Assembly: GCA_030141605.1 (NCBI GenBank)
Contig: JAQGDQ010000033.1
Location: forward strand, 675,214 to 739,213
Length of the DNA stretch: 64,000 nucleotides
Direction: 5' to 3'
Source: Tubiluchus corallicola
Lineage: Eukaryota > Priapulida > Priapulimorpha > Priapulimorphida > Tubiluchidae
Of the stretch, positions 1 to 64,000 are shown in pieces; the stretch's first letter is position 1; each line of letters opens with the position of its first letter. The notes under the pieces were generated by a model. That model ran no database searches, had not been told where the DNA came from, and worked only from the letters and a program-made list of their open reading frames with translations. The position numbers and the translations under genes are program-made.

Positions 1-9
1 TTTGAAACT

Positions 10-10
<1 letters not shown>

Positions 11-47
<37 letters not shown>

Positions 48-66
48 GGGAGAGAGAGAAAGAGAG

Positions 67-136
<70 letters not shown>
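11..136. repeat. (GA)n microsatellite
   Basis: Nearly pure GA dinucleotide run of about 125 bp with a few interruptions. It lies in the third intron of the minus-strand TMEM59 gene. The reading frame of alternating Arg-Glu across it is only the repeat translated. Confidence 0.97.
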
Positions 137-138
<2 letters not shown>

Positions 139-172
139 TTTCTTAATTTTTTGCACTGAATTATACATATAC

Positions 173-2359
173 CTCCTGCTGGTGTAATGTTGCAATTGGA
201 AGCTGGCTACTGCAGCCTAGCTTACAAGCAAACCTTTCTTCTTCGCCTGTGTACGATTCTTCGCATGCTGTAATAGAGACAACAACATAATTAACTTTGT
301 AAAAGAATTCTATACATAAACAAGGAAATAATATAAAAAAGTAAATGAAAATGAATGCTTCAGTTACAGTTAGTGGCAGAAAATAAGATGATAAACTGAT
401 ATATTTCTAATGAACTGGCCTATCACTTAGAAGAGCATATTTTTAGGAATGACAGGCTAATTATCAGTTTAACATCTAACCGAAAATGTGGAAAATTATG
501 CGACGCTTTGAATTATTCCGCCATCAACAAATTTTTTATTATTAGTAAAAGTTAACCTATGAGCAGGCCTACGTAAGCTTAAGCAATTAAACTTGCTAGT
601 CACAAACGTATTCTAAATTTCAACCTAGGATAAGAGTATGGACTATCAAAATAATGCCACATGGCCACAAATCGACCAGTAGTATATCTGAACTTGTGGC
701 TGCTGATCTAAGCTTCAAAACAATATTGAAAACTCTTAATTTATAAAATTACGTAAATGTAAAGCATGACAATTAAACATGTTATAACTTATACTTTCTG
801 AACTTTTGTTTAAATATGACACAAAAAAGATCCAATCTGATCCTAGGCATTTTTTCCCTATTTGTTGGTCATCACCATATCACCATGTTAGTAAATCAGG
901 TTTCTATGTCAAAATTTAGAAGTCTGCCAGTTATTCCATCTTTTGCACTTTTGCACTTAAGCTGCATTGTCAGTTTGATGTACAACAAACTTTATAGAAG
1001 TTTCATAGCATGAAATATATACACTGAGTAAAAAGTTACAACAGACTTTCTCATGTTTTTGTGAATATTGCAGAAGAATCATAGGCTTAATTAAAAAAAG
1101 AAATAAAGCCTAGAGCTCAAAACATGTGTCATAAGAATGACAGCTGCCCCCAGAAAATAATGTTTCTCGTTGGCAGAACTGTGCAAGAAATTTCAACAAT
1201 ACAAATATTGCTTGTATGTTAATTTGTTAAACAGATTTAAACCACGCCCTGTTCAGAATAATCTAGTTAAAGATGCTAACAATACCATCACAGAGTCTAA
1301 AAGCACTGATATCAATTTCCTTTTACATTATATTGCAATCAGTTAGATTTTTTCCAAGGTCTAGGACACTTACATCATACATGCTTTCATTTCTAGTGCT
1401 CAGTGCACAAACGTACAAGATTTAACTTAATATGGAGAAAGTTTTACATTTTGCTTACATTTTTGACATACGTCCCTTGTCTCATTTAGGGTGTTACTTG
1501 GATCACACATGAATTCTGAGATTGCAAATAGTCGACATCCTCGTTTGCAACTGACCGAGTTCTCTGTCTAAAATGTTACATAAAAATAAAGCAAATAAAG
1601 TAAACATTAATTATTCTTGCAGCATACTATAACATATGCAAGGTATCACAAAGCACTGCATCTCATCGCAACAGAGGTTCGAAATTTTGGCTCACGTAAG
1701 CATTTTCAAGTATTTGTTCCTGTGACCGAAATCTTTTATTTCATGACTAAAATCAAAAGCGTTCTCGTTCTATCGAAGAATGACATATGTTAAAGATAAA
1801 AGCATTGGGTCAACTATGTGGACTCACAATGCATCAATGTGCAAGCTTTTTAAGTAGCAGGTCCTGTGACCCTGAAGTTTGGCCCTGGAACACCAAAATC
1901 GATAGGGTTCTTCGCCTGCAAATATATATGAAAACTTTTTTGGGTGTTATTATTTAGGCTTAAAATGCAACCTTTTCAGGTACTGGGCTCTATACCCCTT
2001 ACATTTGATCTTTCCCTATTGATAGGTGATCTACATGTAAAAGGCAAGTACAGCCAAACTGACGCACCTCTTGACTTCAGCGGGAAGTAACGAAATGAAA
2101 GTGTTAGAGACCTGATTTACGAGCAAGTTTAAAAATCTTAATCAGTTAAATAAATGAGGTCTCAGCGGCGCATTTCTTAATTTTGTTACTAATTTGTAAT
2201 TCTAACCTTTGGATAAGTGTGCAGCGGATAAGTTTTATCACAAACAGCTTTACAAGATTCTGTGTCGTCTAAAACACCATCAAAAACACTTGCATGAACC
2301 ACTGCTAAAACCGAAATATAGAAAAATAGCAACATAATTCCGTGAGGAAAGGTCGCCAT
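173..2359 (-). CDS. TMEM59: TMEM59-family membrane protein, 5' part (runs off window)
   Basis: Three coding exons on the minus strand: 2359-2207 (51 codons), 1567-1459 and 267-173; GT donors and AG acceptors fit and the frame stays open, giving 119 residues. The protein starts MATFPHGI with a hydrophobic signal peptide of about 22 residues, followed by a Cys-rich luminal region with the family signatures TYPLHTYPK, CKRGCRLFAI and FACKLGC. These match the N-terminal half of TMEM59/TMEM59L, a single-pass Golgi/endosomal glycoprotein linked to glycosylation control and autophagy in vertebrates (family knowledge). The transmembrane segment and cytoplasmic tail should lie left of the window. The start is the only ATG placed just before the signal peptide. 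TMEM59 versus TMEM59L cannot be decided from this part. Confidence 0.88.
1698..2060. repeat. Three degenerate ~125-145-bp repeat units
   Basis: Within TMEM59 intron 1 a pattern recurs three times, starting near 1698, 1842 and 1969: a TTTTCAAGTA-like start, then a CCTGTGACC-like motif (1719, 1860, 1985), then a CAAAATCGATAGG-like motif. The middle unit is best preserved. The text resembles a dispersed repeat I associate with marine invertebrate genomes, but I cannot name the family. Confidence 0.5.
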
Positions 2360-2749
2360 TCTGTACTACTTTATTTGTTTGCGTCACGTGATCACATTTG
2401 TATTTTATTCACGATGAATTTATTTGCCAAGCCATTGCCTGCGTCTATAACAATAATCGTTAACACCTATGTCGTTTATGAGGAAACATACAATGATTAC
2501 ATTCTCTGACCACGTTCACGTAACCGTGGATAGACAATACTTCACCCGTTACTAAAACAAGTTTCTAAATCCAGTTCTCAAATAACAGTAATACAGCCAT
2601 AACTTCGTCATCATAAGTTTTTTTATAAAGAATATAGTTGTTTTCTGTATAGCAGAGAGCCAGAATGATAGTTTGAACAAAATAAATGAAAGTGACACTC
2701 AAGCCTTTAAGAATCTGCGAACTGGAACTATATAGGAATTAAAGCGTGA
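2360..2749. other. Upstream region of TMEM59, no gene seen
   Basis: Between the TMEM59 start codon and the LINE remnant. It should hold the TMEM59 promoter and 5' UTR; no TATA box or other clear element was recognised. Confidence 0.4.
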
Positions 2750-5700
2750 TGGCTGAAAATGTTAGAAGACTGGGCAAGCAGTCAGAAGACAGTATTCGGG
2801 TAAGGGTAACAATTGAAGATGATACAGTGAGAGACAGAATATTAAAACTGCAAAAACTTTAAAAGAGGCAAAAAACGAGGAAATGCAAAATGTAAGCATA
2901 CGTCTGGACTTCAATTCAAAGAGAGGTGAACAGAAAATTGAGAGAAGAACTGCAATTAAAGACAGCAGAAGCGGAAGAAGCAGGGAAGGCTGCAACATAC
3001 ATAGGTAATAATATGGGGAAAAGTTACAGAATTAAGTGAACCTCCCATAAGTCAACTATAGATTTAATGCTGGTAAATCTGTGAAATTTATAATGGAACT
3101 ATAACTGCACAAGCGCTGTTAATGAAAAACTTGTGAAAATGCAAAAATTATTGTGTGTGCAAAAAAATGCAAAACTATCAAGCAAAGAAGTTGAGCAGCA
3201 GAAAGTTTTGGAATCACCAGTATGTGTAAAAATGCTGACTGTTTGAGTGTCTCAGCATTATACTCAGATTAAAAACTAGCCAGCTGGAACCACACGTTGT
3301 AGCTGTATCAGAAGCAAAATCTAAAAACCCAAATGTGCATTTAACATTGGAAGAATTTGCCATTGAAAAATGTGCTTGTTTCCATGTGAATATGATCTCT
3401 AAAAATGGCAGAGGTGTATTAATTTATGTACATTCGTCACTTTGTTGTTCCCGAGTTGACCTTGCAGAAGATTTTACTGAATCACTGTGGGCGTCTATTC
3501 CTCTGAATATTAGTACTAATGCCAAAATTCTGTATTGGTGCATCTATAGAAGCAATAAGTGGCACCATGGTTAACAATTGTAATCTAAGGAGCCTGATAT
3601 TAAATAGCATGACTGAGAAAATCAGTCGCTTGTTAATTGTTGGTGATTTCAACTATCCGAAAATTTATTGGCAGAAAAAGATAGCTCCTAACAATGCAAA
3701 TTTTCAGTGAACATTCCTTGTTATATGTTTCAATTTTGTATGTCAGATACCAATGAGCTCGAATGTTCAAGTATTTTGTAGTTACAAAAGAATTGATTTT
3801 AATGTTGTTCGAGATGCTGTAAAAATTTTCACATGGCACTTTGTTGACGACGACGTAAATAAAGCATGGGAATGCTTTGAAACTGAAATAGGCAAAATTA
3901 AGGAAGAACTTGTAAATAAATCAAAGGGTGAACAGTAATAAAACACCATTGGAAGAGAGCTGCTGCAAATGAAGAGCAGACTATGGAAGTATTGCAGGAT
4001 GCATACTGAGAACATTAGAAAGGAATATATATATACCGAGCTAGGAATCAAGTAACTAAAGGAATAAGGAGCCAGAGGGCCCAGTTTGAAAAAAAAATGC
4101 ACATGATGTCAAAACAAATCCTAACACAGTTTGGAAGTGTATATTAAATCTAAGTACAAAACAAAAGAAGGAATTGATGACCTTCGTAGAGTGCCAAACG
4201 ATAGTGTGAAGCAGAAACCTGTCTAATTGCTCTGCAAGTGTGTTTGTGTTACAGGTCTCTAGCTTTGGATACCAAATTTTGAAAAAAGGAGGCCAGTTAA
4301 TGATATGCATCAGTTAGAAATTAAGGAGGATTTTGGTAGAAGCACAGTTGAAAAAGCTAAATGTCAGAAGAGCCATATGGCATGCACCCATGGTTGTCAA
4401 GAGAATTTGCAGATGAAATTAAAGCACCCCTAACTAGGGATTTTAACCAATCGCTTGTTGCAGGATTTTTACCACAAAAATAGAAAGATACCACAATATC
4501 TGCAATATATAAAAAGTATAACAGAAAAAAACTATCTTTCTGTATCTCTAACAAGTGTTGTTTGATTGGTCCTGGAGAGTTCCTAAGGGACCACATTTTG
4601 GAGTATCTGCTGACAAACAATTTTATTAACAATAAGCAATACGGGTTTTTGCTAGGACAATCAAACAGCCTATAGCTCTTACAAATAATGGCAACATGGA
4701 CTGAAGCACTGGATTGTGGAGAAAACGTGTATATTTATGTTGAGTTTATAGACTTTGAAAAACCATTTGGTAGAGTGCCCCATAAAATGCAGTTGTGTAA
4801 GTTGAGAGCACATGGGATTGAGGAAGGTATAATTATGTGGAGAGCTGATTTTTGCGCAATAGGAAGCAAAAAGTTGCAGTGTAGGGATGTTGCTCAAACT
4901 GGTGAAATGTGGATAGAGGAATTCCACAGGGCAATTTCCTGGGTCCAACATAATTTCACATCTACATCAATGATCTTCCAGAAGAAGTAGTTTCTGAGAT
5001 CTTTCTGTTTGTGCCAGATACAAAACTGTTCAATGTAATTGCTTCACAGCAACATAGGGAAAACATTCAAGAAAATCTCCGTAGTATGAGTATATGGAGT
5101 GGAGATTGGCTGCTAGCTTTCCACCCTGGTAAATGTAATGCGATGATTGACTACAATGCCTAGAAAAGATAATAATCAAACTTCTGATTACATGCTAGTT
5201 AGAGATGAAATTAGTTACTGGATACCCTGGGTTGAATCAGAGAAAGATGTTAGAGTTACTTTTGATAGATTGCTTACATTTGGACATCATATTCAGGAAA
5301 AGATAAACAATTCTAACAAGATGGTAGGGGTAATAACTAGTTCTTTTACCACTTTGACCCATAGTATCTGTCTGTACAAAGTCCTTGTAAGGCCCTATCA
5401 ATAGTTTTCATGCTCAGTGTGACACCTATCAATGGTCAAATATATAGATCAGCTGGAAGATGTACAAAGATGTACAACAAGAAAAAGCTAATGATTTGAG
5501 AGAATTATCACATAGTGACCGGTTAATGTTCCTAATTGCCAACACTAGCTTACAGGAGACTGAGAGGTGACACAATAGAGGCTTATAAGATCGTAACGAA
5601 TATATAATCCCACAGTTACAATTGAGATTGCACGACGCCAGATTGATCACCACAGGCCATTTACTAAAGTTATAACAGTTAAGATCTAATATGTGTATAG

Positions 5701-5890
5701 GATTGAATCATTTTTTGCACAGAATTGTAGATGCATGGAATTGTTTACCCAATTACCCAATGATGTCGTATGCACACCAAGTTTAGATGTATTTTAAGGT
5801 TGGACAAGTACTGGGCTGGGAAAGAGATGGTCCACAATCACAAGCCTCCTTCAAGGATACCAATGTATATGTATATATATATATATACAC
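2750..5890 (+). mobile_element. Decayed CR1/jockey-like non-LTR retrotransposon
   Basis: About 3.1 kb of plus-strand LINE coding sequence broken by many stops and frameshifts. In order: an ORF segment with EDDTVRDRILKLQK (2760-2870), an endonuclease domain with LHVVAVSEAKS and RGVLIYVHSSL (3290-3570), the LLIVGDFNYP endonuclease motif (about 3630), RT-like pieces around 4690-5000 (FEKPFGRVPHK), and a C-terminal part with LYKVLVRPYQ, LPTLAYRRLRGDTIEAYKI and LPNDVVCTPSLDVF (5150-5800). It ends in a TA-rich tail near 5870. The order is that of an APE-type LINE of the CR1/jockey group. Not functional. Confidence 0.85.
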
Positions 5891-6083
5891 GATCAGGTCC
5901 AGGGCGTCCACTTCGTGCGTAAAACGCGAATTTATAATATACCTGTCGACAATTTATATTTTCAAATTTCAACCTCGTTTTTTTTATAATGCAAAGCGCG
6001 GGAGTTAGCTAACCATTAAGTTAAGGATTATTGAATAGTTGAGTAACCACAAAGATTGTGCAGCATATGCAAAGTAATTTACG

Positions 6084-9000
6084 ATGGGGGTAAGAGATTA
6101 GTACAGATTTCTGTAATTTAAATTAATTCAGTTCGTCGTAACGCTAACATCGAGTAAACTCTCCTTAGAGTAATATTGACACAAGATCTTCATCTCGTAA
6201 CTCTCAGTTTCACTCTGTTTCTCAGTTATCGCTTTTAACGCCACGTTACGTAATTAGTCTATAAATCGGCTCATGCCTTTGTGCTGATGTGAGCTCACCT
6301 CCAGACTTCCAGACCAGCAGCTATTAACAATCGTTTGCCTCCCGAAACAGTGGAATGTGGATTTGCGATGTCCAAACAACCATTAAATCGAACTGATCAC
6401 CACTGTGTCGAACTACTTTAACCTCACTAGTTCTGCCATATCTAACGTTAATGTCTTCACAGAACAACCTTTATCATACCAAACTGTCGCCATCATATCA
6501 AAAGCAACAACGTGTCCTCCAAAAACCGGTCACGTATACCTGTCTACATTCAATGAAACCACTTCCTGTATCACTATAAAATTATAAAGGAGTGGGTAGA
6601 CCAGGCCCGTTAGAAAGTCGGAAAGGTACAGAAATATCAACCGCATATTTATATCAAAACATTTATACCTTGACAGCCACAAATATCTATTTAACAATGG
6701 AGTGTGAAAGCGACTTTACATATGAGGACTACTTAATTATGCATTAATCTATGCATACAGTGATTTGCTAGCAGAATCTTGCTTAGGAAGAAGGAAAAAG
6801 AACTAGGCAAGGTTCTAGCTAGCTGTTTTGCAAATTAATTTGTTTGTTATAATTGATAATCTATTTTGCGTTAACAGAGAAAATCGTCAAACAAGGGCAA
6901 AGAAAAACGACAAAAGAGGAAGGAGGTAAACATTTAATTTTGTGCTCTATGCTCGTGTAGTAGTTTATGTAAGTATACAATAGACTTAGATTCGTCACTT
7001 AATCACACATATCACATTTAGAAATAATACCTAGACTTCCATTTCCAGCTAATAAGAGTCTTTTTATAAAGTTACTTTTTAAACATTGGCTGACGGCCTC
7101 TATTCTGCTCACTGTTAAAAGTTCGGGTTAAAAAAATGAATTAGTAGATTGCAGAAGATAGCCATTGATCAGTTAAATATAATAGTTGTATGAGACTGTT
7201 AATTATAGCTGCATGTGTTCATTGTAATCAGATGGCTGGCACAATTTTCTTATGGTTTTGGGGAGCAATTTTTCATATGTAGTCCATTTGTATAATATAC
7301 ATCTATTTCAGGCATCTGCAAAAGTTGCTGCCTCGCAGGCACTGGTCGTAGCAGCAAACAAGGTACAGGTGCACAGCTTCCTTTTAAGTTTTGTTGTACT
7401 CTAAATATTGACTTAGAAATTGTTAGACCAGTAAAATTAACTGTACCAGTTTAAACTTTTTTCTGGTGATAATCTTGTAGCCTTTCCAAAATTCTTTTGC
7501 GATTTTCTGACAACAATAAATTTATCGTTTTTTTATACAGCTGCTGGATCCTTTTGAAAAACTGCAACTTGGAGCTTTCACAACATATGACAGGAATGGG
7601 TTTGTTGGATTATAAAATTCTTAAATATAGTCCTATAGGCATAGAACAGCTTTATTACAAATTTTAGATTAATTTGGCAAGGGAAATGCTAAGGTCTTAC
7701 TGTGTGTGTGCTTGGTCATGAAAATTAAGCAGAGCTAAGCCTCGTTAGTTAATGAATGGGTAAAAGCTATCCTTGGGCTTTATGTCAGACTATTTAGCCC
7801 CAGAACTACTGTTCTTGTGGGAGGACGTATACACTACAAATCCATTCAACAGTGGTAGTATTGTGCTGGATTTTAGCTCGCCAAACTGTATGAAAAATTG
7901 CTATGTATAGTAAATTTGTCCATAAGTCATTAATCACCAAGTCTCAAAAAATGTCATGATATAGGGTTATTGTTATTTTTATTTGAATTATTGTTATTAC
8001 AAGTCTTTCAGCCTTTTATCAGTACTATAGTCGTAATCATTTAACAAAGCGTTAGTTCAGTGAATTGGAATATACATGTTTACAGTATTGTACACAGTAC
8101 CTCTAATTGCAGGTGAAATGGTTAAACACTTACTGGTGCGTATTTATTTTTAGTTTGGCCAAAGTTTAATAGATTGACACGGTGCATGATTATTTAAGCA
8201 GTGATGGTCCGAGTGGTAAACAGCATTTGGCATTTATATTCATTTCTGGCACGGATCAGGTTTTTTACTGTACAGTAGCAATACTGTGCCAAACGACTTT
8301 AACAATCGCATACACACGTACGGTTAATTTATTAATCTGCAGTAGTGAAAAGGGGTTCATTGGCAGACAGGTAAAAGGTTACATGTATTTACAAATTTGA
8401 TGCAATGAAGTTAATAACACTCAGCACCAAGCACTAACTAGCAGATGACCGTGATACTTGAATGCATAAGCTGCTTGCATAAATGAACCGTTAAAGACTT
8501 TACATAAATTGCATTCCGATTAATACCTAGTATAATTGCCTCACTAGAATATGTCAAAATTGGGAAGTTAGTATAACGTTTTAGGCTTTCACGCATTGAA
8601 ATTGCTGAGAATCGAGTTAATTACTGGTCTGTGAATGGTAAACAAGTTTATTGTATTTCAGTTCCATAATTTCAATGATTAAGTTTCATATCACTAATCA
8701 TCTTAGAGAATTTAGTATACTAATATTGTTAGCCAAGCATATTGCCTAGCCATTTGAGAATGTTATTTTCTTAAAATTTATGTATTAGACTGTTAAATGT
8801 GTGTGTTGTAGTACTTAACCACAGTCAGTATCTGTTAACTATAAGCAGCATTACCATTACTGCTGAAATTGGTGAAGCCATTACATAGTAATAGTAAATC
8901 ACTACATGTTCAGCAATACTCTACCTAGACTCCCAATTAAGTGGTTGGTTATGCCTGATAAATTCTTGCGTTCTTCTTCATTACCGGCCGATTACAGATA

Positions 9001-12000
9001 TTTGCGAAAACAGTCATACCAGCCAATCTTAGTGATTAAGTTTTCTGATTAAAATCGATTATTTCAGCCTTCCTGTTCAATGAAGTTTTCTGTTTGGATA
9101 GGTTAAATTTAACCATTGAATGTAAGAGAGTTAACGAGCTAGATGCAGGCACGGTGGATAGTTGCTTAAAACTAACAAAAGCTAATATGCAGGATATGTG
9201 AGTATTTATTTATTTATTGAAATAGTTTATTATAATATTTGGTCTACATCCATTTTACCACATTTAGATTCTATATATGTAGAAGAAGTTTTTGGGTTTT
9301 TTTCCCATTTGTACTAAGAGAATAATACGTATGTATATGTATTATGTATATTGTAAGCTATGAATCGCATGGCATTTATTGAATTAAGATGTGAAATTAG
9401 TGTTACTGGCTGCCTTATACCTAACACTTTGATGACACTGTCAGAGAGAATACTAAAGATTCCTGTGAGTTTAGTTTGTGTCTTTTCTGTTAAAATGGTA
9501 TTTGGCTTAAATTTAACATTTGCTTGTGAAGTAGTTGGTGGATGTATTCACATATTTGCTTTATACAGCATTGTGAACTAGACCGTCATCATCCCATCAG
9601 GTGTGGTGAAAACTTCACCTGGTTTAGTAACAAATCTTCCAGTCTTGAAACGTACCAAATACATGCATCACAGATTCAGTGCAAAGTGAATGTAGTATCA
9701 GCCAATGTTGCTTGTCTATGATTAATCTGGTTGATTCAGATTTAAAACTATGCAAAATTTAACTTGTTTTTCGAGAGTAACTGTAACATTTTAGGAAAGA
9801 AAAACAAAACATGGTAGTTAATTAATCCATTACAACACCAGTTTTAAAATGTTGCGCATACCGGGTTTTTGTAATAAAGGTGGTCAATCTATGTTCATTT
9901 ATTAAAGCAGAATTGTATTTCGCACTGGTGGTGGTTTGAGCAAAATAGATATGTTTGTGTTTGTGGTTGCCATTTTGTGCCTAACATTTTAAAATTTTGC
10001 ATTTTATGGGTTTTCTCTATTTCATGTTAATGTAATATTGTTTTTAAGTGAAAAAATGCATAAACACTCTCTATGATATTTTTTCAAACTACTTATTCAG
10101 TTCTTCATGAAAATCCCTGTGAGTGTGCTCCTCAAATATTTAGCTTTATTTTATCCCTGATATAAGATTGAATATATCATAAAAAATAAAATTATTAACT
10201 ACTACTGAATGTTCTTCAGCTATGAACAAACAGAAGGTTCCTGGAGTGATCGACAAAAGAAAGATGAAATGACTGATGAAGCAGCTTGGTATTTAATAGC
10301 TAGAGATGATAGTGGTAATTTAGTTGCTTGTGTACATTTCCGGTTTGACCTCGACTATGAAACAGAAGTTGTTTACTGGTACCTACTTTTTACATTTTGC
10401 ATACAATATAACTTTAGTTTAACCATTCAAGTGAAATAGTCAGATGTCACAATACGTGCTTGGTGCATCATCTGTCTGTAGATTTAATCACTGTGCACAT
10501 TTGCCTGTAGATCTGTTCACTTGTTACCATAATGTATACAATTTTATACCCATTAAAGTAGCGCTAAAGGTGTTTCTTTAGTTAAGCTCATGCCTTGGGT
10601 TTGTCTACGCCTACTTCAGTGCACTATGTGCAATAGATGAAAACGATATTAGTGACGAGGTACTGCCTTTCAACACAACGTCGCCGATATCTCATGCTGC
10701 ATTTTGATTTATTATTACAGCTTGATTAAATTTTGAGTATTTTTTGATCATTCAAAATGTTTTTTAAATGTCTCGCTGCTGAATTGTCTTGTGCCACTCA
10801 GATGTTGCTTCTGACAAAGAGTGATCATTTTTAAATTTTCAAAGGATAAAGTTATTGCAAAATACGTTCATTATTGCAGAAAAGGACTGACGATCGTTTA
10901 ACAGGTTCGAGGAAACTTATATTAAAGCCTTTCCAAATAGGATAAAGTTATAAATATAAAATTTATATGCCACAAAGATAATATTGAAAGAGAACAGTGG
11001 ATTTGTTGCTGTGATTGACGAGAAAAGAACTTGACACTGTAGCAGCATAACGGAGTTTATTCCCCGACAAAATAGGAATGTACTACATAAATTTATGCAA
11101 TAGATTGCTATTCTGTGATTTTCTGCACTTTACCTACAATGGTTTTGAGCTTGAGCTCACCGGTATATTGTCTGACAGTGTGAAGTTCGGAAGAAAAAAA
11201 CTGAACCCTACTGCTGTTTCTCTATTTCTGAGTAGTAGACACTAAAATTACAATCATTTCGTCCACTTGCAGAAATACCATGAGCTGTGCAAGTCCTAAC
11301 TAAAGTGCATTTGAGAAATTGTTAGCTCAAATAAGTTAGTACGGGTTTATCTGAAATGTTTTTGCGAATTTTACTAATGTTTACAATGGTTATACTAAAA
11401 TAATTATTATTATTGCACATTTGCTCAAAAATTGCTAAATAACTCCTAACCTAAGCTAAATATAATTTTCTTGAAATTTAGCCAGTTAATTATTACACTT
11501 AATTGTTATGCATATGTTAATCCCGAAAGTTGTGCTAACAATTTATCAGTAGATAACAGGTTTGATTTGCGGGAGTATTCGGCATACTATTATTCATATA
11601 GCCTGTTAATGGAAAGTTATGTAGGTCTCCTAGCTTCCGTACAGCTATAGTTTAAAAAGTCATTTGATTGCCTCTTTAATTGATGTATTTTAGGTCTTTA
11701 GTATCTGTGATGTAATTTGTGTAAATTTTGCAAGAAATGGTCTGATACTGTAGCATTTTTTAATGTATGGTTTAATGTATACGGGCGTGCATTGTTAAAT
11801 GCGCTAGAGATACCAGTGACGTCATGGTAAATCTAAAGCAGTATTTTTGCCTGTACAAAGTGTTTCACTACTTTTTAAATATAATATGGTTATCACCATG
11901 TCTGAACTATTTTTTGACATCTCTTAACATCCACAGCATATTTTTAGTAGCACATAATGTTTTGGTGTGACTTTATTTATGTAGTTTCCTGACCATACTC

Positions 12001-15000
12001 TGTAATACGTTGTAACAAAGGAAAGAAGTTTTTTTGAGATGATACATACAGCTAGTGGCTAACCTTTTGAACATATTTCTTTGAACTGGAAGTAAATGCA
12101 TGTCTTAACATTTCTTTTACATTTATATTCTTTTTAGTTACGAAATTCAGCTGGTTGAGAGTGTCAGACGTAAAGGTCTTGGCAAATTCCTTATGCAAAT
12201 TTTAGAGCTTTTGGCATTCAGGTAAATTTGTGTAATAGATTTCCTGCATGTGCCGGATAACCAGTCACCAGAGATTTTTTCATGGTCTTGGTCTCGAATC
12301 CTGACATGGAAATTTATTCCGATTTACACACAGTGAAGTTTATTTTACCATTCATTAGGCAGAATTACCTAGTAGCATTTTGTCAGAACTCTAGTTAGCA
12401 AACTATTTGGGCAATTTCTTAAAATTTTGATTCTTTTTCATGTGGTGGGCAGGTACATAAACTTTGGTAAATAAATGGCCATTGGAACATAAACGTCTGA
12501 AACATGTATCTTGAAATTTATATTTGTGTGCTTGCAGACCAAAACCGTCCATAAGTAGGGCATAGTTAAAACTACGATATGATGCTTGAAAGTAGAATGC
12601 ATCAAAAATTCTGTCAAATGTCAATTTTTTGGTTTTTATAAAAGCAAATGCTAAATATATTGTAAATGTTAAAAAAATACTAAAAATCAAATTTTTAAGC
12701 CATGTACCCAATTTTCTGGCTAGGAACTACTATTGCAATTGTAAAAAACTTGTATTTTCAAACTCCAATAGTAGCTCGTGGAAGCAGTATTTTGCTTCGG
12801 GTTTTTTGCCAAGCCCAGATCTTCTTCAGAAAGAATCATCTATTGGATCTTATCGTAACTTCAATGTGTTCTTGCACATTTCGTAGCAACCAACATTTGT
12901 GCGGTTGCTAAGTGTTTTGCAGAAACGCGACAAAAAACAATGGGTAACTTTAACAGCAATTTTCTCAAGGTTATGTTTTTCACTGCATAGCCTGTACCTC
13001 AACTTCAACGTGGATTATCTCAACTTAGAAATAACATAGAGCAATGAACTTGGTATCAAAGTGATCCTCATGAAATGGAGATTCAGGATATATGAATAAC
13101 TAGAAAAACTTAATTGCCAACTTATGGACAAGTTTGCTGTGCAAGCACACATTTAACAACTTTTTTAGTGGCAGCAAAGGCTTGATGAGCAGAATGTAAT
13201 AAATGAAGTGAAAACTTAACTCCTGGTATGATAGCATCATTCAGCCAACTAATAAATTGTCAAAAGACATAACAAATCGATTCACATTTCAAGTTCAGGC
13301 AGCACTACTTGTGGCTTAATGTTGTCAGATTTACTGTTTTCATTGCTTTTGGGAATTCTTACTTTGTTAGTTAAACATTTACCATATAAATATATAGTTT
13401 ACCAACGTTTACAGCCTTTAAAATATTTTTCGTAAATTGTTTGGTGCCTTGTTTTTGTAAAACTATAGTTTCAACCTTGGTTTTGGTCTTGGTCTTAGTA
13501 TTGTTTTGACTGTAATAGTTTTGGTAGCGGTCTTAGTCTTGGTCTTGACAACTATGGTCTTGGGCTAATGTCTCTCAGTCATATTATTAACAATGAATTG
13601 ATACAACTTAATCAGATATAAGCTGCATGTTTTCTCAAATAAGTTGTAATTTAGTTAAACACTGTTTAGTTTTAATAGTGCATTATTGGGATGAGTCAAA
13701 CAGTTTATCTGCCAAATGCACTAGGCAAATCATAGGAAATAATGTGACAAATTTTAGTTTTTCTTATACTGGATTATTTTTGGGATATTACTAATTTTGT
13801 TCCCAAAGTCATCAGCTAAAGGTTGCGAAGTCTAAAAATTCTACATTCTTTGTGGTGTGGTGCTGCACCATCTTGCATGTTTTATATTAGAAATACGTGT
13901 ATATATGTCTGGAATATTAGACTATTTTTGTGATATTCCTAAAATATTTATTCAAAAAAGTTCGTTGAATAGGTTAGTTTGAATGTGTTCTCTGTGGTCT
14001 AGTACCAGTTTGATTATTTTACACTAGCACATTACATATGACTAATTTTTCCAAATTACAGAAAAGTTTATGTTGCTTACTTTTATAAATTTGACATTTT
14101 TAGTAGCATAATGTATTAGTAATGACATTGAAGTTTTTTATTACTGCGAAACCTGTAACAATTTTATTCTTACAAATTTTTGTTTGAAAAATAACAACTG
14201 TTGATGTTACAGAAAGAATAATAACAATAATATCAGTCTTTGAATTTTTGTAGAACTCGTATGAAGAAAGTAATATGTACAGTTTTCAATGTGAACAGCG
14301 AGTCTTCGGCATTTTTTAGAAGCTTAAGGTACAGCTAGCAAACTTTTTGCACCTAACCTGAACCAAAAGTCTACAGTTGGCTAACCCATGTGTTAGTTAA
14401 TGTATTTTTTTAAAAATTAAAATTTGAACAGTCAGAATTATTTAATTTGCAAACCATGACAGTTTATCTTTTGAAAAACTCGTTATTTTACCTGTTTCAC
14501 ATTAACTAGCACCACGGCATTATTCAAGGAGCTATCAAGTGTTGCATGGCATGCGGATGTGTCATTACCAGTTGCCGTTAATGACACAAAAAATTACTGA
14601 AGCTGAGCAATGGCTTCAAACTGCATAATGCAAGCTAACATGTTGACGCACTGGTTCTTCTTTCTGTGTCTGAATCATCGTGCTCACTTTATTCTGACTG
14701 TAAGTTACTATTACAGTAGCGCAAGTAGCTGCAGACCCACCAGCATCCGTATACTCATCTGCATACATATATTGTGCTTGATACACATTGTTTTACGCAC
14801 AATCAATAAATTAAATCCCATGGGCAGGGTGACCCTTTGCTTTTGGTGAATGGTACCGATTTGCCCATTATTTTAGGACTTGCTCTCATTATATGCAGTC
14901 AAAGAATAATCATGGGGCGGTAAAATTCCCTTATTATAAGCATAATCTCTTAATATTGGAGTTCACTGTAAACAAGGTTTAAATTTATTTTTTAAGCTTA

Positions 15001-15276
15001 AGAATTGATGAGACTTTGAAATTTATTCGTAATAACCAGAAGCTGTGTTATAACAGACCTCGTTATTGGTGGTTTATACTGTAATAATAAACAGTAATAG
15101 GTAGTCATAGTAATAAAATAAATTTTATGTTTAGATATGAAGTTGATGAAACTCAGCCAGATCCATTAATTGATGGTGAAGTTGATTATGAGATTCTTAG
15201 CAAGACTATTAACCCAACTGCATCAAAGGCATCTAATAAATCATCTCCAGCTAATGCATTTACTGCAATTTCGTAG
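6084..15276 (+). CDS. NAA40: N-alpha-acetyltransferase 40 (histone H4/H2A NatD)
   Basis: Nine coding exons: 6084-6089, 6878-6925, 7312-7362, 7541-7599, 9102-9197, 10220-10378, 12138-12221, 14254-14328, 15135-15276; 720 nt, 239 residues, close to human (237). All junctions are GT-AG and in frame. The enzyme acetylates the N-terminal Ser of histones H4 and H2A. Family marks: N-terminus MGRKSS with a following basic stretch, IECKRV, WYLIA, HFRFD and the acetyl-CoA-binding loop RRKGLG (about residues 150-155) of the GNAT fold. The first coding exon holds only ATG GGG before a gtaaga donor, chosen because it restores the conserved MGRKSS start. Introns 4 and 6 are long; intron 6 carries a dispersed repeat and intron 4 a possible SINE nearby. 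Confidence 0.95.
7690..7870 (+). mobile_element. Possible 5S-rRNA-derived SINE, copy 1
   Basis: In NAA40 intron 4. The segment 7734-7765 or so reads like the 5S rRNA internal promoter region: TTAAGCAGAGC (box-A-like), then CGTTAGTTAATGAATGGG where 5S has GGTTAGTACTTGGATGGG. It shares the variant TTAATGAATGG and a following GCTATCC with the second copy at 50.9 kb, which suggests a SINE family rather than two chance matches. Ends are not defined. Confidence 0.45.
10554..11930 (+). repeat. Dispersed repeat A, copy 1 (NAA40 intron 6)
   Basis: About 1.35 kb similar to 51252-52340 in APLF intron 7, same orientation. Shared landmarks: TTCAGTGCACTATGTGCAA (10616), a GCTTCTGACAAAGAGTGATCA-like stretch (about 10806), TTTGATTTGCGGGAGT (11561), TACAGCTATAGTTTAA (11640) and GAGATACCAGTGACGTCA (11807). 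No ORF or clear termini were seen. Likely an old mobile element; class unknown. Confidence 0.75.
13455..13567. repeat. Degenerate (GGTCTT)n-like simple repeat
   Basis: In NAA40 intron 7 the words TTGGTTTTGG, GGTCTTGGTCTTAG and GGTCTTGACA recur in a short stretch. Confidence 0.6.
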
Positions 15277-15960
15277 TATAGTGCTTCACACTCAGAGTAT
15301 AATGCCCTGTGTATAACATATTCGTTAAAGCTATGTTTCATTGGCCAATTGCAAGCTTTTAATTAGTAACATTTGACAGCATAGCATTTTCATAAAATGC
15401 AGTTCTTTTAATCTGCTTTGATTCAGTAAATCTCAAGAATTTCAAGATACCTGCAAGGTTTGAAATTTGTAACTTTTCATTTTTAATAATGGGACAGTTT
15501 TATCTTACTAGTAAAAAAATCATTATTGATTTCAACTTTTGTAATAAGATCATGCATAGCTATTTTGATAAGCTATTGTTTTTTTGTGGTGTGTTTTCTC
15601 ATGGAACTTGTTTCCATTAAAGCAGTGTCGCTTTATATGCACCGTGTAAATATGTGTAATTGTTATTAAATTTTAAGCGTAATTGATGGTACCTGACATA
15701 TTTACGAAGAAAAATATACATTTTCTCATGTGACATTGTCAAACTTTTTGAAATACAAACATCAGCAAAAATGATGAGATTTTCTAGTGGTTTTACATTG
15801 GTTTATAAAATGTTATCTCCATAAAATGATTCTAATGTTATTTTAAATAATTAGTGATTTTAATCAAACTTTGTGCCATGCGTTATGATTAGCTAGTCAA
15901 AAATGTGTAAATCTGTTGCTTCAGATATCTGTCCATTAAAATTATTACCTTTGGTTGATA

Positions 15961-15966
15961 AATAAA
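15961..15966 (+). terminator. NAA40 candidate polyadenylation signal
   Basis: AATAAA about 685 nt after the NAA40 stop codon, with a second AATAAA-like cluster about 25 nt later. No closer canonical hexamer was noticed. Confidence 0.5.
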
Positions 15967-15989
15967 ACATATCGATAATAAAATAAACT

Positions 15990-17366
15990 CTATTAAAGCA
16001 AGCGGTCCTCAGTGGTTACTGTGCTATGTTAGGTTTTTGAGCTTTACTAAACCCTCCACATGGTGGCACCCCTACTTCCAAAATGTTAGCTGTTTCGTTA
16101 TAATAGTGTAATGCCATAGGTGCAGCATACTTCTTTCACGATGACTAGAATGCCCTTACAAGTAAAATTAACATAACACTGCCAATTGAAACAATTAGCA
16201 AGACATGTGAAGAGACTGCACATTCATACAATGAATACTTTTTATGTGAAATTTCTTCGATTGCCGTGCTGATTGTCTATCACTAACTGCTGATGGCTTT
16301 TGCGGCATGATTTGGAGAGTTCAGTTAAGCCTTGAAACCTAATAAAGCATGATAAACTGATGATCGCTTGCCTTACACAGAGGTCTTTTGTGCCTGCGTG
16401 CATTTTCACTTGGTTTCAGTGGGTGTATTTATTTGCTTGCTTTTCTCTGAGCATTTTTTGCAATGCTCTACACCTGTGAGTTTTTAAATTATACTGCAAG
16501 ACTTTGTGAAAGTAATGTAACTGTTTTTTTTCTTTCTCATAATGGTAGTTCTGATTGTTGACAGTTTCACATTCTATGAAAGTATTACCCATGCAGTGAG
16601 ACATTTAGCTTTGTATAAATGCAAGTCATACAACACTTATGTACATTGAAAACATGCAGTCTCAAAATATTAGAGGTGGAATGTAAACCGGAAACATCTG
16701 GCTTCATATGCAATAAATTAAACTCTGTAGCACTTGATGACAAGCTAACTGATTGCAAGCACAGCTGTTGAGTGTAATGAATCGTGGAATACTGGTTAAG
16801 GGCTGCTTGTACAAGAGTAAGTTTGTAAACAAGTTGATTTTTCTGTGTTTATATTCATGCACTTGCCTTGCAATGCAGTGTAGTTACAGCACATATTTGG
16901 AGTAATTTGTGAGCTATGTTATGTAAACCTGTATAGAGAAATAGAACTACCGTAATTATGTTATTTGAAGATCTTTATCTAGAAAATAATTCAATGTCAG
17001 GCTTATGATAGGCACACTTTATCTGAAGCTTATTACTATCAATTATGCCAAGTGGTAATTGAATAAATTTATTATTCATTAATTTGTTGGTCGACAATGA
17101 TTTTCTGCACATATCTTACATATTAACAGTGTGAAATGCAAGATATTAGTGATGATTTTGCAAACGCACAACTTTCATTTGATCTAGAAGTTGATCTAAC
17201 AGTACATCTACTAATAATAGTTTTGCTGTGTTGCACATGTATATAGTTTGCAGACTGTTATGTTTATAGAGTTGTGCTAGCATGTTATACATATCTGTCA
17301 AGTTGTTTAATGTTAAGGTGTGGTTTGATTTAAGAATGAATATATGTAAAACACTTGCAGGACATC
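15990..17366. other. Intergenic region, no gene seen
   Basis: Gap between NAA40 and the next plus-strand gene. Reading frames here are short and unsupported. A tRNA-like phrase (CCTCAGTGGTTACTGTGCT at about 16006) could be a SINE fragment but has no convincing box B. A 5' UTR exon and promoter of the next gene should be in the right half, since the coding exon starts just after an acceptor. Confidence 0.4.
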
Positions 17367-18907
17367 ATGAGTGTTGATGATGGTGAAGCAGTTCCTGTTA
17401 ACATTGTAGATGCAGAAACATCAAAGTTACCATGCAGTAACTGTGATGCGAAAGAACTTTGCACTGATGACGATAGCAAGCTTACAAAAAGCTCTGAAAA
17501 TGGCAACCGTCGAATGGTAAGCCGAAAGGTAAGATCCTTTTTTGTTATAATAATAAATGCTGCAGTACCTATTTGCATATAGCCAGAGTGCATTTGACAG
17601 CCACCATAATTTTTAATTTGTGAACGATTACTTGTTTACTCTTGTATTTACTTGCAGTTAATAGAGTTTCACCAATCACGTGCAATGGTCACCTGTCACA
17701 TAGAAGATTGCACCTTAAATAAGGCTATTCAACTAAAGATTGCGAAAATGCCAAAATGAAAAGTCAAATACAAAGAGTTAACTCAGTAAGACTCAAGCAT
17801 CACGTGTTAAGAGTGAAACACCGTGGCTGGGTAGCATCTTAGTAGGACAGAGGGTAAAACATAGTCAAGTTTATTTGGAACTGGATGAAACAATCTCACG
17901 AAATTCACTGCAGTTTTAACCGCTTAGATCCATCGTACTTGCTGGTTGGAAGCTCGTGTGGCCAGAAAGGCAAGCCTAGTAGATCGTACGTGCGCAGTGG
18001 AAATTTTATGCTTGAAACTGATTTGCCATGAAAATAGTTGCAAGGTTAAATACTGATCTGAACGTCATTGCTTGTGATAATAGGAATATGAGATCGAAGC
18101 CTATTATTTCATGCCATACATAAATTTTGTTCTCTTTGTGTAGTTTATAATTTTCTCTAATTAAATAGATTTTTTTATGTTTGCAGTGGGACCAGAACCT
18201 GACTCGTTATCAATAGAAAACCCTCCAAGATAAGCCACTGAACTCCCTTTCCCCTGGGTTGGAAGCTAAACAACCAGAATCAGTGTGATGACTATTTCAG
18301 AGAGTATCAAAAAGGTCTAGGCCTTACTATGACAAGTATACATGTAAGACTATGTGCCTATGAACTGGACCTCACAAATCAAGACTGCCTAATGGTTTAT
18401 GATATGGGCTATACTTTATGTATGACAAGAACTACAAGACTTCATTGTATACTATCCTGTAAGCATAATTTTGCTTATCAAACTAAAAAGGAAATGGGGT
18501 TTATTATGATAAAAATAGATGGAGAAACCAACATCTTATTTAGAGGAACCAAAAATTATACTTGGTGACAGCAAAGGGTTTATTAATAAATATGTGTTTA
18601 TATTATGTTTCAGATAAGTGTAATTAGAAGAATTAGGCGAAGCGAAATGTACATGAAGAACAAAGAAGACTGCTTGCAAATACTACAGCACATTCGCTCT
18701 GATGCAGCATTCCATGGGGCAATCGAAGACATGAATGCACAACTCAGATTACTCCAGTCTAAAATTGACCGTGCAAAAGAGCTGATCAAACTTAAAGCAG
18801 AGAGGGCAAAGATGGCAAAGCGCAACCTTGAGATATTGATGGCTGCCATGTGCTTTGGAGCATTTGTGATAGGTGTTTATACTGCTATTGTACTTCTGAT
18901 GCTTTGA
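17367..18907 (+). CDS. Unidentified small coiled-coil protein with C-terminal membrane anchor
   Basis: Two coding exons, 17367-17528 and 18614-18907, join in phase 0 to give 151 residues. The first exon begins six bases after a TTGCAG acceptor, so a 5' UTR exon probably lies upstream. The N-terminal 54 residues are acidic, Ser-rich, with CSNC and a third Cys. Then a basic patch (ISVIRRIRRSE), a heptad-rich, highly charged helix (about residues 70-127: IEDMNAQLRLLQSKIDRAKE onward) and a final hydrophobic stretch of about 23 residues that ends at the stop. That is the plan of a tail-anchored protein facing the cytosol. I do not recognise the family. The intron of 1085 nt contains no supported exon. 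Confidence 0.72.
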
Positions 18908-19074
18908 TGCACCTGTCTTATGGTGTATATGGCAGAAGTTTTGAAAGATTGTGCGATGAGGTTAAAGTTCAAACCTGCGTGTAACCAAATAACACCAATA
19001 GTGATGCATCCGGACCGAGAATTTTTCTGGTAGTGACTAGTGCTGATTCGACTTATGTAATACATGTAGTGTCT

Positions 19075-19080
19075 AATAAA
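19075..19080 (+). terminator. Candidate polyadenylation signal of the tail-anchored gene
   Basis: AATAAA 168 nt after the stop codon at 18907, the first canonical hexamer downstream. Confidence 0.6.
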
Positions 19081-20195
19081 TGAAATGCAGCTGTTGTTCG
19101 AAGTATGTGAGCAAATGAATATTTTCTCTCAGAATGAACTGCCATCTGCATGTGAACACACCCTTAGATATGCACATATAAGCCTGTAATTGTCAAATGG
19201 AGGCCTGGTAAATTGTCAAATAAATGCAGGTATTAATCGCATGATACAAAAACTACCAAATATTAACTGTTAACTCAATTCCATTTGAAAGCTCCTGCAT
19301 CATGTTGTCAAAAACTGCAGTGTAGTTCTTGTAACAAAATCAGTTTTAGTAATAGAATTGACGTCTGCTAGAGGAGTGCCACCCTGAGTGGTAGTGTATT
19401 TAGGATTCTACATAGGCTCTTTTTAGTATTTACTCCAAAAGCTGGTGCTTGCAGCAGGATAATTTGTTTCCTTAAATTTTCTTTTTTTGGGCTTACATAA
19501 AATGCGCAACTAAACATAAAGAGTTTTATGCTAGATATGAAAGGGAACACAAACAATCATGTAGAATTTACTGTCATTAATAATTTTCATGAATACGGCC
19601 ATTACTATATTGTATTACCTTGAATACACAATTCAAATAAAATCAAATTCATAGTTAAAATTTTAATTTGGTAAAAAAAATTAAGTATGTATGTCATGAG
19701 AAAAAGAACAATAAAACATAACTTATATTACAAAGACAAGTACTGAAAATTTGTTTATTACCAAAATTTCAGCACTTGTTTAATTGGCCAATAAGTTTGA
19801 TTGGCAAGACAACTAGAATAGTTAAGCATAGAACTGGCATATCAACAATTTTAAAATCATATAAACAAACATAAGTACAAACCCGTTAATTTACTACCTA
19901 TGGTTAATTGGCTGGAACAAGATAAATTGTTAATTGTAAATTGTGATTCTGTAATAGCAAATTGCGTCTGTTGGTATCTAAAAATGCTTTTCACTTCAAA
20001 AAAGCAGACAGTTACTAAAACGTGTCAATGGAGGTCAATAAACAAAGCTTTTTATAATAAGTAGTGAATACAACTGGCAGAAAAATTGATGGCAAAATTA
20101 CACATTCCTAGCTTCGAGAATGACAGGAAAATTTAATGCAAGCATACGGAACATGAGCATAACTAATAGAGACTAGTGCAATGCATCTCACAAAA

Positions 20196-20245
20196 ATATG
20201 ATACACCACAATCAGTGTTAATATGATACACCACAATCAGTGTTG
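20196..20245. repeat. 25-bp unit tandemly duplicated
   Basis: The unit beginning ATATGATACACCACAATCAG occurs twice head to tail (20196-20220 and 20221-20245), differing only at the last base. Recent duplication. Confidence 0.95.
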
Positions 20246-21308
20246 ACCTATTACAATGAATACTAAAACTATACAAATGTTAAAATGTATTACTAAATTT
20301 ACTGAATCTTACATTTTCCAGGAACTTGAACCTAAAGACAAGCAATGTTTACTACAGAAAGGAGACGTATTTTCTAAATAAATTCCAATATGCAGATGAG
20401 TACTCAAACGTCTAGCAGACATAATGACAACTTCAGAGAGGTGCTGTTGCAATAATAAATGCACTTGTAGCAAAAGTGCATAAACAACGAAATAGTAAAA
20501 TAGCACTACTTTATTGGTTTCAGACAAATTTTACGTGTTTGCAACATGTATTGAAAAGTTTACAACTTGGCACAGAAAAAATTGACATTCACACAAACAC
20601 AAACCTTATCACTTAAAGGTATTTGAACCAAACGGAAAATGCACAGACTGAGATAAATTACAAACTAATTGCTGTATTAAGCAACTCCTGTAATCTAAAA
20701 TTCAACATAACATGAAATATTTAACGCAAACATGCAATATCACAGTTAAGCAAAATTTTCATATCTTTTGTAGTATCAACTAGCAAGTATAAAACCTATT
20801 TCAATGACTACCAGTATAAAATCTATTTTTCCAATGACTTGCCAAATGTTTCATCATTTTGAAAATTACTGGTGGCATAACAAATGGTCTAAGTCAAACA
20901 GTGCCAGTGTTTCTGCCAGATACAGCTTATCAATTTTGAAATATGTACATCATGGAACATACGAAAACTACATTTTATTCTTATTTGAAATTAACAACCG
21001 TCCTTTAGCAAAATGGCATAGGTCTCCCGAGGATTGCTTTTCTCCATACACAGCTAATTATTATACATGTTTATTAGTATGTCTGTGTTACAGAATATCA
21101 CTTAGAAATATTGGTCCACATACACCCACAAACCATTACTCTCAATCAAAATTAATTTGTAAAACATCTTTGTTCACAATAGTAGTAGCAATGAAAAAAG
21201 TAACAGCACAGTGGAAATGTAACATGCTTAACAAAAAAAAATGTTATTAAAAAGTGCCAAATGGTTTCACAGAGAAAAGCTATAAAACAGGGAAGAAGGC
21301 CGGTATAC

Positions 21309-21314
21309 TTTATT
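21309..21314 (-). terminator. FUT8 candidate polyadenylation signal
   Basis: Minus-strand AATAAA only 13 nt after the FUT8 stop. Use of it would give a very short 3' UTR; another minus-strand AATAAA lies at 21070-21075. Confidence 0.3.
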
Positions 21315-21327
21315 ACTTCCCCTTTTA

Positions 21328-24300
21328 CTATGAGTCATCATTATATGGAGGTATATCTACTAAAATGAATTCTTCTTCAGCTTTAAAAGAAGGGTACAGA
21401 CCACGGTCTCCGGTTCTCCTGTTTGTTCCCTTTGAGTAACCATCCCAATGATTACCTGCAATTCCCACAATATCACCCACTTCAAGGTCAATTTCATTTG
21501 GACGTTGCTTTTGATGAGGATAAATGGCACGTTGGTTATGCGCATGTTGACCACCAAAATAATAGATATCATCCAGTGATCTGAACCATGTAGATGCATC
21601 TGGATGTATGGCATTCATCATTTCATACGCAACACGGCACACCTAGAATATAGTAACTTAATAATCATAGTTTTGCAAGATTACAATGTTTAACGATTAC
21701 AGGTTATAGTTAGTCACATTTGCAACTATGTAATATAAACTGAAAATAAATATGAGAATATATATTCCCTACATATTATTTTATAATGAAAAGCAACAGA
21801 GTGTGCATATCATAAAGGCTATAATCAAATTGCACATTACGTCACAGAAGTTCCCTCCTCCCACTCCCTTAATCATACAAGTATCCGACTATTCCATCTT
21901 TAGTACATATTACGAACATGAACAGCACACATTTTCTCAGTGACTACATATTCCGTAACCTCTTTGTGCACTCTGCGTGATTTTAGGAAGCTTAGTGCGT
22001 AACATAAGCTTGGACTAATTAGACTCGTTGTTACAAGTGAAAACAGTTTCCTCAGATTGTGCCCAGGTATGCAACTTAATAATGCAAGAAGTCACAAAAT
22101 CATAGTAAACTTAACGGAAATTTTTAACAATTGCTTTATTACAATGTTTTATGAATCTGCACAACTATAATTTAAAAACAATAGGGCTTCTAAAACTCGG
22201 AGTATTCTGTTAATGGGCATGACTTCAAAACTGTTATCACTCGTTCCTGAATATAAAACGAAGATGTGAGACCAAACATTGAATACTTTGTGTGAAAATT
22301 CCACTAGTTTTTTTTTGTGGAACAGCGACAAAGAGAGAATGTTCACTGCACCATGACATAAAAAATAGCTCACTTGCCACAAGAAGTAAAACTTACGGAC
22401 CTGAGAAGAAAATGTACAAACGAGATAATCTGTCTGAGACAAAAAGTAAATATCGATTATAATGCCCCGCAAAGCAGCATCCGAGTATCGCTGACTCAAT
22501 CCTGCAGTTTGGGCTATGGTTTCATCACCCAAAAAACGATATTTGGGATACCTGCAACAACATTTGCACAGCAAAATTAATTATAGAACCCGATAAAAGT
22601 AATATACTCTTTAGAAAACTAAATCTTGGCTGCAAAATGCACATTTGCACTTTTACGATTACACTGACAAAATCAAAGACAGCGTAAAAAGGCTGTCATA
22701 AAGTTAAAATACACACCTTTTGGAGAAAACAAAAAACTTGTATTGTGTAATGATGCTACCTGACTTTTCAACTAAGGGTAACTTGTAGACACCAGTAGAC
22801 AATAACTTCAATTATTAGGTATTATTTCTTCAAGTATACAATTAGTTCAAACCATGCTTTTTATCAAATGCACTCCCATGTTGTTTAATGGTCAAAAAAG
22901 CAGGCCTATTTAGTATGTATTATCAGCAACTAGTTAACAAAAAAGCATACCTTTTTGTTGCCTCAATAATTACGCGAGGTTCATCAGTCGCAAGATAGAC
23001 CTGCCTGACCTTCACAGGATGGTTAATTTCTAGTCTCTGGTACCATTCTTCTACGTGATACATGTATTCGTCAATGGAATGCAATGCTGCTTCTGTGCCA
23101 ACTTTATCTGTTCTTCTCACATGCACACTAAAAAACAAAAAATTCCAATTGTTGCAAAGCTATTACTTAATAAAAAATATAATAAATACAATCAAACAAA
23201 ATCTGACTGGAAGAAAAGAAATTCTAGCTTACATTTTTGATTTTTAATTTAGACACAATGTGAAAAACTCCATAATTATGGTAGATATTTCCCTTTATTT
23301 TCTGCTTCACAAAATATACAGTAAAATGTGTTTCATACCCCACTATAGGAGAAAAAAATCCGATTCTTTCTCTAGTGCGCTCGATATCTTCTGCAAGCTC
23401 TGGCTGAAGACGATTAAGATATTTTACAAACTGGCCAACCCACCACACAGAAGGGTTACCATGGAAGCGTAGCAAACGTTCTGAAAGATCCTTGGGAATT
23501 GAGAGTGGCAAAGCCTCTGGCCTTGGCCGAACACTGTCTACAATAGGCAGGCTTATTACTTGTGCGTCTTTGATCCTCTCCGGTGCTGACAAATATAAAA
23601 GAGTTCAATTATTTTAGAATGCAGTTAACACTGATTAGCACACTGCATGGAATTCTGAATGGTCAAACGAATGTTTACTTAAGTAACCAAACATGTACTC
23701 TATATTGTTTAGCAAAAGGAGTGTTAGCAGCTTTTAATTTACAGAGAAATATAATTCAGAAGTTAATCACATAGGTCACACATAAGATTAGATAAAGACA
23801 AAAATCAAGCCAATATTTTAGCGCATTATATGCAATGATCAGCTATGTCTAAGTAATTAGTGTATCACAGAACTAGTTGTACTGATATATAAATCAACAA
23901 AATTTGCAAACAGAAATCTAAAATCATTGAATTGTAAATACGTTCAATAGTACTGCTTCACTCATTTTGTTAAAGGCAACTAATAGTAGATATTGTTTTT
24001 AGCAAACTGTATCCAATAATTAATATAGTAAACAATAATACTGTTAAATGTTCCATGAAGCTTGGTTGGTGCTCATAAAAAGTTATGTACATCAAAATGT
24101 GTTTTTAAAATTAATGGTTATACAACATGAATGAATGGGTTAAGCATTTCTAGTAAGATAGCACAAGGAGGTTGAGTAAACTTGTCCAATAAACACTTTG
24201 GCAGACCACTTCTCTAATCATTACTATTATAAAGGAAAAAATGAAAGTAGTAATAAATAATGAATTTTCATAGTAAGAAAACAAACAAACTGCAGGCTTT

Positions 24301-27300
24301 TGTAAAATGCTAAACAGGCAAAAGTTTTATAGTTATGATAATTAAAAAAGAAAAAGTAAGAAAATACACAGTGCAAATTGCAAGTAAACAGTGTTCATGT
24401 CATTAAGTCAGAAATACCATTTTGTTATAAATAAGATAAAAACTGGCACGAGGACTCATAGATGCTCATACGCTACTAGCAAAATTTTCAAATATTACAT
24501 CTTAATCTCCTTTCTACGGAAAAAAAGAAGCATGACAATGTTACATACACTTTTTATATGTTACACTGTACCTGATAGCATATGACAAAATGTGGAAAAT
24601 GAACTTATAAAAAAACATAGAAACATGCATTGAACAGCAATATTCAACTAATAAGAAGCAGTATGGTGTTTACTAAAGCTATTTCTGTTGAAGCGTATTA
24701 TAAGAAAATTAAAATGACAAAAAATAGGCAAAAAATTACCATCCCATGGCACTGTTGCACCACTTGCTGTCGTGCAGGTCTCACTCACAGGCAGGAACAC
24801 TTTCTCCCACCCACCTGAGCCGTACCTCCACGAACCAGACTGCAGAATTAATGTACGATGAGTTGCATATGAAACCATGAAACAGTACATAACATGATGC
24901 AGCTGGCAACCATAGCCACAGCCTTTGTTGACATTGCATAAGAGTTTTTTGGCACTTTTACAATCACCAGGATTCTAAAATGAAACAAGCTTTATATAAT
25001 CTAACAACAGATTCACTTGACAACTAACATTATTTAACATACATCACCTACACCATCACCTTTTCGGTGACGATGGCTGAAAAACTGAGACAATAAAACA
25101 CAGTAGGCCTACATTCAGAAAAATGATTATTAAGCTGTAAAAAAATTACTTGCATTTGAAAACTTAACTGCAATTTCACAAGCAGTTTACATATACGAAG
25201 TGTTTGCAATTAATTGCAATTGCTAATATTAAGCCAATAGTATTAAGTCCCAGAAAGAAGAGGCTGTTTTGGCAAATTATGATATAAAGAATTATCATGT
25301 AATGGCCTGCATAACTCAGCCAACGTTTTATACTAAAACTGGTTAAAAACAGCTACAATTAAGTAATTCGTTTCACACTTTTTTATCAACTTCACTGAAA
25401 TGACACTTTAACTTTATAGTCGTTTTTATATTAATTCTGCTCAATCTCATATTTCAACTTTAAATTAAATTGTATTTTACAATTATCATTCATAAATTTT
25501 GCAATTCTTTTTGCCATCATTATACCATTAAACCCATGTTTATTCAGCAACTTTCTTTAGACTAATATGAATTTTGATGTAGAATTTAGTAGTTAATTCT
25601 GTCTTGTCAAAACTGGCTGTTACAGTTAAACAAGTCTGCCAAGTTAATAATCTACAACTCAGCAATCCAATTAAATTAAGGAAAGTAATTTTCTTACAAA
25701 TCTGCTTGTCGCAGTAAAACTCATTTATGACTAGAAGCAGCTGAAAGGTATTGATCTGACATTCAAAATCTGAGTTCAAGCAACTTCAACAAATTAATCT
25801 CTCAAAGACAGTAGCTATTAAACATTGACAATTTCAATGAATCAAAATGTCAAAGCAATATTCAAGAATCCAAATAACTACATGGTAAGCTTCTGTAGCA
25901 CTCATACAGTATTTAATCAGCAGTTTAAAAGAGCTTTTCCTTAACAGAGACAAATTATTCAAGTCCAGTATTAATTGTAAAAAAATAAAGATGATTTTCA
26001 AGTTAAGGCACATCGTGAAAAGTTTCATGTTCAGGAAAAATACTAAATCTTCAAAGAAACAATTTGCGGATCAAATTCCTAACTTTCTTTATTTTCTGAA
26101 TCTAAACAAATGAGGCTCAAAAATATTCTTGACAGCATAAGGAAATATTACTTTCCATTCATATAAATTATGGTTATTGAAAATGTGAAAGCCAGCATTT
26201 ATTTATCTATTTATTGCTTTGTACCTGCAATTTATGCAATCTTTTTTGCACAATATCAGAAAGTTCTTGTGCTTCTTTCTCCCGCCATGCTTTCAATCCG
26301 CCAATGTCTGCAAGTTTTTCTAAATCATCGATGACCGTGCTACAAATGCGCAGAAAACGAAAAATGTATTGAGACATAACGTCAAAAGAACCTAAATCAG
26401 CTTGACTTTGCTTTGCTTTGTGTGAATGTAAAATACGTCATTATGATGTATAAGACAGTCATCGACAATAAATAATCACAACAAAGAATAAATTTATATA
26501 CTGTATCAGTTTGTAACAAAAGAATGGTTCTATGAAATTGCGTTCTATGTCAAAACAGCAAGAAGCAGTAAATACTCATTTCCAAAGCAATTTTCCATCA
26601 ACTTATATTTGCTATATAATTTGACATAACTACACAGTATTAATATAAAGCTGACAAATAAAATGTGATCTTAATCTTTGATGATGAAAACCTAAGTTTA
26701 TTTAAGCATTACTTTACCTAAAAAACATAATTCAGAAAAAAATTTACTTTTGCTGGAAGCTTGCATTATCTAGCAACTTGGAAATTTTTTCCTTGGTGAA
26801 TGCTGAAATCGAAGAAGAATCAGACAAACTTTTTAACTCTGCTCTGATGTAGAACCACAGTTCAGTTACACCATTTTGCACTTTTCTTCGCAACTGCTCG
26901 GATGCTTTAGATGGTAAACCTACAAGAAATGTTTTTATTTTTACATTGCTTTTTTATCGGTATAATCGATTACCTTGGCAAAGCATTCGTTTATAAAATT
27001 TTCCTTTACTAATGATATTCCTGCAGGTATTTTCAAAGCGTAAGGAAAACTGTATTTTTGATTTATCAGGTCATTCGATATTCGCAAAATTGATGCTGTT
27101 AGGCATGAATGATGAACGTACATTATAACACAGAGTATACATTATTAATGATTATACATAACTAATGAAAATGTAACAGATGCAATTTGTCTCTTAAAGA
27201 ACTTAGCATTTAATTTAGATGAACAAATTAATTATTTCCATACAATATACTGCATTTAGTAAAATCAACTACACTGCTTGTACAGTCATTCCAAAAATAT

Positions 27301-30300
27301 TTGATTTTTAATTACAGTAATGTTTAGATTATTAAATGAAGAAAGACTATACGCATACTGCAAATACTGCTCTAGCAAAAAGTTCTAATAAACATGTGGA
27401 ATTTATGCACCTATTACTGTGGAAGGTAGATTTGGAGTAAAGAGGGGGGGATTCACCCTCCACCAGTGGTGACCACACTTAAAGGCAAAAATGTCACAAA
27501 ATTTCAAAAATACATGCAATGAGCAGAAAATACAAAATGTCACAGAAACAAGTCATCAAACGAACATTGTAGGCAAGACATGTGAACAGCAGACTATGTG
27601 ACCTTACAGCATTTCTGATCTACTCATATGCAAAATGTGTTTGACAAAGTTTGAGTTAGGTAACTTTACTTTTGCAAACCCAGCAGCCAAAAGAAATGAG
27701 TGCTGTCATAGATGATAACTGACAAGGAAGTATAATTATAATTAGAAGATGTTTATCCTCTTCCAATTATTTTAGCTTCACTGAGCAGTAGACACATATG
27801 CAGTGATCACGTTTTTTAAAATTTTTATATATACACTGAAATTGGTCAAAACAGGTGCTCAAGATACTAAAATTTGCATATTTTCCTATTATATGCTACA
27901 TAAGGTAGTCATAATAATTACAAGCTCAAGCACAAATGTCCAAAAAATTTAGTTTACCGTTTATAAAATTTACTATGCAAGTGTGGTTCAAAAATCTTGA
28001 ACGTGGGTTAAAATGCATGAAAATGCATCATTTCACTACAGTGGATATTACAAATAGTGCAAAAGGCCTAATATTTTATTTTGCCAGTGGCTATATATGT
28101 ATATATATTCAGAAGCTAGCTAAATGATACACTGGCAAAGTGTACCAGTATTTAAATGTGTATTGCTTTATTTCTAACATATATGCTCTAGCAAAGCGAC
28201 AGACTGGCAAAATAATGCTATGGCAAAATAGGTGTTGAACTACATTATATTTTTAATATACATGCACTGGCTAGATAATAGACTGGAAAGTGATGCACTA
28301 GTTAAATGCTACACTGGTGAATTGTGCCTTGGAGAAGTGATACACAATCATTCTGGCAAACTATTATATAATTACAAACATGGCACAAATAAGTAACACA
28401 GTAGCATACATGTCAAAATGAGGCTACGCAAGAAGACTTGTTAAACCAAATGCCATAGTAAAAGAAGACCTTTTAATCTAATTCAAAAAATGAATTATCA
28501 AAACAAGTATATTACTTACTAAAACTATCTTGTTTGTATTCATCGGAGTGACTAGCTTCAGCATGGACGGCACTCTGTACATCTGGTGGAGGTTTAACCC
28601 TTCAAACAAAGTTACTCCATAAATAACTACGACAACAAATGACTACAAAATAGTATAAAATGACACTATCTAACAGATATTAATTCTGTTGGTATGTGTA
28701 TGCTACATACATAGATAATTAGGTATACGTAGTTTCTGATGCTATAGCTCCAACAATTGCAACTATTCTCAACAATTCTTACATCAAGCGAAGCATTGCG
28801 ATCAAGCATGGTCTCATTCACGAGGTTTATTTTCAAGTCACGGGAGAACGACAGTCAAAAAACCAAAATAAACATTTCTTCGCACAAACTGAGATAACAG
28901 GAAAATGACCAAGATGTAGTTGGCAATGGATAACCCATCAGATGGCAGGTATAGTAGGCATAGCTGGATTTCACAGTTTTCGCAATTAGCACTTTTCCGA
29001 ACCATGTGATTATTTTTAAACTTCGACCAAACCATATACAGAAAAACACCTGTGACTGGTTGGGCACTTGGTGTCTTGGAAAAAGTTTCAAAGTTATTTG
29101 GAAAGAGGAAGGACTAGGCTACATGATCAGGTGAGTCTCTTTAAAAAAACATTCATCAGAGTCAACAAGAATAGCCTTTACCTGTAAGCTGCAGCAGACT
29201 TTGTGTTACATAGATAAAAAATTAGGTATGTTTTTATTACCGTCACAAAATGGCAAAGCACAAAGTGGAATTTTCGTGCATTACTGATCATGATACTGTT
29301 TTCTATAAGCAAGCTTCAATATGTAACCAAACTTTATCTATTAGCCTGTTACCATTGTTAAAGGAGCATCAATTAGTAGACCTACACTATGCAGAATGCT
29401 TGTGCATTACCGATAATCAATAAGCAAAATCCTTGCTGGAGTTTTGCTAGTAAAATTGGTTACAGGACACAGGGCTTAGACATGCTATTTCGACACAAAC
29501 ATTTTGGACACATAGGTTATTTGAACACAGAACATTTTGGACATCATTTGGACAGATAGGCTGTTTAGACACTAGGTGTTTTGGACAAACAGGACATTTG
29601 GACACATAGAACATTTTGATACAAGGTAATTTGGACACAAGATGATATGGACATGGACACGAGGTAATTTTGACACATAGGCCATTTTGGTATAAGGTGA
29701 TTTGGACACAGGTTATTTGGACAAGTAAGCTATTTAGACACTAGAAGCTGATTCACATGGGTCATTTGGCGCTACTTAGGTGTTTTTGGTACAGGATATT
29801 CAGACACGTAGATAATTTGGATACATAAACTGTTAGACAAGGTACCAGTTGGATTCAATTGGGACATGGTACCATTTAGCAGTATATTTTATTTATTTAT
29901 ATCCTGTTCTTGGAATTGTGTGCAAAAGTCAAGGAGTTTACGATCTCTCAAAAACCGTGGATCAAACAAATGACAGGTATATTAACTATTCTGAAAGATT
30001 CTTTTTCATGCTCCCTGCATGCGGCGACAACAGCTGAGGCGATTAATGTAACTGCGACAGGTGCAGCTGACACGGTATGCCGCCTGGTGATGAAGATGGA
30101 TATGGTGACATTTCTTTTACCTTTTCATACTGAACTGAAAAACCGAAATCTAATGGTCAATCAAGTATGATAAAAATACAAGATAGATTGAGCTGTTTAG
30201 GTGTTAATTAAGATTAAATGATGAATATCGGCAAAAGGCGTTTCCCCTGGAAGATTTTTCTTTACAAGCTATTAAAATGTGCTCTTTATCAGATAAAAGA

Positions 30301-33300
30301 TATCAGATAACAACATGTTAAAACTGAAATTGGCAAGGTATAAAAGTGGCCACCATTTTTCGTAGCCATTCAGCATATCACTAATGAAAAATGAAAATTA
30401 AAATCTGTATCTAGCGGTAGTCTCTGTGCCGATCACATCGATGCCGAAACTGTATTTAATAATTTAGTTAAATATATAAAAATATAATAATATAAAAATA
30501 AAATATCAATCGAATTGCCAATTTGCCTTTAATTTCTCGAAAATTATGAAAAAAGGAGGATCTGCGATACATATCCTTCCGTTTTTATATATACAGACTT
30601 ATGAATAGCTTTTGACACTAGACTCATTACTCATGATGAATGGAAATAATTTTGTCATCTTGGTTAACTAAAAGCCAAAATGCAACTCATCAATGAGGCT
30701 GCTTCCAATGAGGATTCCCAGACAACAAGAAATAAGCTTAACATGTCTTAGTACTACTTTGTTACAGTATGCAATTCTTATGTCAAAATGACTTGTGTCC
30801 AAAACACCTAGTGTCCAAATATCCTATGCGTCAAAATCGCATTGTGTCCAAATTGCACGCATCAAAACACCCTTGTGACCAAATTTCTTGAGTCCAAACA
30901 TCCTATGTGTCCAAAATACATTGGGATCAAATGACCCATGTTTTCAAATGTCTTGTGTCCAAATAGCCTCGTGCCAAAATTACCTGTGTTGAAAATCGAA
31001 ATAGCCTATGTGTCCAAAATGGCTTGTGTCCAAATAATCTAATTATCCAAATGTTTTGTGGCTGAACGTCGTGTGTCCAAATGTCTGTGTTAAAATGTCT
31101 GAACACCATAAAAATGTTATTTTACTCAATGCGTGAGCACTTACATGTGCTAATAGAATTCGCAGTGAAGGCAAAGAATGGAAAAACATACACGTCGTCT
31201 AATAAATGTCAATAAGCCATCTTATTCTCTGTAATTAGAGGTAGCATGTATAGACGAATAACATGATTAGGGTATAACCGAATAGCTGCCACATTTAATT
31301 AGCTGCATTCCTTCCGTTAATTATTGACTAGTGAAGCAAAAAGCCTACAAGCTGCCTTAGCATCACTTAATGCATAATTAGGTTTATATTCGTTCACTAT
31401 TAAGTTAATTTTGCATGAAGTACTTAACAAAATGAAACATATTATGCTAAATTATGCTAGCAGATACCAGACATGATTATGAGTTAACTGTGGTGAAAAA
31501 CTGAGAGGAATACAACAAAAATGATCACCACACTACTACAGTAGTATAGAGCGTTGATGAAATGATCCTAGCTCAGTGTATGAAAAGGTGAGTAACAATA
31601 CCAAGAGTAATACTGGCTGGATAAATCACGTGTGGCAATCAAATGACAGCAGGCGGTCCTACGTATAATTTTGGCCAGATAAACATGGACTTGGTCAAAA
31701 CTTTGAATAACTGCGTAATACTAAACATAATTAAAAATCACCAGATAACAAGTTCGAGAGCTAAAATTTGTTTTTATAAAAGCAGTTAACTGCTGCAAAA
31801 GGTCAGATTGACAGCTATGGCGGTTCTAGGATTAACATGAGTAGATCTAGCAACAACAGACCTGCCAACCATTTGCAGGTAGAACGACAGATAGAACACC
31901 CAGGGATCATTTCACCACTGGTTGAGGTCCAAAGGAGCAAATTAAGTCCAATTTTTTTTTGCTTTTTTGCTAATCAAGTTATCAAAAAATTGAGGCAATA
32001 AAAATAAAAACAAATAAGGTAATTTTTGAGTACTGCTGAGCTTTCCTACTCTGTTATTGCAGTACACAATGCTTTATATCTACTATTTTCTTTTGTACAC
32101 ACCAAAAAAATAGTTTTATTTAAATTTAAGTTTACTTGTTTTGTATAGCTAAAATCGATATAAATATGTGCTTGAATGTTGTACAGAAAAAATGCATTAA
32201 CCTAATACTCAAATAACAATTCTAAATAGCTAAAAAGTTTAAAAGAAAAATTTAGTAAAATTAAAATAAAAATATAGAAAAAACTTCTGTTATAAAATAG
32301 TTAATGAAGCTGTTAGGAAGAAATAGCAAACAAGAGTGCTTAATTTTCAGTAACTGTAATATTAGCTAGTGTAACATACATCGTGAGACTCATCAACTTT
32401 ACTGTATTGTTCAGAGTAATGAAAGTAATTGTGTTATTGTTAGTTCAGACGGCAAAGGAAGCTGATTTTCAAACTTGGGTATAAAATTGCAGAATGCAGG
32501 AGAACTGAAATTCAATCCGCGAGCAGATGTCAAAGACTTAAAATATGTGTGACACATGCCTAACGTGTAAGAGTTGGCTGGTCTGCAACAACTGGTCTGA
32601 CAGAGTGACACTCTGCCACAGATATGCCATCCTAATGACCAGAAAGCTACTAAATATATGGATCTGAATAACATGCAATTTACTAACATCACCCCAATAA
32701 TGCTGAATTATTATCTTGCGTTGAATTTGTTACAGATTTCACGTATTTATAAAAGTTCTACAGTATGGCGATAATCATTACAAAGCACTAATAACTTGCG
32801 AAAATGCAAAAGCGTTCTCTGCCATTGCACACCATTCCAACTCAAACTAATGAAAAACAGTGGAAAGTAATCTTCATAATAAATCCTTGCTAGGAAACAA
32901 AGGTGCCCAAGTGATATAAATTAATATAAATAAAAGCAAGCTGGTTAAAACATATATACATGTAAACGTCTTACCTAAAACTGAAAATGTTTCGTATCAT
33001 GATTTTAATCTCATCATACTGGTTAATCTTAATCAGGGGAAGGAAAGGTAGCATCTTTTTTGTTTGGCACTGAGAATTAAGCATTACTTACCATAAATTT
33101 TTACTGCCATAGGTTACATACAATCTGCATACATACATACAGACAGCATTAATACAAAGCCCCAATCAAAACAATCCTACAAAGTCAAATAGACAACTTG
33201 AAAAACTATGCTCACCTCTGTTCATTTATGAAATTTCTTAGCTCTTCATTCTGTATTCGTAGATGATCTAGCTCACTCAGCGCTCTCCGAATGCGCTCGT

Positions 33301-33409
33301 GTGTGGCAGCACTGTCATCGGAGGTCTGGTATACAGAACCGAACATATACAAAATGACTAGCATCCATACAGCCAACAGAATGACTACCCATCGTGCAGT
33401 GTTGCGCAT
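21328..33409 (-). CDS. FUT8: Alpha-1,6-fucosyltransferase (core fucosylation)
   Basis: Nine coding exons on the minus strand: 33409-33216, 28599-28520, 26919-26748, 26339-26225, 24974-24740, 23585-23339, 23127-22951, 22551-22401, 21642-21328; 561 residues (human 575), all in frame. A Golgi type II enzyme that adds fucose to the innermost GlcNAc of N-glycans. Visible parts: short cytosolic tail (MRNTARW), membrane anchor (about 8-24), coiled-coil stem, the Cys-rich [12 protein letters not shown] region, donor-binding HVRRTDK (350-356), YLATDEP (391-398 or so), [15 protein letters not shown], and a C-terminal SH3 domain (about 487-545). The second Asp of the family's YLATDDP is Glu here. Intron 1 (4.6 kb) hosts a fold-back element. 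Confidence 0.97.
28083..28365. repeat. Degenerate ~15-bp minisatellite (GATACACTGGCAAA-like)
   Basis: Next to FUT8 exon 2. Words such as GATACACTGGCAAAGTG, CGACAGACTGGCAAAATA, GCTACACTGGTGAATTG and AATAGACTGGAAAGTG recur at uneven 15-20-bp spacing; TTTGCCAGTGG at 28082 is in the opposite orientation, so a small hairpin forms at the left end. Confidence 0.55.
29458..31112. mobile_element. Fold-back element with minisatellite arms
   Basis: The left arm (29458-29870) repeats a degenerate unit near TTTGGACACATAGG about every 15-18 bp, more than 20 times. The right arm (30778-31112) carries the same unit in reverse complement (CCTATGTGTCCAAA). The 0.9-kb centre has no such units and no recognised ORF. 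The inverted arrangement of unit arrays is the plan of a fold-back transposon, inserted in FUT8 intron 1. Confidence 0.7.
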
Positions 33410-33438
33410 GTTACAGCCAGTAGTAACCTTACTAAAAT
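33410..33438 (-). other. FUT8 5' UTR part of first coding exon
   Basis: A minus-strand TTTCTCAG acceptor (ag at 33440-33439) precedes the FUT8 start codon by 29 nt, so at least one non-coding exon should lie to the right. Confidence 0.5.
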
Positions 33439-33856
33439 CTGAGAAATATAAAAACAGTCAACAATTAATTCATTTGACAGTTAATTCAACTGAAAACTAG
33501 TAATTTCTAGAGTACAATACCTTACATGTGTAAAAAGCATCCATCACGCCTAATATTTTTAAGTGCACTTCACTGTAAAATGTGGTCAGGCACAGGCCTG
33601 TAAACATGCACTCTCAGCAGTATCACAAATGCAAGACTTTTACCATAGGCCTACATTCTAGTCTAAAGAAATTCCAGAGTTTCAGAATGCACACAATCGA
33701 AACTATGTAGACATAATGGTAGGCCTATACAATAATTTTTGTTCTATGTTGACTAGCTAAACAGGCAATAGCCATCATTGTAAGAAGTACAAGTTTACGT
33801 TGTACTATAAATGTTTTAGCCTTAGCACTGGATTATTGCTTTCTTTCATATGGGGA

Positions 33857-33857
<1 letters not shown>

Positions 33858-33905
<48 letters not shown>
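33858..33905. repeat. (TA)n microsatellite
   Basis: Uninterrupted TA run of about 48 bp. Confidence 0.97.
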
Positions 33906-33906
<1 letters not shown>

Positions 33907-34429
33907 TTATGACTAGTTAGTTACCCAAGATGCATTCCAATGTTAGTACTAATACGTCAACCCATTCTTCTCTTTTTGCTCTGGGATTCACTTCATAGTG
34001 GAAGCGCTGAAGCAACTATCTCAGTTTCGTAGATCAGTGAGAAGAAGCCATAAAAAACTATCTGGTGATTAGGTCGCTCATTCTTCACAAATTTAATTTA
34101 AAAGCACACTACTCAGTTATTACTTAATTTCTTAAATTATTTTTGCCTCTGCCTGTAAGAAAGTTCTCCGTATCCTGTTGTCTGCACCCACACAGGGCCA
34201 CTAAATGATCTCACATTTTGCACAACTGAAATCATTTTCTGGTCATGTGAAGTCACATTCTGCATGTTTAAAAACATTTTGCTGAGCCCCTGCGAGCAGC
34301 TGATTAATATCACATATTGTACTTATTTTGTTAATGTACATAATCATCTTTTTATTCACACATAATATCATAATATTGTATTACATGTAATATAATAGGG
34401 TAAGTAGTGCCATTTTACATTGTTATATA
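33906..34429. other. Intergenic, nothing recognised
   Basis: AT-rich sequence upstream of FUT8; no gene, repeat or RNA was recognised. Confidence 0.4.
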
Positions 34430-34433
34430 TACA

Positions 34434-35330
34434 TTATGTTGTTAGTAGCGGATACAACATTTCGTTAATATTATTAACTGTGAAACCTCCCATTACATAT
34501 TCATTAAGCAAAGACCAGAATAGAATGTTGGCTGTTACGTCAACAGGTCTATAACGAGGACTATAGTGGTTCATGTGTACTCTAATACGCTTTCTGCCTA
34601 GAATGGTAATACTAGTATTGTTATTTAACACAGCCAATGAGCAGAGAACTGGATTAACAGATAAATTTATTTTACAATCGAACTTTATTTAGATATATAT
34701 ATATTAAATATATATATAATATATAGTAAACTTTATTTAAAATGTGTTTATGGAAAAGTATATCTAGAGGACATGTATCAGCAAAACACAATGTCATACT
34801 AGAAAGGGAATTTCTAGGCAAGTTTAAGATTCATCTCACTGCTTTTCTATATTCAGTAAATAGCATCAACATACAGTTCTTTGAAAAATCATTAAGGGAA
34901 CATCCTCAGAAAAAGCAGCAGTAAGCGTGAAATAATTTAAACATTACTCGTTTGCCAGTCAGCGACTTAAAGGAGCACAATATAACATTAGCAGACGAAA
35001 TGAAATCTTTTTGACATCTTAGAACATCAGCAATTTCATTAAGGTTTGATGTTAGTTTGTGACCTAGGTGACCCACTATATCAGTCCAATCTAACACTGT
35101 ACCATTAACTATAATTCTAGCTGAGTTAGTAAAGTTCTGGTTGTTGGTAAATAAAATGCTGGAGATCATGCTTGTTGAATAGAATTATTTCAAGCTTGTC
35201 AGCATGCTGGGTGCACATACTGAACATTGATTTAAGGCAGGTTGCACGAGGTGCCAGCAGGGTTACATCATCCACGTACCCCAGCATAACTGTTCAGCAA
35301 GTCACTTAAATGTACAACTCTGTGAATCAA
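34434..35330 (-). mobile_element. Non-LTR retrotransposon RT fragment (minus strand)
   Basis: Reading the minus strand, about 35290-34906 encodes the RT palm motif GYVDDVTLLAPRATC, then NGTVLDWTDIVGHLGHKLTS and a KLFHAYC-like end, with stops between pieces. A further minus-strand piece (34637-34434, YRPVDVTANILF) may be the C-terminus. The motif order fits an APE-type LINE. Truncated at both ends. Confidence 0.75.
34690..34729. repeat. AT-rich palindrome
   Basis: Alternating AT with TATTAAATA-type symmetry; can form a hairpin. It lies inside the LINE fragment region. Confidence 0.7.
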
Positions 35331-36369
35331 ACATTAGCTTCTACGAAACCACACTTTGGTTAATCTTATTTGGCTTGGTTTTCCATACAATATAGTTTTG
35401 GCCAAAATTAGCAATTCTTGATGATGAACAAAGCCTACATTATCTGCCACAAATGCAGTAATTTTACGTTAATTAGGATTTCTCCTACTGCAGTTATCAT
35501 TTTATGCAGAGCTTGCAAATTCAGACGGGGGTGAGCATTTTTTTAATTTAAAATCATCCAATTCTGATTATTCTGTTACCATTTTAAATGTGGAAGAAGT
35601 AACATGTTGGCATGAGAACAGGATAACACTTACAAATGTGAGTGACACACGCCAAATACATGTGATTGCAATTAACTGCCATTGGTAGGTATGCCATTAA
35701 TTCTCCTTACCTTCTAATTTTGAAACAAATTACCGGGGTAACTAATTACGGTCTTTTTTAATAATCTGTTCATGAACAAAATCTAAATTATGTCCGTACT
35801 TAGTGGATTTTCACACGTGACACTATGCTTGTAGGTTGCATGCATCGCTCTATATGAAATACCCTTACAAGATACAGCAAAAATTCTGTGATCATTTGTT
35901 TAACTTAAGCACACGACAGCTTGCTGGGTTTACTATTTACGACCGTTTTTCTTACCAGTATTTATATATTTATGGGTGCGACATTTTAAATAATATCAGT
36001 GGTTGGCCAGCTTTGAGAACGAGAGTGGTTCTGACAAAAAGTAAAAACATCTGCATATCTTTTGTTTTGGCTGCCTTTATAATATATATACTACAGGCCC
36101 CACACTAGCTTAACCCAGCCTTGCCAAAGTGTTGGGTTCATTAATTGGTATCGACATCATAGGTGTCTTTCCCAGCATTTACATTGGAAAAATTGCACAT
36201 TAAATTTATCAGCGATTTAGTGGTTCTACTAGTTCAGTAATGTCATTGCAGATAAGTGGTCCAACCAGTGAGTGGCTTGCTAACAAGCGACCAGTTATTC
36301 GGTTAACATTTTTCCAGAATGATCACTTGATTCGGACCCTTGTAAAAGGCTCCTATTGAAGTTGCATAA

Positions 36370-36895
36370 TTTTAGTGATGAAAGATTCTCTTTATAATCA
36401 CAGCCATCCAACAAGCAGTGTCTTGGGCCCTACATTATTTATCTGCTACATAAATAATATATGTCTGACATATATGTGGCAATACAAATGCATTGTTTAC
36501 AGATGTTGCAAAGATATTCTTCTAATAATGGTGAGTGTCAAAAGGATAGCAAAAAAATTACAAATCAGCTTGAACAACTTGCAGGAATGGGCAAAAATTT
36601 GCCAAATAAATTTTGATATAGACAAACATAAAATGGTCGATGTAGGCAACCATAAATTCGATGAACATGCTGAAACTATAGCTAATAGCGGAAACAGAAT
36701 AGTTGGAACGATTAAATGCTTATGTGACTATACACACAGACTCTTATGGGGACACTGACATATTTCTGGCATCATACACTGCACTAGTTAGACCAATAGT
36801 GCAATATGGTAATATAGCGTGATCACTATGCTGCAGGAAGGACATCCATGTAGATGCTACTGTACAGCATACAGCAACACAGTTGGGCAATTCCA
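36370..36895 (+). mobile_element. Non-LTR retrotransposon RT fragment (plus strand)
   Basis: Plus-strand frames encode SSVLGPTLFICYINNI (RT block before the YADD box), LQISLNNLQEWAKICQINF, and in another frame TALVRPIVQYGN, typical of the end of a CR1/jockey-type RT. The catalytic YxDD box is lost. It is a different copy from the 2.7-5.9-kb LINE. Confidence 0.7.
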
Positions 36896-36897
36896 TG

Positions 36898-37288
36898 GTG
36901 TCGGATGTACATTTCAAACGCTGATTCTTTGCTGGCTGTTTTTACATATAATGATTATTAAGTAATTGTAGGTCTTATATACAAAAGGCAGTCTCCTCTA
37001 TAAGTTCAAGCTATATTAGTCTCTTTGTGTTTGTATTTTGAGAAATAATTTGACAAAATATTATGGTGTCGGACGTACGCAGAAACCGTGTATTTTTAAG
37101 ACTTGTTTGAATAAGATTCAAAATTTTGTGAAGTATGGATAGTTGAGTTTAACTTTTTGATGTGTGTGTGTACTGTACCTACTTATGTAAATAATGATTA
37201 GGATGTTGAGCTTGATTAAGCTGAGGCTAGTTATTCACTTTGATTTATATTTGGTGTCGGACGTACATTTTTTTTGTGTCGGACGTAC
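36898..37288 (+). repeat. Four copies of GTGTCGGACGTAC motif
   Basis: The 13-mer GTGTCGGAYGTAC occurs at 36898, 37066, 37254 and 37276, all on the plus strand. The same word, slightly altered, marks the arms of the adjacent fold-back element (38328, 38343 and about 38506 plus; near 37545, 37705 and 37718 minus). This stretch may be part of a related, incomplete element. Confidence 0.7.
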
Positions 37289-37527
37289 TTGTGCAAAAAC
37301 TAAATAAAAACTGGTGGTTCTGTAAGCAAGGTTTTTTCACAAATGTGTAACTGTCATTATAGTGACTATATAAGCCTGCACTGCTAATAAGAAAAAATAT
37401 TTCGTTGTAAAAAAATGTAAGAGGTCACTGTACATATTAGTTTCTTAAGTCCAATATACAAACTTTTCGGTGAAGTGTTGCCCTGGATGCTTTTTTCTGG
37501 TGTGTGCTTTCCTAAGAAAATGTGACT

Positions 37528-38528
37528 CTATGATTGTGGTATCTCTTACACCGAAAACCAACATTATTCTTATCACAGGAATACAATTGATTCCCAGTAC
37601 CTACGGTCTAAAATACAATGCATACTTCATGTCTGCAACACATACACATGGGTACATGACATGAGGTGATAATGGTGTAACAGAAAGATGAGCGATTATA
37701 ATGTATGTCTGACAGTGGGTATATCTGACACCAAACTAGCACACATTTGCCACAGACAGGCCTATTATGGGTGAAGCATAGTTGCATTATGGGATACCTG
37801 ACCTTAAAGGAAAGGCCAAACCTTCTAGCAGGCATTTGCCCACAGACAGCCCTATTATGGATGAAACATAGTTGCCTTATAGGACACCTGACGTTAAAGG
37901 AAGGCTAAGCCTTCTGACAAATTAAGTTAAATTTAAATATTTGTGAAAAATGTTAGAAGGATTTAGTAATGTGAGTGTTATAAGCGCCGCATGCAATTAG
38001 TAAAATCACTTGCGACCATTTCACATTTGGGCGCTCCCATTTTGAACAACCATTCCTCCACCAATGACATCTTTATCGACTGAAGAAAAGCAGCACAAGT
38101 TGTCCATTTGCATTAAAGATGTAATAAATTTTTACAAAAAAATAAGATAACGAATTTTGTGATATTTTTGCAAGAAGATTAGGTTAGCCTTCTAACATTT
38201 TTTGCGAATATTGAAACAAGTTTGACTTCACAGAATGTTTTGCTTTTCTTTCAAGGTCAGGTGTCCCATAATGTAACTATGTTTTGTCAATACTAGGGCT
38301 GTCTGTGGGCCAATGTGTACCAGTTTGGTGTCAGATGTACCCGGTGTCAGACGTACATTATAATGAGTAGTATTTCTACTAACCATTATCATCTAATGTC
38401 ATGTTTCGATGTGTATGTGCTGCAGACATGAAATACGCATTGTATTTTAAACTGTGGTGCTAGGACCAAATCGCATTGTTGCGAGAACAATAAATGCTAG
38501 TTTTTAGTGTCGGACATACCACAATGAC
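37528..38528. mobile_element. Fold-back (long terminal inverted repeat) element, ~1 kb
   Basis: The left arm, about 37528-37965, matches the reverse complement of 38180-38528 over most of its length. Landmarks: ATTGTGGTAT at both ends, ATGTCTGCAACACATACACAT (37630) against ATGTGTATGTGCTGCAGACAT (38408), and the GGGACACCTGACCTT region. The left arm also carries an internal tandem duplication of about 80 bp (37742-37915). The centre of about 210 bp has no ORF. Non-autonomous; target duplication not resolved. Confidence 0.85.
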
Positions 38529-38530
38529 AG

Positions 38531-39593
38531 GATCCGGTTTCCCCAAGTAGCAAGCAGAAGAGAAACATCAAAGGCAACACTTTACACCACACTGAAAAGC
38601 CTATATAGTGGACTTAAAGAACTAATATGGAGAATGACTTTAGACTGTTTTTTATAGGAGAATATTAAAGAGCAAAATCAGCACCAAATTTGCATGTAGA
38701 GATGAGCAGATTATGAGCTTCTATATTCAAGGTTATATTTTAATCTAAATGTGTTTATTTTGTATCAAAAGTATTTTTCTTCAAAACTAGGTGACATTAT
38801 CTGCATAATTAATACACAAATAACTTTGTAGAATAATCTCAATATGTACGGGTTGACATTTTGGTGGAATTGCCTAGATGGTACTGTAATATAGCATTTC
38901 AAATTTAGAGTATGAAGACAGGCTACTGACACTGAAATTGCCTAGTTTGATATACCACAGGTTCAGTGTAATATGATAGAAGTTTACAAGACTAAACATG
39001 GTTACTTTGTTATACTATTAACTTTGGATCTAGTGAAGAAGTGAAGAAACTGTCCATAGACATTCTGCATAGCATCAACATACTTTTTGACACGATGACA
39101 CATATTGCCATTAGAATATGTATCACAAATAAGCAATGATAGAATGAATTTATGAAATCACAAAATGATTAAAAACCAAAGAAAACACATTCTAAAATTC
39201 AACATTCAGCCGCACAAACAGACCTTTGAGTAGACAGGTATCGGCTTCAAGTTGCACTTACTAACATCATAAAGAATTAGTTACTATATGGGCAGACAAC
39301 AGAAGTGAATATATTATACTTCAGGTGAGTATAATGCAATTGTCAAAAGCAGGAAGTAAATACATGGCATATGCTCCTGTATATCTTCCAATACACCGTG
39401 TGGAGATTCCATTTTGGAATGTTTTTAAGAAACATCAAGACATATTGGAGCTGTGAAAACACTCGGAAAAACATGAAGACTCAAAGTTTAAATCTGTAGG
39501 CTTTTTTATCGGAGATGTAAATACGTTTATGTGAAAATTTGAAATCAAGAACCTTCAAGATCCTCAAGAGGTAAATATCTTGTTGAAAATGAC
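38531..39593. other. Intergenic, nothing recognised
   Basis: AT-rich, short frames only; no gene or element recognised. Confidence 0.4.
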
Positions 39594-39995
39594 CAAGGGC
39601 GGACCCGGATTTTTAGAAAGGGGCACCGGAATGTCAAAGAATGGAATGTTCGGTATATGGTGTACACTACTGGGAGCGGCACCCGCCTCAAGCACCGAAG
39701 GCAAGAGCCAGAGAGGAGGGTCTGGGACCAGTTTCCTGCAATGTCAAGACATTTAGTCCAAAATAAGTGGGGCCATAACATCAATCATTCCTTCAATTTC
39801 GAGAAGTTTGCCTTTAAGACTGACTACTGAGAACGAATCCTCAAGATGGATTTCTAGCTAATATTCATGCGGCCCGATTTTAAAACTATGACTTTGCTAA
39901 GCTGGTTTGGTCGCGCCACTTTTTATTTTCTTACTTTATGGTTAAGAATGTTTCCGGACTTAGAACATTAAGAACATTTTCACATCAATTTTATG

Positions 39996-40468
39996 CAGTG
40001 GCGGATTATGATTTTATGGGCCTTAGGTTTGAACTTGGAACAGGCCTTTTAAATGTTGCTACACTGCTGAGCTGACGTGTTTTTGTGGAGCTCTCGTCGT
40101 TTGTAAGTTTGTTTAATTTTGTGAGTTTTTGTCCACCGATTCTGATAAAATGGACTTTTCAGATTTTATAAATCTCTTTGCCCCCAGAAAAATTTGGAAA
40201 CTGAAATTTTTAACTTAAACTTAAACTGTGTAAACGTGAATTGTGAATTGTGTAAACTTGAATTGTGTAAACTTAAATTGTGTAAACTTGATTTGTGTAA
40301 ACCCGATTTGAAATATAGTGACTGACTTTTGAAAAAAAAGAGCACCTTGCTCTTTTGTCAATTTATTTTTTTTTACAAAAAAAAATTTTTCGTTTTATTT
40401 TGCCGGGCCCCTTTTGATCCCGGGCCTTAGGCTTCAGCCTATTCAGCCTATAGGGCTATCCGCTACAG
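39996..40468. mobile_element. Non-autonomous hAT element, 473 bp, with 8-bp target duplication
   Basis: Ends CAGTGGCGGATTATG and GGCTATCCGCTACAG form imperfect terminal inverted repeats. ATTTTATG flanks both sides exactly (39988-39995 and 40469-40476), an 8-bp duplication as expected for hAT insertion. No transposase frame. It contains a 15-bp minisatellite. Confidence 0.92.
40225..40310. repeat. 15-bp minisatellite (AATTGTGTAAACTTG)
   Basis: Four back-to-back units at 40246-40305 plus a fifth offset unit at 40225, inside the hAT element. Confidence 0.9.
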
Positions 40469-40848
40469 ATTTTATGTGTCACAGTGAAATGAAATGAATA
40501 TTCGATTTTGCTGCGACACGAATTTACTTACGTTACATACGCTACAGATTGAATGAAGATGAAAATTTCTTTCTTTCACCCACACAGGGTGTTCATGGAC
40601 TTGCCCAAAATGGTAACAAAGTAACAACTTCACAGCTTCATTCTCAACTTCCACGAGAGCAGCATGGATTCCCTTTTTATGGCAACTAAGACGTGCACAT
40701 TCAACTAGTTTAGTGTTACAACAGTAGACTGCAAGGACGTGCGTGCATGAAAAACACCCCTTCTTCACACTTCACACCATGTGTGTAAATTCTGAAAATA
40801 ATTTTGTCGCGGCAAAAATCGGGGCACCCACTGCTGCATTCGCCTATG

Positions 40849-43177
40849 AGGACATTATGACTGTAACTCCTCCTGGTTTAAGACATGTCATTTGACTTGC
40901 CTGTCCTCCAAATGACCTGTGCAAACATTTCTGGTACCATTTGGCATGAGTTTAGACAGTTTTGTAGCATTTGAAGTAATACGGTTTATTCATGCAAACT
41001 TACGAATACTCTGGTTTCATAATGTAGGTTGATGTCTAGATTTTTCATGCCTAACTTAAGTTCATTTAATACTAGATATTGTTTTTCTTTTCTGGGGTTT
41101 TTACCTGAAAACCACTCAACATGAAACTTTCTTCTTTACGGTGAATTACAGTTGCCAGGTCTGCTTGCAATAATAACAGTAACAATATCAATTAAGTCTA
41201 AAGATAATAATACAAGCATGCACAAGCAGCCATGATATTCCAATAAATATTACCTTTAGTTCAATTTGCCTTACACATCATGCCATAAGATAAGAACGTC
41301 TTGATATAAAAAAAGAATTTACTTTGAAAAATAAATGGAACACTGTGCCGTGCAAATACCATGTCACACAACACCAACCTGCCAGCAAATTGAGGACATT
41401 ATGTACTTTCCCTGGCGCAGACCACTCAACATTATTATGAAACGGTCAAATTGATATCGCATGTGCTGCCACCTTTTGAACGCCGCTCGAAATATTTCAA
41501 ATCTATAGGCACAATATGGCGGAGTAAACATTGCTTTATCAAGGCTTTTGTGTTGAAGAGTGTTTTGCATTTTTTCCCGTGGATTATATTGAGATTTTGT
41601 GTGTAAAAAGTAGGTCCAAGAGTTACTCTATTATTTAATTGGCGTAAAAGTTTCCGTAGCTGTATCAAATTTAAATCTTGACTGTCAAAAATATCTAGGA
41701 CTACATGTTATATTGTCATCAATACATTAGCCGGATTAAGCTGAATACATCGCATGTTTTTTTATTGTGAAGCTTCGCCGTCATTATTTCAAAAAATGTT
41801 CTTACAACTCTAAAAATCATAAGCTTGAATTCTGTTAACTGGTTACAATAATATCAATCAATCAAATTTTATCAATCGATGGTTGCATTTTTTTAAGAAT
41901 ACGTTTTATATATTAATCACTGTACAAAAGAGTCGCCGCTAAAGTAGCCTTACGTCAACAGCTACAACTGATTTTGCAAGACCCTAGATATAAAACAAAA
42001 ATGATACGAGATAAATTTGAAAAACTTGTGTGGTTTGTAGTGTTTACACAGGTAACAAAAATCAGACTTGGATACCCTTTTCCTTATACTCATCGAGTAC
42101 CTAATTATTTGTATACACAAATAAAAACAACTGCTGGTGAATTTTAACTAACGGCATTCTCATGTTACCAAGTATTTAGTTATTACATCCTGAGGGCCCA
42201 AACACGTGAGCTGTCAGTCATGAAAGTTATATTTTTCACACAAGGCGTTTGACTGAGTTTTTATCTGCCAGACTTCTTACTTACTTTATCACATGCTTTG
42301 TCAGTCAGCTGCGTCAGTCTAGGTAATGCACTGAGCACTATTAGGAGAATAAATACGTATATATATATACGTATATATATATATACATATACAAAATATA
42401 TATATATATATGTTGTGTTCCTAAAAAAGGCGAAGCAGCATGATCTATAAACTAATGTGGTATTTTACATCAAAGAAGAACTTCGTTTTTTTCAATCCTA
42501 CAAATGCTTACAGGAACGATTGATTATAAGCCTCTGAGTTTAATGTAAATATTCTTAAACAGTGTGAGACTCCAGTAGCCCTTTCTAGCATAAAAGCTTC
42601 TTATTCATCTCCCATGATAAAAGTATTATCATGCTTGTGTTCCTAAAATTATATTATAGCAAGTTTCAATATTGAAATGTTCCTTTAAAATGTAATTTAG
42701 CACATGTTTTCAACATGGTATCATAAACTGCAGGAGCCTATATAGAACCTGGGGTGGCAGGTAAAAAAAACAAAGGCTTGCTAACCCAAATATGACTACA
42801 AAGTCATCACATTAAATTACAGCATCAAACTGCAAGATAGTTTCCATTCACTACAAGCAGCCTCTAAATTATTTAGCTTTTTCCTATAGTTGAGTGTACT
42901 TTCTTTGCATGCATTGCTTCTTCGGAAACCAGGTATACATAAAAAACTGCAACAAGAAAGTTGAACAGCCAGCCTAAAAGTTGGAACCGCTGCTAAGTGA
43001 AACTAAGCTAGTTATGCAGCAGATGTGATAACCAATTTGCATGAAAAGTATACTTGTTTGTTATAAGTTCTTATAACCTTTTTAGTGTTTTTTTCTGTGA
43101 AGAAAACCGCCATGTTTAAAGCAATAAAATTGTTTTTTTTATTTTCAGGTGCTCTTGTACAGCTATATTATGTGGTA
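40849..43177. other. Intergenic; APLF upstream region
   Basis: Holds a degenerate CCAAATGACC/ACATTT-type repeat near 40880-40980 and an AT-rich tract at 42357-42412. The first APLF coding exon starts right after an acceptor, so a non-coding first exon and promoter should be here; the relatively GC-rich stretch near 41410-41530 is one candidate. No gene was supported. Confidence 0.35.
42357..42412. repeat. TA/TATACGTA low-complexity tract
   Basis: Alternating AT with TACGTA interruptions, nearly self-complementary. Confidence 0.85.
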
Positions 43178-43561
43178 CAGTGTTCCCTTGCTACTTCGCG
43201 GTTCGTTTATCGCGGACTCGCTGTTTTGCGGGTTTTCAAAAATATTAATGTAAAATATTTATCTCAGTATTTTTGCTGTTTCGGGGGTTTAGCGGTACTC
43301 CGTCAAAATTACGTATCTAGGTTTAAGAGTTTAAAACATTTTTATGAACATTTAAATAAAGTTTTTTAAAAGGTACACGTACAGTGTGGGAAAAGTTATT
43401 AAGGGAATGGGAAAGGGTTATGTATAAGAGTGTGGGGAGGGTTTATAAGGACTTAAAATAATGTATAACTGCTAAAATAATATAGTGTCCCTACTTCGCG
43501 GAAATTCACGTATCACCGGTGGACCTGGAATGGAACACCCGCGATAAGTGAGGGAACACTG
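43178..43561. mobile_element. pogo/Tigger-type MITE, 384 bp
   Basis: Ends CAGTGTTCCCTTGCTACTTC and the reverse complement of TTATCGC-rich right end (GATAAGTGAGGGAACACTG) form terminal inverted repeats, flanked by TA on both sides (43176-43177 and 43562-43563). The CAGTGTTCCC...TCGCGG ends are those of pogo-superfamily elements. No transposase. Confidence 0.88.
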
Positions 43562-43987
43562 TACACTAAATATCAATAGTCATACAGACTTATAGTTTAG
43601 CTATGTATTGCTGTAATTTTGTTTGAAAACATGATTCGAAAGTATTAGTTAAGATACTTTAATATCTGTAGGGATATTTGTAATTAATACAGTTTATGGA
43701 CAAGTTTATGGAAATGAAGAGTAAAATAATATTGCACAACTCACATTCTGCAGGCTTAAAACTGGCTTTCAAGACTGACATTTAAGCCTAGTGGTAGTGG
43801 TCCTGTTGCATTTATTAATCATAATTTAAAAGGTCTTATTTGTACTGTTGTGCTCTCATCTGTTACATATTTAGTTTAATAATATTAGTGAATTATCATC
43901 CTGTCACATAGTAGTAATTTGCTTTATTGTATATTATTTCAAAATAATACAACATTAACCTTATATTCTGCTACATTACAGGTCATC

Positions 43988-46900
43988 ATGTCAGCGTTAT
44001 ATGAACTTGTTTGCGTTGACCCATCTAGTGACTGCATCATAACTGTGCCCCAAGGAAAAACGACAATAGGTAGAGGCCCGCTAATGAATGTAAGTTACTT
44101 TTTCTACAGAAATACATTTTCTACAAATAGAAGCACCAGGGTATCAAATACTAATTTCTAAAAAGTATCTGAAAATTGAATATTCTGTATAAAAGTCTAA
44201 TTGAATCTTTGCCTCAAGATTGGAATAAATTCTGTGTATCAGTTGCTAAAAGTTTCTTTCATGTTTGCGCTCTATAATAAAAACATTTCATTTTAAGCTT
44301 TTTTTAAAACAAATGTTTATCTATTATTGCTAAAAATACATAATATTACAGCCACAGTCGAGCTGTCATTTTCACTAAACCTACACTGCTGTTTACAGAT
44401 AATGAATGAACATGGCTGTTATTGTGAGATCTCATTTTGTAAGCAGTTGGATCACTTTATCGGTGCCTGGTCATTTCAGGCCTGGCCACTTATGTTTCAT
44501 GATAAAATGAGTGACTTTTATAATAATATTGTGTGCCCAATGTGTTTGGAAATTTTTTACTTTACAGTAATATTATTGAATACAATCTTTCAGTGTCAAG
44601 ACAAACGAGTGTCTCGTGGTCATGCAATTTTAGAAGCTGGTGATAGTGGAGAGCTGACTATTACCCCTGTAAGTATGAACTACATTTTAGTATTAGAATT
44701 ACCTATATAAGAAATGTATGAAACTGTGCATATAAGGCATACAACTGTACATTAAGAAACATGCCGAACTAGCATATTTTGCTTATTAGGTACACGTGAA
44801 TCCCTGCTTTTATAAGAATGCTTCATCGGGAGATTCCACAAAGCTGCAGCCGTTAGAAAAAGACAAACCACAAAAGCTTTACCCGGGTGACAAGTTTTCT
44901 CTTCTTCCTAATACATACATCTATGAAGTCATGAAAAAAGACCTGAAAAGGTAACACAATGCACAATATTTCATTTTGCTTGTTTTTTCTTTATTTTGTT
45001 TTTAAATTTCTACTGTAAGACTATATTTAGAGTAGATGTTATGCAATACCAGTAATTATGGTAATCACGAGTGTCTTGCAATAGAATAGTTTGCCACTGC
45101 TGTTGATTACTTGACATAGATGTTTTACACAATTTCACAAGCTATCTAGCAAACATTGCAGTTCATTTTTGAGGAAAAAGACAATAAAATTGAGCAATCA
45201 AATTGGGACCGAACTTGAGAGTGAAAGACCACACTTTTAATAACTGCAAAAAATGCTAGTATGCTTTAAAATTTATTTCATGTCAAAAAATGATAATTTT
45301 GTATATAGTTTGCATCTGTATCTAGATTTCTGTTTTTATTTTTTAATATTTACTCAAAAATCTTGACTGTTTTAGTAATGGAGTAGCTGAAACGGAGAAG
45401 ACAAGTAAGAAATCACAGAATAATATTGAAGCAGAGAAACCACACAATGACAGTGACCGACCAGAGTCACCTGCAAGCATACACACTGAAATATATGATT
45501 CCAAAAAATCCACTGACCAAGGTAACGTATAGGTGCTATAAGCGAAACAAAAATTTCGTTTCTCTTTGCCAATAATTGCAGTTTCGGTTGAGTTTATTTT
45601 CTTCAAAAATTATTAAATTTCATAGCCAAAACTTTCAATTATTTTCCGTAGCATTTTTCTAGGCTTTAGTAATATTTATCCAGCTTACTTTTTTCTTCTA
45701 GATGTCAAAAATCGTGGAAAAATTTTAGCCATTATACTTCAAATAAAGCGTAACTATCGTTTATTTAATTTTTCGTGCTATGTATACCATGCTTTTTATG
45801 TCAATGCGGCATATCTTCAGTGCTAGTGACTGTGAAGTTTTAGGGTTTCCAGGCACAATCAACCGGAATATCAAAGCATAGTTTGAATAAAACCAAGTTT
45901 AATTTTATAATTTATGAAATATAGGCAACAAAATAATAATAAAATAAAATTTGTCATTTTTGTTTTGCTCGAAATTTCATGGTCTTTCATAATAAACATT
46001 GTTCTACTTTTTTGGTTAGGATTTGTTGCTTAGCTACTTCATCAAGCTTGTATCAGAGCAAATATAAGCAAACAAACAAAAACAAAGTATTTTGTTGATT
46101 TCAGAAATTTTTTTCAGTTTTGATGGTAGTTGGTTTTGCAGAAATGATTTTGGTTTGGTATCTTTTCGGTATCAGTTTCCTATGTAAGTCTACGCGTGGC
46201 AATTTCATGCTTTTTTTGCATTCAGACAGTTGAATCTGCACAAATTTGGTCTTGTGTAGATTGGTTTGAGCACACTTGTTTTGTAATTAAATGTATACAT
46301 ATAAACTCAGTTTGAAGTAAAGTTGTAAAGAGTTAATGTAAAACCATGCTGTGCATGAAAGCTTGCAGTTTTTTGAAATTTATAATGCAAAGATACTAAA
46401 AAATAAAAATATCAAGTAATTAAACCTTAACAAAGCATTCCTGCTATATTAGAAACCCTTTGTATAACTTTAGAAAATCAAGAAGAAAAGGTCACTGATG
46501 AAGAGAAAAAGTTGATTCAAGAAAAAAAGAGCCCCGTGTGCCACAAAGAGGATAAAGAATTTGGTAAGATGTCAACTTAAAGACTGCAGCATCATTATTT
46601 TGCTTTGATTTGTATAGAAATGCTTCATTTCTGCAAAAGGTGTTCCTATGTCACAAGTACTAGAAAATGTATTACTCAGTATGACTGGCTTTTCTAGTAT
46701 GAATAAGACAGCTCTATTAGAAAATTGTAAGAAATGAAAATGGCAGTCTGAAAGTTTTGTTAAAGTACTTTAATTATTATAAAAAGGGGAAATTATGAAT
46801 ATTAGAGTATCATTGCTCATATTAATCTGATGTATTAAATTCAGTAATAGTAGTTACTTTTTCAGTTATAGTTGAAAGAACAGTTCATTCTTAGACTTTA

Positions 46901-49900
46901 TTATTTAGTAGAAAAGTTATCAAATTACAAACAAATTATAAAGTTGTGAATTTTTAGTAAAACTGACAAAGCTGTCACAATAATTCTTATTCCTTGCTTT
47001 GTCCTGACAGTGCATTAAGCACAGTAACTGGTGAACTCATGCAAGTCATCATTGTGTAAATCGTAAACTTGCCAAAGTCTGCCGTAATCATTTTCACATC
47101 TCTTGTAAATAAGTAATGTACTAATCTTTCTGCATTTCGTGTGTTATTAGTTGTGTTCTGCTTGTCAGACAAAATTATTTTTATTTCCAATTCGCAGATT
47201 ATTTTAAATAAGCGAATTTTAACAGGTTTCTCGAATCATAATTCATAAAAGGAATATTTTTAAACAAATTTTGTAAATTGTACAACTCTTTGAGACTTCA
47301 AACTAAAGCTGGTGTTACAGTGCCTAAAGTTTTCTTACTAAAGCATTATGCATGCAGTTACAAAATCAAAAAATAATATAGAAGTGGTAAATATCAGGGA
47401 ATATGTTTCTTGATTTTAACAATATGACACGAGGGAGTTCCGTGAAGTAAAATTTCTTTTTTGCAGAAAATGAGACACATGAAAATAGTAAAAATGATGA
47501 AGAATGCGCCGATGCTGATGTGAAAGGATCTGAATTAGTAAATAAAGCTGAGACAGAAAAATCAGAACTACCTAAAGATTCAGAAAATAGCCTCAAAGAT
47601 GATGACACACAAATTAAAAAACGTGGCCGTGGCAGACCTCCTAAAACAGCTTCCACACAGAAAGTCGCCAGAGAAGAGTCAGAAGAAGAAGCAGAAGAGG
47701 AGGAAGAGGAAGAAGAAGAGCCTGAAGTCATGCCACAGAAAAAAATTAGAGGTAAACCAGTAGACAAAGAAGAAGATGCAAAACATGATTCTGAAGATGA
47801 AGCGAAGATAGCACCTCAGAAGAAAGGGACAAAAGCTTCAAAAAAAGACGAAAGCAAACTAGCAGGAAGAACAAAGTTAGATTCTGAAGAGGAAGAATCA
47901 AGTGAGGAACAAGATGAAGAAAGAGAAGAAGTATCGCCAAAAAGGAAAGGCAGAGGAAGGCCTGCGAAAGGCAAGCCAAAAAATGTACCTGAGGATGCAA
48001 AGAAAACAAAAAAAGATTCTGATCGGGAATCAGGTGACGAAGAAGCAGCAGCAAAAGAGGAGGAACAGGTGAAGTATGAAGAGGAAGAGGAAGAGGAAGA
48101 GGTTATGCCAAAGAAGAAAATACGGGGTCAACCTGTCAAAGAAAAAAGTGAGTCAGAAAGTGAAGATGAGGTTGTGGCATCATCTGGACGAAAGCGTGGA
48201 AGACCAAGTAAAGCTGAAAAAGGAACTCTTAAAAAAAAGAAAGGTATTGTTAAGCCAGAAAAAAAATCTAAAAAAGATGATTCTTCTGAAGGGGAAGAAG
48301 TTTCACCGAAAAGAGTTAGAGGTCGACCAAAAGGTGCACTATCTAAAGGTAGACTGAAGGAATCGGAATCGGAAGACGACTACAAGGAAAATGATCAGGA
48401 TGATGATGATGTTGAAGATGAGGAAGACATGCCAAAAAGAAAAGGACGAGGCAGGCCACCAAAGCGTCAGCGAGACAGTGAAGATGAGTCTGATGAAGAT
48501 GATTATGCTCCAAAGAGCAAACGTGGCCGTCAAAGAACAGTGGTAAAATCGAAAAAATCCAGTAAGGGACGACGACGCATTCGACGGTCTTCATCAGATG
48601 AGGAAGAGGATGAAGCAAACATCGCACCAAGACGAAGGCGTTCAGGAAGGACAAAGGCTAAAAAAGATGAAAGTGATGAAGACGACGACGAGGCGTATGT
48701 GAGGAAACGTGCAGCTGAGCGGAAAGCACGGCAACCCCGGGCTGCTGCTCTAAACTACAATTACAATGGTTAGTACTTAAATGAATAGACCGAGTTCAGA
48801 ATTTTGTCTGCATTTTAAAAGTACCAAAACAAAATTGCACCTTTTGCCATTTTCGGTGACTAGGCTGACCAGCTTGTGAAAGTGATTTTCTCTGACATCC
48901 TTGGGATAGCCAGTCGGTGTAGATGAGTTATTCCGACAGCACAGGGCAGCAGGCTAGCAACTTGTAAAATTTTAATAATTATTTTATTACAGTCAAACCT
49001 CTTTGTACTACACACTTTAGCACCAGACAAAACTTGGTGCTGTCATTATAACGAGTTGTGTTAAATTTTGCCGTAGACGAATCACAAAACAGTTAGACAA
49101 GATGTTGGAGCCCTCAGTTTTCACTCTAAAGGTTAAAGAATTAAATGAAAATTATTAAATCAACTGTTTGTGAATTAGTGATTCACTCAAAATAAATGTT
49201 TATTAAGAAATTTTTCTTATTTATAAAGCAGGCAAATATCATCACGCATCTTGCTGGAGAAAAATGCCACATGTTTTCTTGTTAGTTTCCCATTATGCCT
49301 ACGTGGATTGACAGTAATGTTACTACGATGTATGATATACAGCTTACAAACAATCAAAACACTGCAGCTTGCATTATGTTATTCAACATGTGATGTCTGG
49401 CCGGGGTTACCAATTTAGCCTAGCATTTAGCAACCTCGTACAGTTGGCATTGTGTCAACAGCCTGCTGGCTCTAGTTCAGACTGCTGGCACTATTTCCTC
49501 ATTGAACATATATTTTAATATGCAATGGTTTAACTTGTTAGCTTTATATACATTTAATTACTGCAATTTCGTTTCTGACCATTTTGCAGATGGTAAGCAA
49601 GTTATCAGTACGACGGGGTGATACATCATTGTTTGACTGTACAGTCTAAAAGTGGTGCAGAAAAAATGAACGTTTGTTAGAGTTTTCTGTATTGCTGTAG
49701 CATTGTCCTTAGCAATAAAAAAAGAATTACTTTCAAAAATATGAGATCTGCTGCAAAAAGCTGACTTTTCCTGACAATTTCTGGACACATTTGGCTCGTG
49801 TCTTCAAGCCCAATTCCCTTATGCATCCAGGAAAATCCAGAAGGGTGGTTACCCTCTCAGTGACAATAGTGTTACACACCTTCATTGAAGTCTGTCCAAA

Positions 49901-52900
49901 GTTTAGAAAAATTTAATGAAAACTAACATAGTTTCACATACTAAAAGCAAGAATAGGCCCAAGAGTTGATTAGAAGTGAATGTATGTTGTTTTTTGTTTG
50001 CAAAGTTAGTACATTCATGTTGACATTGGAATACAGATGGAGTGCCAGTAAACCAGTTCAAAAAAGAAAAAAAAATAGTACAATAAGTGCTTCTAGTGAC
50101 ATCTTATTCTGTTGTAGTGCAATTGTTTTACTAGGACTGCCTGACGTTATAAACTTTTATTATATTAGGATGTATATCACAGTGACTATTCAAAAAACTA
50201 ATGGTAATGCTATAAAGAAATTCATTACTGATATATTTTTGCATTGTTATGATACTTCCCATTGCAATTTTACTTTGGTACCTTGCTGGCTGTGTGATGG
50301 TGATCTATTGTGAGAACTTGCAAGTGTAGAAACAAGCAACTTGCTGAGAGTAATTTCTTTCTAATCTGAATGTTGCTGCAAGATCTGTTGCAAGATTGCA
50401 GATAGACGGCTTGCGCGTAACTGTCAGAGAATAACTCGAAGCAAATTTTGCTCTCTAGTCTGAGCATGCCTTGACAAGTTACTTACAAGCTTCTGGTGAG
50501 AAAATTCATTAGCTTCTTGCTAGCCTGAATTTGCCGTTAGTAGTCAGTCTAGTCTTTGGCGTGCATCAGAACTATATAAGATGCTTTAAGATTACATATA
50601 TACTGAACTGCACTGGAATTACTTTTCTAACAAAATTGCATACTTTTTCAGTGAATGAATATATTGATGAATTTATTCCAAGCGATGAGGATCAATTGGA
50701 AGATACTTATATGGCCAGAGCATCTGCTTCTGACGATGAATACAGGGCTGAAGAAGATTCCGCCAGTGACTGGGAAAAAGATGACAAAAAAGCAAGTACT
50801 TTAATTTCATAACTCCATAAAATAGTAGCCTAAATTGGGGCCCATTGAACACAGTAATGACATCACTATTGTCATGGTTTATTGGATAGGCGAAAGTAAT
50901 CGAGCTGCCATAGTTGATTGCTAGCTACTAGCTAAGCAACATAATACCTGGTTAATGAATGGAAGGGTGGCTATCCAAAAACACCTTCTGCTTCGTTTCA
51001 CCTGCTGTAGTATCAGTGGTTTTTTTCTTTTGCTGGACAATATTAAGGCACCTTTGCCATAACAGGTCGGAGAATGGTCTTTGATAATTAACTAGATTCC
51101 AGTTGAGCCACAACAATCCACCTTTAGTGGGCTTTCCTATTAATGTTGAATCCTGGTTTTCACTGTGCCAGGCAGTATAAAAGCCTGAGATACTAAAACT
51201 ATTTATACAAAGTACAAAAAGTTTAAAATTCTTGTTCTTTATCCATCATTAAAGCAGCACTTGCAGACGTTTTTAATGTTAAACTTAAATCATAGCTTTG
51301 TCCGCACCTCCTTCAATGCACTATATGCAACATGTGAAAATGTATTAGTAACGAGATATTTATTCACTGGTGTCTCCCGCTTTGCTGATTTATTATTGTA
51401 GCGTGTTAAGTTTTCTGTTTTCTCATCATTGCTGCTCACTGGCAGGTTGTCTTGTACAGCTCAAATAATGCTTCTGACAAAAAGTGATCATATTTGCATT
51501 TTCCAAGGGACAAAATTGTAAGAACACGGTGGATTCTACAAGAAAAGAATTGGACGCCAGGCAAAAAGTCTTGAGCTGTTCTAGATGAGTAGTATGGCTT
51601 TTTGTGAGTTACAATAATAACACTAAAACAATTATTGTCATTGCAAAAGTGCTCGAAAATTGCTCACCTAATGTAGACTAAATACAGTTTTCATGAAAAA
51701 TAGCCTAATTATTACCTTTAATTACTGTCAACGTATTAACTCAAAAAGATGTGGCTAGCAGCTTACTTGCAGATCACAGATTTGATTCGCGGGAGTTTAC
51801 CACAGGCTGCACATTCTTGTCCATACAGCCTAATGGAGGATACCATACAGGTCTCTCATAATTTCCATACAGCTACAGTTTAATAAGTAAATTGATTACC
51901 TATGTCATATATTCCCGATTAGAGAATGCCATTTATGATATGTGGTTCCAACTCTACCAATTTGACCAGGAGACTTTAATGGTAACCTTCCTTTCTCCCG
52001 ATTTTTTGCCAACTATTATTTCAAGGTAAAATTGCACAAAATGTGATCACAGTGAAATACGACACTCTTTTTGCCCAAAATAGAATCATCCATTTATAGT
52101 GCCAGATAATGCAAAAAAATCATCTGGTAACGCAGCATCTAGAATATGTAAATTATTTGTGTTTTACTGCATACCCGCATATTCATTGCTAAATACACTA
52201 GAGATGCCAGTGATGTCACGTTATAACTAATACATTTATGCTTGCCTGTATAAAGCTTTAGATCATTTTAATTATAATATAGTTATCAGTAATATTTAAA
52301 CTACATTTTGAAATCCCAATCATATTTCGTGCTTTCAGTGCTGTTAAATTTTTAATATTTTTTATAAGCGTGACAGTGCAACAAATGATTAATTACAGTA
52401 CTCACACTTTTTCTATGACCTATGGCTAAACTGAAATTGGACTGAGAGTTGCCTAGGTAGTGTGAAAACTGAGCTGCTAATCTGAATTCAGAGCTAGGTG
52501 AGACTTGCCAATGCAGATTGGATATTATTGGTTATACTGAGTCTAAAATACTTGTTTTGTTTTACTGTTTGTCTTATGATATTACTTTAGCATTTTTTAA
52601 ATTTTTTGACTCAGGTAAATTATCATTTTGTGTTATCCATATTTGGCAAATAAACGTAACTACATCAAAATAGTGTTTTTATTGCCGACCGGTTTTGAAC
52701 AAATTGTTCGTTATCAAGACATCTAAAATAAAGAAATTTACCAGAATTTAGAAACTCCATCGAAATACAATTCAGTAGTTTGATAGACAGAAGATATGTG
52801 ACATAACATTATATAGATAATTTAACAATTTACTTTACAGACTACATGTCTTGAATGGTATGAAATCATGTTTTTTATACCATTGAAGATGTGTAGTCTG

Positions 52901-54555
52901 TAAGGTAAATTGCGTATGATATTTTGTGATACCATTTTGCATACTGATATATTCTCAGCTCAGTGAATGTGCGAGATAACATTATGGTGGCCATTAACAC
53001 AGTTTCTGCTTCGCAAAAAATCAAATGTAAAAGGCATAACTAGTTCATAATATGATCCTAGGTGTGATAATGTCACAATCATTTACCGAACTTCCCTTTT
53101 GTTCAAGTGTCTATGTTAAATTAAAGAAGGCTTCGAAATTAAATACTTCAAGTATTTTATTAATGGTCCACATTCAGGACTAACCAATTAATATAATCTG
53201 TTTTTAGGCAAAGAAAACAGGAAAAGGTGGTGGTCGTAAAGGTAAAACGAAAGGCAGCGACTCAGAATCTGACGAAGGTTACATTCCCCGTCCTACTGCA
53301 AGACGGGGTGGTGAGGCAAGAAAAAAAGCAGCTTCCAAAAAGAAAGTTTCTCGTGAACCCTGTGATGATGGTAAAAGCTGTAAAAAGTGAGCAATAGTTT
53401 ATACTCAAATTGACAGTTGTATCCACAGTTCCTTTGTTTTTAGACTACCTCATCTAATTGTCTACAACCCTTTCTTTGTCATTGTGGGGTCTTTGAAAAA
53501 TTGTGTGCCTACAGTATCAAGAGTCTTTCCAACCTGCCATGTGTCAAAACTGCTTACGTCACGTGTGAATAGTCTTCAATCAAATGTGCTGTGTCTTAAA
53601 CCTCCTTGTGTCCGAAGGTCTTGGCATCAGACATGTCACATATCCAAACTTTCTTGTGTTGAGAATACCCAACACGATAATGCTGAACTCCAGAAGTTTC
53701 TATAGACACTTTTTTGGATCCAGCATTTGGTCATGTTGTCACTTTTATATTTCAAAGCTATCACGTGCCACACTGGTAGTTTTTGTCACAGGATAAATTT
53801 TTGCATGAAGACACTATGGACAGACTATAACAGAACCCAATTTTTCACTTTCCCAATGTGGCATTGAAAATGCCTGTTAAATGCATCACGCCCAGATCTT
53901 CCTGTTAAATTGTGCTTATTTAAGCATTACAAGACAAAAAACAAAGCATACTGTAAACTGCATAACTACTACAAGTATATAAAAAGTGTATTTCTGATAA
54001 CTTTAAATGGTATTGTAAATAACATAATTACTGAGATAGGTGGGCAGTTGTAACCTACATTTTACAAATACCTGCATGCTTGTTGCTTATTTGCTCCCAG
54101 CCACAGCCATTAAAAAGTTGCACTTATGTGACACAGCTGTGTCACTGAATTTCTCTTGCAAATAAATTTCATTCTAAATTTTCTTTTTGCTAAATGTATT
54201 CAGGTGCTCAAAGTGACATTAACTTGTTTAATCTTATTTTTGTGAATTGGTGGCTCTGTATGTCTTGCAGTGTTTGCCATTGCAGAGGTATTTGCATGAT
54301 AACACTGCTTTGCAAAAATCCTTACTGATCTAATAGAAACTAATGTAACTGTGGGCAACATATGGATTCAATGAATGTTTTGTTTTGATGGCAAAATAAG
54401 ACTGCATGACCCAATAATAATTTTACGATGTATTTTTCTATTTTAGGCGAGGAAAGCATCACTTGAAGGAGTATTCTCATCCTGGTGACTCTGATTTTGA
54501 AGATGAGGATGCAAGTGAGAGCGAGCCAGATGCTGAAGTTGAAGAGCAGGTGTGA
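43988..54555 (+). CDS. APLF: Aprataxin/PNKP-like factor (FHA-PBZ DNA-repair histone chaperone)
   Basis: Nine coding exons: 43988-44089, 44594-44668, 44790-44950, 45376-45521, 46474-46563, 47467-48768, 50652-50791, 53208-53386, 54447-54555; 767 residues (human 511). N-terminal FHA domain (about 1-112) with IGRGPL, DKRVSRGHAILE and NPCFY, the phospho-peptide pocket used in the family to bind XRCC4/XRCC1. Exon 6 (residues 192-625) alternates acidic runs with basic AT-hook-like motifs. Exon 7 is acidic (EEDSASDWEKDD, like the human histone-binding tail). One PBZ finger (C723, C729, H736/H737, H743, then HPGDSDF) and an acidic end follow. No Ku-binding motif was seen. Intron 7 begins with GC. Confidence 0.9.
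47590..48720 (+). other. Protein-level repeat array: acidic + AT-hook-like modules
   Basis: About ten units of 30-45 residues, each an acidic run, then usually a hydrophobic residue-x-Pro step, then a basic core. Cores in order: RGRGRPPK, KKIRGKP, QKKGTK, RKGRGRPAK, KKIRGQP, RKRGRPSK, RVRGRPKG, RKGRGRPPK, SKRGRQR, RRRSGRTK. Five contain the GRP of true AT-hooks, which bind the AT minor groove; the others are altered. Confidence 0.85.
50890..51060 (+). mobile_element. Possible 5S-rRNA-derived SINE, copy 2
   Basis: In APLF intron 7. GCTAAGCAAC (50931) followed by CCTGGTTAATGAATGGAAGG (50947) parallels the 5S internal promoter (GCTAAGCAAC ... CCTGGTTAGTACTTGGATGG), with GCCATAG upstream in place of the 5S GGCCATAC. 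It shares TTAATGAATGG and GCTATCC with the copy at 7.7 kb. Confidence 0.5.
51252..52340 (+). repeat. Dispersed repeat A, copy 2 (APLF intron 7)
   Basis: Partner of 10554-11930. Landmarks: TTCAATGCACTATATGCAA (51313), TGCTTCTGACAAAAAGTGAT (51469), TTTGATTCGCGGGAGT (51781), TACAGCTACAGTTTAATAAG (51869) and GAGATGCCAGTGATGTCA (52202). About 250 bp shorter, missing part of the middle. Confidence 0.75.
52640..52740. repeat. Possible mobile-element end (GACCGGTTTTGAAC motif)
   Basis: The phrase GCCGACCGGTTTTGAACAAA followed by TTGTTCGTTATCAAGACATC reminds me of a recurrent element end seen in many invertebrate genomes, but it cannot be assigned here. Confidence 0.3.
52827..52911. repeat. Short inverted repeat (35-bp arms)
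   Basis: Left arm 52827-52861 and right arm 52877-52911 are reverse complements with about five mismatches, separated by 15 nt. The core is TACAGACTACATGTCTTGAA against its partner. Either a tiny MITE or a hairpin in the APLF intron. Confidence 0.75.
53484..53700. repeat. Degenerate GTGTCNAAA-type minisatellite
   Basis: In APLF intron 8. Phrases such as CATGTGTCAAAACTGC, CTGTGTCTTAAACCTCC, CTTGTGTCCGAAGGTC and CATATCCAAACTTTCTTGTG recur at about 20-bp intervals, similar in wording to the right arm of the 29.5-31.1-kb fold-back element. Confidence 0.5.
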
Positions 54556-54908
54556 ACTAGAACAGCGCTGCGAGTTGCGTCTCATTAAATACAAGAATGT
54601 CATGTATACCCATCGACCCTTTGTAGATATTCTTTCCACATTTGTGTAAAATACACGAGTATTATTATCTAGGCATTCGCATGTTGGTTATGTTCTATGT
54701 ATGTGTGAATTATGTGCAAGTAATCGTTTTTATTGTAAATGCGTTTGTGTAGCTAAATTTATTTGTTTTAGTTCAAGTTAAGTCTCACATTTTATTTTTT
54801 ACAAGATTTTGCAAATTCTGTGTCAGTTTTGGCTGTACACAGCTTACATGCAGTTCTAGGATTTATCTCGTTTAGACTTTTTTGACACTTACCTACATGA
54901 AGACTTGT

Positions 54909-54914
54909 AATAAA
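54909..54914 (+). terminator. APLF candidate polyadenylation signal
   Basis: AATAAA about 354 nt after the APLF stop codon. Confidence 0.5.
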
Positions 54915-57080
54915 AACTTTAGCAAATTTGTTTTTAGTTTTCTCTTTACTAATGTGAAGTTTACCACTTCATTCCACCTAAGGCAGTTTTCAGTTGCCTT
55001 AACAACACAGTGTTTGTTTTAATGTAATCTGCTGAATGGTAGTTTAATTACAATACAACAGATCCCACTTTTAAACACAATATGTGTATATTTAAATAAT
55101 TTAAGCAAATCAGTTTGGTTCAAACACATCATATCATATGTTACTAATAGGTCTTGCCACTCATACATCGTTTTATGTACATTTTAATGCTCACATTTAA
55201 GTCATAACATTTTTAATTTGCTGTATGACATTTACTGCAAAAATTGCATGTAACAAGTACATAAGTTAGTATATGGTGAAGTATTAGTTTATCGTGGATA
55301 AACTGTAATTATTATGAGGAACTCAGTGTTGAAATTAGAATACAAACTTCATTTTCATTGGAATTCGTTTTTATTTAGCACTTAATATTACTGCTTGGTA
55401 TACTAATATTGTCACGTTCTATATTGACATCAAACGAAAAGTCATATAGCGTTATGTACAAAGCCTAATATATATTATATTATATAATACTTAAATGCGT
55501 GGATCTTCTTGTATCAGTTAGTTTAGCAGATGAAGTGGCTAGTAGCTACTAAAATTTTTTCACTGTCTTGCTCGTGTTCACTTTTTTGCAAAACATATAC
55601 CGGGCAATATTGATTTAAAACTGTATTTACAGAAATTGTAGTAAATGTATAGTGTAGTGCACTTGATGTAATAAACCTGTTTGTCTAGTATATTTGTAGA
55701 TTGTAAATTTTACTTCAGACATTATTGTGAACAACTATAAAGGCATATTGTGCACAAATGTATGTTAACCTTCATATAAGCCGTACAAAATAAACATGAA
55801 TTTATTTTATAAAAGTTATATGTTTAAGGGCTGATAATCTTCTGTAACACTGCAAATAATTTGGAATTATTTTTCAACTAGACATAAATGCAGTCATAGA
55901 TACAGTAATCTCCGAATATCTCACAATTTCACAGGTACCGTCTTTTGACTAGCAGCATATAACTACTGTGAAAAATTAGTAAATGCTGTTTATTAAACTA
56001 TCTTATTAAGAATTGTTTTCTCTTCTATTAAATTGGAACTTATCAACATGTTTCATTGTTTTGTTCACTTACTGTGCTGTATATCTAATGCTCATAATTT
56101 ATAATATTATATTGCTTTGTATCTTGCTTTATGTGTCTATGTATTGAATAAAAAATTGCCCAATTAAACTGTAACTACTAATCTCCAAAAATGCTGCATT
56201 TCCTCCTAGTTCTCAGCAGCAGGAAGGTTTCAAATGAGAATTGGCAAATTTTCAAACACAAATAAAAATGCCTAAATAACATTTGAATGGTACACAAAAA
56301 TTTAATAAATGCTTTTTAGCCAACATTCATTGGTAAAAACATTCTTGTTTCAATGAGTACACTCTAACTAGAACATGTTTTTAAAACGAAATTACGATAA
56401 ACAATAATACATTCCATCTAGAATCCCTATTCATGCATTTCCTATATATCTGTGCAGTAAACACTTCTAGTATGTTAACCAAAATTGTCACTTCTTATGA
56501 CAAACATATGAATAGCAAACTAATTTTACAGTCGGCACTTTTAATCATTCAAGCATCTAGCCAATTTTCTGTACATTTGCACCTTCACACTTCACCTAAT
56601 TAGCTAAAGTGGCAAACTATTTCAATAGCACCAAATCAGCTACTTATAAAAGATCTGTTTTGCAGATAAGATCACAAAACTATTCTCTGGCCCATTCATA
56701 CAGTATTTGATCGCACTTCATCACTTTTTGAAAAACTAAAATAATGAAAAAGGTCAGAAATGTTACTTTTTTGCAGTCAAATGAGTGAAATGTTACACCT
56801 TAAAAAATAAACTACCATTGCTGGGTGTTCCAGAAAAAACAGTGCATTAAAAATATGGTGACGTGCATGTACTGCAATGCACAAAAACCTAGTTATATGG
56901 TAGGAATGACTACAATCACTTACTATATGAAGATAAAGCAAAGAAGCTGAACTCCAAAAAGTCAACTTCATTAAACCTGTGCATGTAAAAACATGAATTT
57001 CGCACTCAATCGCATTTCTTTGAATTTCATTGAAATTTGTACGAAATACGCGTATATCTAATGAACTATATCTAACAGAA
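54915..57080. other. Convergent intergenic region, no gene seen
   Basis: AT-rich sequence between the ends of APLF and TSNAX; contains their 3' UTRs. No repeat, RNA or further gene recognised. Confidence 0.4.
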
Positions 57081-60000
57081 CTATATAAAATTTACGTCTT
57101 CCATTTCCACAGGCTCTCTATTGAAAACAGCAGCTAACATATGCTTCGGAATTTCTGAACCACGCACTTTTAAATTATAGCACGCAGTCTCAACTTTCTG
57201 CAGGCTCTGTTTTAATGTAAACATTTTTCTGCCAATCTCCTTTGAAGAACACGTACCGACTGCAAGAAATCCGTTAGATATTTGTCGCAAAAATGCACAT
57301 AATTCAAATGGAAGTTCTATATCACCAGTTCCAAGGCTGGTTATAGCCAATCGCATTAATTCACCAGTCATATCAGCAATTCCCAGCATGTATTCAGCTT
57401 GCGGTAGAGGTAGTTTCATGAACTCGGTGATATGTGAGTCTCCTTGTGCTTCAACCTACATAAACATAATTTTAGCTGTGGACAACATTTTTTGATTTTT
57501 TTTAGAAAAATTACTGCATCGTGAAAATACATGGTTAATGAATAATTTCCCTATTGCTCCATGTTAACATTTACTAAGAAACATTTACAGAATTATTTAC
57601 AGATGCAGTTTTACAGACTGTGTCATTAATTTATACTTCAATACAAGATTAGAAATGGCAATTTTGCAAAACCAAATGAAATGTTATTTAAACCATTGCA
57701 AAAGGTAATGTTTCAATCTGCTTATCATAAAGATTTAGATGCATCATAGTCGTGCTAACAATATCAATCTACCTGACAAACTACCATTTCTGTACACATT
57801 GTTCATAAATGAAATATATTAATGTTTAGATATAATTGTGAATATGATTACAAACGAATTTACCTACCAAGCTTTCCAAAGGTTCTTGCTTTGCAAACTG
57901 TAATCTCTCTTGAACAGCAGTGAAGCTAATGAGAGAGGCAGTTTTCAAATAGTGACAAAGTGACAAAGCCTCTATATACTCTTGCAAGCCTGCAAGTGCC
58001 AGACTGTTATTAAAATATACATGCAAAGCATACCACACTATCGCTAAATAAGAGGATATTGTAAATCTCTTTACTGATCTAAATGCATGTAATATAATTA
58101 ACAGCATTAGCTGCACTATGATTGCTAAAATTTTAAGCTTTATGAACTCTATTCACAATATGTAGTGTTGTTTACGCTGGATGCGTAGTTTACAAATACA
58201 CCAAATGAGATACCAACTTTCATTAACCAGATAACATGTGGGAATACTTATATTGAAAATGCCATTCAAGTGGCATTCAAGTATTGTTGATGTGTATGTC
58301 AAAATGATGTCGTTGTGAATCGCAGACTTTCAACGCAAAATACAATGCTGTCATTTGATAATAACGATATGGTGCATGGGTAACAGATTCAAAGCAAAAC
58401 CGCTACGCTAGTGTATTAGCGCATGATGAACGTAGCTCCTTACAAACAAAACGGTAATTAACATGATTGTTTCTGCATACATAGTGCATAAAAAGGAAGT
58501 AAAGATGACATAAAAACAGGAAAGGCTCTTTAGAAACATACAAAAGTCTTATTTTAAGTACGTGAAGGAAAAATATTGAGTCAATCATGCGGAGTTATTT
58601 GCATCAATTACCAATAGTTTTTATGTATATTTGAATAGAAGCGGCCCGTTCCATTTGTTTTTGAGTCAATTAAGCGACTGAGTCTATTAACGTTGAGTCT
58701 ATTAAGCAGTGCCTACTGTAATTTGGCTAAGCCAACGTGCACTTTCACTTAGAACGATAATATAAGCAGCCTGCAAGCTCTACAAAACAATAATCATTAA
58801 ACATACCAGGTGAAATGGCGTGCAAATATAAATAAAAGTCTTCGTTTTCCAGCTGCTGAGCAATTTTCTTTATGTGGTTACGTTCAATTTCGGTAAGCTT
58901 CTCCTCTGCTTCTTGCAGAATGCTTTGTGAATCCAAACAACTACATAAAACAAAAAAGCAAAACAATATTTAATGTACGTAAAAACTAAAAACAATGTGC
59001 GACAACACTCAATGGACTTCCTTCTCAGTTATATTATAATTTACTTACAGACAGGGCCGGTAATAAGCCCATTTGACCGAATTCTTCAAATTGGGCTCCG
59101 CGCTAAGAGGGGTCCTGCGCACACGCTGAACCCAAGGGTGCTATAATGAATTAATGAGTGTCCAGCATGCACAAAGTTTCTTGGTAATGTGAGTGTACTG
59201 AAACTATTCAGTTTGACATTGTATATCTATGTTTCAATGTTTTTTACTGATCATTTGTTTATTTGTTTTGTAATTTCAGTTTATCATCCCCATTAATGGC
59301 AAGCCCTAATGCATTAGTTGTGCCAAGCACAGGGTTTCAGACTGCATCCAAGGTAACAAGGTTTGGCATGCCACGGCGTTTCCTAATGTTTTTATTGTGT
59401 TGAGGATTTACTTGACAAGACCCGTAATAATCGCAATCAGATGAAAGAAGTTTTTCAAAACTGAAACTGAATAAAACATACCTACTGTCAACAATTTCAC
59501 AAGGCAGACTAAATAATTTGGCACTGCTATCTGTAAAAAATGACTTTGCATAAACCATTGTCTTCAAAATAATTTTTGAGAGATTTCTCGAATAAAAAGC
59601 CAGAACAGTCTGTTTTTAGAAGGGACATGTTAACAGTTTTCTAATTGGGCCCCTCACTTCCTAACACCAACCCTAATTACAGATATTATTTAGCCTATAA
59701 AAAACATTGTATTCTACACAAAAACATAGTTTCAAAATTCAATTTATTAAATTTACAAGAGAAAATCATGTAAAAGAAAAATGATTTTTACAATTTTTAA
59801 TTCTAAAGAATTTTATGATTTTTATGCTAAAAAATGATTTTTCCTGTTCATGTCACCTGAGAAAAATGTGGAAAGTGGTATAACAAAGCAAAAACCTTAA
59901 TAAACTTGAAAAAAAAACAATTTCGTTCTTACCCAGCAACTCTGTGGAGTAGGAATATCACTCTTTTACTTTCAATTGTGACATCACGACTGTACCTGAT

Positions 60001-61237
60001 CAATTGTTCATATTTATCATACTTGAAATCAAGCTCAGCCTGGAACCCTCGAAATGCTATTATTAGAGGTGATGATTCATTTACATCTATGCTTTTGTCT
60101 GTCGACTGATCCTGTAGTGCTCTTCGTTTTCCGTATCTGCCATGCTTTTGCTTATCTACAGTATAACAAATTTAATAAAAGTTAGGCTATTGCATAAAAG
60201 ATTTTGTTAATTTTAATGAGAAGAGACCAGCGGGCCACAAGCGGAAAACCTTTACAGACGTATAAAAGCCAAACTATGAGTGAGGACAGTAAGCTCAAGA
60301 AGACATTAAACTGTACTTTGGGGATTTTTATTTTCAATCTTGTAATTTATTTATTTGCATTTAACAATAACAGTGCAAAATTCAAAAATGCTGGGAATAT
60401 TAGCATCCCTGCTAACACACATGCAGAAGCAAAAACTAAATTCTGCACTACAAGTTCTGCAGTAAAATTATTAGTTACATCCTAGAAAAGGCAGGTGACT
60501 TATAAAGCCTTTTTTTCATAATTATCAATTCAAATAAATGACATAAATTATTATAGTAATAATATTACACTATTAGTAATATACGTAAGCTACCTGAAGC
60601 TTTCAGATAACTAGAAAGATAATTTTTGCTAATTCGGCTAAAAATGAAGCAAGAATGGGAATTCTAACTGGTGTAACCGTTACTTAGCCATGTTTTCTAC
60701 GTATCCATATTAATGAAACCTTGTAACTTTTCTGCGTTGGCGTACGCAGTTAGCAATGTCCCACTTACATAAAATTGTATTATTTACAACACTATTTCAA
60801 TTAATCTGGTTGCCTAAGAAGCATCTCAACAGTAAATTGCAAAAACTTTTTTCAATTGCGTACGTTACAAGGATGTCACCATGTTGGACATTCTAGCTAG
60901 CACATGCTAGATTTGAACCGCACCGTGCTAGACATGTGTATTCGATATATATGACGTCATCGGGAATGGTTAACTGACCGCAATTAATAATGTTTAAATG
61001 GTTAGTTAAAAAGCCTAACCATTACAACTCTAGTACCAACTAGGTTAGCCAAGGTGCACGTAACTAACTGCACATGATACCACAGGGTGTATATGGACTA
61101 GACCAAATATCACACGCCGCGGTATGCTTCGAAGTGCCAACACCAAATATGCCCTAGTTCTGATGAGTTTAAACCTTTACCAATGTATAGAGAAGAGAGA
61201 AAAATTCGGTCTTACCTGCTTTACCTCGTGAAGTCAT
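57081..61237 (-). CDS. TSNAX: Translin-associated factor X (Trax, C3PO nuclease subunit)
   Basis: Five coding exons on the minus strand: 61237-61216, 60155-59933, 58940-58807, 57989-57868, 57455-57081; 291 residues (human 290), all in frame. With translin, Trax forms C3PO, an endoribonuclease that trims passenger strands of siRNA duplexes and tRNA fragments. A basic KHGRYGKRR segment (residues 10-18) is a likely nuclear signal. All-helical core with [26 protein letters not shown] and [14 protein letters not shown]; the Glu, Glu, Asp and Glu residues of the family's active site are present (E130, E133, D195, E199), so the enzyme looks active. The end [13 protein letters not shown] is also conserved. 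The start gives a short first exon MTSRGKA. A hAT-like MITE sits in intron 2. Confidence 0.96.
59052..59675. mobile_element. Non-autonomous hAT-like element in TSNAX intron
   Basis: Ends CAGGGCCGG and, read in reverse, TAGGGTTGG; both sides have a GGGCCC-type inner motif. The flanks CTTACAGA (59044-59051) and ATTACAGA (59676-59683) match at seven of eight positions, fitting an aged 8-bp hAT duplication. No transposase frame. Confidence 0.7.
60952..60959. promoter_or_regulatory. CRE-like palindrome TGACGTCA
   Basis: Perfect CREB/ATF-type site in TSNAX intron 1, 257 nt inside the gene from the first exon. The word could occur by chance in 64 kb (another is inside repeat A at 11817), so a role is only possible. 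Confidence 0.25.
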
Positions 61238-61409
61238 TTTAGTCGAAACGTAACTACAGGCAGTATACTGTTTTCATCAAAGTCTAAGCTGTCTTGCTCT
61301 ATAATGATTATCAGCTATCACAGTAACGATCACACAATTATTAGGCATACTACTCAATGGCAGACTGTGGCAATACATTTGTAATATAACTGATTATTCA
61401 GCTTGACTT

Positions 61410-62047
61410 CATCATTATATGCCCATTATGTCTATTGTAGACACTGGGCAGGCAGAATACTAAAATAAAAAAATGTCCTCAAAAAGCCTTAAGAGCCGTT
61501 TAGATGATTAGTTTTTTCGTTTGTCAGTTTTAGTTTGCCAAATAAACTTTGATGGCATCAAGCCATCTTGAATTCATCAAACAAAAACTATCAAACTCAG
61601 ACCCAACAGCCAATAGAGTCAAGTGCTCATCACAGCATAGTGACTATTCATTTTCGGGCGAGATCCTGGGAATTTTGCTTTCAATTTCTCGTTGTAGCTA
61701 TTTTTTCATCCAACCTTTTAACACTTTGTTTTCCAATTTCTTCTTTTTTAATTGTTCAATCCGAAGTTAGCCCAATAGACAACAAAGCACGTCTGTATAT
61801 TGGTACCATAGTTTGACTTACACCCCTTGTTGAATAGTTATTGCCAGAGTTTGACTAAATAAAGTTTCACGTCGTCTAAACACGCGTCAGTTTTTATATT
61901 AACAGCTTTTGTTGTCAGTCTTAGTTTGACAGTTTATAAACTGATCCTGTAAACGGATGTCCTATTGGACAAATAAAAACAGTCATCATCATCATACGCC
62001 CGCCACGTCTATTGTAGACATTGGGCAGGCAGAATTCTAAAATAAAA
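61410..62047. mobile_element. MITE-like element flanked by ~60-bp direct repeats
   Basis: The sequence TCTATTGTAGACACTGGGCA and its surroundings occur at 61410-61470 and again at 61989-62047. Between them, CCGTTTAGATGATTAG (61497) and the reverse complement of CTGATCCTGTAAACGG (61941) act as terminal inverted repeats. TGTCAGTTTTAGTTTG also recurs directly near both ends. Confidence 0.5.
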
Positions 62048-63054
62048 GAAATCTGCCTTACACAGGTAAACGCAGCAGTAAGAAACTAGACACTGCTACG
62101 CCAATGGCTTGTCAGCACCACTTCCGATTAAAAACACAGTGCGCTTGATTTATAAAACGCAAATACAAGAAATCTTTAAATTGCTGTTTCCGTAAATTCA
62201 CGTTGAATGTAAGTTCCTAACTCTCCATGCTTTCATCGTCCGTTATAATAATAAGCGAACCTGAGCAAACCATGAAGCACAGAATACTAATAATCATTAT
62301 TACGCAATTATTACAAATTTAATAATATTAAACTTGTCTTGTTTTTCAATCTAATATCCTTTATTTTTCACGTCTTTTAGATTTTCATACGCGCTGCTGC
62401 GTACGTAATGAGTCCATATTTGTTCTCACTAAAAGAGATTTACGCTCTATACTGCATCATGCAACACGCTAATTTATTTTAATTTATTAAACCGTCTTTT
62501 AGAATTTCTTCACGAATCACCACACATAATGATTTATCTTTGTAATTTGTTCAATCATGTTTTGTCCATTTTAATAGCGTCTTCATCAGCATAAATACAT
62601 GAATTAATTACATAATTTATGATTAGTTAATAGTTATGTGATTTAACAGATTTGTCAATGCAATCAAGTAAAATTAATTCCTCTCAAGATGTATAAAGCA
62701 GTATACATGTGATAAAATTTCACGACAGACAAAAAAATTAAAGATACAGAATACGAATATAAAATTAGCTTTATTGCTCAAGATCTCAAGCCGAATGGCA
62801 TGTGGATAGACTTTTGTATAAAACTAGCAAGCCTACAGCATTCACCTTTACAGACAAAAAGCCAAATTGGAATAATTGCATTACCGCATGCGTTCTGTTT
62901 TATACATGTCCATTTGCATTACTGGGCTTCTCAATCATACCCATTAGTAACATTTCGGGATTGGTCAAAATCTGCCTTCGTAACATTAATTATTATTATT
63001 ATTTGCGCACCAGACGTCGTTTGAGTACTGGCATTGTAGGCCACGCGATTTACG

Positions 63055-63185
63055 CATCCCCAATTCTCTCATGCTCAAATGTCCCTATACCCAAGCTCTT
63101 TGGCCTGAGTGGCCATACACTGTACTCAAAGTATACCCAAGTATTCATACTCAAGTATCCCGTGCCTAAATGCCATGTTCCTTCT
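63055..63185. repeat. Degenerate CTCAAATGTCCC-type minisatellite
   Basis: Phrases ATGCTCAAATGTCCCTA, TACCCAAGCTC, GTACTCAAAGTATACCCA, ATACTCAAGTATCCCGTG recur at 13-20-bp steps. Similar in style to the arrays at 28.1, 29.5-31.1 and 53.5 kb. Confidence 0.5.
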
Positions 63186-63837
63186 CAGACACCATTTAAA
63201 ACTATTGACAAATAGTGCATCAACAGCTGCAACTGGTAATTTGTTCCAAGAGTTGACGATACGGGGCGTAACAAACGGGATCGAATATTGGTTCGTGTAA
63301 ATAGTTTGGAGGAATGTCCACGGAGTTGTCTAGGAAAGTGTGAAGAGAAATCTTTCCGGAAGATGGGTAATGATCCCTCGGTAATCCTAGCCTTGACAAT
63401 TTTGTGGGAATTGATGAGAACAACATCTCTGTCTCCGCTATTCTAAAGTTGATATCGTAGAAAGGTCAGCATCCTCAGCTACTTGAACACATCGGTTGTG
63501 TTTTTTTCCAGTTCAGAGCGGAATACTGCTCTACAAGACTACTAAAATTTACACACGAATTGCACAACAGCTTTATACAGTGAAATGATTCCTGGATGTG
63601 ATACAACGTTTAATCGTACCAATATGTTGAATTACTTGTGAAATAATATTTCTTATTTAAGCGCTCCAGTTTAAGCCATTCGTTATTGTAGCACCAAGAT
63701 CTTTTATAAAATAGATTATCCACAATCTTTAAGATAATGTGGAGTTCAACTCTTAGAGCGGATACACAAAAGATGGCTTTTTGTTAAGTTCCAATAATCA
63801 TTCTTCACACCGTCTTTCAATATTGTGAAGGTTAAAT

Positions 63838-63861
63838 TGTATATATATATATATATATATA
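63838..63861. repeat. (TA)n microsatellite
   Basis: TA run of about 24 bp. Confidence 0.95.
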
Positions 63862-64000
63862 AACAAGGCTAATCATATGTATAATATATATGCCTACTAG
63901 ATGGACAAGCACAACAAAAGTGTATAAAATGTGTGCAATGTGTGAGTTTAAGATGCTAATAAGTATAAATTAGTATATTTAAATACAATAAACTGTATTT

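Follow-up and report, generated by a model that had tools for sequence, protein, structure and literature searches.

An APLF gene with a central array of acidic and AT-hook-like modules in Tubiluchus corallicola

A first-pass annotation of 64,000 nucleotides of Tubiluchus corallicola DNA (the window, meaning the whole stretch analysed) had assigned one gene to the repair protein APLF and described about ten repeats in a single large exon, each pairing an acidic run with a basic, AT-hook-like core. In mammals, recruitment of APLF to DNA breaks is understood to depend on Ku, XRCC4 and poly(ADP-ribose), and the human protein is not known to have an RGRP array. The locus raises the question of whether this is a genuine APLF and, if so, by what route such a protein would reach chromatin. 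We lean, with modest confidence, towards the reading that the central region is a multivalent acidic plus AT-hook-like array, through which chromatin contact would have shifted to minor-groove binding of the HMGA/D1 kind.

The gene model was extended to nine predicted exons spanning 43988–54555 on the plus strand, which share one frame from the start codon at 43988 to the stop at 54555 and encode 767 residues in the order FHA domain, array, short acidic segment and one C-terminal PBZ zinc finger. By alignment, the FHA domain was assigned to exon 1 (43988–44089, residues 1–34, with the start codon and the beginning of the domain at IGRGPL), exon 2 (44594–44668, residues 35–59, containing DKRVSRGHAILE) and exon 3 (44790–44950, residues 60–112, containing VNPCFY). 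These are followed by a linker in exon 4 (45376–45521, residues 113–161), an acidic/basic linker in exon 5 (46474–46563, residues 162–191, phase 1-1), the modules in exon 6 (47467–48768, residues 192–625, phase 1-1) and an acidic segment, NEYIDEF...DDEY...SDWE, in exon 7 (50652–50791, residues 626–672). Exon 8 (53208–53386, residues 673–731 plus two bases of codon 732) encodes the first half of the PBZ finger, and exon 9 (54447–54555) encodes the second half, a short acidic tail and the stop codon. Frame and phases agree across all eight exon junctions, and splice signals are standard at every one apart from a single GC donor; seven of the eight introns have GT donors, and intron 7 is a GC–AG intron with its donor at 50792–50793 (AAAAAA/gcaagt). 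This donor was picked because it keeps the frame, whereas a nearby GT, judged by eye, breaks it and, taken as the donor of exon 7, runs into an early stop in exon 8. From the exon coordinates, the longest introns measure 2.4 kb, and G+C content is 42% in exon 6 compared with 34% in the window.

Around the gene, a Translin-family gene lies tail to tail with APLF at 57084–58152 on the minus strand, where two ORFs match Pfam Translin (7e-27 and 7.4e-08) and further exons, delimited by eye, run to about 60150; also judged by eye, it is probably TSNAX. Exons of FUT8 (alpha-1,6-fucosyltransferase), including its SH3 domain, occupy 21331–23604 on the minus strand. Just upstream of the APLF start, the stretch at 43165–43560, reading ...cttcgcggttcgtttatcgcggactcg..., is perhaps a dispersed repeat by eye.

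With residues 1–112 as the query, residues 18–107 matched two human APLF FHA sequences (2.8e-21 and 5.6e-21), and these were the only PDB matches at E 0.001. The Pfam profiles FHA_2 and FHA scored 25.6 and 22.9 bits on the FHA fragment, both above their cut-offs (23.1 and 20.7), and 21.6 and 18.0 bits on the whole protein, both below them. According to the accessible part of PMC4655838, the phosphothreonine and peptide contacts of the APLF FHA domain are Arg27, Pro29, Lys36, Ser39, Arg40 and Asn60; aligned to human APLF, all six are conserved here, as Arg29, Pro31, Lys38, Ser41, Arg42 and Asn63. Together with the C-terminal PBZ finger, the FHA match at 2.8e-21 strongly supports the original assignment, and on this evidence the gene is a genuine animal APLF. 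Six short FHA peptide patterns gave no match in viral contigs, a result of little weight. Judged by a single exon-by-exon search of the 343.5-Mb genome, a second canonical APLF was rejected: the other two PBZ matches lie beside TDP1 exons and in HPF1.

The PBZ finger itself (residues 721–746) is formed jointly by exons 8 and 9 and keeps the four Cys/His zinc ligands at APLF spacing. Its zf-CCHH score was 25.3 bits on the fragment (above the cut-off of 22.7) and 20.3 bits on the whole protein (below it), and both of its significant PDB matches are human APLF, at 1.2e-4 over the full chain and 0.0046 over the best individual stretch. In the human finger, poly(ADP-ribose) is contacted by Tyr381, Tyr386 and Arg387, as given in a figure legend of PMC6264785. 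All three are absent here, replaced in the alignment to the human APLF PBZ by Asp726, Lys731 and Lys732, respectively. Lys for Arg387 is a conservative change, and the general PBZ consensus tolerates Lys at this position; the two aromatic losses are the stronger point in favour of an altered finger. The PBZ fingers that the search found elsewhere in this genome read CKYGEKCYRKN (beside TDP1) and CKYGAKCYQKN (in HPF1); both tyrosines are kept in each, and the arginine only in the TDP1-adjacent one. The genome search reads exon by exon, and the intron-split APLF finger was not among its matches, so that another intron-split PBZ would likewise escape it. The change in the finger need not accompany the array, since non-canonical PBZ residues also occur in two bdelloid APLF ohnologs, as far as the accessible text of PMC6264785 describes them.

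The two loci found by that search are described here in their own right. On contig C1525 (393000–402900), a canonical PBZ at 402180–402257 on the minus strand (56.7 bits) sits upstream of, and on the same strand as, exons matching Pfam Tyr-DNA_phospho (45.3 bits, and another at 16.3 bits, below cut-off), and the unjoined exons suggest a TDP1 with an N-terminal poly(ADP-ribose)-binding finger. On contig C1730 (433587–436655), a single open frame of 362 residues encodes HPF1 with an N-terminal PBZ (Pfam HPF1 1.8e-92; PBZ 37.9 bits).

Absence of a Ku-binding motif, as the first-pass annotation had claimed, was borne out in the modelled exons, including the exon 4 linker, and in all three plus-strand frames of 43900–54600, in which our own pattern for the motif gave no match. 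Trp occurs only once in the protein, at position 666. For the histone-binding acidic domain, exon 7 was compared with the human sequence, which binds the histone octamer through the anchors Tyr462, Phe468, Tyr476 and Trp485 (PMC9328677, accessible part). In exon 7, NEY, F, DDEY and SDWE follow one another as these anchors do in the human domain, and a pattern framed after the fact was met by 2 of 20000 shuffles. Seven 3-mers are shared with the human domain against 2.2 expected (45 of 20000 shuffles reach seven), as is one 4-mer, which 4387 of 20000 shuffles also reach. Of 5000 shuffles, 602 attained the alignment score, a window of exon 6 scored just as high, and exon 7 had no PDB match at E 10. 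On this mixed evidence the exon 7 segment is a possible counterpart of the APLF histone-binding domain, with weak homology. If the two are homologous, their positions differ, as the segment precedes the PBZ finger here, whereas the human domain follows it.

Delimitation of exon 6 by eye gave 11 modules, against the roughly ten proposed at first, spaced 24 to 57 residues apart. Each runs from an acidic stretch, usually through a hydrophobic-x-Pro step, into a basic core; five cores contain RGRP and six are degenerate. The RGRP cores are those of module 1 (TQIKKRGRGRPPK, 47607–47645), module 4 (VSPKRKGRGRPAK, 47931–47969, also with SPKR), module 6 (ASSGRKRGRPSKA, 48177–48215), module 7 (VSPKRVRGRPKGA, 48300–48338, also with SPKR) and module 8 (DMPKRKGRGRPPK, 48426–48464), all on the plus strand, as are the remainder. 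Degenerate cores were assigned to module 2 (VMPQKKIRGKPVD, 47727–47765), module 3 (IAPQKKGTKASKK, 47808–47846), module 5 (VMPKKKIRGQPVK, 48102–48140, the twin of module 2), module 9 (YAPKSKRGRQRTV, 48504–48542, near-canonical), module 10 (IAPRRRRSGRTKA, 48621–48659) and module 11 (AYVRKRAAERKAR, 48693–48731, acidic then basic without a hook core). Exon 8 may hold a twelfth module, at 53280–53318 on the plus strand, which likewise lacks a hook core.

Chance matches of a charged stretch were excluded by shuffling the exon 6 product both as a whole and locally, inside 10-residue blocks that preserve its charge layout. The five RGRP occurrences compare with a mean of 0.008 in whole shuffles and 0.11 in block shuffles, and none of 3000 shuffles of either kind reached five. 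The junction motif [VIMYD][MAS]P[KRQ][KRS], defined after the sequence had been seen, occurs eight times, against 0.067 (whole) and 0.09 (block), again with none of 3000 in each case. SPKR occurs twice, which 25 of 3000 shuffles equal. Five of the cores had been claimed as canonical AT-hooks: five RGRP cores with basic flanks are present, but of ten 24-residue fragments (modules 1 to 10) the Pfam AT_hook profile accepted only module 1 (20.5 bits), placed module 6 just below its cut-off (16.5 against 17.4) and had no match to the other eight, three of which hold RGRP. Nor was AT_hook listed for the whole 767-residue protein at E 1. The claim of five AT-hooks therefore depends more on the RGRP core and its basic flanks than on the profile.

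Growth of the array by internal duplication, another proposal of the first-pass annotation, was supported by comparison of three module pairs, picked by eye among many possible, and appears to be old. Modules 2 and 5 are identical at 10 of 13 residues, among them the non-canonical IRGxPV, and modules 4 and 8 also at 10 of 13; in both pairs, six of the ten shared residues are encoded by different codons. Aligned without gaps, modules 4 and 7 agree at 5 of 13 residues, four of them in different codons. Shared residues in different codons point to old duplication with the protein sequence retained, so that the array likely grew by old duplications, not recent slippage, and the codon differences suggest its maintenance at the protein level.

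This age also bears on an explanation that we regard as a real possibility, although not the probable one, namely that such an array is nothing unusual in the APLFs of this animal group, where it would be a charged linker of variable length in which hook-like motifs are common and function is unchanged. Repeats that are old by the codon divergence of the three pairs are probably shared by relatives, and the non-mammalian APLFs covered by the accessible part of PMC9864664 likewise have one C-terminal PBZ and lack a tail of the mammalian type, which makes the overall plan here not odd in itself. On the other side, no description of an APLF, or of any protein with PBZ and FHA, bearing an AT-hook array was found in the searched and accessible open-licence literature, a silence that is weak evidence. 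The term "AT-hook" is absent from the accessible text of the bdelloid paper describing APLF domains (PMC6264785), and the word APLF is absent from the main text of an AT-hook review (PMC11354804). An APLF with an AT-hook array would be new among the APLFs described in the literature searched, and the array may be ordinary in its clade.

A second competing account, which we consider doubtful, is that the array serves chiefly as a histone chaperone and charge buffer in which acidic runs ending in a hydrophobic-x-Pro step bind histones and the basic cores merely neutralise these runs. Residues 236–620 are 29% acidic and 28% basic, and the eight acidic-to-basic junctions, against 0.07 expected, would fit such a buffer, as would the use of acidic sequence with aromatic anchors by human APLF in histone binding (PMC9328677, accessible part). 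However, an aromatic residue occurs in only one of the eight junctions (YAP, module 9), with Tyr in two modules outside the motif (AYV in module 11 and YIP in exon 8), and five exact RGRP cores exceed what neutralisation requires. Alignment of the human acidic domain to exon 6 did not rise above shuffles either (128 of 1000 reach its score), which also leaves the earlier suggestion of an extended histone-binding surface without support.

The coordinates first given for the 1302-nt exon 6, 47467–48768, proved exact; the exon is open and continues the reading frame of exon 5 into exon 7. It encodes 434 residues within a stop-to-stop frame of 440 amino acids and is bounded by the acceptor ttttttgcag/AAAATG at 47467 and the donor ACAATG/gttagt after 48768. 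By the measures applied (open frame, splice signals, phase and joined frame), exon 6 is real at the level of sequence. As a phase 1-1 exon it could be skipped with the frame intact, and a short APLF without the array could be the main form, with exon 6 an optional cassette; its splice sites are ordinary in sequence, and we judge this quite unlikely. That two genes were wrongly merged, with exons 1–3 belonging to one and exons 6–9 to a D1/HMGA-like second, is barely credible, for although exon 6 resembles multi-AT-hook proteins and introns reach 2.4 kb, eight junctions agree in frame and phase and the last two exons form a PBZ of APLF type.

Under the favoured reading, an APLF whose central array contacts DNA, the N-terminal FHA domain would dock on CK2-phosphorylated XRCC1 and XRCC4, as its six conserved contact residues suggest, and the basic cores would enter AT-rich minor grooves and so anchor the protein to chromatin. 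The interleaved acidic runs might, more speculatively, tune or mask DNA binding and contact histones. The C-terminal finger, with its ligands kept, would probably read poly(ADP-ribose) at best weakly, and Ku- and poly(ADP-ribose)-dependent recruitment would in part be replaced by multivalent DNA contact. Direct DNA tethering by the array is plausible; as residues 236–620 are nearly neutral, with a net charge of −5, such binding may be weak if the acidic runs are not occupied by other partners, for example histones. In HMGA, SPKR-type sites act as a CDK-type switch, and a similar phosphorylation switch in the array is speculation by analogy. The exon 6 product also contains 25 [ST]xx[DE] sites as a raw count. 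The array as a target of serine ADP-ribosylation was rejected, with eight KS/RS sites against 10.3 expected and 1722 of 2000 shuffles reaching eight. A fuller version, in which the AT-hook tether has replaced recruitment by Ku and poly(ADP-ribose) and holds a scaffold and chaperone on AT-rich chromatin before damage, switched by phosphorylation of SPKR and acidic-serine sites, strikes us as unlikely. Were the favoured reading true, the same APLF scaffold would reach chromatin by another way and offer a natural test of which APLF recruitment route matters.

Compared with known systems, the protein resembles human APLF (C2orf13) in its N-terminal FHA domain with the same phosphothreonine contacts, its PBZ finger and its acidic sequence. 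In human APLF, however, a histone-binding acidic tail comes after a pair of PBZ fingers and a Ku-binding motif is present, whereas here there is one terminal PBZ with altered poly(ADP-ribose) residues, an array and no Ku motif found. Among the species studied in PMC9864664, the accessible part of which was used, tandem PBZ fingers with an acidic tail occur only in mammalian APLFs and the others have a single PBZ at the C-terminal end, as here; an AT-hook array is mentioned for none of them. That statement is not general, because bdelloid rotifer APLFs differ: in the accessible text of PMC6264785 they have tandem PBZ fingers, unlike the single finger here, and the C-terminal histone region is present in two of four ohnologs and missing in the other two. 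Their Ku-binding region is variably conserved and reduced in some, which, with the non-canonical PBZ residues of two ohnologs, recalls the gene described here; as bdelloid APLFs keep Ku-binding regions to varying degrees, the missing Ku motif may be a loss. Outside the family, several AT-hooks combined with acidic sequence are found in HMGA1 (three hooks) and Drosophila D1 (10 hooks), but their acidic domains are C-terminal, whereas here acidic runs alternate with hooks, and the protein is a repair factor that also carries FHA and PBZ domains (PMC5957525, accessible part, for HMGA1 and D1). Also comparable is the C-terminal tail of the end-joining factor XLF, a disordered DNA-binding region that has been compared to an AT-hook, although it belongs to an unrelated protein and, in the accessible part of PMC5468090, provides one DNA-binding site per monomer without an array. 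If the array binds DNA as proposed, APLF would join the end-joining factors that carry DNA-binding motifs in disordered regions, as proposed for the XLF tail.
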